Assembly: GCF_012641365.1 (NCBI RefSeq)
Contig: NZ_JABAIM010000002.1
Coordinates: 248,001-312,000 of the forward strand
From: Leeia aquatica
GTDB lineage: Bacteria > Pseudomonadota > Gammaproteobacteria > Burkholderiales > Leeiaceae
Reading direction: 5' to 3'
Length of the DNA: 64,000 nucleotides
Every line of letters begins with the position of its first letter. Positions within the stretch are counted from its first letter, which is position 1. Below are positions 1-64,000 of this stretch, in pieces. A program made the translations under genes and the position numbers. Below the pieces are notes generated by a model. That model was not told where the DNA came from, did no database searches, and saw only the letters and a list, made by a program, of their open reading frames with translations.

Positions 1-29
1 ACATAGAAAATGGTGTATCCCAGCTTCAT
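1..29 (-). CDS. Start of a VOC (glyoxalase-fold) family gene, cut by window edge
   Basis: Only the first nine codons and part of a tenth are present, reading MKLGYTIFYV if the last codon is GTN. That beginning is typical of VOC/glyoxalase-fold proteins, whose first beta strand carries a metal ligand. An AAGGAG ribosome binding site at about 38-43 lies 7 nt before the ATG at 29-27 and 4 nt before another ATG at 32-30; the downstream one is better spaced. The hairpin at 108-138 ends the preceding minus-strand gene, so this gene probably has its own promoter in the roughly 75 nt between. The call rests on ten residues and is tentative. Confidence 0.45.
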
Positions 30-107
30 CATCTCACTCCTTGCTTGAAAACCGGATCAGCTTACCCGCCTGCCTGGCGTGATGTCTTGAACAAAGCCGT
101 CAATACC

Positions 108-138
108 AAAAAATCAGGCCGGGAAAGCCCGGCCTGAT
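108..138 (-). terminator. Intrinsic terminator of the solute-binding protein gene
   Basis: An 11-bp perfect stem (113-123 pairing with 128-138) with a 4-nt loop is followed on the minus strand by a run of six T (108-113). It lies 38 nt after the stop codon of the minus-strand gene ending at 176. Confidence 0.9.
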
Positions 139-175
139 CTGTGGTCACCTCACGGTGCAGGACTCACTGCAGTCC

Positions 176-1309
176 TTACTTCACCGTCACCACTTGCCAC
201 TTGCCACCCTTCACTTCATAAATGGTGACCGGGGCATTCTTCGGCTCACCGTTGGCTTCGAATTCGAAGGTACCGGTCACGCCCTTGTAGCTGATGGTCT
301 TCAGCGCTGCCAGATACTTGGCAGGTTCGGTGCTGTTGGCCTTCTTCATGGCTTCAGCAACCAGGTACACTGCATCATAGAACTGCGGCCCAAACAGCAC
401 CACGTCCTGGTTGTACTTGGCCTTGTACTTCTTCTCGAACGCTGCTCCGCCCGGTTGCTTGTCCAGCGGTGCACCCGCCACAGCGGAAAAGTGACCTTCA
501 GCCGGCTTGCCGCCTGCCATTTCCACAAACTTGTCGGTGTTCAGCATGTCACCGCCCATGATCTTGGCGGTCATGCCCAGGCCGGCCATTTGCTTGACCA
601 GCGGCGCAGCTTGCGCATCCGCACCACCGTAGAACAGTACGTCCGGATTGCTGCCCTTCAGGGAGGTCAGGATGGCGCTGAAATCCACAGCCTTGTCGGT
701 GGTGAATTCGTGGCGCAGGATCTTGCCGCCGTTGGCCTTCACCGCAGCTTCAAACTGCTCGGCCAGGCCTTGACCATAGGCGGTACGGTCATCGACCACC
801 ACAATGTTCTTGGCCTTCAGGGTCTTGACGGCATATTCGCCCAGCACCTTGCCCAGGAACGCGTCGTTACCCACCAGACGGAAGGCGCTCTTGAAGCCTT
901 GCTGGGAGTACTTCGGGTTGGTCGCCACGGTCAGCTGTGGGATGCCTGCATCGGCGTACACTTTGGAGGCCGGAATGGAGGTACCGGAGTTGAAGTGACC
1001 GATGATGGCGCTCACCTTGGCATCCACCAGCTTCTGAGCCACTACCGTGCCCATGCGCGGGTCGGCCTGGTCGTCTTCAACCACCAGTTCAAACTTGACC
1101 TTCTGGCCACCCACCATCACACCCTTGGCGTTCAGCTCTTCTACGGCCAGACGGGCTGCATTTTCATTGTCCTTGCCATAGTGTGCTTGTGCGCCAGACA
1201 GCGGCGAAGCAAAGCCCAGTTTCACAACGGTATCAGCCAGGGTCAGACCGGAGCTGGCGGCAAACGCCAGGGCAATGGCAGACAGGGCCAGTTTCTTCGG
1301 GTTCATCAT
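176..1309 (-). CDS. Branched-chain amino acid-type ABC transporter substrate-binding protein
   Basis: A 377-residue periplasmic solute-binding protein of the LivJ/LivK (type 1 periplasmic binding fold) family. Residues 1-25 form a signal peptide ending in LTLA before Asp26. The mature protein opens with VVKLGFASPLSGAQAHYGKD, the usual start of this family, and keeps the NAARLAVEELNAKG and DDQADPRMG blocks. The ligand is probably an aliphatic or neutral amino acid, but it cannot be read from sequence. No permease or ATPase genes accompany it here, so it must use a transporter encoded elsewhere. GAGGAG lies 10 nt before the first of two tandem ATGs. It is followed by a strong terminator, and a hairpin separates it from the hydroxyproline genes, so joint transcription is not assured. 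Import of hydroxyproline is possible but unproven. Confidence 0.9.
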   Translation of the reverse strand: MMNPKKLALSAIALAFAASSGLTLADTVVKLGFASPLSGAQAHYGKDNENAARLAVEELNAKGVMVGGQKVKFELVVEDDQADPRMGTVVAQKLVDAKVSAIIGHFNSGTSIPASKVYADAGIPQLTVATNPKYSQQGFKSAFRLVGNDAFLGKVLGEYAVKTLKAKNIVVVDDRTAYGQGLAEQFEAAVKANGGKILRHEFTTDKAVDFSAILTSLKGSNPDVLFYGGADAQAAPLVKQMAGLGMTAKIMGGDMLNTDKFVEMAGGKPAEGHFSAVAGAPLDKQPGGAAFEKKYKAKYNQDVVLFGPQFYDAVYLVAEAMKKANSTEPAKYLAALKTISYKGVTGTFEFEANGEPKNAPVTIYEVKGGKWQVVTVK

Positions 1310-1351
1310 GATCGATTCACTCCTCGTTTGATTTTATAAGCCCCATAACGG

Positions 1352-1381
1352 AAAAACAGCATGCGCCGGGGCATCGCATGC
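1352..1381 (-). terminator. Probable intrinsic terminator after the dehydrogenase gene
   Basis: On the minus strand a 7-bp stem GCATGCG/CGCATGC (1375-1381 with 1359-1365) is followed 2 nt later by TTTTT (1352-1356). It lies 10 nt past the stop of the gene ending at 1392 and separates it from the solute-binding protein gene. Confidence 0.6.
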
Positions 1382-1391
1382 GTCCGTACTC

Positions 1392-2642
1392 TCAAAAACG
1401 ATCAATCCGGCATGCCTCCTGGGGGTAGGCAGCCTGTCGACCGGCGACCAGATCAGCAATGATCCGGCCTGTTGTCGCCCCCAGCGTCAGGCCAAGATGA
1501 CCATGACCGAAGGCAAAACTCACATTGTCGTGCCGTGGCGCCTTGCCAATCACCGGCACAGTATCCGGCAGCGCAGGACGGTTTCCCATCCAGAAGCTGG
1601 CACCGGCATCATTCAGCTGGGGCAGATACTGCCGCGCCTTGTCGATCAGCACTTCAGCCCGCCGCATGTTAGGGGGTGCATCCTTGCTCGCCAGTTCGAC
1701 CGTACCGGCCACCCGGATGCCGCCATCCGCCATCGGCAGGATCACAAAACCGCCCGAGGCCGACAAAATGAACTTGTCCAGCGCTACCCCGGCATTCGGC
1801 AGGGTCGCATGATACCCGCGTTCGCTCTCCAGTGGCACCTTGTAACCCAGTTGCTTCGCCAGCTCGCCCGACCAAACCCCCGCGGCCACCACCACATGAT
1901 CGGCTTTGAGTGTGTCGCCACCGGCAAGTTTCACCCCGATCACCCGCCCCTGCTCCAGCAGGAAGGCCGAGACTGACTGAGGTACCTGGGTGACCCCCTC
2001 AGCCATCGCCTTGCGGGCAATGCCTTCCGTGAAGACATAGGGATCGTCCACATGAGACCACGATGGCACATGCACCGCGTGCTGCCAGCGCGGGTCCAGC
2101 GCGGGCTCCAGGCTCTTGAGCTGCGCGCCTTCCACCACATCACAGCGGATACCATGATCACGCTTGATCTGCCATTTGGCGGCATCCTTGGCAAGGTCTC
2201 CGGGTCCGTCATAGACGGTCAGCGAGCCATGCCGTCGCCAGATCGCATTCACCCCCGCCCAATGAGCCAGCGGTTCCAGATCAGCATAGACACGGTTAAG
2301 CAACTGCGCCATGGCGGAGGTCAAACTTTGCATCTTGCTGCGTCGCCCGGCCCAGACAAAACGCAACAGCCATGGGGTCAATGAGGGCAGGTAGCGCCAC
2401 TGCAAGGCCAGCGGTCCCAGCGGGTCCATCATCCAGCCCGGAATGCGGCGGAATACCCCCGGCTCGGACAGCGGCACAATGTCACTCACGGCAAAGGCAC
2501 CGGCATTGCCAAACGACGTGGAACGGCCTGGCGCTTCTGCATCGACCAGCACCACCTCATGCCCGTCCTGCCGCAACCAGGCGGCACAACAAATACCGAC
2601 GATGCCTGCCCCAACCACCACAACCTGTTTGCGCGTTGTCAT
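1392..2642 (-). CDS. FAD-dependent D-amino acid dehydrogenase, probably cis-4-hydroxy-D-proline dehydrogenase
   Basis: A 416-residue DadA-type flavoprotein. The N-terminus has the dinucleotide-binding motif VVVVGAGIVGICCAAWL (about residues 8-24) followed by an acidic residue after the second strand. The C-terminal FGHGHLGLTLGATTGR segment is typical of the D-amino acid dehydrogenase family. It starts 2 nt after the epimerase stop codon, so the two genes form one operon. In hydroxyproline catabolism the epimerase makes cis-4-hydroxy-D-proline, which this type of membrane-associated enzyme oxidises to 1-pyrroline-4-hydroxy-2-carboxylate. Substrate assignment rests on the context; as a lone sequence it could be any DadA-like enzyme. 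Confidence 0.85.
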   Translation of the reverse strand: MTTRKQVVVVGAGIVGICCAAWLRQDGHEVVLVDAEAPGRSTSFGNAGAFAVSDIVPLSEPGVFRRIPGWMMDPLGPLALQWRYLPSLTPWLLRFVWAGRRSKMQSLTSAMAQLLNRVYADLEPLAHWAGVNAIWRRHGSLTVYDGPGDLAKDAAKWQIKRDHGIRCDVVEGAQLKSLEPALDPRWQHAVHVPSWSHVDDPYVFTEGIARKAMAEGVTQVPQSVSAFLLEQGRVIGVKLAGGDTLKADHVVVAAGVWSGELAKQLGYKVPLESERGYHATLPNAGVALDKFILSASGGFVILPMADGGIRVAGTVELASKDAPPNMRRAEVLIDKARQYLPQLNDAGASFWMGNRPALPDTVPVIGKAPRHDNVSFAFGHGHLGLTLGATTGRIIADLVAGRQAAYPQEACRIDRF

Positions 2643-2644
2643 GA

Positions 2645-3655
2645 TCAGGCCACCTCAAAACCGTGACAGTAGGGGTCACGCGGATCCAGCGTGATCTGGC
2701 TGGTGCCGGTAATCACCGCCCAGCCTTCAATGCTGGGCACCATCGCGGCGTAATCACCCACTTTGGTCTCGGCCTCAATACGGCCGATGAACTGGCTGCC
2801 TATGATGCTCTCGTGCACAAACTGCTCGCCTGCCTTCAGCAGGCCACGGCCATAGCGCTGTGCCATGCGGGCCGAGGTGCCGGTACCGCAGGGCGAGCGG
2901 TCAATGGCGGCCTCGCCATACAGCACGGCATTACGGGCATCCGAGCCTGGCTGGCGCGGCGCACCGGTCCACAGACAGTGACGCACGCCACGAATCTTCG
3001 GGTCCTCCGGGTGCACAAACTCATAGTGTTCGTTCAGATACTGGCGCACCGCCCGGCCCATCTCCACCAGTTCAGAAGGCTTGAAATCCGCCATGTCACG
3101 GAAATTCTCCTGCGCCTCCACAATGGGATAGAAGTTGCCCCCATAGGCGATGTCCACCTTCAACTCACCCAGCTGCGGGATCACTACCTTGACATCGGTA
3201 CGGAACAGGAAGGACGGTACATTGGTAATGCGTACGCCTTTGACGTATTGACCATCCATCTCATAGCGAGCCACCACCAGGCCAGCAGGCGTTTCCAGCC
3301 GCAGTTCCCCCGGCGTACGCGGCGTGACCAGTCCACGCTCAATGGCAAAAGTCACTACGCCAATGGTGCCATGACCGCACATCGGCAGGCACCCGCTGGT
3401 TTCAATGTACAAGACAGCGATATCGCAGTCAGGGCGGGTCGCCGGGTACAGGAAAGCACCCGACATCTGGGCATGGCCACGCGGCTCGAACATCAGACCG
3501 GTACGAATCCAGTCGAACTGTTCCATGAAATGAACCCGCCGCTCCCCCTGGTTTGCACCCAGCAACGGGGGATGATTGCTCACAACCAGCCGAACCGGAT
3601 TGCCACACGTGTGTCCGTCGATGCAGTGGAAGGTATGAGCCGTACGAGATGACAT
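2645..3655 (-). CDS. 4-hydroxyproline 2-epimerase (proline racemase family)
   Basis: Interconverts trans-4-hydroxy-L-proline and cis-4-hydroxy-D-proline, the first step of hydroxyproline breakdown. Counting from the start chosen here (336 residues), the two catalytic cysteines are Cys93 in MCGHGTIG and Cys256 in DRSPCGTGTSAR. Both are needed for the two-base mechanism, and their presence argues against a dehydratase paralogue. The start at 3655 gives MSSRTAHTFHCIDGHTCGNP, which matches where family members begin. An upstream ATG at 3691 and a TTG at 3742 are in frame, and none has a convincing ribosome binding site, so the start is uncertain. It heads the minus-strand arm of the locus, facing the deaminase gene across a region with two operator-like palindromes. 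Confidence 0.9.
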   Translation of the reverse strand: MSSRTAHTFHCIDGHTCGNPVRLVVSNHPPLLGANQGERRVHFMEQFDWIRTGLMFEPRGHAQMSGAFLYPATRPDCDIAVLYIETSGCLPMCGHGTIGVVTFAIERGLVTPRTPGELRLETPAGLVVARYEMDGQYVKGVRITNVPSFLFRTDVKVVIPQLGELKVDIAYGGNFYPIVEAQENFRDMADFKPSELVEMGRAVRQYLNEHYEFVHPEDPKIRGVRHCLWTGAPRQPGSDARNAVLYGEAAIDRSPCGTGTSARMAQRYGRGLLKAGEQFVHESIIGSQFIGRIEAETKVGDYAAMVPSIEGWAVITGTSQITLDPRDPYCHGFEVA

Positions 3656-3871
3656 TACGGCTGATGCATGGGAGGTTTCATGATTGTTCATGTTATTGAT
3701 CTGATTACCAAACAGGGTTTTGAAAAACGTCGAAAAGGCCAAATATTAACCGGCAAAGTGACCTGATGACCAAACAAGGAAAACAGCCAGCATCCGTTAA
3801 ACTGCCACGCCATACACAATGGCATGCTGGAAATGCCTGTCTTCTCACCAGGTTACCCCTTGCAATGTGTA

Positions 3872-3885
3872 TATTGTATACATTA
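3872..3885. promoter_or_regulatory. Operator-like palindrome 1, probable GntR/FCD site
   Basis: TATTGTATACATTA has the perfect 8-bp palindromic core TGTATACA at 3875-3882. The same core recurs in the TTGTATACAA site at 4011-4020, with centres 137 nt apart. FadR-subfamily GntR proteins often bind short palindromes of this kind. The likely ligand is the GntR protein encoded at 6643. Confidence 0.6.
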
Positions 3886-3991
3886 CAAGACAGTGGAGAA
3901 CAAGCCTTTTTCCAGCCTGCACAATCATCTACGTATTACTACGCATCACATGGGGTGTACGCTTGTAGTTCTACGGTGCATCCTAATTTAT

Positions 3992-4020
3992 TTGCCACAC
4001 ATATTGAATATTGTATACAA
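3992..4020 (+). promoter_or_regulatory. Promoter of the deaminase arm with overlapping operator
   Basis: A -35-like TTGCCA (3992-3997), a 16-nt spacer and a -10-like TATACA (4014-4019) point toward the deaminase gene. The -10 lies inside the perfect palindrome TTGTATACAA (4011-4020), so a repressor bound there would block RNA polymerase. Assignment is by eye. Confidence 0.55.
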
Positions 4021-4112
4021 AAAAGATATGATGCGCAGCATACCCGAGCATTCAGGGCTGTCACAACGGTCCGGATGTCAGGTCTGACCAATCAAAGATG
4101 GAGAGTAAACTC

Positions 4113-5018
4113 ATGGCTTGCCCCTGGACTGGCGTTTATCCGGCCGTTACCACCAAGTTCACCGCCGACGGCGCTCTGGATCTTGCAGGTACCCAACAAC
4201 ACATTGAGTGGCAGATTGACTGCGGCGCGGATGGCATCATCGTCTGCGGCTCGCTGGGCGAGAACTCCACCCTGTCTTTTGATGAAAAGCTGGCGGTACT
4301 GGGCGCAGGTCTGAAAGCCAGCCGTGGCCGCGTGCCGGTACTGTTGACGGTGGCCGAAGGCACCACGGCAGATGCGTGCCGCCTGGCCAAGCTGGCGGAA
4401 GAGCAAGGTGCCAATGGCCTGATGGTCCTGCCGGGCATGCGCTACGTATCCGACCGCCGTGAAACCATTGCGCACTACCGTGCCGTGGCCCAGGCCAGCA
4501 AGCTGCCGATCATGCTCTACATCAATCCTCTGGCCTACGTGGTCGACATCACCCCGGACATGCTGGTGGAAATGGCCGATGAGCCAAACTTCGTGGCCAT
4601 CAAGGAATCCACCGGCGACGTACGCCGCGTCACCCAGGTGATCAACGCTTGCGGTGACCGCTATGGCATCTTCTGCGGCGTGGACGATCTGGCGATGGAA
4701 GAAATGGCCATGGGCGCTACCGGCTGGGTGGCGGGTCTGGTGACCGCATTCCCGAAAGAGACCGTGACCATCTACCGTCTGGTGCAGGCCGGCCGCTGGG
4801 AAGAGGCCCGTGCCATCTACCGCTGGTTCCAGCCGCTGCTGCGTCTGGACATCTCCACCAAGCTGGTACAAAACATCAAGCTGGCGGAAGCCATCGTGGG
4901 TGTTGGCACTGAGCACGTGCGTGCGCCGCGCCTGCCGCTGGTTGGCGAAGAACGCGCCCAGGTCGAGAAGATCATTCGCACTGCGCTGGAAAAGCGCCCG
5001 ACCCTGCCGCAAATCTGA
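4113..5018 (+). CDS. 1-pyrroline-4-hydroxy-2-carboxylate deaminase (DHDPS/NAL family)
   Basis: A 301-residue TIM-barrel enzyme of the dihydrodipicolinate synthase family. It keeps Schiff-base Lys164 in FVAIKESTGD, Tyr136 in LPIMLYINP and the GSLGENSTL phosphate-like loop near residue 46. In this setting it should deaminate and dehydrate 1-pyrroline-4-hydroxy-2-carboxylate to 2-oxoglutarate semialdehyde. The function follows from the neighbours: epimerase and oxidase on one side, semialdehyde dehydrogenase on the other. The start at 4113 is preferred over an in-frame ATG at 4098, because GGAGAG (4100-4105) sits 7 nt before it. Without the context it could be read as a DapA or KDG-aldolase paralogue. 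Confidence 0.88.
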   Translation: MACPWTGVYPAVTTKFTADGALDLAGTQQHIEWQIDCGADGIIVCGSLGENSTLSFDEKLAVLGAGLKASRGRVPVLLTVAEGTTADACRLAKLAEEQGANGLMVLPGMRYVSDRRETIAHYRAVAQASKLPIMLYINPLAYVVDITPDMLVEMADEPNFVAIKESTGDVRRVTQVINACGDRYGIFCGVDDLAMEEMAMGATGWVAGLVTAFPKETVTIYRLVQAGRWEEARAIYRWFQPLLRLDISTKLVQNIKLAEAIVGVGTEHVRAPRLPLVGEERAQVEKIIRTALEKRPTLPQI

Positions 5019-5037
5019 TTCTCATCTGCCCTCCCCC

Positions 5038-5063
5038 AACCCGGCGCCTGGTGCGCCGGGTTT
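5038..5063 (+). terminator. Hairpin between deaminase and dehydrogenase genes
   Basis: A perfect 10-bp stem AACCCGGCGC/GCGCCGGGTT (5038-5047 with 5053-5062) is followed by only three T in a row. It may be a weak terminator or an RNA-stabilising structure inside the operon. Confidence 0.5.
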
Positions 5064-5106
5064 GTCATTACGGTGAAGCTGCCTCCTCCACGGAAAAGGA
5101 ACTGCC

Positions 5107-6534
5107 ATGTTTGCCAATCTGATCAACGGTGAATGGGTTCAGAGCGCCCACGCCATTGTCAACCGCAACCCCTCCGACCTGTCTGATGTGATCGGCGAGT
5201 ACGCCAGTGCCGATCGTCAGCAAACTCTGGATGCCATTGCCGCGGCGCGGCAGGCTGCCCCTGCCTGGGCAGCCACCACCCCGCAGCAGCGGTTTGACAT
5301 CCTCGACCGTGCAGGCAGCGAAATTCTGGCTCGCAAGGAAGAGCTGGGGCGCCTGCTCAGCCGTGAAGAAGGCAAGATTCTGGCCGAGGGGATGGGCGAA
5401 GTCGTTCGTGCCGGCAATATCTTCAAATACTTTGCCGGTGAGTGCCTGCGCCAGCACGGCGAGGTACTGGATTCGGTGCGCCCCGGGATTGAAGTCAACA
5501 TCACCCGCGAGCCATTGGGTGTCGTCGGTATCATTGCTCCGTGGAACTTCCCGATTGCCATCCCGGCCTGGAAGATTGCCCCTGCGCTGGCTTATGGCAA
5601 TGCCGTGGTCTTCAAGCCCGCCAGCGTGGTTCCGGCCTCCAGCTGGGCACTGGCTGACATCCTGCACCGGGCAGGTGTTCCCGCTGGGGTCTTCAATCTG
5701 GTGATGGGCAGTGGCCGTGAAGTGGGCGATGTGTTGCTGAACGCCGGGCTGGATGGCATCAGCTTCACCGGCTCGCAGGATACTGGCAAGAAAGTGGCAG
5801 CCGCCTGCCTTGGCAGCGGCAGCAAGTTCCAGCTGGAAATGGGCGGCAAGAACCCGCTGGTGGTGCTGGACGATGCCGACCTCAAGCTGGCGGTGGAGGC
5901 TGCCATCAATGGGGCTTACTTCTCGACTGGTCAGCGTTGCACCGCTTCCAGTCGTCTGGTGGTGACTGCGGGTATCCATGATGCCTTTGTCGAGGCCATG
6001 GTGTCGCGCCTGAAGACCTTGAAGGTGGGGCACGCGCTGGATATCAGCAGCCACATTGGCCCGGTCGTGGATGCGGGGCAGTTGCAACAGGATCTCGACT
6101 ATGTCGGCATCGCCACGGCAGAAGGCGGACTGCTGGCATATGGTGGAGAACGCCTGCAAGCCGAGAAAGACGGCTACTACATGAGCCCGGCGCTGATCAC
6201 CGGCACCCATAACCAGATGCGCATTAACCGTGAAGAAGTGTTTGGCCCGGTCGCCAGCGTCATCAAGGTGGCAGACTTTGAAGAAGCGCTGACCATTGCC
6301 AACGACACGCCCTTTGGGCTGGTCTCCGGCATCTGTACCCAGTCACTCAAGCTGGCCACCCAGTTCCGCCGCCGCGCAGCAGCTGGCATGGTGATGGTGA
6401 ACCTGCCGACCGCCGGGGTGGATTATCATGTCCCGTTCGGCGGTCGCAAAGGCTCCAGCTATGGCCCACGTGAGCAAGGTCGCTACGCGGCTGAGTTTTA
6501 CACCACGGTGAAGACGGCCTACGTGGCGGCCTGA
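5107..6534 (+). CDS. 2,5-dioxovalerate (ketoglutarate semialdehyde) dehydrogenase
   Basis: A 475-residue NAD(P)-dependent aldehyde dehydrogenase with the full active site: Asn147 in APWNFP, general base Glu244 in LEMGGKNP and nucleophile Cys278 in GQRCTASSR. The length and the GYYMSPALI and NREEVFGP blocks fit the ketoglutarate semialdehyde dehydrogenases of sugar-acid and hydroxyproline pathways. It would oxidise 2-oxoglutarate semialdehyde to 2-oxoglutarate, sending hydroxyproline carbon into the TCA cycle. AAGGA precedes the ATG by a normal distance. It is 88 nt downstream of the deaminase gene, with a hairpin between. Confidence 0.9.
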   Translation: MFANLINGEWVQSAHAIVNRNPSDLSDVIGEYASADRQQTLDAIAAARQAAPAWAATTPQQRFDILDRAGSEILARKEELGRLLSREEGKILAEGMGEVVRAGNIFKYFAGECLRQHGEVLDSVRPGIEVNITREPLGVVGIIAPWNFPIAIPAWKIAPALAYGNAVVFKPASVVPASSWALADILHRAGVPAGVFNLVMGSGREVGDVLLNAGLDGISFTGSQDTGKKVAAACLGSGSKFQLEMGGKNPLVVLDDADLKLAVEAAINGAYFSTGQRCTASSRLVVTAGIHDAFVEAMVSRLKTLKVGHALDISSHIGPVVDAGQLQQDLDYVGIATAEGGLLAYGGERLQAEKDGYYMSPALITGTHNQMRINREEVFGPVASVIKVADFEEALTIANDTPFGLVSGICTQSLKLATQFRRRAAAGMVMVNLPTAGVDYHVPFGGRKGSSYGPREQGRYAAEFYTTVKTAYVAA

Positions 6535-6642
6535 TTCAAAGGATCTCCCGGCCTTGGCGGGCTGGGAGCAGTGGACATTTTGTCGGGCGGGTGATAAAAC
6601 CGCATATCACAACAGGCGCCTGCCCATACCAAGAGAACCCGC

Positions 6643-7317
6643 ATGTCCAAACCGCCACTGATTGCTCGACAAACCCTGACTGGTGCGGTAACAGAAGCCT
6701 TGCGCAACCAGATCCTGACCGGAGAGCTGCCGGATGGCATGCAGCTGCGGCAAGAGGCCTTGTCCCAGGAGTTTGGCGTCAGCCGCGTACCGGTGCGGGA
6801 AGCGTTGCGTCAGCTGGAAGCCGAAGGTCTGGTGCAGATCCTCGACCATAAAGGAGCCACCGTCACCCAGTTTTCCTTTACCGATGTGAAGGAATTGCTG
6901 GACATCCGGGCTCTGGTTGAATGTGACCTGCTGCAGCGAGCCATCCCTTTACAGTCGGAAGCTGAGCTGAAGGAGGCCGAAAGCCTGCTCAAACAGTTCG
7001 AAGCTGCGCTGAAGAAGAAGGATGTATCTCTTTGGGGCCGACTGAACGCCCAGTTCCATCTGTCGCTGTACCGCTCCGCCGGGCGGCCACACAGCCTCGC
7101 ACTGGTGGAATCCCTGCTGAACAAGACCGAGCGGTATACCCGCATGCAGATTCTGTATGCCGATTACAGCCAGCGCGCGCAATCGGAGCACAGCGCCTTG
7201 CTGGAGTTTTGCCGGAAGAAGGACGCCGAGGGTGGTGCACGCTTCTTGCGTGAGCACATCCTGGGTGCCGAGCATGCGCTGGAAAATTATTTTGCCAAGC
7301 AGGGTCAATCCCGCTAA
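6643..7317 (+). CDS. GntR family regulator, FCD (FadR) subfamily, likely hydroxyproline regulator
   Basis: A 224-residue regulator. Residues 10-75 form the GntR winged helix (LRNQILTGELPDGMQLRQEA, then LSQEFGVSRVPVREALRQLE), and residues 85-215 form the helical FCD ligand domain. Its place at the end of the plus-strand arm suggests it controls the hydroxyproline genes. The paired TGTATACA palindromes at 3872-3885 and 4011-4020 are plausible targets, one covering a -10 box. No such palindrome lies before its own gene. Related regulators are usually repressors relieved by a pathway intermediate. The effector is unknown. Confidence 0.88.
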   Translation: MSKPPLIARQTLTGAVTEALRNQILTGELPDGMQLRQEALSQEFGVSRVPVREALRQLEAEGLVQILDHKGATVTQFSFTDVKELLDIRALVECDLLQRAIPLQSEAELKEAESLLKQFEAALKKKDVSLWGRLNAQFHLSLYRSAGRPHSLALVESLLNKTERYTRMQILYADYSQRAQSEHSALLEFCRKKDAEGGARFLREHILGAEHALENYFAKQGQSR

Positions 7318-7343
7318 TAGCATCCAGCCCCGGAAATCGATGT

Positions 7344-7349
7344 TATAAT
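7344..7349 (+). promoter_or_regulatory. Probable -10 element for rhlE
   Basis: A perfect TATAAT lies about 150 nt before the rhlE start and 27 nt after the GntR stop. No good -35 is visible at 17 nt. If used, the mRNA has a long structured leader beginning with the hairpin at 7365-7387. Confidence 0.5.
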
Positions 7350-7364
7350 CCTGTTTAATCATCC

Positions 7365-7387
7365 ACGCCACCATCGGTCGGTGGCGT
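7365..7387 (+). other. Hairpin at the start of the rhlE leader
   Basis: A perfect 8-bp inverted repeat ACGCCACC/GGTGGCGT with a 7-nt loop lies just downstream of the TATAAT. There is no T tract, so it is not a standard terminator. The remaining leader also repeats the string GTAGCTGC twice. Confidence 0.5.
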
Positions 7388-7494
7388 GACCGTGTAGCTG
7401 CAAGCACGGACCCATGATCCGATAATCGCTGACAGGGCCAACCCTCCGACCGAACCACGCCCTGCGTGCCTGGGTAGCTGCCCGGAGTCCATCC

Positions 7495-9276
7495 ATGCTG
7501 TTTACTGAACTCGGCCTCTCCGAGGAGATTCTGCGTTCCATTGCCGAACAAGGTTACACCGACCCCACGCCCATTCAGGCACAGGCCATCCCAGTGGTAC
7601 TGTCTGGCCGTGATCTGTTGGCTGGGGCACAAACCGGCACCGGTAAAACTGCCGGCTTTACCCTGCCCATCCTGCACCGGCTAAGCAACCGCACCAAACC
7701 AGGCCCTTCCAGTGGTCGCCCGCCGGTACGGGCGCTGATTCTGACACCGACGCGTGAGCTGGCCGCGCAGGTGGAGGAAAGCGTTCGCACCTATGGCAAA
7801 TACCTGAAGCTGGCCTCGATGGTGATGTTTGGCGGGGTCAGCATCAACCCGCAGATCAAGGCGCTGAAAAGCCGGGTCGACATTCTGGTGGCGACACCCG
7901 GCCGCCTGCTGGACCACGTGTCACAAGGCACACTGGACCTGAGTGGCGTTGAGATCCTGGTGCTGGACGAAGCAGACCGCATGCTGGACATGGGTTTCAT
8001 CCGTGACATCCGAAAAATTCTGGCCCTGCTGCCTGCCGAGCGGCAAAACCTGCTGTTCTCCGCCACCTTCTCCGATGAGATCCGTGAGCTGGCGCATGGT
8101 TTGCTGAAAGACCCGGCAGAAGTGGAAGTGGCCCGCCGCAACGCCCCGATTGATCTGGTCACCCAGAAGGTGTATCCCGTCGACAAGGAGCGCAAGCGTG
8201 ACCTGCTGATCAAGCTGATTCAGGATCACAACTGGTTCCAGGTACTGGTCTTTACCCGCACCAAGCATGGCGCCAACGCACTGGCTGAAAAGCTGGCCAA
8301 GGCCGGCATCACCGCGCTCGCCATTCATGGCAACAAGAGCCAGAATGCACGCACCCGTGCGCTGGCCGAATTCAAATCCGGCGAGCTGCAGGTGCTGGTG
8401 GCTACCGATATTGCCGCACGCGGTCTGGACATCGACCAGTTGCCGCATGTGGTCAATTACGAGCTGCCCAATGTATCGGAAGACTATGTGCACCGCATTG
8501 GCCGTACTGGCCGTGCCGGTGCAACCGGCGAAGCCATCTCGCTGGTCTGCCCGGATGAGCAGAAGCTGCTGCGCGATATTGAACGACTGACCAAGCGTGA
8601 CATCGAGCGGGTGCAGGTGGAAGGCTTCGAGCCTGACCCGAATCGCCCGGCAGACCCGCCGCCGCAACAGCGAGGCCGTCAGGCCCGCCCGCAAGGTGAA
8701 GGCCAGCCCAGACAGGGGCGCAAGCCCGCCAGCGAGGGTGCGCCTCAAGCACGTGCGCCGCGCAAGCCTGCTGCAGAAGGTGGCGATCGCCAGCAGCAGG
8801 CGGTGGGTGAGCCACGCCCGCCCCGCAAGCCACAGGAAGGCCCGGCAAAAGGACAGGGTAGGCCACAGCAAGCTCAAGGTCGCGGTCAGCCTTCGCAACA
8901 ACAGAATCGGAACACCCGCAAGCCACGACAGCAAGCCTCCCTGCTGGGCAACCCGCAGCGTCTGGAGGACTTGGATGAAGCCGTCAATGGTAACCGCATC
9001 ATGCCGGATAACCGCGAGATTGATGGCTATCGTGAACTGACCGGGCACCACTTCAACAGTGATGGCTGGGCCAGCACCCAGACCCGCCCCACCCAGCCTC
9101 GCGGCGGTAGCACCCAGGGTAGCGGCAAGCCCGGCAACCGGGGCGACCGTCAGCAAGGCCGCCCGCAGCAGCAAGGCCAAGGCCAAGGCCAGACCCGCCA
9201 GCGCCAAGGTGGCGGCGGCAATGGCAATGGTAATGGCAACCGTAATCGAGGCAACAACTCGCGTCGTGGTGGTTAA
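7495..9276 (+). CDS. rhlE: DEAD-box ATP-dependent RNA helicase RhlE
   Basis: A 593-residue cytoplasmic RNA helicase, active in ribosome assembly and RNA turnover. The core has the Q motif (YTDPTPIQ, 21-28), Walker A AQTGTGKT (45-52), PTRELAAQ (85-92), DEAD (158-161), SAT (189-191) and the C-terminal RecA domain with [10 protein letters not shown]. From about residue 375 a long low-complexity tail rich in Arg, Gln, Gly and Pro follows, ending in Gly-Asn-Arg repeats. Tails of this kind are typical of proteobacterial RhlE and bind RNA. The start at 7495 has GGAG upstream. An unusually long leader precedes it, and a bidirectional terminator follows. Confidence 0.93.
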
Positions 9277-9309
9277 GCCGGTGAGCCATTAGCGCCTTGC
9301 CGCCCATGC

Positions 9310-9346
9310 AAAAACCGCCAGCCGGGATGACCGCTGGCGGTTTTTT
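9310..9346. terminator. Bidirectional terminator between rhlE and the CoA-transferase gene
   Basis: The stem ACCGCCAGC/GCTGGCGGT has AAAAA on its left and TTTTTT on its right, so it can end transcripts from both convergent genes. Confidence 0.92.
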
Positions 9347-9373
9347 CATGGGGTCAAGCAGGTCGACCCCGTA

Positions 9374-10582
9374 TCAGATCACCCCACGCGCCTGCAATTG
9401 CGCCAAGGCCTCATCCGATTTCCCCAACAGCGATTGCAAGACTGCCGCCGTATGCTGTCCCAGCAAGGGCGGTGGCGTCTCATACTGGATTGGCGTGGCC
9501 GAGAAGCGCATTGGGCTGGCCACTTGCGGCACACTGCCCGCCACAGGGTGGGGGATGTCCACCCGCATGCCGCGATGCTGGATCTGCGGATCGGCAAACG
9601 CCTGCGGGATGGTATTGATCGGACCGCAGGGAATGGTCTCTGCATCCAGCAGCGCAATCCATTCATCGCGCGTGCGGGTACGCATCACCTCGGCGATCAT
9701 CGGTACCAGCACCTGCCGATGCTGCACCCGCGCCCGATTGGTGGCAAAGCGTTCGTCCGCCGCCCATTCCGGGTGACCGCACAAGGCCGCATAGCGCGCG
9801 AACTGGCTGTCATTGCCCACCGCCACAATCACGTGGCCATCCGCCGTAGCAAACACCTGATAGGGCACGATATTGGCGTGCGCATTGCCTTGTCGTGGCG
9901 GTGTCACCCCACCGATCAGATGGTTCATGTTGACGTTGGCCAGCATCGCCAGCTGGCAATCCAGCAAGGCGATGTCGATATGCTGCCCCTGCCCGCTTTG
10001 CTGCCGATGGAACAGGGCGGCGAGGATGGCCGTGGTGGCATACATGCCGGTAAACAGATCGGCAACTGCCACCCCAACCTTCTGTGGCTCGCCATCCGGG
10101 GCGCCGGTGATGCTCATCAGCCCCCCCAACCCTTGTACCATGAAGTCATAACCGGCCCGGTCGGCATAGGGCCCGGTCTGACCAAAACCGGTGATGGAGC
10201 AGTACACCAGGTCGGGTTTGATCGCTTTCAGGCTGTCGTAGTCCAGCTGGTACTTGCGTAAGCCGCCGACCTTGAAGTTCTCCAGCACCACATCACAGTG
10301 CTTGACCAGCTCGTGCAACAGCGCCTGCCCTTCGGGCTGGGTGAAATCCACCGTGATGGACTGCTTGCCACGGTTGGCACACAGGTAGTAAGCGGCCTCA
10401 CGGGTATCCTGCCCGTCGCGATCCTTGAGGAAGGGGGGCCCCCAGCCGCGGGTATCATCGCCCTGGCCGGGTCGCTCCACCTTGATGACCTGCGCCCCCA
10501 GATCAGCCAGATTCTGACTGCACCACGGTCCGGCCAGCACCCGGGAGAGATCCAGCACGCGAATGGAAGACAAGGCACTCAT
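9374..10582 (-). CDS. gcdG: CaiB/BaiF family CoA-transferase, probably glutarate CoA-transferase
   Basis: A 402-residue class III CoA-transferase. It carries the N-terminal LDLSRVLAGPWCSQNLADLG signature and the nucleophilic Asp146 in RAGYDFMVQG. It lies 84 nt downstream of the glutaryl-CoA dehydrogenase gene on the same strand. Pseudomonas and relatives pair these as gcdH-gcdG, where the transferase activates glutarate with CoA from succinyl-CoA. The pair would complete lysine or glutarate catabolism to crotonyl-CoA and CO2. Another dicarboxylate substrate is possible. AGGAA precedes the start, and the gene ends at a bidirectional terminator. Confidence 0.82.
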   Translation of the reverse strand: MSALSSIRVLDLSRVLAGPWCSQNLADLGAQVIKVERPGQGDDTRGWGPPFLKDRDGQDTREAAYYLCANRGKQSITVDFTQPEGQALLHELVKHCDVVLENFKVGGLRKYQLDYDSLKAIKPDLVYCSITGFGQTGPYADRAGYDFMVQGLGGLMSITGAPDGEPQKVGVAVADLFTGMYATTAILAALFHRQQSGQGQHIDIALLDCQLAMLANVNMNHLIGGVTPPRQGNAHANIVPYQVFATADGHVIVAVGNDSQFARYAALCGHPEWAADERFATNRARVQHRQVLVPMIAEVMRTRTRDEWIALLDAETIPCGPINTIPQAFADPQIQHRGMRVDIPHPVAGSVPQVASPMRFSATPIQYETPPPLLGQHTAAVLQSLLGKSDEALAQLQARGVI

Positions 10583-10666
10583 GGGTTGTTCCTGCCAGAG
10601 AGGTGGGGGGGGGTGCCCGCAGCGGGACGAGGGGAAGCCGCCAGCACACCCGAAACAAGGAGGTGC

Positions 10667-11845
10667 TTAACTGAAAGCCTGGATGCCGGTCTGTGCACGT
10701 CCCAGGATCAGCGCATGGATGTCGTGGGTGCCTTCATAGGTATTGACCGCCTCCAGGTTCATCACATGGCGAATGACGTGAAACTCGTCCGCGATGCCGT
10801 TGCCACCGTGCATGTCACGCGAGACACGGGCAATCTCCAGCGCCTTGCCGCAGTTATTGCGTTTGATCAGCGAGATCATTTCCGGCGCCCATTGCTCTTC
10901 GTCCAGCAGGCGGCCGACGCGCAGGGCAGCCTGCAAGCCCAGCGTGATCTCGGTCTGCATATTGGCCAGCTTCAGTTGCACCAGCTGGTTGGCGGCCAGC
11001 GGGCGGTTGAACTGCTTGCGGTCCAGCGTGTACTGACGGGCAGCATGCCAGCAGAACTCTGCTGCGCCCATGGCGCCCCAGGCAATGCCGTAGCGCGCCT
11101 TGTTCAGGCAGCCAAACGGCCCCTTGAGGCCTTTCACATTGGGCAGCAATTGCGCATCCGGCACAAACACTTCGTCCATCACGATTTCGCCGGTGATCGA
11201 TGCACGCAGGGAAAACTTGCCTTCGATCTTCGGTGCGTGCAGGCCCTTCATGCCCTTTTCCAGAATGAAGCCGCGAATCTCGCCCGCATCATCCTTGCCC
11301 CACACCACAAAGACATCGGCGATCGGCGAGTTGGTAATCCACATTTTACTGCCGGACAGCATATAGCCACCATCAACCTTGCGGGCACGGGTGATCATAC
11401 TGCCGGGGTCGGAGCCGTGATTGGGTTCGGTCAGGCCAAAGCAGCCTACCCATTCGCCACTGGCCAGCTTGGGCAGGTACTTCATGCGCTGCGCTTCGCT
11501 ACCGTAGGCGTAGATCGGGTACATCACCAGCGAGCTTTGTACGCTCATGGCAGAACGATAGCCAGAATCCACCCGCTCCACTTCACGTGCGATCAGACCA
11601 TAGGCCACATGGCCCAGCCCGGCACCACCGTATTGCTCCGGAATGGTCGCGCCCAGGAAACCCAGCTCACCCATCTCGCTCATGATGCTGCGATCGAACT
11701 GCTCATGGCGGTTGGCTTCCAGCACGCGCGGCATCAACTGTTCCTGACAGTAGCTGTGTGCGGCATCACGCACCATGCGCTCGTCTTCGGTCAGTTGCTG
11801 GGTCAGCTGCAGGGCATCATCCCATTGAAAGTTGAAGCGGCTCAT
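10667..11845 (-). CDS. gcdH: Glutaryl-CoA dehydrogenase
   Basis: A 392-residue FAD-dependent acyl-CoA dehydrogenase that oxidises and decarboxylates glutaryl-CoA to crotonyl-CoA. The catalytic base is Glu371 in [16 protein letters not shown], the position expected for the glutaryl branch, and [17 protein letters not shown] is the FAD-contact region. The short N-terminus with FNFQWDDAL matches bacterial GcdH. AGGAG lies 7-8 nt before the ATG. It is first in a two-gene unit with the CoA-transferase. No LysR-type GcdR gene is adjacent, but palindromes just upstream (11870-11892) could be a regulator site. Confidence 0.93.
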
Positions 11846-11869
11846 CGTGGGTCTCCTGTGGTTTATTAG

Positions 11870-11892
11870 TTCCGCTTGGCGGAATAATATTC
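11870..11892. promoter_or_regulatory. Palindromes upstream of gcdH
   Basis: TTCCGC-TTG-GCGGAA (11870-11884) is a perfect 6-bp-arm inverted repeat. It abuts GAATA-A-TATTC (11882-11892), a second short palindrome. They sit 25-47 nt before the gcdH start, where a promoter or operator would be. Confidence 0.45.
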
Positions 11893-12011
11893 TGCAATGC
11901 GAAAATACTACCGTAAAACCGGGCAGGCTGCAATTTTCAACCTTGCAGTTTTTACAGCCCAGTCAAAGTGGTCTGCTCGCAAGTCCTGCTGTTTCAGGCT
12001 AGGATAACACC

Positions 12012-14459
12012 ATGACTCGTCAAGACTGCCTGAACGCCGCCTCCAGCGCCTTTCTGCAAACGTGCACCACCCTGTTGCCCGCCATGCTCGAGGCCGCAAA
12101 GGACCGTCTGTTTGAACGTGCCGAGCACGCCACGTCCATGCAATTGCAAGGTCTATTGCTGGATAGCCGCACGGTGCTCAGCAATGAATCTGATGCCTTG
12201 CAAGATGCCATCGTACTGGCTTTGCAGCCCCTGCTGGAGCGCAGCTTGCAGACCGCTTTCAGCAGTTATCGCCCCAGCTATGCCGACCGCCTCAACCAGA
12301 GTCTGTCTTTGGTGAGCATGCAAGCGGTTGAATCTGAAATGCGCCTGGATGGCATCTGCCGCCAGCTCAGAGAGCACGCGGGAGAACAACTCTCGGATCT
12401 GACCATCCGCATCACCGTGCTGTTCGGGCAAACCCATGCGATCGAACGGGAAAACCCGTTTCGGCCCTACCTGCTGGCCAAGGGATTGGCCAATGGTGTG
12501 GAGCGCATGGCGTGGTCACGCGATATAAGTGATGTTCTGATTGATCAGCTGGCGCTGAGCTTGTACCCATCTGCCGCCCAGATTTACCAGGCCACCAACC
12601 AATCCTTGGCAGAGCAGGGGGTACCGGCGGAACTGCCCTTGCAGGTGGTGCAACGTCCGGAGCGCGCACCGCGCCCCACCCCTGCAGCACCGCCCATGCC
12701 GGATACCCCGCAAGGGCCTGATCAGCTGACCTCGCCCAGCAGCAACACGCCCTCACCCGAAGCAATGCTGATGCAAATGGTTCAGCGCCGCAGCATGCCT
12801 CGCCCCACAGGCGTGCCCTCCTCTGCGATGCCCACCGGAGAAATGCTCCAATCTGCCCAGCAGTCTGTCGGCATGCAGGGCAGTGCGCCCTCCAGCGAAC
12901 AGGAGGGTTGGGGAAGCTGGCTGATTGGCCCACAGCAGGTTGGCGCCATGCTGCGGGGCTTGTTTCAGGGAGAGGACAGCATCAGCGCGGGTGACGCCAC
13001 CCCCCACCCCCCGCTGGTAGCCACTGAGCTGGAATCCAGCCTGGTGCAATCCATCAGCACCCTGCAGCAAGCCGCCACGCCGGATAGCCAGCACATGCGG
13101 GATGCACACGGCCAGCTGCGCAACCTGATTCTGGAGAACCGCAGCTACCTGGGCAGCCTGACCAGTCATCCGCAAGAGCTGATGGTGATTGATCTGGTGT
13201 CCATGCTGTTCGAGCTGATCCTGCGTGACGGCAAGGTGCCTACCGACGTCCGCACCCAGCTGGGTCGCATGCAGTTTCTGGTGCTGAAGCAAGCGCTGAC
13301 CGATCCCACCTTGCTCACCCAGAAGCAGCACCCGGCGCGCCAGCTGGTGAACCGCATCGGCAGCATTTCTCTGGGGCTGCAGCAAATCGACCCCAGCGGC
13401 GAGCGGGTCACCCAGGAAATCAGCCATATCGTCGAAACCCTGCTGCAAGACGATGCCCCCGGCACTGAGCGGTTTACCCGCATGCTCGATCAGCTGGAAA
13501 GCTTCATCAGTCATGTGCTGAACAGCCAGGATGAGCCTGTACATCAAACCCTGCAGGCACTGGCAACCGCCGACAAACGCAGTGCCCGGCTTGGGCAGAT
13601 TGTGTTGCAGTTGACCGATGCTATCGGGGAACTGCAAATCTCGCCTTTGCTGTGGGGCTTTCTAAGCGATACCTGGGCGCGGGTGATTGAGCGTGCCGAG
13701 CAATCCGACCTGTTGCAAAGCCAGGTGTTTAGGGCCTGTGTGCCCCGCCTGCTGTGGAGTGCCGAGCCCAAGCTGACGGAAGAGGACCGCCGCCAATTGA
13801 CCCGCGCGCTCCCGGCCCTGGTCAATACCCTGCGCAGTGGCATGCAGTTCATCGGGCAACCGGCAGCGGAAACCGATCAACTGATGCGGAACTTTTCCGG
13901 CCTGCATCGCCAGGCCTTGCAGGCAAACCCGCTCCAGTTGCCTGGCTTGACCCTGACCGCCTTTGAGCAGCGCTTTCACGCCTTCATTCATGACAATGCG
14001 CCGGATGCGGCTCCCCACAGCGATGCGGCGGAGCCTCACCCCTTGGTTCGTAATGAGGAACTGAGTCAGGTGAATGCCAGCATTGAGGTGCTGGATAGTC
14101 AGCATGACGCCGTGCGATCCATCGTCAACGAATACCTGTATGGCAGCGAGCCCAGCGTACAGTTCGACAAGGCCACCGAGCAAAGCGCGCTGGAACGTTT
14201 ACGGATTGGGGTTGCGGTGGAGGTTAATCTGGATGGCCGCCCACAGCGGGCGGTATTGAGCTGGGTTGACCCCGACGAGCCGCGGATGGTGATCCGCATT
14301 GGTGACCACCCCACCCCGTCGGTGATGACGGTCAAGCTGTTCCTGCAACTGATCCGCATCGGACGGGCACGCTTTCTGGAAGATCGCCCGCTGTTCGAGC
14401 GTGCCGTCACATTGCTGCTGGAAAACGCCGACAAGGTGGACCGCTCACGCGCAGCCTGA
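12012..14459 (+). CDS. DUF1631 family protein of unknown function
   Basis: An 815-residue cytoplasmic protein with no signal peptide or membrane segments. Its N-terminal helical region (FGQTHAIERENPFRPYLLAKGL near residue 136) and overall length fit the DUF1631 family, found mainly in beta- and gammaproteobacteria and without an established role. Residues 215-300 are rich in Pro, Ser, Gln and Met and look disordered. The C-terminal 80 residues (about 730-810) resemble a small beta-barrel, reminiscent of PilZ-like folds, with RLRIGVAVEVNLDGRPQRA. That comparison is weak. AGGA precedes the ATG. Its end overlaps the convergent phosphofructokinase gene by 15 nt. Confidence 0.75.
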   Translation: MTRQDCLNAASSAFLQTCTTLLPAMLEAAKDRLFERAEHATSMQLQGLLLDSRTVLSNESDALQDAIVLALQPLLERSLQTAFSSYRPSYADRLNQSLSLVSMQAVESEMRLDGICRQLREHAGEQLSDLTIRITVLFGQTHAIERENPFRPYLLAKGLANGVERMAWSRDISDVLIDQLALSLYPSAAQIYQATNQSLAEQGVPAELPLQVVQRPERAPRPTPAAPPMPDTPQGPDQLTSPSSNTPSPEAMLMQMVQRRSMPRPTGVPSSAMPTGEMLQSAQQSVGMQGSAPSSEQEGWGSWLIGPQQVGAMLRGLFQGEDSISAGDATPHPPLVATELESSLVQSISTLQQAATPDSQHMRDAHGQLRNLILENRSYLGSLTSHPQELMVIDLVSMLFELILRDGKVPTDVRTQLGRMQFLVLKQALTDPTLLTQKQHPARQLVNRIGSISLGLQQIDPSGERVTQEISHIVETLLQDDAPGTERFTRMLDQLESFISHVLNSQDEPVHQTLQALATADKRSARLGQIVLQLTDAIGELQISPLLWGFLSDTWARVIERAEQSDLLQSQVFRACVPRLLWSAEPKLTEEDRRQLTRALPALVNTLRSGMQFIGQPAAETDQLMRNFSGLHRQALQANPLQLPGLTLTAFEQRFHAFIHDNAPDAAPHSDAAEPHPLVRNEELSQVNASIEVLDSQHDAVRSIVNEYLYGSEPSVQFDKATEQSALERLRIGVAVEVNLDGRPQRAVLSWVDPDEPRMVIRIGDHPTPSVMTVKLFLQLIRIGRARFLEDRPLFERAVTLLLENADKVDRSRAA

Positions 14460-15566
14460 GCCTGCCTCATCACCAAAGCAGGTTCCCAGCGCACGGGCGG
14501 CCTGGATCAGATCATGGTCTGCCGGGACATTGCGCCGCCCGGCAAGCGTCGCGGACAAGGGTACCGTGCAGGTCCCCATCTGGTGATACGCCACCAGAAC
14601 ACCAGATTCCCCACGGCAGATGCAATCTGCGGCATGGCTGCCCAGCCGGGTCGCCAGGATGCGGTCAAACGCGGTCGGGGATCCACCGCGCTGTAAATGC
14701 CCCAGCACCGTGACCCGTGCCTCCAGCCCGGTTCCCGCCTCTATATGCTCCGCTACCACGGCCCCAATCCCTCCCAGCCGCTTGGGATCGGTACGGCGGC
14801 GATCCATGCGCTGCACCACTTCGCCGCCGGTGGGAAGTTGTGCACCTTCTGCCACGCAGATAATGCTATAGCGCATGCCCATGGCTGCACGCGCCTTGAC
14901 CTTGTCAAACACGGCTTGCCACTGGAACGGGATCTCGGGCAGCAGGATCACGTCAGCACCACCGGCCACCCCGCCCATCAGCGCAATCCAGCCCGCGGTA
15001 CGGCCCATCACCTCCAGCACCATCACCCGGTGGTGCGAGGAGGCTGTGGTGGTCAACCGGTCCAGCGCCTCGCTCACCACGGCCGTTGCGGTATCAAAAC
15101 CAAAGGTCTGGTCCGTGGCCAGCAAATCGTTGTCAATGGTCTTGGGTACGCCGACAACCTCCACCCCCAGCCGCTGCAGACGATCCGCCATCTGCATGGT
15201 GCCATCACCACCGACTACCACCACACCATCCAGCTGCCAGTGCTGCACCTGCGCCAGCAAGCGCCCGGAGCAATCCTGCCAGTCCGTTTTGCCATCCTGC
15301 CCCACCACCGGATAACGCCAGGGGTCCCCTTTGTTGGACGAGCCGAGGATGGTGCCGCCATCTTGCAAAATACCTGCGACACGCTCCTCCGTCAGCTCGC
15401 TGCCGCGCCCCTCGATCAAACCCTCAAAGCCATCCTCGATGCCCAGCACGGTCGCGCCATACTGCCTGCGAGCCGTCAGCGTTACCGCACGGATGACGGC
15501 GTTCAATCCGGGGCAGTCGCCGCCGCCAGTCAGGATTCCAATACGGGGATGCATGTGGCTTGGCAT
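14445..15566 (-). CDS. 6-phosphofructokinase, ATP-type with group III features
   Basis: A 373-residue phosphofructokinase that phosphorylates fructose 6-phosphate. It shows GILTGGGDCPGLNAVIRA at the N-terminus, GGDGTMQMA and PKTIDNDLLATDQTFGFDTA. Gly after GGD indicates ATP rather than pyrophosphate as donor, because pyrophosphate enzymes carry Asp there. Lys in PKTIDND rather than Gly is characteristic of the group III (actinobacterial-like) lineage, not E. coli PfkA. The ATG at 15566 is preferred to an upstream in-frame TTG at 15581; GAGAA lies nearby. The same window encodes a full Entner-Doudoroff route, so this organism may keep both glycolytic branches or use the enzyme for a side reaction. 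Confidence 0.88.
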   Translation of the reverse strand: MPSHMHPRIGILTGGGDCPGLNAVIRAVTLTARRQYGATVLGIEDGFEGLIEGRGSELTEERVAGILQDGGTILGSSNKGDPWRYPVVGQDGKTDWQDCSGRLLAQVQHWQLDGVVVVGGDGTMQMADRLQRLGVEVVGVPKTIDNDLLATDQTFGFDTATAVVSEALDRLTTTASSHHRVMVLEVMGRTAGWIALMGGVAGGADVILLPEIPFQWQAVFDKVKARAAMGMRYSIICVAEGAQLPTGGEVVQRMDRRRTDPKRLGGIGAVVAEHIEAGTGLEARVTVLGHLQRGGSPTAFDRILATRLGSHAADCICRGESGVLVAYHQMGTCTVPLSATLAGRRNVPADHDLIQAARALGTCFGDEAGSGCA

Positions 15567-15655
15567 GATGATTCTCGGCAATGGTTTACCCTTGAGGGTA
15601 GCAGGCCCGCTGCATGGTGTCAGCGCCTGCAGGGCTGTGCTAGGCTAGGTGCATC

Positions 15656-16513
15656 ATGACATTCCCTGAATTCACACCGCTGCAGGCATTGATCAGACAT
15701 GCCCAGACGCACCTGCAAGGTCGCCCCATCGCACTGGGACAAGATGCAGACCTGTTACTAATCACCAGCCGCCGCCTGCAGCACATCCAGCGCGTTCCCA
15801 CCCATGACCCTGCCCTGATCCTGGTTCTGCAGGGCACCAAGCTGCTTTACCCTGAAGGCGAGCAAACGCTCTACACCCCGCAGCATGCAATCGCCATGCG
15901 TGCAGGCTGCGCGCTGGACATCACCAACCTCCCGCCTGCTGGCGCGCCCTACCTGGCGCTGGCGGTGGCCTTCAAGCCCGCGCTACTGGAACGTTTCCAG
16001 CGTGCCTATCCAGAGTGGTCCGCCCCTCAGTCCGCCCCCGCTCCACTGCTACAACGCCTGCACCAGCGCCAACCGCTGGAGAGGATTGCCTTGTCGCTGC
16101 TGGAGCAGCTGGACGGTTCCGGCAGTCTGTTACATACCCACCTGCTGCTGGAGCTGCTGCTGCACAGCCTGCTGCAGGGGGGAAGCAATCTGCTGTGGCA
16201 TGCAGAGCCGGACCTCGGCAGTCGCCTGCGACACTGGCTGAGCAGCGATCCAGCCCGTGAATGGCGCGCGGACGATCTGGCAGAACAGTTGCAGATCGAT
16301 CCCTCTACCCTGCGCCGCCATTTGCGACGGCAAGGTACCTCCTTTCGACAGCTGCTGGAAGACGTGCGTCTCAGTCACGGTCTTTCGCTGCTGCAAGGTC
16401 AGCACCTGCCCGTAGGCGAAGTCAGTCAGCGCTGCGGTTACGCCTCACCCTCGCGCTTTGCCGCTCGCTTCCGTCAGCGCTTCGGCCTGCCTCCCTCACA
16501 AATTCACCCTTGA
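15656..16513 (+). CDS. AraC family transcriptional regulator
   Basis: A 285-residue regulator. The N-terminal half (about residues 20-150) is a cupin-like AraC_N domain, with LQHIQRVPTHDPALILVLQG and a TPQHAIAMRAG strand. The C-terminal half has two helix-turn-helix motifs: WRADDLAEQLQIDPSTLRRH, then VGEVSQRCGYASPSRFAARF, followed by GLPPSQ. It is transcribed away from the phosphofructokinase gene, 89 nt distant, and upstream of a secreted PEBP-like gene. Its target and inducer are unknown. The AraC_N type usually senses small organic molecules. Confidence 0.87.
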   Translation: MTFPEFTPLQALIRHAQTHLQGRPIALGQDADLLLITSRRLQHIQRVPTHDPALILVLQGTKLLYPEGEQTLYTPQHAIAMRAGCALDITNLPPAGAPYLALAVAFKPALLERFQRAYPEWSAPQSAPAPLLQRLHQRQPLERIALSLLEQLDGSGSLLHTHLLLELLLHSLLQGGSNLLWHAEPDLGSRLRHWLSSDPAREWRADDLAEQLQIDPSTLRRHLRRQGTSFRQLLEDVRLSHGLSLLQGQHLPVGEVSQRCGYASPSRFAARFRQRFGLPPSQIHP

Positions 16514-16613
16514 TACCCGATTCGGGCGCATGGCTGCCCGGTAGCGGCGCGCGTGCGGTATGTGAGCACGACATACTGTCGCTGCACTGTTCAACCACAC
16601 GGAGAAATACCCC

Positions 16614-17159
16614 ATGCGAACCCATTTCCTGCTGACCACTTTGAGTGCCTTGCTGGGTAACCTCGCGCTCGCCGCCGACTTCAGCCTGAGCAGCCCCGAC
16701 TTGCAAGCGGGTACTACCCTGCCCATGGCACAAGTGGCCAACGACTTCGGCTGCCATGGCGGCAACATCCAGCCCGCCCTGCAGTGGGACAACCCGCCAG
16801 CGGGCACCCAGAGCTATGCCATCACCGTCTATGACCCGGATGCGCCTACCGGCAGCGGCTGGTGGCACTGGCTGGCCTTCAACCTTCCCGCCAATACTCG
16901 CAGCCTGCCCAGCAATGCCAGCGCTGAACACAAGCTCCCCGCGGGTACCGTAGAGACTCGCACCGATGTCGGTTACCCCGGCTTCTTCGGCGCCTGCCCA
17001 CCTGTGGGTGACAAACCGCACCGCTACATCTTCACCGTGCACGCCCTGAAAGTACCCAAACTGGACCTGCCCGTCAGCGCATCCGGCGCACTGGTCGGCT
17101 ACATGATCAATGCCAACCAGATCAGCAAAGCCAGTTTTACCATGCATTACAGCAGGTAG
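16614..17159 (+). CDS. Secreted YbhB/YbcL-type (PEBP/RKIP-like) protein
   Basis: A 181-residue protein with a signal peptide (MRTHFLLTTLSALLGNLALA, cleaved before ADFSL), then a phosphatidylethanolamine-binding protein fold. The conserved CHGGNIQPALQW, YDPDAPTGSGWWHW and GYPGFFGACPPVGDKPHRY blocks form the anion-binding pocket. It is periplasmic by prediction. Family members in bacteria have no well-defined substrate. GGAG lies at a normal distance. The gene ends at the bidirectional terminator shared with queF. Confidence 0.9.
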   Translation: MRTHFLLTTLSALLGNLALAADFSLSSPDLQAGTTLPMAQVANDFGCHGGNIQPALQWDNPPAGTQSYAITVYDPDAPTGSGWWHWLAFNLPANTRSLPSNASAEHKLPAGTVETRTDVGYPGFFGACPPVGDKPHRYIFTVHALKVPKLDLPVSASGALVGYMINANQISKASFTMHYSR

Positions 17160-17182
17160 ACTGACTCGCTTGGCTCAGCATG

Positions 17183-17213
17183 AAAAAAACCCACCTTTCG
17201 GTGGGCTTTTTTA
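17183..17213. terminator. Bidirectional terminator between the PEBP gene and queF
   Basis: CCCACC-TTTC-GGTGGG has seven A on the left (17183-17189) and a T run on the right. The last bases overlap the queF stop codon. Confidence 0.9.
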
Positions 17214-18056
17214 TTGTCTTGCTGTCCGCACATTGTCCGGCAAGGCTTGCGGGACATTGGTGCGGAAGGGGTTGATGTCGAGGCCACCGCGGCGGGTGTA
17301 GCGGGCGTAGACGGTCAGCTTCAGTGAGTGGCACTGGCGGCTGATGTCCATGAAGATGCGTTCGACGCATTGTTCGTGAAATTCATTGTGCTGGCGGAAA
17401 CCAATCAAGTAGCGCAGCACACTCTCATGATTGATCTGCGGACCAACGTAGTGGATCTGCACGCTGCCCCAGTCTGGCTGACCGGTCACCAAGCAGTTGG
17501 ACTTCAGCAGATGGGACACGAGGGTTTCCTCAACCGGAGCGGCACCCGTTTCGGCTTGCTCATCCAGCTGCAGCAGCTGCGGATCGGGCTGATAGTGGTC
17601 CACCTCAATGTCCAGCGTATCGAGCAAAATACCCTGCTGCTCGTGCATGCGCTGGGTCGTAAAGGTGTCCGGCAAGTGCAAACGCACCGACACGCTGGCG
17701 CCTGCCGCTGCAGACAGATCCTGCACCAAGCGGGTTTGCAGTTCATCTGAACCGGAAAGCTGCGTCTGGTTATAGCTGTTCAAATACAGCTTGAACGACT
17801 TGGATTCGATCAGATTGGGAGAATCCGCAGGTATGACGATGGTCGCCAGTGCCACCTGCGGCTTGCCCTTGCGATTGAGCCAGGAGAGCTCGTAGGCCGT
17901 CCACAGATCAGCCCCCATGAAAGGCAGCCGTCCTTCGATGCCGATTTCCTGGCGTTTGCCGAGTCTTGGGATAGGGAACAGCAGCTCGGGGGCATACTGG
18001 TCGCGGTAAGTTACCGCTTTACCCAGTGGCGAGTGCTCGGGGACAGCTTCATGCAT
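17211..18056 (-). CDS. queF: NADPH-dependent 7-cyano-7-deazaguanine reductase (long form)
   Basis: A 281-residue QueF of the E. coli-like long type, made of two tunnelling-fold halves. It reduces preQ0 to preQ1 in queuosine biosynthesis. The QueF motif [12 protein letters not shown] is near residue 85. Catalytic Cys188 in [13 protein letters not shown], the downstream Asp and [14 protein letters not shown] complete the signature. The ATG at 18056 is chosen over an in-frame TTG 9 nt upstream, as it has an AGG 9-10 nt before it and matches the usual [13 protein letters not shown]-type beginning. No other queuosine genes and no preQ1 riboswitch were seen nearby. Confidence 0.94.
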
Positions 18057-18110
18057 GGTCAACAACCTGTTCGATCTGAGACTTCAGCATTGTACCCGAG
18101 CACGCCCAGC

Positions 18111-18608
18111 TCAGGTTTCCGGACCACCCTGCAGGTCGGCACCAAATCGCTGGATATTGGCCGCGAGGTCAAGCCGCGCCATCATCACACGGCCATCCCG
18201 CTCCTCTTCCCGCAACTGCGAAGGCGGCACCATCCACATCACCTCAAACTCAATCCCGTCCAGATCGCGGGCGTAAACGCTCTTGGTAGTAACATGGTCG
18301 GTAGCGCCATACAATGCCCCCGCCTGCTGCAAACGATCTGCAACCTGTTGCAGCTCACCCAGCGTACTCACTTCCCAGGCCAGATGGTACAGGCCTACCG
18401 TGCCACGACCGGCGGAGCTTGCCGATGCTTGTTCACCAATACTGAACAATCCAAGATCATGGTCATTGGCAGAAGCGGGCGCGCGCAGAAAGCGAGCCCC
18501 AGGACGGCCAAACACCTCAGAAAAACCGAGAACCTGCTTGTAAAAGTCGGCACTTTTTTCAGCATCCCGCACGTATAGTACGGCATGATTCATTCGCTTG
18601 ATAGCCAT
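18111..18608 (-). CDS. VOC family (glyoxalase/dioxygenase fold) protein
   Basis: A 165-residue protein with paired beta-alpha-beta-beta-beta modules: MNHAVLYVRDAEKSADFYKQ at the start, and YHLAWEVSTLGELQQVADRL with DLDGIEFEVMW in the second half. The metal-binding positions (His in MNHAV, His in LYHLAW, Glu in IEFEV) are present, so it may be an active metalloenzyme such as a dioxygenase or fosfomycin-type transferase. The substrate is unknown. The frame extends upstream, but GAGGAAAG just before the ATG at 18608 fixes the start. It is divergent from a secreted protein gene across an AT-rich region with two palindromes. Confidence 0.85.
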   Translation of the reverse strand: MAIKRMNHAVLYVRDAEKSADFYKQVLGFSEVFGRPGARFLRAPASANDHDLGLFSIGEQASASSAGRGTVGLYHLAWEVSTLGELQQVADRLQQAGALYGATDHVTTKSVYARDLDGIEFEVMWMVPPSQLREEERDGRVMMARLDLAANIQRFGADLQGGPET

Positions 18609-18680
18609 TCTTTCCTCAAAAGATGATGTCATGACCGCACTATAGCGTGACTTATTAGACGAAGAAATCGAACAAGTTAC

Positions 18681-18713
18681 AATTGAAAATTCAATTATTT
18701 TGACATAGTCAAA
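18681..18713. promoter_or_regulatory. Two adjacent palindromes in an AT-rich divergent region
   Basis: AATTGAA-AA-TTCAATT (18681-18696) and TTTGAC-ATA-GTCAAA (18699-18713) lie side by side between the VOC gene and the secreted protein gene. They look like operators of an unidentified dimeric regulator. Confidence 0.45.
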
Positions 18714-18822
18714 TTTTTCAACACCAAGCCCCACCCACCCTATGCATGTGAATGAACTTTCCCTTGCCCTCACTCTCTGACGTTGTCATAGTCCGTGCAA
18801 AATCAAATCCGGAGTGTCAGGC

Positions 18823-19857
18823 ATGCGAAGAAGACTGGTGTGGGCTGGACTGATGACATCACTCTCTCTCCCTTCCATGGCGGAAGACTATTTGCTGATC
18901 TTTGCCCAAGGTAGCAAACCCGCTCGACAGCTTTTTTTTGCGGACATCAACTCGCTCTCAGATGCCACTCCCATTGATGAGTTGGTTACTGCAGAGCGCG
19001 AGGCCGCCGCAAAGACCATGCGCATGTACCTGACCACCATTAATGAGAGTGCGGCCCAACATGACGGCAGCACGTTTGAGGTGCACTATCGTTGCCGCGA
19101 CAAGCAGTACCGGACGGTACGAACCAATCACATGCGCCGCGATGAAGAGGTGGAGCAAGTCGTCACCCCACAAGCCGCATGGACACCCGTCAATACACTC
19201 CCCATGCAGCGAGGCTATGACTTCGCATGCAAAAGCGATCAGTGGAAGAGCATTGTCATGTCAGGCAAAGACGGCCAGATCATGAGCAAAGAGCTGATCG
19301 CACTAGGCTATGCCTTTGTCGGTCGCCTGCAAGGCCCTCCAGCACTGTCAGACCTCGCCTGGAAAGGCTTCTGGAAAGATGGTCAACGCCCGGCCAGCAC
19401 GTCCAGCCTGACCGCCGCCGAGAAGAAAAAACGGCAAGACCAGGCCATCGCTCAATTGCAATCCACCAGCAAACAATACAACCAGCAAGCCCAGACTCTG
19501 GAGCAGGAAGCAGCATTTCAAAGTTACCTGCAGCAACGCGCCAAGCAGTCCCTCTCCCATCCCAGCTTCCTGCGCTGGCAAGGCGAGAACGAACAGCGTC
19601 TGCTTCGTGCCTGGGGCGCCCCTGCCAGAAGTTATCAATCTGGCAACACACGCTACCTGGCGTTCAGCAGCCACCTGGACAATCGCTCAGAGACCGTCAA
19701 CACCCGTACCGGCCAGGTTGTTGCCCAGAATGGCGGTATCTGGACCTGCAACGTTACATTCGAACTGATGCAAGGTGGCAACAAACCGGGCTACCGCGTT
19801 GTAGATGTTCGAACCGAGGGCAATGATTGCGCCGCTCAGTATCGCGGTCCACAGTAA
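18823..19857 (+). CDS. Secreted protein of unknown function
   Basis: A 344-residue protein I do not recognise. It has a signal peptide ending at about residue 20 (SLPSMA before EDYLL). A first domain has two cysteines (YRCRDKQY, DFACKSDQW) flanking residues typical of a surface-adhesion-like or SH3-like small domain. A middle coiled-coil region (about 195-245) is rich in Lys, Gln and Ala. The C-terminal domain has LLRAWGAPARSYQSGNTRYL and two more cysteines. The WG-P pattern resembles the SmpA/OmlA-like domains of many periplasmic proteins, though only loosely. The start at 18823 follows GGAG by 8 nt; a GTG at 18814 is in frame. It is followed after 33 nt by another small secreted gene. Confidence 0.7.
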   Translation: MRRRLVWAGLMTSLSLPSMAEDYLLIFAQGSKPARQLFFADINSLSDATPIDELVTAEREAAAKTMRMYLTTINESAAQHDGSTFEVHYRCRDKQYRTVRTNHMRRDEEVEQVVTPQAAWTPVNTLPMQRGYDFACKSDQWKSIVMSGKDGQIMSKELIALGYAFVGRLQGPPALSDLAWKGFWKDGQRPASTSSLTAAEKKKRQDQAIAQLQSTSKQYNQQAQTLEQEAAFQSYLQQRAKQSLSHPSFLRWQGENEQRLLRAWGAPARSYQSGNTRYLAFSSHLDNRSETVNTRTGQVVAQNGGIWTCNVTFELMQGGNKPGYRVVDVRTEGNDCAAQYRGPQ

Positions 19858-19890
19858 GCCAACCCCTGCTGCATAAAAAGGATGCCCCAC

Positions 19891-20331
19891 ATGTTGACCC
19901 TGATCCGTCGCCACACTCATCCACTGGCCGGTGTGATGCTGGCACTGCCGATACTCTGTCAGGCAAGTGGCTCTCTGCCCATCCCGGAAAGCAAGCAGTC
20001 CTACCCCAGCTTTAATGCTTGTGTTGAAGCACTGAAAACGCAGTATCTGGCAGACCAGCAGCGTGTGTCTGCACTGCAAACCTTGCCCGAAGGGCGTACG
20101 CGCCAAATCAGCCTGGAGAGCAAAGGCGTACAGGTTTTTGGCAAAGACAAGGCTGGCTATGATGCCACCTTGTGGTATCACAATGGCGCACCACGTGCTG
20201 ATCTCCAGCAAATGGAAGTCAGCCACAGTTTTGAAGAGCGGGGCTATGAATGTCAGGGTCCGCAGATGATCCTGCGCGGCCGGAATGGCTACACGCTGAG
20301 CACTTTCGAGCCCATGAGCCAGCCTCAGTAG
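19891..20331 (+). CDS. Small secreted protein of unknown function
   Basis: A 146-residue protein with an N-terminal signal peptide (cleaved near CQASG, about residue 26). The mature part has two cysteines (NACVEAL and YECQGPQ) and predicted beta strands. No family was recognised. AAGGA lies 8 nt before the ATG at 19891; another ATG at 19882 is too close to it. It is 33 nt downstream of the larger secreted protein and probably in the same transcript. The TLWYHNGAPRADLQQMEV segment has the look of a small periplasmic binding or inhibitor domain, but no function can be assigned. Confidence 0.65.
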   Translation: MLTLIRRHTHPLAGVMLALPILCQASGSLPIPESKQSYPSFNACVEALKTQYLADQQRVSALQTLPEGRTRQISLESKGVQVFGKDKAGYDATLWYHNGAPRADLQQMEVSHSFEERGYECQGPQMILRGRNGYTLSTFEPMSQPQ

Positions 20332-20343
20332 ATTTCAGCAGGT

Positions 20344-20385
20344 AAAAAAAACGGCGAATGGCGCTCCCCCATCGCACCATTCGCC
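20344..20385 (-). terminator. Intrinsic terminator of the pgi operon
   Basis: The 9-bp arms GGCGAATGG/CCATTCGCC (20353-20361 with 20377-20385) are followed on the minus strand by TTTTTTTT (20344-20351). It lies about 100 nt after the pgi stop and ends the zwf-pgl-glk-hexR-pgi transcript. Confidence 0.85.
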
Positions 20386-20485
20386 CTCGGGACAATACCC
20401 TCCCCCGAAACCAGGAAGCGCTGGCAAGGGATAGCGCCAGCCCTCCTGCAACCACACGCAGGCCAGCGGGCCTGCGACATCCATC

Positions 20486-22129
20486 TTACCGGGCATGCCG
20501 CCGGTAGTATTCGATCAATTTACGCGTCGAACAGTCATGTTCCGACACGTCACTGCCCTCCACCAGCTGGGCATGGATCTTTTTGGCCAGTTGCTTGCCC
20601 AGTTCCACCCCCCACTGGTCAAAAGAGTTGATGCCCCAGATGGTGCCCTGCACGAAAATCTTGTGCTCGTAGAGTGCAATCAAGGCCCCCAGATTACGGG
20701 CATCCAGGGTTTTCATCAGGATGGTGTTGGTGGGCCGATTACCGTCGAACACCCGATGCGGGATCATCGCCTCCAGCTCCTCGCCTTTCAGGCCTTGCGC
20801 CGACAACTCGGCACGCACCTCATCGGCCGTCTTGCCCAGCATAAAGGCCTGTGCCTGGGCAAACACATTGGAGAGCAAAATATCGTGGTGCCCCGGCATG
20901 GAGTGGCGGCCATCAATGGAGCAGATCAGGTCGATCGGGGAAATGTGCGTCCCCTGATGCAGCAGCTGGTAAAAGGCATGCTGACCATTAATCCCGGTTT
21001 CCCCCCAAATGATCGGGGCCGTTTCATGGTCCACCCGCTCACCTTGGGTATTGACCTGCTTGCCGTTCGATTCCATGTCCAGCTGCTGGATATAAGCTGG
21101 AAAGCGGTGCAGATACTGGTCATACGGCGCAATCACATGCGAACCGCCGCCGTAAAAATTCATGTACCAGATACCGAGCAAACCCAGCAGCACCGGCATG
21201 TTCTTTTCCAGCGGCGCATTGCGGAAATGCTGGTCCATCAAGTGTGCGCCGTTAAGCAGCTCGTAAAAATGATCGCGCCCTAACGCCAGCACAATCGGCA
21301 GACCAATGGACGACCACACCGAGAAACGTCCGCCGACCCAGTCCCAGAACTCGAACATATTGGTCGGGTCGATCCCGAAATCAATCACCTTCTGCCGGTT
21401 GGTCGACACCGCCACAAAGTGCTTGGCGATGGCCTTCTCATCCTTGGCTGCCGCCAGAAACCACTCCCGCGCGGTACGCGCATTGGTCAGGGTTTCCTGG
21501 GTGGTAAAGGTCTTGGATTCAATCACGAACAGCGTGGTGGCCGGGTGCACATCCTTCAAGGTTTCGGCAATCTGGCTACCATCCACATTGGAGACGAAGT
21601 GCATGTGCATGCGCGGGTGGGCATAGGGCTTGAGCGCCTCATACACCATCTGCGGGCCAAGATCGGAGCCACCGATACCGATCGACACCACGTCGGTAAT
21701 CGGTTGCCCGGTGTAGCCCAGCCAGTCGCCACTGCGTACGCTGTGCGCAAACGCACACATGCGGTCCAGCACGGCATTGACCTTGGGCATGATGTTCTCG
21801 CCATCCACCAGGATCGGGCTGTTGGTACGGTTACGCAGTGCCACATGCAGCACCGCCCGCTTTTCGGTGAAGTTGATCTTGTCGCCATCAAACATGGCGG
21901 CAATGCGCTCGTTCATGCCGCGTGCTTCAGCCAGCTCCACCAGCAGGCGCATGGTGTCGCTGGTAATGCGGTTCTTGGAATAATCCAGCAGCAGCCCGCC
22001 TACCTGCAAGGAGAAGGCATCAAAGCGCTGGTCGTCCTCGCGAAACAGGTCGCGCATATGCAGGGCATTGCTGTCACGGTAGTGCTGGCTCAGCGCTTGC
22101 CAGGCCGGGGTTTCCGTCAGTGCGGACAT
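20486..22129 (-). CDS. pgi: Glucose-6-phosphate isomerase
   Basis: A 547-residue cytoplasmic enzyme interconverting glucose 6-phosphate and fructose 6-phosphate. It shows the sugar-isomerase signatures [17 protein letters not shown] (about 151-167) and [17 protein letters not shown] near the C-terminus. The catalytic Glu and His positions lie in [16 protein letters not shown] and [14 protein letters not shown]. It is the last gene of the zwf-pgl-glk-hexR-pgi operon, 2 nt after hexR, with AGAGG before its start, and is followed by a terminator. In this setting it feeds fructose 6-phosphate back into the Entner-Doudoroff route and links to phosphofructokinase. Confidence 0.96.
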
Positions 22130-22131
22130 GA

Positions 22132-22980
22132 TCAGACCTCTTCTCCGTTCTTGACGCGCTTTTCGCGCAGGCTCTTTTTGACTTTTTCCAGATGGGTAAC
22201 CGCATCGCTACCCCGCTTGAGCGCCACCCCGACCGACAGCACGTCGATAATCACCAGCTGCACAATGCGCGACAGCATGGGGGCGTAGATTTCAACATCC
22301 TCTTGCGCATCCGCCGCCAGCGTCACCGTTGCTGCGCGTGCCAGCGGGGTACCGCTGGGCGTAATGGCAATCACATTGGCGCCGACTGATTGCGCCATCT
22401 GCACGGAATGCAGGATGTCTGCCGAGCGGCCACTGGCCGAAATCGCCACCACCACATCACCGGGGTCCAGCACCGCAGCCGCCATGCGGTGCACATGCGG
22501 GTCGGAGTACGCCACCGCCGGAATGCCGTAGCGGAAGAATTTGTGCTGACCATCCTGCGCAATGATGCCGGAGTTGCCTTGGCCATAAAATTCAATGCGC
22601 CGCGCACTCGCCAGCAGCTCGATGGCCTGCTGTAGCGCGACGGCAGAGAGGTCATTCCGGCACTTGAGCAAAGCCGAAATGGTGTTATCGAACACCTTGG
22701 CACCGAGGTCTGAGACAGAATCGCCCATCACCACACTGCTGTGCACAAAGGGCACCCCAGAGGCCAGACTGTTAGCCAGCCGGCGCTTGAAGTCCGACAA
22801 ACCATCACAACCCAGGCTGCGACAGAAGCGGATCACCGTAGGCTGGCTCACCCGTGCCAGCCGGGCAATCTCGGCCACAGGTGCTTCCACCGCCCAGCGT
22901 GGCTGCGTCAGCACCTGCTCGGCGACCAGGCGCTCCGCTTTGGGCAGGGTATCCAGCTGGTGACGAATTTTGTTGAGCAT
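22132..22980 (-). CDS. hexR: HexR, RpiR-family regulator of hexose metabolism
   Basis: A 282-residue regulator. Residues 1-77 are an RpiR-type helix-turn-helix ([20 protein letters not shown]), and residues 110-260 are a SIS sugar-isomerase domain ([38 protein letters not shown]). HexR proteins repress Entner-Doudoroff genes and release DNA on binding 2-keto-3-deoxy-6-phosphogluconate. The start at 22980 has GGAAGGA upstream; the longer frame to 23160 reads through the end of glk and is not real. It sits inside the operon it probably controls, 22 nt after glk. Three HexR-like sites lie in the zwf-edd region. Confidence 0.93.
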
Positions 22981-23002
22981 GCTTGCTTCCTTCCTGTGCG
23001 CC

Positions 23003-24013
23003 TCAGGTCTGACGATGTGTCTGCAGCCATTGCGCCAGTGCGGCCGCCGCGCCCGTAAAGGCCGGGTATTCCGCGTGGATGACATAAGTCGGCACCTGCT
23101 GCAGGTACGCCGAACAACGCCCCTTCTCCTCAAAGCGACGACGGAAAGGTGACTGTGCAAAGTAACTGCCCAAGCGCGGCACGATGCCGCCGCCGATAAA
23201 GCAGCCCCCCCGCGCGCCCAAGCTGAGCACCAGATTCGCAGCCATGGTGCCCAGCATCGCGCAGAAAAGGTCCACCGTCAGGCGGCAGGCAGCGTCCTCA
23301 CCTACCACACCCAGCCGGGTGATTTCTGCAGCGGTACGTGCTTGCTGCGGTATCGCCTGCACGGCACACACGGCCTCATGCAGCAGCGGCAGGCCCATAT
23401 CCTGTCCAGCCCCGCCGCCACACAGCAGACGCTCGGCCGACACATGCGGGTGGCGAGCTTGTACGTAGTCCACCACCGCACGTTCGACCGCATCAAACGG
23501 TGCCAGTGTGACATGTCCACCCTCTCCCGCCAGGGCCAGCCAGCCGCCATGACCATCCGGCAGCAAGCCTGACACGCCCAGGCCGGTACCCGGGCCGATC
23601 AAGGCCATCGCCTCATGCGGTACGGGTACGCCGCCGCCTACCTGCTGCAGCTCAGCCGCTTGCAGATGGGGCAACGCCAGCGCCAGCGCGGAAAAATCGT
23701 TCAGCATCAACAGCTTGCCCAGCCCCAGCGCGGACTGCAGCTCGCTAATGGAAAACTGCCAGCTGTGATTGGTCATCTGCACCCAATCACCGGTAATCGG
23801 ATTGGCAATGCCAAATGCCGCATACCGCGGCCGTACGGCTGGCTCGGTCAGGCCCAGCTGCTGCAGGTAGTGTGCTGCAGCTGCCTGCAGGGTGGCATGC
23901 TCACTCGTCGGCAAGACCTGCGGTGAGGCAAAGCCGGATGCCGGGCGATACAAGGCAAAGCGGGCATTGGTGCCGCCAATGTCGGCAATCAGCCAAGGCT
24001 GCTCAAGGTGCAT
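23003..24013 (-). CDS. glk: Glucokinase
   Basis: A 336-residue glucokinase of the E. coli Glk type. It begins MHLEQPWLIADIGGTNARFA, containing the phosphate-binding loop, followed by the catalytic Asp in MLNDFSALALALP, GPGTGLGVSGLLPDG, and GGGIVPRLGSYFAQSPFRRR near the C-terminus. It phosphorylates free glucose with ATP to supply Zwf. The ATG at 24013 has GAGGTG upstream and overlaps the 3' end of pgl by 11 nt, indicating translational coupling. Confidence 0.95.
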   Translation of the reverse strand: MHLEQPWLIADIGGTNARFALYRPASGFASPQVLPTSEHATLQAAAAHYLQQLGLTEPAVRPRYAAFGIANPITGDWVQMTNHSWQFSISELQSALGLGKLLMLNDFSALALALPHLQAAELQQVGGGVPVPHEAMALIGPGTGLGVSGLLPDGHGGWLALAGEGGHVTLAPFDAVERAVVDYVQARHPHVSAERLLCGGGAGQDMGLPLLHEAVCAVQAIPQQARTAAEITRLGVVGEDAACRLTVDLFCAMLGTMAANLVLSLGARGGCFIGGGIVPRLGSYFAQSPFRRRFEEKGRCSAYLQQVPTYVIHAEYPAFTGAAAALAQWLQTHRQT

Positions 24014-24692
24014 GGAACACCTCAACCGGGGTGGCGGACTGTGCCAGCACATAGCTGACCGGCCAGCGCCGGTCGGCACCGCGCAGCGCCTCGGCAAATA
24101 CCGCATGCTTGCTGGCACCGGCAAACTGCAGGAACACCTTGCGTGCCGCCAGAATGGCCGGCAGGGTCAGGCTCATGCGTTCCGTCGGTGCCGCCGCGCC
24201 GACCTGTGCCAGACAGGCCGGTGCATCAGCTGCCAGGCCCGCATCCAGCTGCGGGCTGGCCGGGAACAGCGAAGCGGTATGCCCATCATCCCCCATGCCC
24301 AGCACCACGGCCGCAAACGGGCGCGGCAAGGCGGCAAACGTCGCATTCAGCAAGGGCTCGGCCTGACGGGCGCTGCTCTGTCCGGTAAACATCGGTACAA
24401 AGCGCGCCACAGCAGCACGGCCTTGCAACAGATGCTGACGAACCAGTGCCTCATTGCTGGCCGGGTCACTGGTCGAGACCCAGCGCTCATCCACCAGAGT
24501 GACGATCACCCGCGACCAATCCAGCTCCACCTCGCGCAGCGCTTCAAATACCGGCACAGGCGATTTACCGCCCGACACCGCCAACACCACTTCCTGCTGC
24601 ACGTCCAGCGCGTTGCGCAGGGTTGCCGCCAGTTCGCTGGCCAGCGCCAGCGCCAATTGCTGGCCATCGGAGAAGGCATGTTGCTGCAGCAT
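24003..24692 (-). CDS. pgl: 6-phosphogluconolactonase
   Basis: A 229-residue DevB/NagB-type lactonase hydrolysing 6-phosphogluconolactone. Signatures are VVLAVSGGKSPVPVFEAL, VTLVDERWV with the NEALVRQHLL block after it, and VVLGMGDDGHTASLFPASPQ. The start at 24692 lies 2 nt after the zwf stop, with GAGGTG inside zwf serving as ribosome binding site. The longer frame to 24761 lies entirely in the zwf 3' end and is rejected as the start. Confidence 0.95.
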   Translation of the reverse strand: MLQQHAFSDGQQLALALASELAATLRNALDVQQEVVLAVSGGKSPVPVFEALREVELDWSRVIVTLVDERWVSTSDPASNEALVRQHLLQGRAAVARFVPMFTGQSSARQAEPLLNATFAALPRPFAAVVLGMGDDGHTASLFPASPQLDAGLAADAPACLAQVGAAAPTERMSLTLPAILAARKVFLQFAGASKHAVFAEALRGADRRWPVSYVLAQSATPVEVFHAP

Positions 24693-24694
24693 GC

Positions 24695-26158
24695 TCACAC
24701 CTCCTCGTGCCAGGCGAGACCATCCCGCGACAGCAGGGCGGACGATGCCGCTGGACCCCAAGTGCCCGCGGTATACGGCTTGGGCGGATTACCGTCCTGC
24801 TCCCAGGCGGTCATGATCGGCTCGACCCAGCGCCAGGCCTGCTCCAGCTCATCCTGACGCACAAACAGCGCCAGATTGCCACGAATGGCATCCAGCAGCA
24901 GACGCTCATACGCCTCGGCACGGCGAGCGGCGAATTGCTCGCCAAAGTCCAGATCCAGCGACACCTGCTGCAAGCGCATGGCATCACCCGGCACCTTGGC
25001 CAAGAAATACAGCTTCATGTGCTCATCCGGCTGCAGGCGGATCACCAGCTTGTTCGGGGTAGACATGCCCATGCTGGTCGGAAAAATCTGGTGCGGCACG
25101 TCGCGGAAATTGATGACGATTTCGGCCAGACGGTCGGCCATGCGCTTGCCGGTGCGCAGGAAAAATGGCACCCCGGCCCAGCGCCAGTTGGCCACTTCGC
25201 AACGCAAGGCGACAAAGGTTTCCGTCCGGCTGTCCGCTGGCACCCCCTCTTCCTGCAAGTAGCCGACCGCTGGCTGACCGCGCGACGCGCCTGCGCGGTA
25301 CTGGCCGCGCACCGTACGGGTGCTGACCTCTTCCGGGCTGTAGGGCACCAAGGCGCGCAATACTTTCAGCTTCTCGTCACGGATGGCGTCTGAATCCAGG
25401 CTATGCGGAGGCTCCATCGCTACAAAGCACAGCAGCTGCAACAGGTGGTTCTGCACCATGTCACGCAGCGCACCGGTATGGTCGTAAAACCCGCCGCGTT
25501 TCTCGATCCCGACTTCTTCAGCGATGGTGATCTGTACGTCGCGAATCCACTCACGGCGCCACAGCGGGTCGAACAGCGCATTGCCAAAGCGCAGCGCCAT
25601 CAGGTTTTGTACCGATTCCTTGCCCAGATAGTGGTCGATCCGGTAAATCTGCCGTTCCTGGAAATACTGACCAACCGCCTGATTGATGTCATTGCTGGAC
25701 TGCAGGTCATGCCCCAATGGCTTTTCCAGCACCACCCGGGTGTGCGGGCCATTCATGTCTTGCGCGGCCAAGTTCTGGCAAATACCGGTAAACAGCTCCG
25801 GACTGGTCGACAGATAGTAGACGGTGACTTCCGCCGCCCGTGCATCCAGCACGGCCTTAAGCCCGGCGTAATCTGCAGCCTGCTCGGCATCCACCTTCAC
25901 ATATTCCAGGCGGCTGGCATAGCTAGCCCACACCTCGTCGGACCAGTCTGCAGACGGCACGAACTGGCGCGCCTTTTCTTCGGCCTGCTGCAGGTACTGT
26001 GCCTGGCTGTAGTCACGACGGCCGAGGCAGAAGATGCGACCACCCGCCGCCAGCTGACCGGCACGGTGACACTGATAGAGTGCAGGCAACAGTTTGCGCA
26101 GCACCAGGTCGCCGGTGCCGCCAAACAACACCATGTTGAAGGATTGGGTGAGGGTCAC
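24695..26158 (-). CDS. zwf: Glucose-6-phosphate 1-dehydrogenase
   Basis: A 487-residue enzyme oxidising glucose 6-phosphate with NAD(P)+. It has the nucleotide-binding GGTGDL (13-18), EKPLGHD and the active-site motif RIDHYLGK (173-180). The start is GTG, with AAGGA upstream. It is first in the operon zwf-pgl-glk-hexR-pgi. A HexR-like palindrome at 26266-26280 lies about 110 nt before the start, a suitable place for repression of this arm. Confidence 0.96.
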   Translation of the reverse strand: MTLTQSFNMVLFGGTGDLVLRKLLPALYQCHRAGQLAAGGRIFCLGRRDYSQAQYLQQAEEKARQFVPSADWSDEVWASYASRLEYVKVDAEQAADYAGLKAVLDARAAEVTVYYLSTSPELFTGICQNLAAQDMNGPHTRVVLEKPLGHDLQSSNDINQAVGQYFQERQIYRIDHYLGKESVQNLMALRFGNALFDPLWRREWIRDVQITIAEEVGIEKRGGFYDHTGALRDMVQNHLLQLLCFVAMEPPHSLDSDAIRDEKLKVLRALVPYSPEEVSTRTVRGQYRAGASRGQPAVGYLQEEGVPADSRTETFVALRCEVANWRWAGVPFFLRTGKRMADRLAEIVINFRDVPHQIFPTSMGMSTPNKLVIRLQPDEHMKLYFLAKVPGDAMRLQQVSLDLDFGEQFAARRAEAYERLLLDAIRGNLALFVRQDELEQAWRWVEPIMTAWEQDGNPPKPYTAGTWGPAASSALLSRDGLAWHEEV

Positions 26159-26265
26159 TACGGTATCCTTTACTCTGATTCAGGCCCGCTGCGGGAAGCC
26201 GCCTGAGTGGCCACCGCCCTGCCGCCATTGCCACACCCGGCAAGCCGTTTGGCACTGTCGATTCG

Positions 26266-26280
26266 TGTAGCAATACTACT
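26266..26280. promoter_or_regulatory. HexR-like site 1 (zwf side)
   Basis: TGTAGCAATACTACT matches the HexR pattern TGTARTWWWAYTACA, as known to me from Shewanella-type HexR, at 13 of 15 positions. It lies 108 nt upstream of the zwf start. Confidence 0.6.
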
Positions 26281-26392
26281 TACATAATTTTGCGCTGTCC
26301 AGCCATGTGCATTGCGCAGCGCAAAACCTTGTCCTGCATGGCTTTTCCACCGATCAGAACGCGCTTGACTTTCATGAATGCGTGGGCTTAAA

Positions 26393-26407
26393 TGTAGCAA
26401 TCTTACA
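26393..26407. promoter_or_regulatory. HexR-like site 2 (edd side)
   Basis: TGTAGCAATCTTACA matches the HexR pattern TGTARTWWWAYTACA at 13 of 15 positions. It ends 21 nt before the edd start codon, where binding would interfere with initiation. Confidence 0.6.
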
Positions 26408-26428
26408 CGTAAGTGAACTACCCAAACC

Positions 26429-28234
26429 ATGCACGCCACTCTGCAACGTGTCACCGATCGCATTATTGAGCGTAGTAAAACTACACGAGCAGCTTGGCTG
26501 CAGCGCATGCAGGCTGCTCGCCTCAGCAACACCACCCGCAGCAGCATTTCCTGCACCAATGTCGCGCACGCCTACGCAGCGATGCCCGCCAACGACAAAC
26601 TGGTGCTGAAAGCGGCTCGCCGCCCGAACCTTGGCATCGTCACCTCTTACAATGACATGCTGTCCGCCCACCAGCCCTATGAGCACTACCCGGAGTTAGT
26701 GCGCCAGGCTGCACGTGAAGTCGGCGCAACGGCACAAGTTGCCGGTGCCACCCCCGCCATGTGCGACGGCGTCACCCAAGGCCAGCCGGGCATGGAGCTG
26801 TCTTTGTTCAGCCGCGACGTGATTGCCATGAGCACGGCGATTGCCCTGTCGCACCAGACCTTTGACGCCGGGCTGTATCTGGGGGTATGCGACAAGATTG
26901 TGCCGGGCCTGCTGATCGGCGCCCTGCGCTTTGCCCACCTGCCCGCCGTCTTCGTCCCGGCAGGCCCGATGGCCAGCGGCATCAGCAATTCCGAGAAAGC
27001 CCGTATCCGTCAGCTGTATGCTGAAGGCAAGGTAGACCGCGACGCGCTGCTGGAATCCGAAATGGCGTCCTACCACGGTGCAGGTACCTGTACCTTCTAT
27101 GGCACCGCCAACAGCAACCAGATGCTGATGGAAATCATGGGCCTACATTTGCCGGGTGCCGCATTCGTCAGCCCGAACACCCCGCTGCGCGATGCGCTGA
27201 CCCGCGCAGCCGCCCAGCGTGCCGTGGCACTGAGTGAAGCCGGGCACACCCTGGCGGATGTCATCGACGAGCGCAGTATCGTGAATGGCCTGGTCGGCCT
27301 GCTCGCCACGGGTGGCTCGACCAATCACACCATCCACCTGGTAGCCATGGCGCGTGCCGCTGGCATCCAGATCAACTGGGACGACTTTAACGATCTTTCC
27401 GCCGTGGTGCCCCTGCTGGCCCGCGTGTATCCGAACGGCAAGGCCGACGTGAACCACTTCCACGCTGCAGGCGGCATGGCCTTTCTGATCCGAGAATTGC
27501 TGGATGCAGGCTTGCTGCACGAGCAGGTGCAGACGGTGGTAGGCAACAGCCTGCGCGATTACACCCGCGAACCGTGGCTCGACAACGGCCAGCTCGCCTG
27601 GCGTGATGCCCCGCTCGCAAGCGGTGACGCCTGCGTGCTGGCCCCAGCTAGCAGCCCGTTCAGCGCCGATGGTGGCCTGCGCCTGCTCAGTGGCAACCTG
27701 GGCCGTGCCGTGATCAAGGTCTCGGCGGTCGCCGCAGAACATCGCGTGGTGCGCGCACCGGCCATCCTGTTTGACCATCAGGACGCCTTGCTGGCCGCCT
27801 TCAAACGCGGCGAGCTGGAGCGTGACTTTATCGCCGTCATCCGCTTCCAGGGCCCCCGTGCCAATGGCATGCCCGAGCTGCACAAGCTGACCCCGACCCT
27901 GGCCGTGCTGCAGGAACGTGGTTTCAAAGTCGCCCTGGTGACCGATGGCCGCATGTCCGGCGCCAGCGGCAAGGTGCCTGCCGCCATCCACATGACGCCG
28001 GAAGTCCTCAGCGGTGGCCCACTGGGCAAGGTGAGAGACGGCGACATGATCGTACTGGACGCTGAAGCAGGCACCGTACATGCGGAAGTGGATGCCGCCG
28101 AGTGGGCGCAGCGCGACGTGCCCACGCCCCACACCGACACCACGTATGGCTTTGGTCGCGAGCTGTTTACCGGTATGCGCCAGCACGCCAGCGACGCCGA
28201 ATCCGGCGCCATGACCTTTGCCTTTTCGGATTAA
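26429..28234 (+). CDS. edd: Phosphogluconate dehydratase
   Basis: A 601-residue iron-sulfur dehydratase of the IlvD/Edd family, converting 6-phosphogluconate to 2-keto-3-deoxy-6-phosphogluconate. The cluster-binding regions [25 protein letters not shown] and [18 protein letters not shown] are present, and [18 protein letters not shown] is near the C-terminus. The beginning, [20 protein letters not shown], matches family members, so the ATG at 26429 is right despite a weak ribosome binding site. A HexR-like palindrome lies 21 nt before the start and another within codons 15-19. eda follows after 40 nt. Confidence 0.96.
26471..26485. promoter_or_regulatory. HexR-like site 3, inside the edd coding region
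   Basis: CGTAGTAAAACTACA matches TGTARTWWWAYTACA at 14 of 15 positions, the best of the three. It contains the perfect palindrome GTAGT-AAA-ACTAC and spans edd codons 15-19. Confidence 0.6.
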
Positions 28235-28274
28235 GGCGCAGCAGATCGCTGCACCGACACAAGGAATCGACAAC

Positions 28275-28898
28275 ATGACCCTCGACCAGATTATTGCCGC
28301 CACCACCGTGATGCCCGTCATCGTGGTGGATGACGTGGCGACTGCCGTGCCGCTGGCGCGCGCGCTGGTAGCCGGTGGCATCCGCACGCTGGAAGTCACC
28401 TTGCGCACCCCTGCGGCACTGGATGCCATCCGCACGATCAAGGCCGAAGTACCCGAAGCCATCCTGGGCGCAGGCACCATTACCACCCCGCAACAGCTGG
28501 ATGCCGCCATCGCTGCCGGTGCGGCCTTTGGCGTCAGCCCCGGCAGCAGCCCGCGCCTGCTGCAAGCCATCCAGGCCAGCGGCCTGCCCTTCCTGCCCGG
28601 CGTGATGACCCCGAGCGAAGCACTGGTAGCACTGGAGGCGGGCTTTACCGTACAAAAATTCTTCCCGGCGGTTCCGGCTGGCGGTGTCAAGGTGCTGGAC
28701 GCCATTCGCGGCCCCTTCCCCGAGCTGCGTTTCTGCCCGACCGGCGGCATCTCGCTGCAAACCGCACCGGATTTTCTGCGTCTGCCGAATGTGGTGTGTA
28801 TTGGCGGCTCCTGGTTGACCCCAAAAGCCGCAGTGGCTGCAGGCGACTGGGCCGAGATCACCCGCCTGGCCCAGGAAGCCGCTGCACTGCGCGGCTGA
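28275..28898 (+). CDS. eda: KDPG aldolase (2-dehydro-3-deoxy-phosphogluconate aldolase)
   Basis: A 207-residue class I aldolase cleaving 2-keto-3-deoxy-6-phosphogluconate to pyruvate and glyceraldehyde 3-phosphate. Catalytic Glu40 is in RTLEVTLRT, Schiff-base Lys128 in VQKFFPA, and the phosphate site is RFCPTGGIS. AAGGAA precedes the ATG at 28275; the frame extends 57 nt upstream but without a better start. It completes the Entner-Doudoroff pair with edd and is probably co-transcribed. Confidence 0.96.
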   Translation: MTLDQIIAATTVMPVIVVDDVATAVPLARALVAGGIRTLEVTLRTPAALDAIRTIKAEVPEAILGAGTITTPQQLDAAIAAGAAFGVSPGSSPRLLQAIQASGLPFLPGVMTPSEALVALEAGFTVQKFFPAVPAGGVKVLDAIRGPFPELRFCPTGGISLQTAPDFLRLPNVVCIGGSWLTPKAAVAAGDWAEITRLAQEAAALRG

Positions 28899-28999
28899 AC
28901 GCCCTCCTCGTTTAGCAACGGGGAGACGGCACAGGTCACAAAACTCCGGTATAATCACAGGTTTGTGTTCAACTTTCGCCAGATTCAGGGTGAACCCGC

Positions 29000-29296
29000 A
29001 TGCCGATTTATGCCTACCGCTGTGACAGCTGCGGCCATCAGAAAGATGTGCTGCAGAAAATGTCCGATGCCCCGTTGACCGATTGCCCCCAGTGCGGCAA
29101 GGCCAGCTTTGCCAAACAGCTGACCGCAGCCGGTTTCCAGCTCAAGGGGTCCGGCTGGTACGCCACCGACTTCCGTGGCGGTGGCAGCAGCAGTACCGCC
29201 AGCAGTACCACAACCAGTAGCAGCACATCTGAGAGCAGCGCAGCTGCCAGCGACAGTGGCGCAGCCTGCGGAGGTGGTGGATGCGCCTGCCACTAG
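29000..29296 (+). CDS. FmdB family zinc-ribbon protein
   Basis: A 98-residue protein with the FmdB-type zinc ribbon in its first 45 residues: MPIYAYRCDSCGH, then DCPQCGKASF, giving two CxxC pairs. The rest is a Ser/Thr/Gly-rich linker ending in a Cys/Gly cluster (GAACGGGGCACH), which is common in this family. The role of these proteins is not established; related proteins were first noted as regulators of amidase genes. A TATAAT at 28950-28955 may drive it. Its end overlaps the start of the next gene by 16 nt, and the order FmdB-DUF502-aspS suggests an operon. Confidence 0.88.
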   Translation: MPIYAYRCDSCGHQKDVLQKMSDAPLTDCPQCGKASFAKQLTAAGFQLKGSGWYATDFRGGGSSSTASSTTTSSSTSESSAAASDSGAACGGGGCACH

Positions 29297-29970
29297 CCAC
29301 CCTGCGGCGCTACCTGCTGACCGGCCTGCTGATCTGGGTGCCGCTGGTCATCACGCTGTGGGTGCTCAATCTGGTCGTGGGGACGCTGGACGGCCAGTTC
29401 AGCAAACTGCCGCTGGACTGGCAGCCCAACACCCTGCTGTACAAGCTACTGTCACACATCGTGCCGGTCAGCTGGCTACCGGCCAGCCCTGCGGACTTTC
29501 ACGCACCGGGCTTAGGGGTCATCATCACCTTGCTGGTGCTGATCCTAACCGGTGTCACGGTCAGCAATATGCTGGGTCGGCAATTGCTGCGGCTGTGGGA
29601 ACACATGCTGAACAGCATTCCGGTGGTGAAATCCATTTACAGCAGTGTCAAGCAGGTATCCGACACCCTGTTCTCCAGCAATGGCCAAGCCTTTCGCAAG
29701 GCCTTGCTGGTACAGTATCCCCGTGAAGGCAGCTGGACCATTGCCTTTCAGACGGGCACACCCAGCGGCGAAGTGGCCGAGTTACTGCCGGGCCAGATGG
29801 TGGGCGTCTATGTACCGACGACGCCCAACCCGACCTCCGGTTTTTTCCTGATGATGCCGGTGGAAGACGTACGGGAATTGGAGATGAGCGTCGATGAGGC
29901 GTTAAAATACGTCATCTCCATGGGGGTGGTTCCCCCCAAAGACATGGTGGAGCGGTCCGGCCAGCGCTAA
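29281..29970 (+). CDS. DUF502 family inner-membrane protein
   Basis: A 229-residue membrane protein of the DUF502 family. A hydrophobic helix begins at about residue 10 (YLLTGLLIWVPLVITLWVLN) and a second covers about 78-96 (LGVIITLLVLILTGVTVSN). A cytoplasmic or periplasmic beta domain follows with NSIPVVKSIYSSVKQVSDTL and VPTTPNPTSGFFLMMP, the best conserved blocks of the family. Function is unknown. It overlaps the FmdB gene by 16 nt and precedes aspS by 57 nt, an arrangement common in betaproteobacteria. Confidence 0.88.
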   Translation: MRLPLATLRRYLLTGLLIWVPLVITLWVLNLVVGTLDGQFSKLPLDWQPNTLLYKLLSHIVPVSWLPASPADFHAPGLGVIITLLVLILTGVTVSNMLGRQLLRLWEHMLNSIPVVKSIYSSVKQVSDTLFSSNGQAFRKALLVQYPREGSWTIAFQTGTPSGEVAELLPGQMVGVYVPTTPNPTSGFFLMMPVEDVRELEMSVDEALKYVISMGVVPPKDMVERSGQR

Positions 29971-30027
29971 GCGCCCGCCTGACGGCACTGCCCAACAAGA
30001 CATCGTACAAAGAAAGAACAGCACGAC

Positions 30028-31809
30028 ATGCGTACCGATTATTGCGGTCTGGTCGATACCCGCTATCTGGACCAAACCGTTACCCTCTATGGCTGGGCCC
30101 ACCGTCGCCGTGACCACGGCCGCGTGATCTTCATTGACTTGCGCGACCGCGAAGGTCTGGTGCAAGTAGTTTGCGACTCGGATTTTGCTGACGTTTTTTC
30201 AGTGGCAGATGGTGTGCGCAACGAATTTGTACTCAAGATCACTGGTAAAGTACGACGCAGAACTGAGGCCACCATCAACCCCAACCTGACCTCGGGTGAA
30301 ATCGAAGTGCTGGCCCACAGCATTGAAGTGCTGAACCCGTCGGTCACGCCGCCGTTCCTGATGGACGACGACAACCTGTCGGAAAACACCCGCCTCACCT
30401 ACCGCGTGCTGGACCTGCGCCGCCCGGCAATGCAAAAGAACCTGCGCCTGCGCTACCGCGTGGCGATGCTGATCCGCAACTATCTGGACGCGCAAGGCTT
30501 CATCGACGTGGAAACGCCGATGCTGACCCGCAGCACCCCGGAAGGTGCGCGCGACTATCTGGTGCCGAGCCGGGTGCACGATGGCCAGTTCTTCGCCCTG
30601 CCGCAAAGCCCGCAGCTGTTCAAGCAGCTGCTGATGGTGGCTGGTTTTGACCGTTACTACCAGATCACCAAGTGCTTCCGCGACGAAGACCTGCGCGCCG
30701 ACCGGCAGCCGGAATTCACCCAGATCGACCTGGAAACCTCGTTCCTGAACGAAAACCAGATCATGGACATCACCGAGCACATGGCCCGCCATGTATTCCG
30801 TGAAGCCATCAATGTCGAGCTGGGCGACTTCCCGCGCATGAGCTATCAGGAAGCCATGTTCCGCTTTGGCTCCGACAAGCCGGACCTGCGTGTACCACTG
30901 GAATTCACTGAGCTGACCGAGGTGATGAAAGAGGTGCCGTTCAAGGTGTTCGCCGGTGCAGCCAACCAGCCGGGGGGCCGCGTGGTAGGCCTGCGCATTC
31001 CGGGTGGCGCCTCGCTGTCGCGCTCCGAGATCGACGCCTACACCCAGTTTGTGGGTATCTATGGTGCCAAGGGTCTGGCCTACATCAAGGTCAACGACAT
31101 CAGCCAGCCGAACGAAACCGGCCTGCAGTCGCCGATCGTGAAAAACCTGACCGAAGCCGCGCTGAAAGCCACACTGGAGCGTACCGGTGCCCAGAATGGT
31201 GACCTGATCTTCTTTGGTGCCGACAAGGCCAAGGTGGTCAACGAAGCCATCGGCGCGCTGCGCCTCAAGATCGGCCATGAGAAAGGCTTTGCCAGCAAGG
31301 AATGGAAACCGCTGTGGGTGGTGGACTTCCCGATGTTCGAGCACGACGAGGAAGAAGACCGCTGGACCGCCTGCCACCACCCGTTCACCTCGCCGAAGGA
31401 CGGCCATGAAGACCTGATGGTGACGGACCCGGCACAGTGCCTGGCCAAGGCTTACGACATGGTGCTGAACGGCTGGGAAATCGGCGGTGGCTCGGTGCGT
31501 ATCCACCGTGCCGACGTGCAAAGCAAGGTGTTCGATGCGTTGAAAATCAGCCCGGAAGACGCTCAGAACAAGTTCGGCTTCCTGCTGGACAACCTGCAGT
31601 TCGGCGCACCGCCGCACGGTGGCCTGGCCTTCGGTCTGGACCGTCTGGTCACACTGATGACCGGTGCCGAGTCGATCCGCGACGTGATCGCCTTCCCGAA
31701 GACGCAACGTGCCCAGTGTCTGCTGACCAATGCACCGAACGCCGTGGACGAGAAGCAACTGCGCGACTTGCACATCAAGCTGCGCAACCCGCCGCAACTC
31801 GCCAGCTAA
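30028..31809 (+). CDS. aspS: Aspartyl-tRNA synthetase
   Basis: A 593-residue class IIb synthetase of the bacterial type. It has an N-terminal OB-fold anticodon-binding domain (about 1-105, with [20 protein letters not shown]), motif 2 region [18 protein letters not shown], the inserted GAD domain in the middle, and motif 3 [11 protein letters not shown] near residue 535. Whether it also charges tRNA-Asn cannot be decided from the window. It is last of the FmdB-DUF502-aspS run and ends at a strong terminator. Confidence 0.96.
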
Positions 31810-31820
31810 ACGCTGACCGC

Positions 31821-31853
31821 AAACAGGCCACCGCAAGGTGGCCTGTTTTTTTT
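31821..31853 (+). terminator. Intrinsic terminator of aspS
   Basis: A 9-bp stem CAGGCCACC/GGTGGCCTG with a GCAA tetraloop (31824-31845) is followed by eight T. It also serves loosely as a boundary to the convergent peptidase gene. Confidence 0.92.
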
Positions 31854-31857
31854 GCAG

Positions 31858-32922
31858 CTAGCCGAGGCGGCCATACTGCTGCATTACCGCCAGCAGTTCA
31901 TCATGCGGCAAGGCATGCACCACATTGCCCTGAAAGCCTTGCAGGGTTTCTGCTGCCAGCAGGGCATTCACAATCGCCTCTTCCGTCGCCTCCACCGTGG
32001 CCCGGAATACCCCGTCCAGGTCATCATTGACCAGTGTTGACCACTGCTCCTTCCCGTCCTGCCGGGTCGGGCGGGCAGTGGAGAAGGCCAGGAACAGGTC
32101 GCCACTGGAATTGAAGGCGGCGCCGCCAAGCCGTGCCAGCCCCATGGTGGCCCGCCGCGCTACCCGCTTGAGCTGATGCGGCAGCAAGGGCAGATCGGCC
32201 GCCACCACGATGATGATGGAGCCATCACGCTGTTGCCGAATTTCCGGCATCAGCTCCGTCAGATGCTGCCCAACCGGCACCCCGGCGATGGTCAGCATGT
32301 CCCGCGCGCCGTAGTTGCTCTGCACCAGCACACCGAGGGTGCCGATCGTGCCCGCCACCTCCAGCATCCGGCTGGCGGTACCGATCCCTCCCTTGAAGCG
32401 ATGGGTGATCATGCCGGTCCCGCCGCCGACATTGCCTTCTGCCACCGGCCCAGAGCGCGCTTGGGTCAATGCCGCCACCGCATGCTCGGCACGAACCGCC
32501 TGAGCCGAAATGTCGTTCAGCACCCCATCGTAGGTTTCCCCCACCACCGGCAAGTGGAAACCCTGCCCTTCTTCGGGTGGTGTCACCTTATCCAGCCAGG
32601 CGGCGACAGCATCCCGTACCACGCCAACCGAATGGGTATTGGTCAACATCACCGGCCCGGCCATGAAGCCGGATTCTTCGATCCAGTGCGAGCCGGTCAG
32701 CTCGCCATTACCGTTCAGCGAAAACACCGCAGCGGGTACCGAAGCCCCGCCCGCTTGCCGCCCACAAGGCAGGATGGCCGTCACGCCGGTACGGGTCGAT
32801 GTCCCTTCGATCAAGGTGGTGTGTCCCACCTCCACCCCCGCCACATCGGTAATGGCGTTCCAGCGTCCGGGCTGGCCGGAAAACGGGATGCCCAGCTCGC
32901 GGGCGCGTGGTTTGCTTGTCAT
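31858..32922 (-). CDS. P1 family aminopeptidase (DmpA/BapA-like), possible beta-alanyl peptidase
   Basis: A 354-residue Ntn-hydrolase-like peptidase of family S58/P1. It should self-cleave between Gly234 and Ser235 in RQQRDGSIIIVVAADLPL, freeing the nucleophilic Ser235. The N-terminal ITDVAGVEVGHTTL and NVGGGTGMITHRFKGG blocks are family hallmarks. Members include DmpA, which releases N-terminal D- or L-Ala or Gly, and BapA, which cleaves N-terminal beta-amino acids such as beta-alanine. Its place beside a beta-alanine transaminase and a malonate semialdehyde-type dehydrogenase favours beta-alanyl peptides as substrates; this is inference. AAGGAG precedes the ATG. A terminator hairpin lies between it and the dehydrogenase gene. 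No signal peptide is seen. Confidence 0.85.
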   Translation of the reverse strand: MTSKPRARELGIPFSGQPGRWNAITDVAGVEVGHTTLIEGTSTRTGVTAILPCGRQAGGASVPAAVFSLNGNGELTGSHWIEESGFMAGPVMLTNTHSVGVVRDAVAAWLDKVTPPEEGQGFHLPVVGETYDGVLNDISAQAVRAEHAVAALTQARSGPVAEGNVGGGTGMITHRFKGGIGTASRMLEVAGTIGTLGVLVQSNYGARDMLTIAGVPVGQHLTELMPEIRQQRDGSIIIVVAADLPLLPHQLKRVARRATMGLARLGGAAFNSSGDLFLAFSTARPTRQDGKEQWSTLVNDDLDGVFRATVEATEEAIVNALLAAETLQGFQGNVVHALPHDELLAVMQQYGRLG

Positions 32923-32941
32923 GTTTCATTCTCCTTCCAGC

Positions 32942-32969
32942 AAAAATGGGCCGGATAGACCGGCCCATT
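32942..32969 (-). terminator. Intrinsic terminator between mmsA and the peptidase gene
   Basis: The stem AATGGGCCGG/CCGGCCCATT (32945-32954 with 32960-32969), with a 5-nt loop, runs into TTTTT on the minus strand. It lies 23 nt after the mmsA stop and ends only 20 nt before the peptidase start codon, so the peptidase gene relies on readthrough or a promoter overlapping this hairpin. Confidence 0.85.
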
Positions 32970-32991
32970 CTGAGTGCAGCATCCTTGCGGC

Positions 32992-34485
32992 TTACTTCAT
33001 GGTCGGCATCACAAACTCTGCCCCGGCACGAATACCGGTCGGCCAGCGGCTGGTGATCGCCTTCATGCGGGTATAGAAGCGTACCCCTTCCGGACCGTGC
33101 ATGTGGTGGTCACCAAACAGCGAGGCTTTCCAGCCACCAAAGCTGTGGAAGGCCATCGGCACCGGAATCGGCACATTGATGCCGATCATGCCCACCTGGA
33201 TACGGTGGGCAAACTCACGCGCGGCATCGCCATCACGGGTAAAGATCGAGGTGCCGTTGCCATATTGATGTTCGTTGATCAGCTTCACCGCCGATTCAAA
33301 GTCCGGCACCCGCACCACACACAGCACCGGCCCGAAGATTTCTTCGCGGTAGATGGTCATTTCCGGGGTGACATGGTCAAACAGGCAGCCGCCGAGGAAG
33401 AAACCGTTTTCATGCCCCGGCACCCGCAGCCCACGGCCATCCACCACCAAGGTTGCGCCTTCGCTGACGCCTTGCGCCACATAGCCGCTGACCTTGTCCA
33501 GATGCTGCCGGGTTACCAGCGGCCCCATTTCGGCATGCGGATCAGTCCCCACATTCACTTTCAGGGTACGTGCGCGCTCGGCCATGCGGGCCACCAGCGC
33601 ATCGGCGACATCGCCGACGGCCACCGCCACCGAAATCGCCATGCAGCGCTCCCCGGCCGAGCCGTAAGCTGCCCCGGTCAGCGCGTCTACCGCCTGATCC
33701 AGATCAGCATCCGGCATCACGATCATGTGGTTCTTGGCACCACCCAGCGCCTGCACCCGCTTGCCGTGATGCGCGCCGGTTTCGTAGATATAGCGGGCAA
33801 TCGGCGTGGAGCCGACAAAGCTGACCGCCTGCACATCCGGGTGGGTCAGCAGGGTATCGACCGCCAGCTTGTCCCCCTGCACCACATTGAACACGCCATC
33901 CGGCAAGCCAGCCTGCTTGAGCAGGTCGGCGATCATCAGTGCGGCAGACGGATCACGTTCGGAGGGCTTGAGCACAAAGGTATTGCCGCAGGCAATCGCC
34001 ACCGGGAACATCCACATTGGCACCATGGCCGGGAAGTTGAACGGGGTAATCCCGGCTACCACCCCCAGCGGCTGCCGGGTCGTCCAAGCATCAATGCCGG
34101 AGCCCACCTGCTCGGTAAACTCGCCCTTGAGCAATTGCGGAATGCCGCAGGCAAACTCCACCACCTCCAGACCGCGAGTCACTTCGCCCATCGCGTCCGA
34201 CACCACCTTGCCGTGCTCTGCCGAGATCAGCTCAGCCAGCGCTTTGTGATGCTGTTCCAGCAGATCCTTGAACTTGAACATCACGCGGGCGCGTCGTAGC
34301 GGGCTGGTGGCGGCCCAGGCCGGGAAGGCGGCGTGCGCAGCCGCCACGGCGGCATTGACGTCTTCCACGTCTGCCAGGGCCACCTGGTGGATGACCTCGC
34401 CCCAGGCCGGGTTGAAAACGTCGCTCTTGCGCTGGCCGCGACCGTCAACGCGCTGGCCATTGATGTAGTGTGCAATGATGCCCAT
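32992..34485 (-). CDS. mmsA: CoA-acylating (methyl)malonate semialdehyde dehydrogenase
   Basis: A 497-residue aldehyde dehydrogenase of the MmsA type. The nucleophile is Cys281 in [15 protein letters not shown]. The usual general-base Glu is replaced by Asn252 in ALGGAKNH, a mark of the CoA-dependent subfamily. It would convert malonate semialdehyde to acetyl-CoA and CO2, or methylmalonate semialdehyde to propionyl-CoA. Lying 33 nt downstream of an omega-amino acid:pyruvate transaminase gene, its main substrate here is probably malonate semialdehyde from beta-alanine. No other valine-degradation genes are nearby. AGAGA precedes the start. Confidence 0.92.
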
Positions 34486-34518
34486 GTTTGTCTCTTTCAG
34501 AAATCCGTCGCTACAGGT

Positions 34519-35856
<1,338 letters not shown>

Positions 35857-35890
35857 GGTTTTTCCTTGGCAGGTCGCTAAGATGCTTGCC

Positions 35891-35954
35891 ACTGTACTGG
35901 GATTACCAATACAGTTACATGCACAGTTTCCACCACAGCCGCACTGACTGTGCA
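35891..35954. promoter_or_regulatory. Inverted-repeat operator array between transaminase and MocR genes
   Basis: ACTGTACTGG (35891-35900) and CCAATACAGT (35906-35915) form a near-perfect palindrome with a 5-nt centre (9 of 10 paired positions). TGCACAGT (35920-35927) and ACTGTGCA (35947-35954) form a second, perfect one with a 19-nt gap. All four share the half-site ACTGT, in orientations + - - +. MocR proteins typically bind such spaced repeats in the divergent promoter region. Confidence 0.6.
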
Positions 35955-35983
35955 GGAAAAAATACCTCAACAGCGAGGCCAAC

Positions 35984-37387
35984 ATGGTCATGAACAAGCG
36001 CAGCAGTGATACCCTGGTTGAGCAGATCGTGCAGTTGCTGCGTGCGCAGATCCAGTCCCGCACATTGCGGCCTGGCAGCAAAGCCCCTTCCATCCGCCAG
36101 TTTGCCAGCCAGCACGGTGTGTCTACCTTCACTGTGGTCGAAGCCTACGACCGGCTGGCTGCACAAGGTTACCTGCAGGCGCGGCGCGGTTCGGGTTTCT
36201 TTGTCTGTGAGCTGGCCCAGCCTGGCCCTGAACAGCGCCCGCGGCTGACCGAAAAAGCGGTCGACAGCTATTGGCTGCTGCGCGATGTGTTCGAGAACAG
36301 TGACCGTGGCATCCACGCCGGTTGTGGCTGGCTGCCGGACAGCTGGCATGACGGCGAGGCGCTGCAGAAAGCCTTGCGCCATGCTGCACGCCAGCCGGAT
36401 GATTTGCTGCGTTATGGCCACCCCAAGGGACATGCTGCCTTGCGGGAGCGGGTGGTGCGCCTGCTGGCCGAGCAAGACATCCAGGCCGACCCCGGCCAGA
36501 TCCTGCTGACGCTGGGTGCCAGCCAGGCGCTTGATCTGGTGGCACGACGGCTGACCCAGCCCGGTGACACGGTACTGGTGGATGATCCTGGCTACAGCAA
36601 TCTGCTCTCGGCACTGCGCCTGCGTGGCCTGCAGCTGGTCGGCGTGCCGATGACCCCCACCGGGCCGGATGTGGATGCCCTGACCTCCCTGTTGCAGCAG
36701 TACCAGCCCAAGCTCTACTTCACCCACACTCAGCTGCACAATCCCACCGGCGCCAGCTACAACGCGGCCACCGCCTACCGCGTGCTGCAACTGGCGCAGC
36801 AGCACGGCTTCATGCTGGTGGAGGACAATGTCAGCCACGGTTTGCTGGGTTCAGCAGCACCAACGCTGGCTGGCATGGACCAGTTGCAGCGGGTCATCCA
36901 CATCGGCAGCTTTTCCAAGACCATTGCCCCCGGCTTGCGGGTGGGTTTCGTCGCCGCCGATGCGGCCTTGATCGACGAACTGGTCTATCACAAGATGGTG
37001 TCCGGCATGGCCACCCCTCAGCTCAATGAGCAACTGGTGTGGCATATCCTCACCGAAGGCCACCACCGCAAGCATCTGGAGCAGTTGCGCGACCGGCTGG
37101 CACGCGCGCAGCAGCGTACGGCGCGGCGGCTGGACATGGCAGGCTTCACGCTGTTCTTTGAGCCCGGTGCCGGCATGTTTCTGTGGGCGCAAGCGCCTGC
37201 CGGGGTGGACCCGCTGACCTTGTCGCAACAGGCAGCAGCGCAGGACATCCTGTTGGCCCCCGGCTACCTGTTCCGGCCCGACCAGTCGCACTCCAGCTGG
37301 CTGCGCTTCAATGTGGCCTATTGTGACAATGACCGGCTTTTTGCCTTTCTGGACAGCATGCAGCGACATGACTTTGTCGCCACCTGA
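35984..37387 (+). CDS. MocR/PdxR family regulator (GntR domain fused to aminotransferase fold)
   Basis: A 467-residue regulator. Residues 10-75 form a GntR winged helix (LRPGSKAPSIRQFASQHGVS, then FTVVEAYDRLAAQGYL). Residues 110-460 form a type I PLP-dependent aminotransferase-like domain, with PLP-binding Lys in IGSFSKTIAPGLRVGFV and VEDNVSHGLL. Such proteins sense PLP or an amino acid-PLP adduct and regulate the divergent gene. Here the target should be the beta-alanine transaminase unit, through the ACTGT half-sites at 35891-35954. ATGs at 35984 and 35990 are both possible starts. The effector (beta-alanine, GABA or similar) is inferred only from context. Confidence 0.88.
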   Translation: MVMNKRSSDTLVEQIVQLLRAQIQSRTLRPGSKAPSIRQFASQHGVSTFTVVEAYDRLAAQGYLQARRGSGFFVCELAQPGPEQRPRLTEKAVDSYWLLRDVFENSDRGIHAGCGWLPDSWHDGEALQKALRHAARQPDDLLRYGHPKGHAALRERVVRLLAEQDIQADPGQILLTLGASQALDLVARRLTQPGDTVLVDDPGYSNLLSALRLRGLQLVGVPMTPTGPDVDALTSLLQQYQPKLYFTHTQLHNPTGASYNAATAYRVLQLAQQHGFMLVEDNVSHGLLGSAAPTLAGMDQLQRVIHIGSFSKTIAPGLRVGFVAADAALIDELVYHKMVSGMATPQLNEQLVWHILTEGHHRKHLEQLRDRLARAQQRTARRLDMAGFTLFFEPGAGMFLWAQAPAGVDPLTLSQQAAAQDILLAPGYLFRPDQSHSSWLRFNVAYCDNDRLFAFLDSMQRHDFVAT

Positions 37388-37478
37388 TGACCGCACAGCA
37401 CAGGGAATGCTTCTCTGTTAAAATGAACCTTTAATTTCACGCAGAAGTCAGCCCGGTTTCGCCCGCGCTGCCACCACC

Positions 37479-38288
37479 ATGAGCATTACACTGCATACTG
37501 CCGAAGACATCGAAAAAATGCGCATTGCGGGCCGCCTGGGCTCGGAAGTGCTGGATTACATCACCCCCTTTGTCAAGGCAGGGGTCACCACCGGTGAGCT
37601 GGACCGCCTGTGTCATGACTATATGGTGAACGTGCAAGGCACCATCCCGGCCACGCTGAACTACACCCCGCCCGGCCATGTACCCTACCCGGCCTCGATC
37701 TGCACCTCGGTGAACCATCAGGTTTGCCACGGTGTGCCTGGCACCCGGGTGCTGAAAAACGGTGACATCATCAATATCGACATCACCGTGATCAAGGATG
37801 GCTACCACGGTGACAACAGCCGCATGTTCATCATCGGTGACGCGTCGGTGCTGGCCAAACGCCTGTGCAATATCACCTATGAGTGCATGTGGCTGGGCAT
37901 CCAGCAAGTCAAACCGGATGCCACGCTGGGGGATATCGGCCACGCCATCCAGAAGCACGCCGAAGGCGCGGGTTTCTCCATCGTCGAGGAATACTGCGGG
38001 CATGGCATTGGCCGCCGCTTCCATGAAGAGCCGCAGGTGGTGCATTACGGCCGCCCCGGTACCGGCGTGCGCCTGAAGCCAGGCATGATCTTCACCATCG
38101 AGCCGATGATCAATGCGGGTCGTCGTCACGTCAAACCGCCGCTGAGCAGCGACGGCTGGACGGTGGTGACCAAGGACCACAGCCTGTCTGCCCAGTGGGA
38201 ACACACCATTCTGGTGACCGACAGCGGCTACGAAGTGCTGACCCTGTCCGCCGGTTCACCGCAGCCGCCGGCCTTCATCCGGGCTTGA
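37479..38288 (+). CDS. map: Methionine aminopeptidase, type I
   Basis: A 269-residue dinuclear metallopeptidase removing the initiator methionine. All five metal ligands are in place: Asp101, Asp112, His175, Glu208 and Glu241, in DITVIKDGYHGDNSRM, CGHGIGRRFHEEP, FTIEPM and AQWEHT. It precedes glnD by 3 nt, so map-glnD-mltG appears to be an operon; map-glnD adjacency is also common in other proteobacteria. A TTAAAAT stretch near 37418 may be the -10. rpsB and tsf, often opposite map, are not here. Confidence 0.96.
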   Translation: MSITLHTAEDIEKMRIAGRLGSEVLDYITPFVKAGVTTGELDRLCHDYMVNVQGTIPATLNYTPPGHVPYPASICTSVNHQVCHGVPGTRVLKNGDIINIDITVIKDGYHGDNSRMFIIGDASVLAKRLCNITYECMWLGIQQVKPDATLGDIGHAIQKHAEGAGFSIVEEYCGHGIGRRFHEEPQVVHYGRPGTGVRLKPGMIFTIEPMINAGRRHVKPPLSSDGWTVVTKDHSLSAQWEHTILVTDSGYEVLTLSAGSPQPPAFIRA

Positions 38289-38291
38289 TGC

Positions 38292-40865
38292 ATGCCGGTG
38301 CTGCCGGACCTGCCCGATGACACCGCCGCGCTACGGGACTATCTGAAGCAGTCCCGCGCGGCGCTGGCCACCGTCCATGCCAGCCTTGATCACCCGGAAG
38401 CATTGCTGGGGCAATATCGCCAGCTGATTGACGCCGTGCTGAAAATGCTATGGCAACGCAGCGGCTTTGCGCCGGACACCCTGCTGATGGCCGTTGGCGG
38501 CTATGGCCGGGGCCAGCTCTACCCCTACTCCGACATCGACCTGCTGATCCTTACGCCCGGCCTGCTGCAAGATGCCGAGCAAACGCGCATTGAGCAATTC
38601 ATTCACTTGCTGTGGGATATCGGGCTCGATGTCGGCCACAGTGTGCGCAATCTGGAAAACAGCGTCGAAGAAGCAGCAGCGAACATCACGGTACAGACCA
38701 GCATGTCCGAAGCGCGCCTGCTGTGTGGCGACACCGCCTTGTTTCAGCGTTTCCGCACCATCCAGAATGCCACCTTTGATCCCAAGGCTTTCTTTGAAGC
38801 CAAGACGCTGGAACAACAGCAACGGCACGCCCGCTACTTTGGCGTCGCCAACAATCTGGAGCCCAATGTCAAGGAAAGCCCCGGTGGCTTGCGTGACCTG
38901 CATGTGCTGATCTGGATTGCCCACGCCTGCGGTCTGGGCGACAACTGGGACGATCTGGTACGGCAGGACTTGCTGTCTGCACTGGAGGCCCGCCAGCTGA
39001 AACGGGCTGAGCGGGTACTGCAAGCCATCCGCATTGCCTTGCACCTGGCGGCCAATCGGCGTGAAGACCGTCTGGTGTTTGACCTGCAAGGCACCCTCGC
39101 CAAACGCTTTACCCTGCAGGACCACCCGCGCCGCCGCGCCTCCGAGCAGCTGATGCAGGCCTATTACCGTGCGGCCCGTACGGTGCGGCAGATCAACCAG
39201 ATGGTGTTGCAAAACCTGAAAAGCCGGCTGGACGCCCCCATGCTGGTGGAGAGTATCCCGCTCAATGCCCGGTTTACGGTGTCTGCCGGGCAATTGTCGC
39301 TGCGCGACCCGGAGGTGATGCAGCGCGAACCGGCTGCCATTCTGGAAGCCTTCCTGCTGCTGCAGCAGCATCCGGAACTGCAAGGCATGTCCAGCAGCCT
39401 GCTACGGGCGCTGTGGCATGCCCGTGGCCGTATCAATCAGGATTATCGGCGTGATCCCGCCTGCCGCGCACAATTCATGGCCATCCTGCGCGCGCCCCGC
39501 GGCCAGACCACCGTGCTACGCCAGATGAACCAGCTGGGTATTCTGGGCCGCTATATTCCGGCGTTTGGCCGTATCGTCGGCCAGATGCAGCACGACCTGT
39601 TCCACGTCTACACCGTGGATGAACACATCCTGATGGTGGTCCGCAACCTGCGCCGCTTTGCGATTGCCGACTTCAACCATGAATACCCGCTGTGCAGCCG
39701 CCTGATGCTGGATTTCGAGCGTCCGGAAGTGCTGTATCTGGCCGGTTTGTTTCACGATATTGCCAAAGGGCGTGGCGGTGATCACTCGCAGCTGGGCAAG
39801 GTGGATGCGCTTCGCTTTGCCCGCCAGCATGGTGTGTCGGACGACGATGCAGAGCTGGTGGCCTGGCTGGTCGAGCACCACCTGACTCTGTCGCAGATCG
39901 CACAAAAGCAGGATATTACCGACCCGGAAGTGGTGCAGGCCTTCGCTGTTCTGGTCGAGAACGAACGGCGGCTGGTGGCGCTGTATCTGCTGACCGTCGC
40001 CGATATTCGCGGCACCAGTCCCAAGGTGTGGAATGGCTGGAAGGCCAAGCTGCTGGAAGACCTGTTCCTCTCCGCCCGTCGCCGGCTGGGCCAGCACGAT
40101 GACAGCCCGGACTACGTGGCCGAGCGGCAGGACGAGGCCCTGGCGCTGGTGCGGCTGTATGCCATCGACGAAAACCGGGTCAAACAGCTGTGGCAGCAGC
40201 TGGATACCGTCTACTTCCTGCGCCACGATGCGCAAGAGATCGCCTGGCATGCCCGCAGCCTGTTCTTCCGCGCGGACACGCAGGCCCCGGTGATCAAGGC
40301 GCGGCTGGACAACAGCGGCGAGGGCTTGCAGGTGCTGGTGTACCTGCCGGACCAGCCCGATCTGTTTGCCCGCCTGTGCGCCCAGTTCGAGCGCAGCCGC
40401 TTCAATATCGTCAACGCCAAGATTTTTACCACCCGCCACGGCTATGCGCTGGATACCTTCCGTGTGCTGCCGCCGATGGAGGCCAGCGAGCATTACCGCG
40501 ACCTGATCAGTCTGCTGGAGTACGACCTCGGCAAGACCCTGCAGGAGCAGACCCCCTTGCGGCCGCCAGCGGCCGGTCGGGTCAGCCGGGCATTGCGGCA
40601 TTTTCCGATTGAGCCTCAGGTCCATATCCGTCCGGACGATCGCGGTAACTACCATGTGATGACCCTGATCGCCGGGGATAGACCCGGCCTGCTGTCGCGG
40701 GTGGCCGCGCTGCTGGCCAGCTACCGGGTCAGCGTCTATGGTGCCCGCATTGCCACGCTGGGCGAGCGGGTGGAAGACACCTTTTTGATTGCTGGCCCGG
40801 CCTTGTCCGACAGTAAAACCCTGCTCACGCTGGAAGGTGAGCTGCTGGAGGTACTCCGCGCATGA
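38292..40865 (+). CDS. glnD: Bifunctional [protein-PII] uridylyltransferase/uridylyl-removing enzyme
   Basis: An 857-residue nitrogen-status sensor. The nucleotidyltransferase domain has VGGYGRGQLYPYSDIDLLIL with Asp81 and Asp83. The HD hydrolase domain has GLFHDIAKGRGGDHSQLG with His488-Asp489. Two C-terminal ACT domains (from about 690 and 790) bind glutamine. It uridylylates PII proteins when glutamine is low and deuridylylates them when it is high. The start is 3 nt after the map stop, and its stop overlaps mltG by 4 nt. Confidence 0.96.
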   Translation: MPVLPDLPDDTAALRDYLKQSRAALATVHASLDHPEALLGQYRQLIDAVLKMLWQRSGFAPDTLLMAVGGYGRGQLYPYSDIDLLILTPGLLQDAEQTRIEQFIHLLWDIGLDVGHSVRNLENSVEEAAANITVQTSMSEARLLCGDTALFQRFRTIQNATFDPKAFFEAKTLEQQQRHARYFGVANNLEPNVKESPGGLRDLHVLIWIAHACGLGDNWDDLVRQDLLSALEARQLKRAERVLQAIRIALHLAANRREDRLVFDLQGTLAKRFTLQDHPRRRASEQLMQAYYRAARTVRQINQMVLQNLKSRLDAPMLVESIPLNARFTVSAGQLSLRDPEVMQREPAAILEAFLLLQQHPELQGMSSSLLRALWHARGRINQDYRRDPACRAQFMAILRAPRGQTTVLRQMNQLGILGRYIPAFGRIVGQMQHDLFHVYTVDEHILMVVRNLRRFAIADFNHEYPLCSRLMLDFERPEVLYLAGLFHDIAKGRGGDHSQLGKVDALRFARQHGVSDDDAELVAWLVEHHLTLSQIAQKQDITDPEVVQAFAVLVENERRLVALYLLTVADIRGTSPKVWNGWKAKLLEDLFLSARRRLGQHDDSPDYVAERQDEALALVRLYAIDENRVKQLWQQLDTVYFLRHDAQEIAWHARSLFFRADTQAPVIKARLDNSGEGLQVLVYLPDQPDLFARLCAQFERSRFNIVNAKIFTTRHGYALDTFRVLPPMEASEHYRDLISLLEYDLGKTLQEQTPLRPPAAGRVSRALRHFPIEPQVHIRPDDRGNYHVMTLIAGDRPGLLSRVAALLASYRVSVYGARIATLGERVEDTFLIAGPALSDSKTLLTLEGELLEVLRA

Positions 40866-41851
40866 AGCGCTTCATTGTGTCCGTGCTGTTTCTGCTGGTG
40901 TTGCTGCTGGGTGCCGCCGCCGCCCACTTGTACTGGTTCGCCCACGCGCCCTTGGGGGAGCCTGGCGCCAAGCAGACCTTTACCGTCAACAGCGGCAGTG
41001 GCCTCGCCAGTATCAGCCGCCAGCTAACCGAGCAAGGCCTGCTGCCCGACCGCTGGCGGTTCACCCTGATCGCACGCCTTAGCGGACGAGCAGGTAGCCT
41101 CAAGGCGGGCATTTATCAGATTGACCCCGCCAGCAGCCCGCTGCAACTGCTGGCGCAGTTCAACAAGGGGGAAACCGCCGAAATTCCGCTCACCCTGATC
41201 GAAGGCTGGACCGTGCAGCAGGTACGCGATGCGCTGGCGAGCAATCCGGATGTGAAGCAGGACCTGCCTGCGGTGGACACCGCTGAGCTGGGGAATGCAT
41301 TGGGGCTAGAGCAGGCCCATGCGGAAGGCCTGTTCTTCCCGGATACCTACCATGTGACCCGTGGCGGTGAGGTCAGCGCGCTGCTCAAGCGCAGTGCACA
41401 GCGCATGGCGCAGAAGCTTCAGGAGGAATGGGCGCAACGTGCGCCAGACCTGCCCTACCGTACCCCTTACGAGGCCTTGATCATGGCCTCCATCGTCGAA
41501 AAGGAAACCGGGCTGGCCAGTGACCGTAGCATGATTGCCGCTGTCTTCGTCAACCGGCTGCGGCTGGGCATGCGCCTGCAAACCGACCCCAGCGTGATCT
41601 ACGGCATTGGCCCAAGCTTCAATGGCAACCTGACCAAGGCTCAGTTGCAGCAAGACACACCGTATAATTCCTACACCCGTGCCGGTTTGCCGCCGACGCC
41701 GATTGCCCTGCCGGGGCTGGCTTCATTGCACGCCGCATTGCACCCGGCCAAGAGCAAAGCCCTGTACTTTGTGGCACGCGGCGACGGCAGCTCGGTATTC
41801 TCGGAAACCCTGGCTGAGCACAACCGGGCGGTCAACCAGTATCAGAAATAA
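40862..41851 (+). CDS. mltG: Endolytic murein transglycosylase MltG (YceG-like)
   Basis: A 329-residue inner-membrane protein with one N-terminal membrane helix (about residues 4-24), a LysM-like region and the catalytic YceG domain. Catalytic Glu213 lies in MASIVEKETGLASDR, and TDPSVIYGIGPSFNGNLT is the other hallmark. It cleaves nascent peptidoglycan strands and helps set glycan length. It overlaps glnD by the tetranucleotide ATGA. In many bacteria tmk and holB follow mltG; here the next gene is convergent, so that neighbourhood is broken. Confidence 0.95.
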   Translation: MKRFIVSVLFLLVLLLGAAAAHLYWFAHAPLGEPGAKQTFTVNSGSGLASISRQLTEQGLLPDRWRFTLIARLSGRAGSLKAGIYQIDPASSPLQLLAQFNKGETAEIPLTLIEGWTVQQVRDALASNPDVKQDLPAVDTAELGNALGLEQAHAEGLFFPDTYHVTRGGEVSALLKRSAQRMAQKLQEEWAQRAPDLPYRTPYEALIMASIVEKETGLASDRSMIAAVFVNRLRLGMRLQTDPSVIYGIGPSFNGNLTKAQLQQDTPYNSYTRAGLPPTPIALPGLASLHAALHPAKSKALYFVARGDGSSVFSETLAEHNRAVNQYQK

Positions 41852-41852
41852 G

Positions 41853-42755
41853 CTACAGGCGGGTGGCTGAGAAGGTATCGCAGCGCTCCGGATCACCGCG
41901 CTCAAAGCCGATGCTGAACCAGCGCTTGCGCTGCTTGGCCGTACCGTGGGTAAACGCATCCGGCGTCACATGACCCTGCGCCTCCTGCTGCAGGGTATCG
42001 TCGCCAATGGCGTTGGCCGCCGTCAGCGCCTCGCCCAGGTCGCCGCCATCCAGCAAGCCTTGCTGCTGGGCGTAGTGCCCCCACACTCCGGCAAAGCAGT
42101 CGGCTTGCAGCTCCTGCCGCACCGAGAGCGCATTGCGTTCCCGCTCAGACAGTCCCTCGCCTTGCTGCACCACTTGCCGGGTCACCCCGATCACATTCTG
42201 CACATGGTGGCCGACTTCATGGGCAATCACATAAGCTTGAGCAAAATCGCCCGGCGCGCCAAAGCGCTGGTGCAGTTCATCAAAGAACGACAGGTCGATG
42301 AACACCTTCTGGTCGCCCGAGCAATAGAACGGTCCTACCGCAGAACTGGCACGGCCACAGGCCGACTGCACGCTGCCTCGAAACAGCACCAGATGGGGCT
42401 GCGGGTATGTCTGACCACGTTGCTGGAACCACTTGCCCCAGAAATCCTCGGTATTGCCAAGGATGGCGCGCACAAACTGTGCGGAACGGTCGCTCTGCGG
42501 CGGCGGTGCAGCGGGACGTTGCTGCTGCTGTTGACTATAGCGAGAGCCCGAGCCGTGGCCATTGAGCATGTTCAGCAAAGTTAGCGGATTCTTGCCCAGG
42601 ATCAGGCTGACCACCACCAGAATGATCAGACCGGTGCCACTGAGCCGGAAGCCCCCAAAGCCGCTGAAACCACCGCCGGAGCCACCGCCCCCCCAGCTGC
42701 TGTCACCCCTGCGGTCTTCCACATTGTCACTGCGGCGCAAATCGTCCCAACGCAT
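41853..42755 (-). CDS. Neutral zinc metallopeptidase (YpfJ/KPN_02809 family)
   Basis: A 300-residue predicted membrane-anchored metallopeptidase. It has a Gly-rich cytoplasmic start (WGGGGSGGGFSGFGG), one membrane helix at about 40-56, a Gln/Pro-rich linker and a peptidase domain with the zinc motif HEVGH (179-183) in AYVIAHEVGHHVQNVIGV. Family members are widely conserved but poorly characterised. It starts 4 nt after the yciH stop, so DUF1993-yciH-ypfJ form a tight minus-strand operon. It is convergent with mltG, with 1 nt between stop codons. Confidence 0.9.
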   Translation of the reverse strand: MRWDDLRRSDNVEDRRGDSSWGGGGSGGGFSGFGGFRLSGTGLIILVVVSLILGKNPLTLLNMLNGHGSGSRYSQQQQQRPAAPPPQSDRSAQFVRAILGNTEDFWGKWFQQRGQTYPQPHLVLFRGSVQSACGRASSAVGPFYCSGDQKVFIDLSFFDELHQRFGAPGDFAQAYVIAHEVGHHVQNVIGVTRQVVQQGEGLSERERNALSVRQELQADCFAGVWGHYAQQQGLLDGGDLGEALTAANAIGDDTLQQEAQGHVTPDAFTHGTAKQRKRWFSIGFERGDPERCDTFSATRL

Positions 42756-42759
42756 CGCC

Positions 42760-43101
42760 TCACCCGCCTGTCCGTTTTACCGTCCAACCCTGCGCTTGCA
42801 ACAAGGGTAGCAGCCGCTCAGCATGGTCGCCCTGGATTTCCACCACCCCATCCTTGACCGTGCCACCGCTGCCACAGGCCTGCCGCCACTGTTTGGCCAG
42901 CGGTAGCAAGGTCGCATCCTGCAGCGGGATGCCACTGACCACCGTCACCTGCTTGCCACCCCGCCCTTTGCGCTCCACCCGCAGGCGCACCACGCCATCG
43001 CCAACCGGGCGTGCCGCCGCACTGCAGATGCATTGCGCCACGGCCTGACGGCAGGCCGGGCAGGTGCGCCCCAGCTCGGTCGAGTAAACCAGACCACTCA
43101 T
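42760..43101 (-). CDS. yciH: SUI1/eIF1-like translation factor YciH
   Basis: A 113-residue protein with an N-terminal zinc-binding segment (CPACRQAVAQCIC) and the SUI1 fold (about 45-110): VRLRVERKGRGGKQVTVVSG, KQWRQACGSGGTVKDG, and VEIQGDHAERLLPLLQAQGW. The KGRGGK and CGSGGTVKDG blocks define the family, which is related to eukaryotic eIF1 and thought to influence start-site fidelity. Its ATG overlaps the DUF1993 stop by 4 nt (43098-43101), so translation is coupled. The longer frame upstream is in the wrong frame of the DUF1993 gene. Confidence 0.93.
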   Translation of the reverse strand: MSGLVYSTELGRTCPACRQAVAQCICSAAARPVGDGVVRLRVERKGRGGKQVTVVSGIPLQDATLLPLAKQWRQACGSGGTVKDGVVEIQGDHAERLLPLLQAQGWTVKRTGG

Positions 43102-43598
43102 CCCAGATAATCCCGCTTGCCGATCTCCACCCCGTTGTGGCGCAAAATGTTGTAGGCGGTAGTGACATGAAAGAACAGGTTGGGCAAGGCAAAGCTGAGC
43201 AGGAATTCCTGCCCGGTAAAGTGCAAGGGGCCGCTGCGCAGCTGCACCGTGATGGCCCGGTCTTCGCTGCCGTCGATCTGCTCGGGGCGGAAGGACTCGA
43301 CATAGGCCAGGGCCTTGTCGATCCGCGCGATCAGCTCGGGCAGGGTGGTTTCCACATCCTCCCACGACGGGATATCCACCCCTGCCAGCCGGGCCATCGC
43401 CCCCTTGGCGGCATCTGTGGCGATCTGTACCTGCCGGGTCAAGGGAAACATGTCCGGATACAGGCGGAAGTTGAGCAGATTGGCCGCGTCAAACTTGCGG
43501 GCCTCGGCATGGGCTTCGGCCTTCTGCAACAGGGTTTTCAGGTTGCGCAACATGCGCTGAAAAACCGGGGCGCTGGCTTGGTACATGGACAGGGACAT
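43098..43598 (-). CDS. DUF1993 family protein
   Basis: A 166-residue cytoplasmic helical protein matching the DUF1993 family, a DinB-like four-helix-bundle group. It starts MSLSMYQASAPVFQRMLRNL and contains RLYPDMFPLTRQVQIATDAA and FFHVTTAYNILRHNGVEIGK, the three best conserved blocks. Its biochemical role is unknown. It heads a minus-strand operon with yciH and the YpfJ-like peptidase gene. Confidence 0.9.
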   Translation of the reverse strand: MSLSMYQASAPVFQRMLRNLKTLLQKAEAHAEARKFDAANLLNFRLYPDMFPLTRQVQIATDAAKGAMARLAGVDIPSWEDVETTLPELIARIDKALAYVESFRPEQIDGSEDRAITVQLRSGPLHFTGQEFLLSFALPNLFFHVTTAYNILRHNGVEIGKRDYLG

Positions 43599-43938
43599 GC
43601 TATGGCTCCTGAATCTGGGGTAAAGGTGGCGTGGCGTTCCACACCGTGAACAACTTCATTGTGCCATAGCCCCCAATGCTGCGCAGGGCTTGTAAGAAAA
43701 CCGGCGAGGTATCGACCAAGGTATCAAGGCGGCATCTTGCCCCTTGCAAGAACCTGCCCATGGTCTGCTGCGCAACGGTGATACGGCGTTGAAACCACTT
43801 CGGAATGCTCATTTACACCCAGTAAACTCCGCTTCCTCAGTTGTTTTCGCCTTGTCTCACCCTCGCTCGCAAGACCCTGAACAGGTTCTAAACGCACCCT
43901 GTGCGACTTGATTCGACTCACCTAAAAGGAAACTCACC
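43599..43938. other. Control region between the DUF1993 and bufferin genes
   Basis: This 340-nt gap is largely filled by a 141-nt imperfect palindromic repeat (43749-43889). The rest should carry two divergent promoters, not clearly visible by eye. A 70-codon open frame at 43600-43812 lies mostly outside and partly within the repeat; it lacks a ribosome binding site and family features and is not annotated. Confidence 0.6.
43749..43889. repeat. Imperfect palindromic repeat-like element with terminal inverted repeats
   Basis: The ends AGAACCTGCCCATGGTCT (43749-43766) and, inverted, AGAACCTGTTCAGGGTCT (43889-43872) match at 15 of 18 positions. The interior is also an imperfect palindrome centred near 43819, with TTTAC-ACCCA-GTAAA at the middle and GGCG-AAAC arms. 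Size and fold resemble ERIC- or MITE-type intergenic repeats, but the sequence is not ERIC as I know it. No other copy was seen in this window, so the repeat status is an inference. Confidence 0.55.
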
Positions 43939-44199
43939 ATGTCCAAACGAATCGCTGCTTCTGGTCTGTCCCTCGCGTTGGCCGCCGCTGCCCTGCTGGG
44001 TGGCGCCACCCTGAGTACCGCTGCACAGGCTGCCGATGCCAAGGTGCAATGCGCCGGCATCAACTCCTGCAAGGGCACTTCCGAGTGCAAGACCGCCAGC
44101 AATGAATGCAAGGGCCAAAACAGCTGCAAGGGCCATGGCTGGGTTTCCAAGACCAGCGCGGAATGCATGAAGCTGGGTGGCAAGGTACTGGGCCAGTAA
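43939..44199 (+). CDS. bufA2: Bufferin-type secreted RiPP precursor (six-cysteine, BufA2-like)
   Basis: An 86-residue precursor. Residues 1-31 form a Sec-type signal peptide ending in AQA. The mature part holds six cysteines (Cys38, 44, 50, 57, 63 and 77), three of them in CKG motifs (NSCKG, NECKG, NSCKG), and ends SAECMKLGGKVLGQ. This layout is that of the six-cysteine bufferin precursors. Two genes downstream encode the DUF692 maturase and DUF2063 partner, as in bufferin operons. Known bufferins have some cysteines converted to thiooxazole rings and bind copper in the periplasm. AAGGAA precedes the start. A stable hairpin separates it from bufB. Confidence 0.87.
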   Translation: MSKRIAASGLSLALAAAALLGGATLSTAAQAADAKVQCAGINSCKGTSECKTASNECKGQNSCKGHGWVSKTSAECMKLGGKVLGQ

Positions 44200-44203
44200 G
44201 TCA

Positions 44204-44246
44204 CCGGCCCATTTCGCCAGGCTGGCTTCCGACGATCGGGGGCCGG
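44204..44246 (+). other. Hairpin between precursor and maturase genes
   Basis: CCGGCCC (44204-44210) pairs perfectly with GGGCCGG (44240-44246) 4 nt after the precursor stop. There is no T tract. It could protect the precursor mRNA 3' end or attenuate transcription so that precursor exceeds enzyme. Confidence 0.4.
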
Positions 44247-44268
44247 CCCATACAGGATACCGATCATC

Positions 44269-45123
44269 ATGACCTCTCCCTTGCTGCACGCTCCGCTGGG
44301 CTTTGGACTGGGCCTGCGCCCGCCACACTATGCGGCCATCCTCGACGAGCAAAGCCCGCTGGGCGCCGAAATAGACTGGTTCGAGATCATCAGCGAGAAC
44401 TACATGATCCCGGGCGGGCGCCCGCTGTATTTTCTGGACCGGATACGCGAGCGCTGGCCGGTGGTGATGCACGGCGTCTCCCTTTCCATTGGCAGTACCG
44501 ACCCGCTGGACCTGGACTATCTGCGCGATCTGAAAGCTTTGGCCCATCGCGCCAAACCGGCCTGGATCTCGGACCACCTGTGCTGGACGGGCGCGCACGG
44601 GGCACAAGTGCATGACCTGCTGCCCCTGCCTTTTACCGAAGAAGCTGTCCGCCATGTGGCAAGCCGGGTTCGGCAGGTACAGGATGTACTCGGCCAACGC
44701 ATTCTGCTGGAAAACGTATCCAGCTACCTGCAGTTTGAAGAAGACGAGATGCGTGAGTGGGAATTCATCAGCGCCATTGCGGAAGCCGCAGACTGCCTGC
44801 TACTGCTGGACGTGAACAATGTCTACGTCAGCAGCGTCAACCACGGTTTTGATCCCGAAGCTTACCTGGCGGGTATCCCGGCAAGGCGGGTGCAGCAGTT
44901 TCACGTCGCCGGGCATGAAACCAGCCCGGACCTGCTGATTGACACCCACGACCACGCCGTACCCGACCCGGTCTGGCAACTGTATCGCTCGGCAGTTCAG
45001 CGCTTTGGCCCGGCCTCCACCCTACTGGAACGCGACGATGATCTGCCGGATCTGGACATACTGGTACAGGAATTACAGCTCGCCCGTGACCATCAGGCGT
45101 CCAGCCTGAAGGCGGCAGCATGA
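44269..45123 (+). CDS. bufB: DUF692/MNIO family bufferin maturase
   Basis: A 284-residue TIM-barrel multinuclear non-heme iron oxidase, the family of MbnB. The expected ligand clusters are visible: His68 (VMHGVS), Asp102-His103 (SDHLCW), Glu149-Asn150 (LLENVSS), Asp181 with Asn183 (LLDVNNVYVS), His212 and His216 (FHVAGHE), Asp228-adjacent histidines (DTHDHAV) and Glu254 (LLERD). These enzymes oxidise peptide cysteines with O2. Here the substrate should be the six-cysteine precursor encoded 69 nt upstream. Its stop overlaps the next gene by 4 nt. Confidence 0.92.
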   Translation: MTSPLLHAPLGFGLGLRPPHYAAILDEQSPLGAEIDWFEIISENYMIPGGRPLYFLDRIRERWPVVMHGVSLSIGSTDPLDLDYLRDLKALAHRAKPAWISDHLCWTGAHGAQVHDLLPLPFTEEAVRHVASRVRQVQDVLGQRILLENVSSYLQFEEDEMREWEFISAIAEAADCLLLLDVNNVYVSSVNHGFDPEAYLAGIPARRVQQFHVAGHETSPDLLIDTHDHAVPDPVWQLYRSAVQRFGPASTLLERDDDLPDLDILVQELQLARDHQASSLKAAA

Positions 45124-45899
45124 CTACCAGTCTGCAACAGCGACAGCACAGCATGCTGGCCGCCATTGCCGCAGCAGACGCCCCGCACGCAAGCTGGATT
45201 CCGGCAACAGCAGGCATTGCTGCCGAGCGGCGGATCGGGGTGTACCGCCATGCCTACCGCGCCCGGCTGGCCGCTGCGCTGCAGGACAACTACCCGATGC
45301 TATACCGCCTGCTGGGCGATGCCCATTGGTCCGAACTGCATGCAGCCTATCTGGCCGTTCATCCCCCGGCGCATTACTCCATCCGCTGGTATGGATCGGA
45401 AATGGCCGACTTCCTGCAGCAGGGTGGTTTTGAGGGGCACCCGGCCATGAGCGACCTGGCCCGGCTGGAGTGGGCCTTGAATACGGCATTTGATGCACCG
45501 GATCACGCAACCCTCACGCTCGAAGCCGTCCAGGCCTTGCCTGGCCTGACCTGGACAGAACAGCCGCTGGCGCTGGTCCCTTCCCTGCGTTTGATCGCCG
45601 TACAGTATGCCGTTGGCCCACTCTGGCACCAGCTGCAGCAAGATCCGGAACAAGTCGGCGAGCCCGAGGCGATAGCGGGGTACTGCGTGGTGTGGCGGCA
45701 AGACAGCCAAAGCCGCTTCCGCCACCTGGAGCCGCTCGAAGCAGGCTTGCTGCAGCACCTGCAGTCGCAGCCGGCCAGCTTCAGCCAACTGGCAGACTGG
45801 CTGATGCAGCAACACGCCGACGGGCAACTCGCCACCGTGCTGGCGCAATGCCTGCAGCAGTGGTTGCAGGATGGCCTGCTGCTGCCGTGGGCGGAATAA
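45120..45899 (+). CDS. bufC: DUF2063 family partner protein of the bufferin maturase
   Basis: A 259-residue protein. The N-terminal domain (about 5-100) has the DUF2063 pattern LQQRQHSMLAAI, RIGVYRHAYRARLAAALQDN, YPMLYRLLGDAHW and HPPAHYSIRWYG. The C-terminal part is a poorly conserved winged-helix-like region. DUF2063 proteins act as recognition partners of DUF692 enzymes, as MbnC does with MbnB, presenting the precursor to the iron enzyme. It is translationally coupled to bufB through ATGA at 45120-45123. Confidence 0.9.
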   Translation: MTTSLQQRQHSMLAAIAAADAPHASWIPATAGIAAERRIGVYRHAYRARLAAALQDNYPMLYRLLGDAHWSELHAAYLAVHPPAHYSIRWYGSEMADFLQQGGFEGHPAMSDLARLEWALNTAFDAPDHATLTLEAVQALPGLTWTEQPLALVPSLRLIAVQYAVGPLWHQLQQDPEQVGEPEAIAGYCVVWRQDSQSRFRHLEPLEAGLLQHLQSQPASFSQLADWLMQQHADGQLATVLAQCLQQWLQDGLLLPWAE

Positions 45900-45952
45900 A
45901 GACTCACAGCCCCGTCTTGCTTGCACCCGCTGACAATGCCTATCCTGATGGC

Positions 45953-46819
45953 ATGAAACGTTGGTGGGGTTGGATCATTCTGGGCTTGATCGGCATGCTG
46001 TTGACGGCGTTCAGCAGCATGCTGCTGACTTTGCCGATCAACATGGGCGGGCCGATGGCCATGGACCTGGGCAGCTGGCTGGGCTGGGGCCTGCTGCTGC
46101 CCTCTGCCAGTTGCCTGCTGTTTGGCCTGTTACGCCCGGTCCAGCTGGATACCAGATCGGTGCTACTGGGTATCGCCGCGCTGGTGTTGCACGGCTTCAG
46201 CTTTTACCTGATGCAGCCCTTGCTGGACGCCCCCGCCGTTGGCTTGCTGCTGTGGGTTTTGCGTCGGCATCCGCTGCAACCGTTGCATGTCTGCCTGCTG
46301 CTGCTCGCCAGCGGCGTGACGCTATTGCCGGTGGCGCTCAATTTTCTGGACATGCCACCGATCACCGATGGCGCCTTCTTCTACGCCCGTTATCACGACC
46401 CGATGTACCTGAGCCAGCCTGCCGCCTATTTCGCCGCCCCGCTGGTGGTTCTGCAACTGCTGTGGGGGCATTGGCTGCAGGCGCGCCACCAGCAAGGACT
46501 GACCCCGACTGGCGCATGGGCCAGCCATTTGTTGTTGGGCAGTCTGCTGATCGGCGGCTATGCCCTGTTCATCCAGCATGGGGTATACCAGACGCCGATA
46601 CAGCGGCTGAGCCAGCCAGACGGCAGCACCCTGCTGCAACCGGCAGCCGGGCCGTGGCCTGCACTACTGCTGTCCGCCGGGCTGATGCTGATCATCCTGC
46701 TGGCCTTCTACTGGCGTCGCCGCAGCCTGTGGGCGCGCAACCTGTTGCCATTCAGCCTGCAAGCGCTCTTGCTGGTAGTGAGTACCACCTGGCTGTATGC
46801 CGCCACACCCGAGCTGTAG
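45953..46819 (+). CDS. Integral membrane protein of unknown function
   Basis: A 288-residue protein with roughly seven hydrophobic segments: about 5-25, 38-58, 62-80, 88-110, 142-165, 185-203 and 237-257, plus one at the C-terminus. No family was recognised. It is not obviously a DoxX protein, the membrane component common in bufferin operons, because it is twice the usual size and lacks DoxX features. The ATG at 45953 (MKRWWGWIILGLIGMLL) has only a weak ribosome binding site, and the gap to bufC is 53 nt, so membership in the bufferin operon is possible but uncertain. It is convergent with uvrB. Confidence 0.65.
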   Translation: MKRWWGWIILGLIGMLLTAFSSMLLTLPINMGGPMAMDLGSWLGWGLLLPSASCLLFGLLRPVQLDTRSVLLGIAALVLHGFSFYLMQPLLDAPAVGLLLWVLRRHPLQPLHVCLLLLASGVTLLPVALNFLDMPPITDGAFFYARYHDPMYLSQPAAYFAAPLVVLQLLWGHWLQARHQQGLTPTGAWASHLLLGSLLIGGYALFIQHGVYQTPIQRLSQPDGSTLLQPAAGPWPALLLSAGLMLIILLAFYWRRRSLWARNLLPFSLQALLLVVSTTWLYAATPEL

Positions 46820-46827
46820 CCTGACGC

Positions 46828-48846
<2,019 letters not shown>

Positions 48847-48867
48847 AGTGTGGTGAGTATACCCTGC

Positions 48868-48892
48868 CCTGCTGACAACCGGTGTCAGCAGG
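48868..48892. promoter_or_regulatory. Perfect inverted repeat between uvrB and the Cpx-like operon
   Basis: CCTGCTGACA (48868-48877) and TGTCAGCAGG (48883-48892) are perfect 10-bp arms with a 5-nt centre. It begins 22 nt before the uvrB start codon and ends 12 nt before the CpxR-type box. It may be an operator or a hairpin in the uvrB leader. Confidence 0.5.
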
Positions 48893-48904
48893 CAACATCC
48901 TGAC

Positions 48905-48919
48905 TTTACAAATCTTTAC
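48905..48919 (-). promoter_or_regulatory. CpxR-type box
   Basis: TTTAC-AAATC-TTTAC on the plus strand reads GTAAA-N5-GTAAA on the minus strand, the exact CpxR consensus. A third TTTAC lies at 48937-48941, 22 nt or about two helical turns further. It lies 77-91 nt before the start of the CpxP-like gene, so the two-component system probably controls its own operon. Confidence 0.7.
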
Positions 48920-48995
48920 CGACCGCACATCAAGGGTTTACGCCACAGGGCTAATCTGCACTCATGGCATGTTGCCACAGACCCAGGAGCCCATA

Positions 48996-49520
48996 ATGTT
49001 TGAACGTATCAAGATGATGAAGCACCGTATCCGCATGCACCGCTGGCAACGGCGTGCGCTACTGGCCAGCAGCATGGGGCTGGTACTGGCAGGCGGCGTC
49101 TACGCCATGTCACCGAATGGCGGATGCGCTGGCCCGGCCAACTTCATGCAGCACGGCAATCCGGAAGTGATGCAGGCCCACCTGCAAAACCGGCTAAAGT
49201 CTGCGCTGCAAGAGGTCGGGGCCACTCCGGAACAGCAAGCCAAACTGATGCAGTCGGCCACCAAAGCGTTTGCTGCCATGCGCGACATGCGGCCCGATGC
49301 ACGCCAAGGCGAGGAGCTGAAGCAGCTGCTCTCCAGCCCAACACTGGACACCGCCAAACTGGAGGCGCTGCGGGCCGAGCGCATCAAGCGCATGGACGAA
49401 GCGTCGCGCCAGATGAGTGGCTGGATCACGGAAGTCGCGCAAACGCTGACGCCGGAACAACGGGTCAAACTGATGGAGCGAATGTTGCCACAGCGGGGTC
49501 ATTTTGGTCATCATGGCTGA
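48996..49520 (+). CDS. Spy/CpxP-like periplasmic stress protein
   Basis: A 174-residue protein with an N-terminal signal or membrane segment (about 20-36, RRALLASSMGLVLAGGVYAM) and a helical periplasmic domain. LTPEQRVKLMERM near the C-terminus is the LTxxQ motif of the Spy/CpxP family; a less perfect copy (ATPEQQAKLMQ) is near residue 73. A His-rich tail (RGHFGHHG) may bind metal. CpxP-like proteins restrain the CpxA sensor and act as chaperones. AGGAG precedes the ATG at 48996; the longer frame upstream crosses the CpxR box. A response regulator and kinase follow. Confidence 0.85.
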   Translation: MFERIKMMKHRIRMHRWQRRALLASSMGLVLAGGVYAMSPNGGCAGPANFMQHGNPEVMQAHLQNRLKSALQEVGATPEQQAKLMQSATKAFAAMRDMRPDARQGEELKQLLSSPTLDTAKLEALRAERIKRMDEASRQMSGWITEVAQTLTPEQRVKLMERMLPQRGHFGHHG

Positions 49521-49584
49521 CCGTCAGCCCGCCGACCTGGTCATGGGGCGTGCTGCCGCGCTTCATGACCCTGATGGACGGATG

Positions 49585-50268
49585 ATGCAGATTCTACTGA
49601 TTGACGACGACCAGCGTCTGACCCGGATGCTGGCAGACTACCTGCAGTTGCAAGGCCTGCAGGTACAGACTGCGGCAACCGGGCAGGCGGGTTTACAGCT
49701 GTTGCAACAACAGCGTTTTGACGCGCTGGTACTGGACTTGATGCTGCCGGATGCGGATGGTCTGGATCTGTGCCGGACCATCCGCCAGCAGTTTCCCTTG
49801 CCGATCCTGATGCTGTCTGCCCGTGGCGATGTGGCGGATCGCATTGTCGGGCTGGAGCTGGGTGCCGACGACTATCTGGGCAAACCGTTTGATGCGCGGG
49901 AACTGCTGGCGCGCCTGCGGGCCATCACTCGCCGCCAGCAGGACGAACCCCGCGCCCAACTGCTGCAGCTCGGCAGCATAGAACTGGACCCGGACAGCCG
50001 GACGCTGAGCGTGGCGGGTGAACGTCGCGCGCTGACCGGTCATCAGTTTGATTTGCTGTGGTGTCTGGCCCGCAACGCAGGGCGGGTGATGAGCCGCGAC
50101 CAGATCATGCAGTCCATGCGCGGGGAACATCTGGAAGCCTTTGATCGCAGCATTGATGTACACATTTCCAAGTTGCGGCAAGCGCTGGGCGATGACCCCA
50201 AGCAGCCGGAGCGCATCCTCACCATCCGTGGCATCGGCTATATGCTGGCCCGCCCGGCGACGGACTGA
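49585..50268 (+). CDS. OmpR-family response regulator, CpxR-like
   Basis: A 227-residue regulator from the ATG at 49585. The receiver domain has the acidic pocket DDD (7-9), phospho-acceptor Asp51 in LVLDLMLPDADGLDL and Lys in YLGKPFDARELLARL. The C-terminal winged helix has GHQFDLLWCLARNAGRVMSR and FDRSIDVHISKLRQAL. It lies between the CpxP-like gene and the sensor kinase gene, 5 nt before the latter. With the GTAAA-N5-GTAAA box upstream, this supports a CpxR-like role in envelope or metal stress. The start is uncertain, since ATGs at 49582 and 49585 are tandem and an earlier one exists at 49504. Confidence 0.88.
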   Translation: MQILLIDDDQRLTRMLADYLQLQGLQVQTAATGQAGLQLLQQQRFDALVLDLMLPDADGLDLCRTIRQQFPLPILMLSARGDVADRIVGLELGADDYLGKPFDARELLARLRAITRRQQDEPRAQLLQLGSIELDPDSRTLSVAGERRALTGHQFDLLWCLARNAGRVMSRDQIMQSMRGEHLEAFDRSIDVHISKLRQALGDDPKQPERILTIRGIGYMLARPATD

Positions 50269-50273
50269 TCATC

Positions 50274-51557
50274 ATGCGACATCGTCACCGGCTGCGCCCT
50301 GCCCGCCCCCGCATTCGCCACAAGCTGTACTGGCATATCTACCTGACCCTGGTGCTGGCCTTGCTGATCTTTGCCGGCATGGCGGCCTTGTTGTTCCACA
50401 CCTTGGGTGGGCCACCGGTGCCGCCGCAGTGGCCGGTGGCGATCAGTCGCCTGCTGCAGCACAGCCTGCCCCCTGCCAGTGCGCCGCCTGCCATGCAGCA
50501 GCAGGCACTGCAAGACATTGCGGGCGACCTCGACATGGCCATCAGCCTGAACGCCGCCAACGGGCAAGTGCTGGCACAACTGGGCCCTCGCCTGCATGTT
50601 TCACCGGAAGACGAAGCCCCACGTGGCCCGGTGCGCAGCTATCGGCTGGCGGACGGGCGCGTATTGCATGTGGGGCGCCCCCCGCACCCACCGCTATCGG
50701 TTCCTTTATTGAGCGCGCTGGCCATTCTGGCGATCGCCGTGGCCATTGCCGCCTGGCCGCTGAGCCGACGCCTGACCCGCAGCATGGACCGTCTGATCAG
50801 TCGCATTGACGCCCTGGGTGAAGGGGATTTCCAAACGCCGTTGCCGCTGGAAGGACCCGCGGAGGTCTCGCTGCTCGCGACCCGATTTAACGCTGCGGCC
50901 CAGCGCATTCACGCCCTGCTGCATGCTCACAAGGAGCTGCTGGCGCATGCGTCGCATGAACTGCGCTCGCCACTGGCCCGCTTGCGCATGGTCAGCACCC
51001 TGCTGGCCGATCGTGCACCGGATGCACTTCGCACCGAGCTGGAACAGAACATCACCGAACTGGACGAACTGGTGGAAGAAATCCTGCTGCTCAGCCGGCT
51101 GGACGCCCGCCCGCAACCCGCGCGCATGGACAGCGTGGACCTGACGGCCTTGTGTACCGAGCTGGCAGCGCAATATCAAGCCAGCGTCACGCTGGCCGAC
51201 CTTCATTGCCAGGGAGATGCCCGCATGCTGCGCCGACTGGTGCGTAACCTGCTGGAGAATGCGCAGCGCTACGGTGCACCGCCGGTCACGGTAGGGCTGC
51301 TCGAGCAGGATGGACGCGCTGTCCTGCAAGTCTGCGACGCGGGCCCCGGCATCCCGCCAGACGCCCAGTCGCGCTTGTTTGAACCCTTCTACCGTCCGCC
51401 TGGCGCGGCTGAAGGCGATGGTGGGCATGGTCTGGGGCTCGCGCTGGTCGACCGCATCGCCCGCCACCATGGCGGTCAGGTCGAATACCGGCAACAAGGT
51501 AGCGGTGGCAGCTGTTTCACAGTATATTTGCCGCTCACGGGCCCTCGACAAAGCTGA
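50274..51557 (+). CDS. Sensor histidine kinase, CpxA-like
   Basis: A 427-residue membrane kinase with transmembrane helices at about 22-42 and 143-163, a roughly 100-residue periplasmic sensor domain, a HAMP linker (SRRLTRSMDRLISRIDALGE), the phospho-acceptor His228 in HASHELRSPLARLRM, and an ATPase domain with NLLENAQRYG, DAGPGIPP and GHGLGLALVDRIARHHGG. Its domain order and place after a CpxP-like and a CpxR-like gene point to a Cpx-type stress sensor. It probably responds to envelope damage or metals. An IclR regulator gene follows after 45 nt and may be separate. Confidence 0.88.
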   Translation: MRHRHRLRPARPRIRHKLYWHIYLTLVLALLIFAGMAALLFHTLGGPPVPPQWPVAISRLLQHSLPPASAPPAMQQQALQDIAGDLDMAISLNAANGQVLAQLGPRLHVSPEDEAPRGPVRSYRLADGRVLHVGRPPHPPLSVPLLSALAILAIAVAIAAWPLSRRLTRSMDRLISRIDALGEGDFQTPLPLEGPAEVSLLATRFNAAAQRIHALLHAHKELLAHASHELRSPLARLRMVSTLLADRAPDALRTELEQNITELDELVEEILLLSRLDARPQPARMDSVDLTALCTELAAQYQASVTLADLHCQGDARMLRRLVRNLLENAQRYGAPPVTVGLLEQDGRAVLQVCDAGPGIPPDAQSRLFEPFYRPPGAAEGDGGHGLGLALVDRIARHHGGQVEYRQQGSGGSCFTVYLPLTGPRQS

Positions 51558-51602
51558 GCCTCGCCCTTTACCATGCCGCATAACGGAATGGAGTTCTGCA
51601 GC

Positions 51603-52382
51603 ATGGAAGAAGATGATCTGGGTGCGGGCAAAGACCGCTTGTTTGTCACTGCGCTGGCGCGCGGTCTGACCGTATTACGGGCCTTTCAGCCCGGTGACAG
51701 CTTGCTCGGCAATCAGGAACTGGCCGCACGGACCGGCCTGCCCAAATCCACCATCTCGCGCCTGACCTATACCCTGCTGCAGCTGGGCTATCTGGCACAG
51801 GACCCGGACAGTGGCCGCTACCGGCCTGGGGTTGGGGTCCTGGCGCTGGGCTATGCCGCCCTCTCGACCCTGGACATTCGTGATGTCGCCGCACCACTGA
51901 TGCGTGCACTGTCACAGGAAACCGGGCATTCGGTCACACTGGCTGCGCGCTCCGGTGTCAGCATGATTTATGTGGAAGCCAGCCGCGCCCCGACCCGACT
52001 TGGTATCAAGCTGGATGTCGGCTCTACCGTGCCACTGGCCACCACCGCCATCGGCCGCGCCTGGCTGGCGGGTCTGCCTGCGCATGAACGCGCAGCAGTT
52101 CTGGAGGAGCTGAGCCAGCACTATGGCACACGCTGGCCGACCATCCAGACCGGGCTCACTGCGGCTTTGCAGGATTACGCTGAAAAAGGCTATTGCCTGT
52201 CTCTGGGAGAGTTTGAGGCGGATATTAATGCCATCGGTGTCGCCCTCAAAGCCAGCCCGGGACAGCCACCATTGGCCTTAAACTGCAGCGGCCCCGCCTT
52301 TCGCCTCAGCAAAGCCATGCTGGAGGACGAGATTGCCCCCCGCTTGCAGGCCTTGGCCAGGCAATTGGGAGGCCGCGCCTAA
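51603..52382 (+). CDS. IclR family transcriptional regulator
   Basis: A 259-residue regulator. Residues 10-75 form a winged helix (TVLRAFQPGDSLLGNQELAA, then RTGLPKSTISRLTYTLLQLG), and residues 85-255 form the IclR effector domain, with VTLAARSGVSMIYVEASRAP, GSTVPLATTAIGRAWLAG and LGEFEADINAIGVAL. GGAG 9 nt before the ATG at 51603 favours that start over ATGs at 51573 and 51588. No metabolic operon adjoins it, so its target is unknown. It may act at a distant catabolic locus. Confidence 0.85.
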   Translation: MEEDDLGAGKDRLFVTALARGLTVLRAFQPGDSLLGNQELAARTGLPKSTISRLTYTLLQLGYLAQDPDSGRYRPGVGVLALGYAALSTLDIRDVAAPLMRALSQETGHSVTLAARSGVSMIYVEASRAPTRLGIKLDVGSTVPLATTAIGRAWLAGLPAHERAAVLEELSQHYGTRWPTIQTGLTAALQDYAEKGYCLSLGEFEADINAIGVALKASPGQPPLALNCSGPAFRLSKAMLEDEIAPRLQALARQLGGRA

Positions 52383-52416
52383 CCGTCAGGCGTGACCCGC
52401 CAAGGGTGGTGTCGCC

Positions 52417-53727
52417 TCAATGTTCCACTTCTTCCTGGGCACGCGGATAAACCCGCACCAGCAGGATACGTGGACCACTCATCCGTTTCACCACCAGGTC
52501 GAACGCGTCAAAGCGCACGCGGTCGCCCTCTTTCGGCACATTGCCCAGCTTGAGCATGATCAGGCCGCCTACCGAGTCGACCTCTTCAGTTTCGATGTCA
52601 ATGCCGAGCGCCCGCTCCAGCGAGAAGATTGGCAGACTACCCTTGCCAATCAAGGTGCCATCATCCAGCTCGGTCCAGTCATTGCGACCCTGGCGGAATT
52701 CGTCGCGGATTTCCCCCACCAGGGCGGCCAGCAGGTTATCCAGCGTCAGGAAGCCAAGCGGGGCCTGCCCCTCGCTCTGGATCACCGCAAAGTGCGGTGC
52801 CCCTTCGCGGAAGCGGCGGAACAACTCCAGCGCGGGCGTTTCAGGGGCGACAAACTGCACGGGCCGCACAAATTCACTCAAGTCATCCAGCGTCTGCCCT
52901 TTACGCTCGGCAAAGAACAGATCCTTGATATGAATGACACCCGCCACTTCACCCTGCTCATCCAGCCAGGGATAGCGGCTGTAGCGATTCTGCGCGATCC
53001 GCTCCAGGCTCTGCGCCACCGAGTCCTTCGCCGACAGGCTGACCATTTCGTTGTAAGGACGCATCAGCTCCACCACATCAAGTTCGCTGAACTCGAGGGT
53101 GTGCGCCATCACATTCCATTCATCGCGCGTGAATTTTTCGCTGTTGCGGCTGGTACGCAGGATCAGCTTCAGCTCATCGGCGGAGTAGCTGCTGTCATGG
53201 CCATGCCCCCCCGTCACCCCAAATACCCGCAGCACCACCGATGCACTACGGTTGAGCAGCCAGATGGCCGGGTACATCAGCCAGTAGAAGACGAACAGCG
53301 GCAGCGCGGCAAAGATCGCCACTTTTTCCGACATACGGATAGCCCAGGACTTGGGCGCCAGCTCACCCACCACAATATGCAGGAAGGAGATGATCAGGAA
53401 GGCAAAAGCAATGGAAATGTACTGGATGACCTTGACGTTTTCCACGCCGAGACCATGCAGAACCGGCGTCAGCAGGTCGGCAAAGGCCGGGTTGCCCGCC
53501 CATCCCAGGCCCAGTGATGCCAGCGTAATCCCCAGCTGACACGCAGACAGATACTCGTCCAGTTGGCCGTGGACCCTGGCCAGAATACGGCCCGGCAGCC
53601 CGTAGACACGGGCGATGGTCTTCACCCGGGTTTGTCGCAATTTGACCAGCGCGAACTCGGCGGCCACAAAAAAACCGTTCAGCGCTACCAGTAGCAGCGC
53701 CAGGATGATATAAAAGAATTGATTCAT
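52417..53727 (-). CDS. HlyC/CorC-family (CNNM/DUF21-CBS) membrane protein
   Basis: A 436-residue protein. It has an N-terminal CNNM/DUF21 domain with about three to four membrane helices (residues 1-195), then a pair of CBS domains (about 215-335; MRPYNEMVSLSAKDSVAQSL and FVRPVQFVAPETPALELFR) and a C-terminal CorC_HlyC domain (about 350-430, TLIGKGSLPIFSLERALGID). NGFFVAAEFALVKLRQTRV is the family's starting block. Members are implicated in Mg2+ or Co2+ efflux. A specific role here is not shown. It stands alone, divergent from the glutathione transferase-like gene. Confidence 0.9.
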   Translation of the reverse strand: MNQFFYIILALLLVALNGFFVAAEFALVKLRQTRVKTIARVYGLPGRILARVHGQLDEYLSACQLGITLASLGLGWAGNPAFADLLTPVLHGLGVENVKVIQYISIAFAFLIISFLHIVVGELAPKSWAIRMSEKVAIFAALPLFVFYWLMYPAIWLLNRSASVVLRVFGVTGGHGHDSSYSADELKLILRTSRNSEKFTRDEWNVMAHTLEFSELDVVELMRPYNEMVSLSAKDSVAQSLERIAQNRYSRYPWLDEQGEVAGVIHIKDLFFAERKGQTLDDLSEFVRPVQFVAPETPALELFRRFREGAPHFAVIQSEGQAPLGFLTLDNLLAALVGEIRDEFRQGRNDWTELDDGTLIGKGSLPIFSLERALGIDIETEEVDSVGGLIMLKLGNVPKEGDRVRFDAFDLVVKRMSGPRILLVRVYPRAQEEVEH

Positions 53728-53888
53728 GGGCGGGGGGGTGCCCCGTGCTACCTCATTGTCAAGCAGATGGCGGCATTATAGCGCATCCCCTGACCTGACC
53801 GGCAGCGGCATCATTTTCCGCATTGCAGCAACACAGCCGCCCGCCCTTCGCCTATAATGGAAATCAAACTGTCCGACACCGGTAGCGC

Positions 53889-54497
53889 ATGAAACTGATC
53901 ATCTCCCTCACCAGCCCGTATGCCCGCAAAGCCCGTATTGTTGCGCTTGAGAAGCAGCTGACGCTGGATTATGAAGTCGATGTCCCGTGGAATGCAGACA
54001 CGCACGTGCCTGACTACAATCCGCTGGGCAAAATTCCTGTGCTGGTGCTGGACGACGGCGATACCTTGTACGATTCACGGGTGATCGTGGAATACATGGA
54101 CCGCCTCTCCCCGGTCAGCCGCCTGCTGCCGCAGGAAGGTCGCCCGCTCACCCGGGTCAAGCGCTGGGAAGCGCTGGCCGATGGTCTGATTGATGCGGCC
54201 GTCACCATTTTCCTGGAACGCAAGCGCAGTAGCATCAAGCAAGATGAGGAGTGGATCGCCCGTCAGTATGGCAAGATCAACCGCGCGCTGGCGGTAATGG
54301 CAGAGCAATTGGGTGACCGGCTGTGGTGTGTGGATGAAGGCTACACCCTGGCGGACATCGCTGTGGGCTGCGCCTTGGGCTATCTGGCCTTGCGCTTCCC
54401 GGATATCGACTGGAAAACCCAGTACCCCAATCTGGAGCGCCATTACCAGAAGCTGCTGGAACGCAGCAGCTTCCAGGATACGATACCGGTGGTCTGA
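53889..54497 (+). CDS. Glutathione S-transferase family protein
   Basis: A 202-residue protein with an N-terminal thioredoxin-like domain (MKLIISLTSPYARKARIVAL; Ser in SPYARK at the catalytic position) and YNPLGKIPVLVLDDGDTLYDSRVIVEYM for glutathione binding, followed by an all-helical domain with GYTLADIAVGCALGYLALRF. It resembles the YibF/GstA-like group of bacterial glutathione transferases. The substrate is unknown. It is a single gene ending at a bidirectional terminator. Confidence 0.92.
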   Translation: MKLIISLTSPYARKARIVALEKQLTLDYEVDVPWNADTHVPDYNPLGKIPVLVLDDGDTLYDSRVIVEYMDRLSPVSRLLPQEGRPLTRVKRWEALADGLIDAAVTIFLERKRSSIKQDEEWIARQYGKINRALAVMAEQLGDRLWCVDEGYTLADIAVGCALGYLALRFPDIDWKTQYPNLERHYQKLLERSSFQDTIPVV

Positions 54498-54519
54498 CCG
54501 AGACAGCAGAATAAAAAAC

Positions 54520-54544
54520 AAAACGGGGCTTGATGCCCCGTTTT
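54520..54544. terminator. Bidirectional terminator
   Basis: AAAACGGGGC/GCCCCGTTTT with a TTGAT loop ends both the plus-strand glutathione transferase-like gene and the convergent minus-strand operon. Confidence 0.92.
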
Positions 54545-54567
54545 GCATGGCGCGCTAGCCCGCCGTG

Positions 54568-56775
54568 TCAGGGCGTGTACATCACCTCGCGCTTCCCACT
54601 CATACGCACCCGCAGGCTACCAGCGGGCACACTCCCGCCCTCCACCTGCGCAGCCTGTGCACCAAAGTTGGCCGTCAGCGTACTGCCATCCTCAAATGTG
54701 GTCTGCTGCACCAGTCGGTCGGGCGACAGCCAGCGAAAGGCTGTCATGCGCTGGGTCGCCAGCTGCTCGTGCTGCAGGCGAAACACCGAGTCCAGCTTTT
54801 GCAATAGTGGCAAACGACTGCCCAAAGTAGCCTCACTCAAATGCAACATGGGCGGCACGTTGTACAGCAGGTTGAGCAAAATCCGTCGTTGAACCTCACC
54901 CTGGAACTTGAGGTTGTCCGCGGACCAGTGATGGCTGCTGATCAGCGCACCATGGAAAACCGTCTGGTAGAGTGGCAAGCGGTTAGCTGGCTCAAACAAG
55001 GTGCTGCGGTAAGGTTCCTTCACCGGTACGGCTTTGAAAAAGACTGCAGGCTGTTCCGCCGGATAATAGCGTCCAAGGTAGTACGGCGAGGTTTTGTCTT
55101 TCAGGGCTTTGTCGCCCCAGCCAAATACCGGCGTCTGCATACCGTGGGCAAACAGGATGCCGGAGGCGGTCACCGCATTGCCACCTTCTGAGCCCAACGG
55201 TAACTGCTGGCCCAGCCAGCGCTGGCTGGTGACATAACCCGCTGCGACAGCCGACTGATCCTGCTTGCGGGAGGCGGCATGGTCGTCAAACAACATGCCG
55301 GCCGCGTAGGCATCCAAAAACCAGCTGTTGAAACCAGCGGCAGCCTTGAGCTGCTGCACCCGCGCTTGCAGCAGAGGCCGTACACAATCCGGATTGGTAT
55401 AGTGGCCGGAGCCTTTGAAGCCGGATTTGGCTTGCCCATTCGCCTTGATGATGGCGCAACGCATGTAAGCATCCTGCCCCAGATGGGCACTGTTCCAGTC
55501 TGGCTCCGTGCCATGTGGCAAGGCGGTTTCGTAGGAATCATAAGGCCCGATCAGATAGCCTGCCGCTACCGCAGACCGGATGGCCTCCGGGTGCCACAGT
55601 CCGCCCTCCCAGCTGTCCAGCCCCAGCCAGAGTCGCGCCAGCCCCGCTTGCTGCAATCGTTTGACGGTTGCAGTCGACACCCCACCACCCCATTGCGCTG
55701 GTGCCGCCAGGGCCGCTCCCCATTCCTGCTCTGCTTGCTGACGCAAGCGGCTGTAAGCGGGCGCAATGGCTGCCATGTCCATGGTTTCCTGCTGCCAGTT
55801 TTGCCGGGCCATCGAATACAACGCTTCATTGACCGCAGCAATAAGGGTACGCTTCTGGTAGCCATCGGCAGTGGCTGGCCATTGTGCCAGCAGCTGTAGT
55901 GCTTCAGCAGACAGTTTTGCCCGCACCGCTTGCGACAGGGGCCCGCCCCCTTTCAACTGGCCAACCCAGGTCGGCCAATCCTGCACATCCTTGCTGGCCA
56001 GCAAACCGCCACCCCACAGGTAAATATGGCTGGCCCCAATCAGCTTGCGCCCCTCTGGCTGCTGTTTCAGTTTATCCGCCAACTCTTCGACCAGCCCCTG
56101 TGATTGCAGCCAGTTTCGATACCATTTGGCGCCGGCCAGCACATCGCCCTGTTCCAGATGCAAGGTTGCCGTCATGGGCTTGCGCTCACCCAGAACGGAG
56201 AATTGATGCGACACATTGAGCGCAAGCCCTTTGCCATCGGCCGACCATTGCAAGGTATTGTGGTAGGGATTGGTCAGTATCCAGTGCAAGCCCCACTTGC
56301 CGTGGTCCAGCCCCCATAGTGGCAGGCTCAACGACTCGGTACTGTCCATCTCGGCATACTGGCTCATGATCAGGGATTGCCAGCCGGTATGCCCTGCGGG
56401 CACATAGCCACCTTCTCCCAGTGGCAATACCATCCCCCGCCCCATGGCGGATGCAGGCTGCTGCAGCCAGGAGAGCGTGCTGGCTTTATCGGCCTGAACA
56501 CTCAGGTTCAAATCCGCGCCACGCAGGGTCATCGTCCATTGAAAGCCAGGCCAGCGCCAGCTGGCCTGCTGCTGGTCCTGTTTCAACCCCGAAATGTCTT
56601 GTGCCACTTTCTGCCCCTGGCTAACCACGATACGGTCACCGCCCGCCGGGGTCACCTGCATCGCCAGGGTAGCCGGGTCCACCCGGATCTGCCATTGCGC
56701 ATTGCTCAGCAATACCTCGGCCCACGTGGATGATGTTGCCAGCCATAGCAGGCCAGCCAGATAACGAATACGCAA
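54568..56775 (-). CDS. Secreted glycoside hydrolase-like protein
   Basis: A 735-residue secreted protein. A TTG start at 56775 is supported by AGAAGGAG 7 nt upstream and gives a clean signal peptide (MRIRYLAGLLWLATSSTWA, about 1-19). The first 250 residues look like a beta-sandwich, as in many carbohydrate enzymes. A likely TIM barrel follows, with ASHIYLWGGG, LDSWEGGLWHPEAIRS, IGPYDSYETALPHG and FNSWFLDAYAAGMLFDDH, in which Asp in FLDAYA is a candidate catalytic residue. The overall plan resembles putative glycosidases with DUF5696-like or GH101-like catalytic parts; the substrate is unknown. It is last in a five-gene operon with a sensor kinase system, suggesting action on cell-wall or surface glycan. 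Confidence 0.65.
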   Translation of the reverse strand: MRIRYLAGLLWLATSSTWAEVLLSNAQWQIRVDPATLAMQVTPAGGDRIVVSQGQKVAQDISGLKQDQQQASWRWPGFQWTMTLRGADLNLSVQADKASTLSWLQQPASAMGRGMVLPLGEGGYVPAGHTGWQSLIMSQYAEMDSTESLSLPLWGLDHGKWGLHWILTNPYHNTLQWSADGKGLALNVSHQFSVLGERKPMTATLHLEQGDVLAGAKWYRNWLQSQGLVEELADKLKQQPEGRKLIGASHIYLWGGGLLASKDVQDWPTWVGQLKGGGPLSQAVRAKLSAEALQLLAQWPATADGYQKRTLIAAVNEALYSMARQNWQQETMDMAAIAPAYSRLRQQAEQEWGAALAAPAQWGGGVSTATVKRLQQAGLARLWLGLDSWEGGLWHPEAIRSAVAAGYLIGPYDSYETALPHGTEPDWNSAHLGQDAYMRCAIIKANGQAKSGFKGSGHYTNPDCVRPLLQARVQQLKAAAGFNSWFLDAYAAGMLFDDHAASRKQDQSAVAAGYVTSQRWLGQQLPLGSEGGNAVTASGILFAHGMQTPVFGWGDKALKDKTSPYYLGRYYPAEQPAVFFKAVPVKEPYRSTLFEPANRLPLYQTVFHGALISSHHWSADNLKFQGEVQRRILLNLLYNVPPMLHLSEATLGSRLPLLQKLDSVFRLQHEQLATQRMTAFRWLSPDRLVQQTTFEDGSTLTANFGAQAAQVEGGSVPAGSLRVRMSGKREVMYTP

Positions 56776-56875
56776 ACCCCACTCCTTCTGTCGCCCCCTG
56801 CCCCGATGGCAGGACGTTCGGCCGTATTGCAGCACGGGCCACGTGGCGCTTTGTCAGGGCAATGTCAGGAATGTG

Positions 56876-57730
56876 CTAGGGAAGCCATAAGGCGGACAAG
56901 CGTACTTGTCGCTCCAGGCGAATGCTGCCTTGCTGGCTACGCTCCACCCAGCTCACCGTTCGCCAGTAGCGCCCACGGGGGAGTGTCAGTGGCGGGAAGG
57001 ACTGTGGCAAGACCTGTTCGTGCGCCTCATGCCAGACCGGCAGCCAGTTTTTGCGCCCCAGGTCGTAGATGGCCATCCGTAGCTCTGGTACAGGGCAGGA
57101 GGGGGGCAACGGGGGCGCAGGTGCAATTTGCCAGCCCTCTTCACCCGTATTTCTCAGCACCCCTTCCGGCAAGGCGGGTGGCAAAATCAGCCATTGCTGC
57201 TGAGGGGTGCCCCCCGGAGCCTTCCATACCAGCCGATACAAGCCCGCTCGCCAAGGCAAGGGTTCATCCGGGGTGGCCAGATCAAACTCACCGTTGGCTG
57301 TCCACTGAATGGGTGTAGCCTTGCTCTGCTGATCCAGCAGTACCGCACCATCTTGCCGGATCAGCTGCAGTTGCGTCAGCCGCTGTCGACTCACGCCATG
57401 CAAGCGTACTCGATAGCGCTGCATTAACGGCTCGCGAATCCGATCCAGCTCCAGTGTCCAGACCGGGTTGGCCATGGTAATAGCCGGAGCCAGCGTCTTG
57501 CCGCATTCCTGTTGCAACAGTAGCGGCCAGGCTGCGATTAGCTGTTGTTGCCAGTCCGCGTTGCCAGCCTGCCAGGCCTCCACCCAGGCGGGCAGCAGCG
57601 CATCGACCCGCCCTTCGAGCACCGCTTGATGAAAGCGCGTCATGGCATCCTGCCGCATGAACCACGCCGAGGGTGCCGCTTGTACACCCGCGCAAAAAAG
57701 GGCACACACCCAACCGGCCCCCCCCCTCAT
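56876..57730 (-). CDS. Secreted protein, possible DUF2861-like component
   Basis: A 284-residue protein with a signal peptide (residues 1-18, ending VQA). The first half is helical (about 25-95), with QDAMTRFHQAVLEGRVDALL and QECGKTLAP. The second half looks like beta-sandwich domains, with the repeating pattern RLVWKAPGGTPQQQWLILPP. The organisation recalls DUF2861 proteins that accompany the VxrAB two-component system in Vibrio; I could not confirm this. Its ATG overlaps the response regulator stop by 4 nt (57727-57730), so it is co-translated with it. The glycosidase-like gene follows after 100 nt. Confidence 0.6.
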   Translation of the reverse strand: MRGGAGWVCALFCAGVQAAPSAWFMRQDAMTRFHQAVLEGRVDALLPAWVEAWQAGNADWQQQLIAAWPLLLQQECGKTLAPAITMANPVWTLELDRIREPLMQRYRVRLHGVSRQRLTQLQLIRQDGAVLLDQQSKATPIQWTANGEFDLATPDEPLPWRAGLYRLVWKAPGGTPQQQWLILPPALPEGVLRNTGEEGWQIAPAPPLPPSCPVPELRMAIYDLGRKNWLPVWHEAHEQVLPQSFPPLTLPRGRYWRTVSWVERSQQGSIRLERQVRLSALWLP

Positions 57731-58380
57731 GACGGGCTCACGATTTGCAGCCGGTAGCCCAACCCGCGCAGGGTCTCAAGTGGCAGGCCCGGCAGCTTCT
57801 GCCGCAGTTGCAGGACATGGGTATCCACCGTGCGCGTGGTCGGGAAGTGATCGTAACCCCATACCTGATTCAGCAGCTCATCACGGGTCAACACTTTGCC
57901 CAGGTGCGATACCAGGCAGCCAAGCAAATCATACTCGGTACGGGTCAACCCCACTTCCTCACCCTGCCAGTACGCCTTGCGCTCACGCAACACCAGCTCC
58001 AGCGCCCCCACCACCCGACGCTCAGGCTCGACGCCACGCAGCTGTACCCGCACCCGCGCCAGCAGCTCTTCCACTGCAAACGGCTTGCTGATGTAATCAC
58101 AGGCCCCGGCATCCAGTCCGGCAATCCGGTCACGCACGTCGACCCGTGCCGTCAGCAGCAGCACCGGGATGGGCTTGAGTTGCAACCAGGCGGGCAACCG
58201 GTCCAGTGCATCCCCTTCCGGCAACTGCCGGTCCAGAATCGCCAGATCAACAGCTGGCCAGTGCTCCGGCACGGCGGCCATTTGCAGCAGCCAGTGGCAA
58301 CGGTAACCCTCGCGCTCCAGCGCCTCCTTTACCCCTGCACCCACACCGGGGTCATCTTCCAGCAACAGGATGGTATTCAT
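57727..58380 (-). CDS. OmpR-family response regulator, possibly VxrB-like
   Basis: A 217-residue regulator with receiver acidic pair Glu8-Asp9-Asp10 (LLLEDDPG), phospho-acceptor Asp50 in LAILDRQLPEGDALD, Lys in YISKPFAVEELLARV, and a winged-helix output with TRTEYDLLGCLVSHLGKVLT and VDTHVLQLRQKLPG. ATG at 58380 overlaps the kinase stop (ATGA, 58377-58380); the longer frame upstream is inside the kinase gene. Such coupling to the kinase on one side and a secreted protein on the other is unusual and marks a dedicated system. Confidence 0.87.
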   Translation of the reverse strand: MNTILLLEDDPGVGAGVKEALEREGYRCHWLLQMAAVPEHWPAVDLAILDRQLPEGDALDRLPAWLQLKPIPVLLLTARVDVRDRIAGLDAGACDYISKPFAVEELLARVRVQLRGVEPERRVVGALELVLRERKAYWQGEEVGLTRTEYDLLGCLVSHLGKVLTRDELLNQVWGYDHFPTTRTVDTHVLQLRQKLPGLPLETLRGLGYRLQIVSPS

Positions 58381-59795
58381 GCTTTGGGCAACACCAGGCT
58401 GAAACAGGTCGGCGGCCCCGACAGGCTGAGATGGCCACCCATACGCCGAATCATGGCTTCCACAATGGTCAGCCCCAGGCCCATACCCTGTCGACTTTGA
58501 AAAGGCCGAAGCAAGGCAGGCAACGCACGTGCCGTCAACGCACCTTGGTCCATGATCTTCAACCGCACCCATTTGCGGTCTGCTTCTACTTGCACCCTGA
58601 CTGCCCCCTGTCCGTGCTGCTGTGCGTTACGCAGCAGGTTGTCAAAACAGGTGGCCAACCAGTAAGGACTGACTTGCACGGCACCATCACAGATGACTTC
58701 GAGTGGCACAGATGTTTCATCCAGGCGTTGTCTGGCCCATTCGGCCACGGAGGGGAGATGCTGCATCGCAGCAGCCTCTGCACCGGACTGCAAGTAGTCT
58801 CGGCTGGCTTCCGCCAGTTTTCTCAACCGTACCCCATCATCACACAGGCGAGCAAACAGCGGGTGAACCTCGGCAGGCAAATGATCAAACCGGGCCCGTA
58901 ACCCTTCAATGGTCAGCCCAAGGCTGGCGATGGGCGTGCGCAACTCATGGGTCAGCACCTGCAGAATGAGCTGTCGCTCCCGCGCGGCGCGGCGGCGCAG
59001 CCAGAGCCGTTGCAACAGCATGGCCAGACTCACACCCAGCAGCAATAGCAGGATGATCCCGTACCATAGCCAACGGGGTGTCGGTTCTGACAAGCGCCAG
59101 CATCCCGCTCCCACCGGATACGGGCAGAAGCCTTCATCCCGCTCTGGCTGCCAGTGCAGGTCCTGCTGTGCCAGCAAGGGCTGCCAGACCTCCGGCGCAT
59201 ACACGCGGTAGCCGCCGGACTGCGCCATCAGCAAGCGATCTCCCGCCTGTATCCAGGGCTCACCATCCAGCAAGCGATTCAACTGCGCGTCATTCAAGCG
59301 GCTGAGCTGCGCCAGCATGCCCTGCTGGGAAGCTGGAAACACACGCTCGCGCAAATGGAGGTAGGGCTGCAAGGCAGCACGCCGTGCAGGCGCTTGCTGC
59401 AAGGTTCGCGCTGCATAACTGCCGCCGCCGGGATGAATCCAGCCCGAGCGGGCATACCAGGCATCTGGCAACGCGCGATTTTCACAGCGAGCACGCTCAA
59501 ACTCCACGGCGGCCTGCAGACCGGGCCAGTCTGGCAACGGCCCCTGGCATTGTTGCTGATAACGGTACAGCTGCTGCAATGCGTCGAGCGGGTAACGGCT
59601 GGTTTGCGGCTCCATCTGCGCCGGCTGCAGCAGGGGTAAGGGCAATGCCCGCTGCAGGTCCTCGCCACGCCACACCATCAGCACAGGCGCCTGCAGCATG
59701 GATTGGCGAAACCCCTGGTAAGCCTGGTCCACCGAGCCCGCAGCCGCATGCAGCAGCCATGGACAGAGCCACAGCAAGCCCAGCCAGACCCTCAC
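58377..59795 (-). CDS. Sensor histidine kinase with large periplasmic domain, possibly VxrA-like
   Basis: A 472-residue kinase from a GTG start at 59795 (GTGA overlap with the previous stop), giving a signal-like first helix (MRVWLGLLWLCPWLLHAAAG). A periplasmic domain of about 220 residues follows, with four cysteines (Cys83, Cys104, Cys224 and Cys232) and YARSGWIHPGGGSYAARTL. A membrane helix covers about 242-262, the phospho-acceptor is His283 in LTHELRTPIASLGL, and the ATPase has FDNLLRNAQQHGQ and GMGLGLTIVEAMIRRMGG. The periplasmic part recalls DUF3404 of Vibrio VxrA, a cell-wall stress sensor. That link is from memory and context. Confidence 0.82.
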   Translation of the reverse strand: MRVWLGLLWLCPWLLHAAAGSVDQAYQGFRQSMLQAPVLMVWRGEDLQRALPLPLLQPAQMEPQTSRYPLDALQQLYRYQQQCQGPLPDWPGLQAAVEFERARCENRALPDAWYARSGWIHPGGGSYAARTLQQAPARRAALQPYLHLRERVFPASQQGMLAQLSRLNDAQLNRLLDGEPWIQAGDRLLMAQSGGYRVYAPEVWQPLLAQQDLHWQPERDEGFCPYPVGAGCWRLSEPTPRWLWYGIILLLLLGVSLAMLLQRLWLRRRAARERQLILQVLTHELRTPIASLGLTIEGLRARFDHLPAEVHPLFARLCDDGVRLRKLAEASRDYLQSGAEAAAMQHLPSVAEWARQRLDETSVPLEVICDGAVQVSPYWLATCFDNLLRNAQQHGQGAVRVQVEADRKWVRLKIMDQGALTARALPALLRPFQSRQGMGLGLTIVEAMIRRMGGHLSLSGPPTCFSLVLPKA

Positions 59796-60775
59796 GCCGA
59801 CTTCACGCCCTGGTTGGCCCAATGTCTGCACTGCTGGAACCGCTCCTCACTGTCCCAGGCATCCATGATCGGTGTGGTCACCCTGCCCAGTAATTCCCGC
59901 GTCTTGGCCTTGTCTCCCTTCAGACAGGCAAAGTAGGCGAAGTTATTGATATTCCACTGATCCGGGTATTGACGCAGTACATCGTCCATGGCGTTTTTCA
60001 TCCGCGGCCAATTGACCTTCGTGTCTTGAAACAAACGATCGCCAAAGTAAGCTTCGGCAGCGTACCAGTAGACACGGGCATAGGGCCCATCACCATCGGT
60101 TGCCTTGTTATTGCGTGCCGCACGCGAAGCAATGCCCTCCAGATGATATGGTAATTGGGTGGTATTGCATCGGTAGTATTCCAGCGCTGCGAAATACATT
60201 TGATAGTGCGCGGGGAAGCGCGTCATACCCTCTTCCAACAACTTGTCGAACTCCTGGGGCTTCCAGTCATGGGTGCATCCTGCGTAACCAATCTGGACAT
60301 ACCAGGAAGGATCTTTGTCCGAAAAGGATTTCGTATGCAAAAGTAAGTCATAGCCCCGTCTCCAGAATAAAGAGGCCTGTTCTCGCCCCCTGTCCGAGCG
60401 TATCTGCCGCCCCCGTTCCAACAGTGCGGCCGCGTAGGCAATTACCGGCGTCGCCGAAGCGGGGAAACGCTTTTGCCAGCGCAGCAGCGTCTGTTCAACT
60501 TTGTTCCAATGTTGGTCATTTGCCAGGTCCATCCACGAAAAGCTCATGTAAAACTGCGTCAGCGCCCATACGCCACTTCCAGTGCGAGTTTGCCGATCCC
60601 GAAAAATCTGGGCCACCTTTTCCAGATCGTCAAACTTTTCCCGCTGCAAGCTCTCCTGAACCTGTAGCTTGAGTCGTGTCCGAAATGTCAGCTCATCCTC
60701 TGCCTGTACCGAAATACTCAGCAGCAGCATGAATCCGATCAACCCAACACGAGCCCAGCTAGTGCCAAACCGCAT
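59792..60775 (-). CDS. Secreted helical (TPR-like) protein of unknown function
   Basis: A 327-residue protein with a signal peptide (about 1-25, ending SVQA) and a mainly helical mature part with repeating Trp/Tyr/Ala-rich helix pairs (WKPQEFDKLLEEGMTRFPAH, YQMYFAALEYYR, and ARVYWYAAEAYFG). This resembles tetratricopeptide or DUF4034-type repeats. CAGGAGAGG lies before the ATG at 60775. It is the first gene of the coupled operon, its stop overlapping the kinase GTG start. A periplasmic partner or signal-modifying role for the kinase is plausible but unproven. Confidence 0.65.
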   Translation of the reverse strand: MRFGTSWARVGLIGFMLLLSISVQAEDELTFRTRLKLQVQESLQREKFDDLEKVAQIFRDRQTRTGSGVWALTQFYMSFSWMDLANDQHWNKVEQTLLRWQKRFPASATPVIAYAAALLERGRQIRSDRGREQASLFWRRGYDLLLHTKSFSDKDPSWYVQIGYAGCTHDWKPQEFDKLLEEGMTRFPAHYQMYFAALEYYRCNTTQLPYHLEGIASRAARNNKATDGDGPYARVYWYAAEAYFGDRLFQDTKVNWPRMKNAMDDVLRQYPDQWNINNFAYFACLKGDKAKTRELLGRVTTPIMDAWDSEERFQQCRHWANQGVKSA

Positions 60776-60881
60776 CCCACCTCTCCTGTGACAATTGCAT
60801 ATAAGCATAGCAGTTCGGCCTGATGCGCAACACGCCCTCCTGCATTACACTGCACCATTTGCCACCCGAGACGCCCACGCC

Positions 60882-61421
60882 GTGAAAACCGCCCTTCTTG
60901 TTATCGACATGCAGCAAGGCCTGTTCAGCACCCCGCCGTTTGAACTGGCACAGGTAATTGAGCGCATCAATCAGCTGACCACTGCAGCCCGTGCGGCGGG
61001 CCAACCGGTGATCTGGATCATGCACGAGAAGCCGGAGAGCCCGCTGGCGTACCAGTCTCCCGGATGGCAGCTGCAGCCCGGATTGCTGCGAGAGCCCAGC
61101 GATCGGGAGGTACGCAAAACCACGCCGGACTCGTTTTTGCGGACCGAGCTGCAAGCGCTGCTGGATGCGGAGCAGGTCAAACAACTGGTGATTTGCGGCT
61201 ACGCTTGCGAATTCTGTGTTGATACCACGGTGAGGCAAGCAGCAGCGCGTGGCTACCCGGTCTCCCTTGTCGCGGATGCCCACACCACGCACGACAAGCC
61301 GCACGCCACCGCTGCCGCCATTCGGGCCCATGAAAATGCGACCCTGCCCAATATCAGCAGCTTCGGGCCACGTATCCAGGCCCTGAACAGCGCTGACATC
61401 CACTTCAATACGGCATCATGA
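60882..61421 (+). CDS. Cysteine hydrolase (isochorismatase-like) family protein
   Basis: A 179-residue enzyme of the isochorismatase-like hydrolase fold. The catalytic triad is visible: Asp9 (VIDMQQGLF), Lys79 (VRKTTPDSF) and Cys112 (GYACEFCVDTTVRQA). An extra Cys109 sits three residues before. The GTG start at 60882 places MKTALLVIDMQQG at the beginning, as usual; the frame continues upstream without protein-like sequence. Members hydrolyse small amides such as nicotinamide, carbamoylsarcosine or ureidoacrylate; the substrate is not determined. It overlaps the GNAT gene by 4 nt and is divergent from the Vxr-like operon. Confidence 0.87.
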   Translation: MKTALLVIDMQQGLFSTPPFELAQVIERINQLTTAARAAGQPVIWIMHEKPESPLAYQSPGWQLQPGLLREPSDREVRKTTPDSFLRTELQALLDAEQVKQLVICGYACEFCVDTTVRQAAARGYPVSLVADAHTTHDKPHATAAAIRAHENATLPNISSFGPRIQALNSADIHFNTAS

Positions 61422-61963
61422 GCGTGCATATGTCACTCACGGCCCACACATACAGTATCCCCAGCTTCGAATCCGAACGTCTGCTGCTGCGCCCTTTCCA
61501 GCAGGCAGACTTTGAAGCGATGGCCCGTTTTTTTGCGGATCCGGTATCCCAGTTTTACGGCGGTCCCTGCTCACGAGAGGATGCCTGGCGCAAGATGGCG
61601 GTATACGCCGGCCACTGGCTGCTGCATGGCTATGGCCCATGGGCGCTGGAGGAGAAGGCCAGTGGGCAGTTTGTCGGCCTGTCCGGCCCCTGGTTTCCGG
61701 AAGGCTGGCCAGAGCCGGAAATTACCTGGGCACTGCTGCCGGAGCATCATGGCAAAGGCTACGCGACCGAAGCCGCTAGGCGTGCCCTGCAAGCGGCTTA
61801 TGAGTATTGTGGCTGGACCACGGCCATCAGCGTGGTCGCTACCGGCAATGTCGCTTCACGGGCCGTAGCCGAGCGTCTGGGGGCCCAGCTGGAAGCCACC
61901 ATGCCATTTCGTGGCGGCGAAGGCTGGCGCTTCCGTCATCTCTCCCCTGCGATGCTGCGCTAA
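61418..61963 (+). CDS. GNAT family N-acetyltransferase (RimJ/RimL-like)
   Basis: A 181-residue acetyltransferase of the RimJ/RimL-like class. It has SERLLLRPFQQADFEAMARF at the start, the acetyl-CoA pyrophosphate loop LLPEHHGKGYATEAARRAL (about 109-127), and VATGNVASRAVAERLGAQLE in the last core strand. The substrate is unknown; such enzymes acetylate protein N-termini or small amines. The start overlaps the preceding stop by 4 nt (ATGA), with an alternative ATG at 61430. Confidence 0.9.
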   Translation: MSVHMSLTAHTYSIPSFESERLLLRPFQQADFEAMARFFADPVSQFYGGPCSREDAWRKMAVYAGHWLLHGYGPWALEEKASGQFVGLSGPWFPEGWPEPEITWALLPEHHGKGYATEAARRALQAAYEYCGWTTAISVVATGNVASRAVAERLGAQLEATMPFRGGEGWRFRHLSPAMLR

Positions 61964-62265
61964 CCTCCCCTTTATACCCAGTCATGTCATGGACATGGTC
62001 GCCTGCCCCGATTCGACATCCTCCGGGGCAGGTCAGCCCTCCTGATCAACACTCTCCATTTTTTACCTCACGCTCATTCCTGCGTTCCCACCGCCTGTCG
62101 GGACAATGACCGCAGCATCAACGGGCTACCTCTCATTTTTCTAGCACCATAGATGACTACGTCATTTTTTATAATTATTTTTTACTTTAAATATCAATTA
62201 CTTAAACAAAGATTACATTTATATGCGATGGGAATTTTTATAGAAAACATGGGTTTTAACAAATT

Positions 62266-62295
62266 TTGACAATTCAAACTGGGCCTACGTACGAT
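62266..62295 (+). promoter_or_regulatory. Sigma70-type promoter of the FeeM-like gene
   Basis: A perfect -35 TTGACA (62266-62271), an 18-nt spacer and TACGAT (62290-62295) as -10. It lies downstream of the AT-rich block and about 75 nt before the start codon. Confidence 0.6.
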
Positions 62296-62327
62296 AAGAA
62301 AAAGCCTCACCAGACGCGTACGGAAGG

Positions 62328-62360
62328 GGCAAAGGATGTCTTTGGACACCCCCTTTTGCC
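62328..62360 (+). other. Leader hairpin before the FeeM-like gene
   Basis: GGCAAAGG (62328-62335) and CCTTTTGCC (62352-62360) pair with one bulge, enclosing a second stem TGTC-TTTG-GACA (62337-62348). The ribosome binding site AGGG starts 3 nt after its end, so the fold could influence translation. Confidence 0.5.
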
Positions 62361-62375
62361 ACAGGGATGAAGTAT

Positions 62376-63071
62376 ATGAGCAGGGAAAGTTACACCATTG
62401 CAGGACTGGAACTGTCCGCTGAGTCAGGAAAGTCATGCATCGTTCCGACGTTGCAGACTTACAAGATTCGCCTGTCACGCAGCGGCCAAAACCAGGCCTT
62501 GCTACACCGGATGTACGCCAGCCGGGGTTACAGCATGGAAACCACCATCAGCCATGCACCGGACGCCAGCACCATCGTCGCGCAGGTGGGCGAGAATGCC
62601 TTGGGCACCCTCAGTGTCAATTTCAAAAGTGAGGCCTTGTCTGCCGCACAGCTGTACCCGGAGATCATCAGCCGTCTGCATGCGGAAGGGCGTCGCCTGT
62701 GTGAATTCGGCCGCTTTGCTGTTGACCCCAATGTTCGCTCCAAGCGCGTACTGGGTGCCATGTTTCACATTGCCATGCTGATTGCCTGTCGCTTGCGCGG
62801 AGCTTCGGACATCGTGATCGAAGTCAATCCGCGCCATGTCGGCTTCTATCATCGCGCACTCGGTTTCAGCATCATCGGCGAAGAGCGCCTGTGCCAGCGC
62901 GTGAATGCACCCGCAGTGCTGCTGCATATCCCCATCGCTTATGCCCAGCAACAGATACAGCGCTTTGGTGGTCGCCCGGATCTGGCCGCCAAGGAGCGCT
63001 CGTTCTATCCCTATTTTTTCTCGCCAGTGGATGAAGCCGGCATCCTGAACCGCCTGCAACAGCTCGACTAA
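62376..63071 (+). CDS. FeeM-like N-acyl amino acid synthase (GNAT fold)
   Basis: A 231-residue protein of the long-chain N-acyl amino acid synthase family. It shows TYKIRLSRSGQNQALLHRMYASRGY at about 28-52 (in 20-residue terms, QALLHRMYASRGY), then GTLSVNFKSEALSAAQLYPE, CEFGRFAVDPNVRSKRVLGA and IVIEVNPRHVGFYHRALGFS, with NAPAVLLHIPI near the end. These match FeeM-type enzymes, which join an acyl chain from acyl carrier protein to an amino acid. The start at 62376 is preferred to 62367, because AGGG is 9 nt upstream of it but directly abuts the other. A ThiF-like gene follows after 39 nt. Confidence 0.85.
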   Translation: MSRESYTIAGLELSAESGKSCIVPTLQTYKIRLSRSGQNQALLHRMYASRGYSMETTISHAPDASTIVAQVGENALGTLSVNFKSEALSAAQLYPEIISRLHAEGRRLCEFGRFAVDPNVRSKRVLGAMFHIAMLIACRLRGASDIVIEVNPRHVGFYHRALGFSIIGEERLCQRVNAPAVLLHIPIAYAQQQIQRFGGRPDLAAKERSFYPYFFSPVDEAGILNRLQQLD

Positions 63072-63110
63072 GCCTGCCGGGTGGCATTTGATCAGAAGTG
63101 AGTACTTGTC

Positions 63111-63986
63111 ATGTTGTTTGACTATGGTGAGGCATTTTCCCGCAATCTGGGTTGGGTCACGGAAGCCGAGCAATCCACGCTACAGCGCAAACGCGTAGCG
63201 ATTGCGGGGCTGGGTGGCGTAGGCGGCAGCCATTTGCTGACCCTGACCCGACTCGGCATCGGCGCGTTCACGCTGGCCGACTTTGACCGTTTCGATGTCG
63301 CCAACTTCAACCGCCAGGCCGGGGCCATGATCAGCACGGTAAGCCAGCCCAAACTGGACGTGATGCAGCGCATGGCATTGGACATCAACCCACAACTGGA
63401 CATCCGACCTTTCCCCCAGGGCATCTCCAACGCCGACCTGGATGACTTCCTGACCGGAGTGGATCTGTATGTCGACAGTCTGGACTTCTTTGCCTTTGAC
63501 ATCCGGCGCGCCATCTTTGCCGCCTGCCAGCACAGAGGCATCCCGGCCATCACCGCAGCCCCGCTCGGCATGGGCACCGCTTTCCTTGCTTTCCTGCCGG
63601 GCAGCATGTCTTTTGATGACTACTTTCAGATGGCAGGCCAGAGTGATCTGGAGCAGGCCCTGCGCTTCTTGCTGGGTCTGGCACCCAGCATGCTGCATAT
63701 GGGCTATCTGGCGGACTATAGCCGGGTTCGCCTTGACCTCAAGAAAGGCCCGTCTACGGTCATGGCCTGCCAGCTGTGTGCTGGTGTGGCCGCCACGGAA
63801 GCGCTGAAAATCCTGCTGAACCGTGGCAAGGTCGTCGCCGCCCCGAGGGGAATCCACTACGATGCCTATCGGCAGAAGCTGCGTCATACCTGGTTGCCCG
63901 GCGGCAACCGCCATCCGCTGCAGCAGCTCAAGCTCGCCATCATGCGGCGAATCCTGCGTAAAAAACTGGCGATGGCACCCGCATGA
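63111..63986 (+). CDS. ThiF/E1-like adenylyltransferase
   Basis: A 291-residue member of the ThiF/MoeB/E1 superfamily. The ATP site is complete: GLGGVGG (33-39), Asp59 in ADFDRFDVANFNRQ, Arg68, Lys81 in SQPKLD and Asp122/Asp125 in YVDSLDFF, with Arg11 before the first strand. Only one CxxC (Cys220-Cys223) is seen, so a full structural zinc site is doubtful, and there is no rhodanese domain. Such enzymes activate a C-terminal carboxylate by adenylation. No ThiS- or MoaD-like partner gene is in the window. Pairing with a FeeM-like synthase suggests a carboxylate made by that enzyme, or a small peptide, as substrate. It is coupled to a further gene by ATGA. Confidence 0.88.
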   Translation: MLFDYGEAFSRNLGWVTEAEQSTLQRKRVAIAGLGGVGGSHLLTLTRLGIGAFTLADFDRFDVANFNRQAGAMISTVSQPKLDVMQRMALDINPQLDIRPFPQGISNADLDDFLTGVDLYVDSLDFFAFDIRRAIFAACQHRGIPAITAAPLGMGTAFLAFLPGSMSFDDYFQMAGQSDLEQALRFLLGLAPSMLHMGYLADYSRVRLDLKKGPSTVMACQLCAGVAATEALKILLNRGKVVAAPRGIHYDAYRQKLRHTWLPGGNRHPLQQLKLAIMRRILRKKLAMAPA

Positions 63987-64000
63987 AGCCAGACTGTCCG
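63983..64000 (+). CDS. Start of a third gene in the FeeM-ThiF operon, cut by window edge
   Basis: ATG at 63983 overlaps the ThiF-like stop codon (ATGA) and the frame stays open for six codons (MKPDCP) to the end of the window. Translational coupling makes a real gene likely, but its product cannot be named. Confidence 0.5.

Follow-up and report, generated by a model that had tools for sequence, protein, structure and literature searches.

N-acyl oxazolones are made by three activities acting together, a FeeM-fold acyltransferase, a ThiF cyclase and a nitroreductase of the FDO type (PMC10404671; PMC12856293), and this three-enzyme biosynthesis has been characterised biochemically in reports of 2021, 2023 and 2025. 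The first such system was OxzAB of Pseudoalteromonas rubra (de Rond et al., 2021, as cited in PMC10404671). In the set tyzA, tyzB and tyzC, which has been reconstituted as three genes, TyzA acylates tyrosine or phenylalanine, TyzB cyclises the product with ATP and TyzC desaturates it with O2 (PMC10404671); in the formation of tryptazolones, cyclase and desaturase are fused in one protein, TrzS (PMC12856293). Massilia kyonggiensis and Thalassotalea, which produce kyonggic and thalassotalic acids, carry operons of the same type (PMC12479983).

Here we describe a three-gene operon of Leeia aquatica which, as predicted from its genes, in all probability makes a lipid of the Oxz/Tyz/Trz kind, either an N-acyl oxazolone (azlactone) or the dehydro-amino acid left when its ring is opened. 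The locus is very likely a further member of the known pathway, in a lineage from which there was no earlier description. The basis for this in L. aquatica is gene content, gene order, folds, conserved residues and conservation among relatives. The three reactions have been shown by others in homologs, whereas we infer which amino acid and acyl chain L. aquatica uses and what the product does for it.

The stretch of DNA analysed (the window, 64,000 nucleotides) corresponds to contig C2:248001-312000 of a 3.56-Mb genome, and its main features are collected in Table 1. The three genes are co-directional, with a gap of 39 nt between the FeeM and ThiF genes and an ATGA overlap of 4 nt between the ThiF and nitroreductase genes, such that all three functions are immediate neighbours. 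The first-pass annotation of the window had read here a FeeM gene, an adenylating enzyme with a complete ATP site and the start of a gene overlapping by ATGA, all of which is borne out by our searches (PF21926, ThiF and a 367-aa open reading frame). It had also proposed that the cluster runs past the window, and the third gene, completed from the contig beyond it (C2 311983-313086, or L002:2984-4087), indeed encodes a nitroreductase of the same pathway and not an unrelated housekeeping protein. It is because the third gene is a nitroreductase that the pathway could be identified. The operon comprises these three genes only, since those that follow, encoding a DUF1203 protein and then an Ada-like protein, are unrelated and start about 450 bases downstream.

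Table 1. Features of the Leeia aquatica operon (positions are those of the window).
Feature	Position	Strand	Evidence or remark
Promoter-like site TTGACA-18-TACGAT	62266..62295	+	10/12 consensus matches; L002:1267-1296; upstream of FeeM gene
FeeM-type N-acyl amino acid synthase	62367..63071	+	PF21926; 2G0B by sequence and fold; family alignment
ThiF/E1-like adenylating cyclase (predicted)	63111..63986	+	PF00899; PRK08223; PRK07877 ThiF part
Third gene, first 18 bases	63983..64000	+	FMN nitroreductase-type desaturase (FDO)

The operon is preceded by an intergenic stretch of about 400 bases (61963-62366) that is AT-rich, with a GC content of about 0.43 against 0.6 around it. The promoter-like site is a consensus match only, and such sites were found 3 times where 1.4 are expected by chance. 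Elsewhere in the window, a sensor kinase like Vibrio VxrA is encoded on the reverse strand at 58377-59831 (NF041841, E = 1e-127, below the model's cut-off), with a response-regulator-like open reading frame downstream of its gene (57727-58572, reverse strand).

The first gene encodes a protein of 234 aa; an alternative start at 62376, with AGGG about 9 nt upstream, is equally possible. The protein matches the Pfam family FeeM (PF21926, E = 7e-47) and, by sequence, FeeM from an environmental DNA clone (PDB 2G0B, E = 1e-9), and its AlphaFold model (pLDDT 88) finds the same entry as best fold match (E = 1.5e-12, TM 0.62/0.78), followed by acetyltransferases and AHL synthases. By family and by fold it is an acyltransferase of the FeeM/AHL-synthase type, N-acylation being its predicted activity. 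While fold and family are alike, identity to the 2G0B protein is about 24%, and that entry comes without the ThiF and nitroreductase partners. A search of the genome found a single FeeM copy, and the adjacency of FeeM and ThiF is therefore not a chance hit.

In an alignment with 43 homologs, this FeeM differs at two nearly invariant positions, K87 replacing a D found in 95% of the homologs and H105 an R found in 98%. It also has a short deletion around residues 37-38; the remaining conserved positions are retained. These changes may bear on substrate choice, and they count against the reading proposed here in that the substrate may differ. We consider it unlikely that they amount to a new specificity yielding an unseen acyl-oxazolone with a role of its own, for example as a diffusible signal. 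The related proposal that the amino acid or acyl chain is of a kind other than Tyr/Phe/Trp, and that the new acyl-oxazolone is a diffusible signal akin to an acyl-homoserine lactone, could draw on the two substitutions at such highly conserved positions (95-98%) and on the fold that FeeM has in common with AHL synthases. We judge it quite improbable: the operon contains no receptor or regulator gene, the other conserved FeeM positions are intact, and all characterised N-acyl oxazolones derive from aromatic amino acids (PMC12856293).

The second gene encodes a protein of 291 aa that matches Pfam ThiF (PF00899, E = 1e-42), NCBIfam PRK08223 (E = 7e-137) and the ThiF part of the TrzS-family model PRK07877 (E = 7e-20). 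Its ATP-site residues (R11, GxGGVG 33-38, D59, N65, R68, K81 and D125) are invariant across 67 homologs, and alignment with the MoeB and TcdA encoded in this genome shows counterparts of the adenylation-site residues in both. Aligned with that MoeB, on the other hand, the protein is seen to lack the catalytic Cys and the two zinc-binding CxxC pairs, and a conserved C220xxC223 is all that remains of these features. Because the adenylation site is intact and the sulfur-carrier features are missing, the enzyme most likely acts directly on the N-acyl amino acid, which would be activated and then closed to the azlactone; adenylation followed by intramolecular ring closure fits the residue pattern. 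TcdA, which cyclises a tRNA carboxylate without a carrier, offers a mechanistic parallel for such a ThiF-like cyclase.

A sulfur-carrier E1 (ThiF/MoeB proper) was considered and rejected as an identity for this protein, given the absent Cys and CxxC features, the lack of an adjoining carrier gene, and the presence of ThiS and an E1 on another contig (C1). More broadly, a ThiS/MoaD-like carrier or a small peptide might be what the enzyme activates, for sulfur transfer or peptide modification, with FeeM an incidental neighbour; membership of the ThiF/MoeB superfamily speaks for this. We regard it as highly improbable, as the protein has neither the catalytic Cys nor the zinc CxxC pairs, the locus has no carrier gene, ThiS and a canonical MoeB/ThiF-like E1 are encoded elsewhere in the genome, and the conserved neighbours are an acyltransferase and a desaturase, not sulfur genes. 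The earlier observation that the locus encodes no ThiS/MoaD-like carrier thus held; of the substrates suggested with it, an acylated amino acid is probably adenylated, whereas a small peptide is not supported, and neither is the suggested role of the product as a signal.

The third protein, of 367 aa, matches the C-terminal part of the Rv1355c family (TrzS; PRK07877, E = 9e-36); its match to the Acg family of FMN oxidoreductases has E = 9e-34. A profile of 22 homologs led to Acg itself (2YMV, E = 1.5e-15), which is also by far the best fold match of the AlphaFold model (pLDDT 92; E = 2e-13), and both this likeness and the length of the protein are those of the FDO type (Acg-like, about 340-370 aa). 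The residues P18, S19, D21, N22, R116, R120, R168, W272, Q283 and P284 are kept in all or nearly all homologs, with P18, S19, D21, N22, R168, Q283 and P284 being invariant and of the kind found at FMN sites. In M. smegmatis TrzS, D217, R540 and Q651 have been shown to be important, and mutating the latter two impaired FMN content and turnover (PMC12856293). Judged by motif and spacing, not by alignment, D125 of the ThiF protein and R168 and Q283 of the nitroreductase are likely the counterparts of these three; the spacing between R168 and Q283 is 115, as against 111 between R540 and Q651 of TrzS. Between them, the ThiF protein and the nitroreductase cover both halves of the Rv1355c (TrzS) family model, a fused cyclase-desaturase for which the reactions were measured (PMC12856293). 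The first-pass annotation had expected an unusual product; the same three-enzyme set is, however, already characterised as acyl-oxazolone biosynthesis.

We propose that the pathway would proceed in three steps. First, the FeeM-type enzyme would move a fatty acyl group from ACP or CoA onto the amino group of what is probably an aromatic amino acid. Second, the ThiF-like enzyme would use ATP to adenylate the free carboxylate, and the neighbouring amide oxygen would attack the adenylate to form the five-membered ring of the oxazolone, a route that involves neither a carrier protein nor a thioester. Third, the FMN nitroreductase-type enzyme would use O2 to strip two hydrogens and so introduce an alpha,beta-double bond, though the second and third steps may occur in reverse order. 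Hydrolysis of the ring would yield N-acyl dehydro-amino acids, of which kyonggic and thalassotalic acids are examples.

This last reaction raises the question of what is released. The end product of the operon could be open-chain, as producers of kyonggic acid, thalassotalic acid and stieleriacines show no observed oxazolone (PMC12479983). Massilia kyonggiensis and Thalassotalea have the same split type of operon, made up of an NAS gene with ThiF and nitroreductase genes in an overlapping arrangement, but open-chain dehydrotyrosines are what has been reported from these clusters (PMC12479983), and many of the loci related to ours belong to Massilia or Duganella. It is possible, if the less probable outcome, that the enzymes act as proposed and release an open-chain N-acyl-2,3-dehydro-amino acid, the oxazolone being a transient intermediate that aids desaturation; that TrzS cyclises before it desaturates is consistent with this. 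Oxazolones do, however, hydrolyse in acid and alcohol during extraction (PMC12856293), and the work-up itself may have given rise to the open-chain compounds.

As in TyzA-TyzB-TyzC of M. tuberculosis, there are three separate proteins, an acyltransferase of FeeM-like fold, a ThiF cyclase and a single-domain FDO of about 370 aa (PMC10404671), but tyzA lies on the opposite strand and encodes a longer, divergent acyltransferase, whereas here FeeM leads a co-directional acyltransferase-cyclase-desaturase operon. With OxzA-OxzB and TrzA-TrzS it has in common an acyltransferase adjoining ThiF and nitroreductase domains; in systems of the OxzB/TrzS type these two domains are fused, while here they are encoded by two genes that overlap by ATGA.

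With ThiF as sole query, matches at E <= 1e-25 were obtained in 66 of 399 genomes of the order. FeeM-ThiF adjacency, which the first-pass annotation had made a matter for comparison with related genomes, is conserved: among 37 named loci found by ThiF alone, 24 hold all three genes, six hold ThiF and the nitroreductase and seven hold ThiF only, and all three genes were present in 19 of 29 loci of the same order when only 1.5-kb flanks were considered. The ThiF query gave no match in the two genomes of the same genus, which lack the cluster. The left flank gave no DNA match to these two genomes and the right-flank protein no full-length close match, and the boundaries of an insertion could not be drawn. 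A search of plasmids returned distant copies only.

In 14 of the loci found by ThiF, a single protein combines ThiF with the nitroreductase. The nearest ThiF relatives of the L. aquatica protein, in a quick tree of moderate support, are all fused (Undibacterium pigrum, 72% identical, and genomes G077, G119, G033 and G278), and the linker of these proteins sits at the position of the ATGA overlap; the simplest reading is therefore that the split arose by gene fission in this lineage. A split produced by a sequencing frameshift is less probable, since the ATGA overlap and the intact ends of both proteins look natural. Sulfate reducers also carry the ThiF homolog, in four loci fused to the nitroreductase (L071-L074) and on Nitratidesulfovibrio plasmids (NC_008741.1 and others), although the characterised desaturation requires O2.

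The neighbourhoods of related loci differ from the one described here. In Azoarcus, Thauera, Neptunomonas and Thioalkalivibrio loci, the exosortase-associated acyltransferase TIGR03694 replaces FeeM beside the cyclase. Across loci of Rhodocyclaceae/Zoogloeaceae, Neptunomonas and Thioalkalivibrio (L039, L040, L041, L043, L046, L047, L048, L055, L067 and L070), TIGR03694 lies near the ThiF cyclase, whether or not the nitroreductase is also there, the match being confirmed in L039, L040, L043 and L047, which suggests that exosortase-linked acyl amino acids are also cyclised. PrsT (TIGR02917) of the XrtA/PEP-CTERM system is encoded directly upstream of the FeeM-ThiF-nitroreductase operon in many relatives. 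One such locus (PrsT at L045:2387-5167) also encodes the PEP-CTERM protein PepA (L045:8069-8944). PrsT homologs occur in 16 further named loci, mostly of Massilia/Duganella, where PrsT and PEP-CTERM proteins adjoin the operons. The oxazolone and stieleriacine reports PMC10404671, PMC12856293 and PMC12479983 make no mention of exosortase or PEP-CTERM.

MacB/FtsX permeases or an MMPL transporter, a LolA-like protein (PF17131) and DUF1302 recur beside the cyclase in other loci (L042, L047, L063 and L073), a set that looks like a lipid export route. Unlike the Massilia/Duganella-type loci with their PrsT and PepA genes, the L. aquatica locus is without PEP-CTERM or exosortase genes, and likewise without the lipid-export genes that many relatives keep alongside. 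An exosortase-linked reading was rejected for this genome, which has no exosortase (PF09721) and whose FeeM has no TIGR03694 match, as was a LolA-like export partner, no PF17131 protein being present in the genome.

The operon places a recently discovered but characterised lipid pathway in another betaproteobacterial lineage, and its compact form, with three co-directional genes, should lend itself readily to expression. What oxazolones do physiologically is an open question (PMC12856293). The neighbourhoods seen in relatives, with exosortase/PEP-CTERM, MacB/MMPL and LolA-like genes near the cyclase, suggest an envelope lipid or an exported one as the product in many bacteria.
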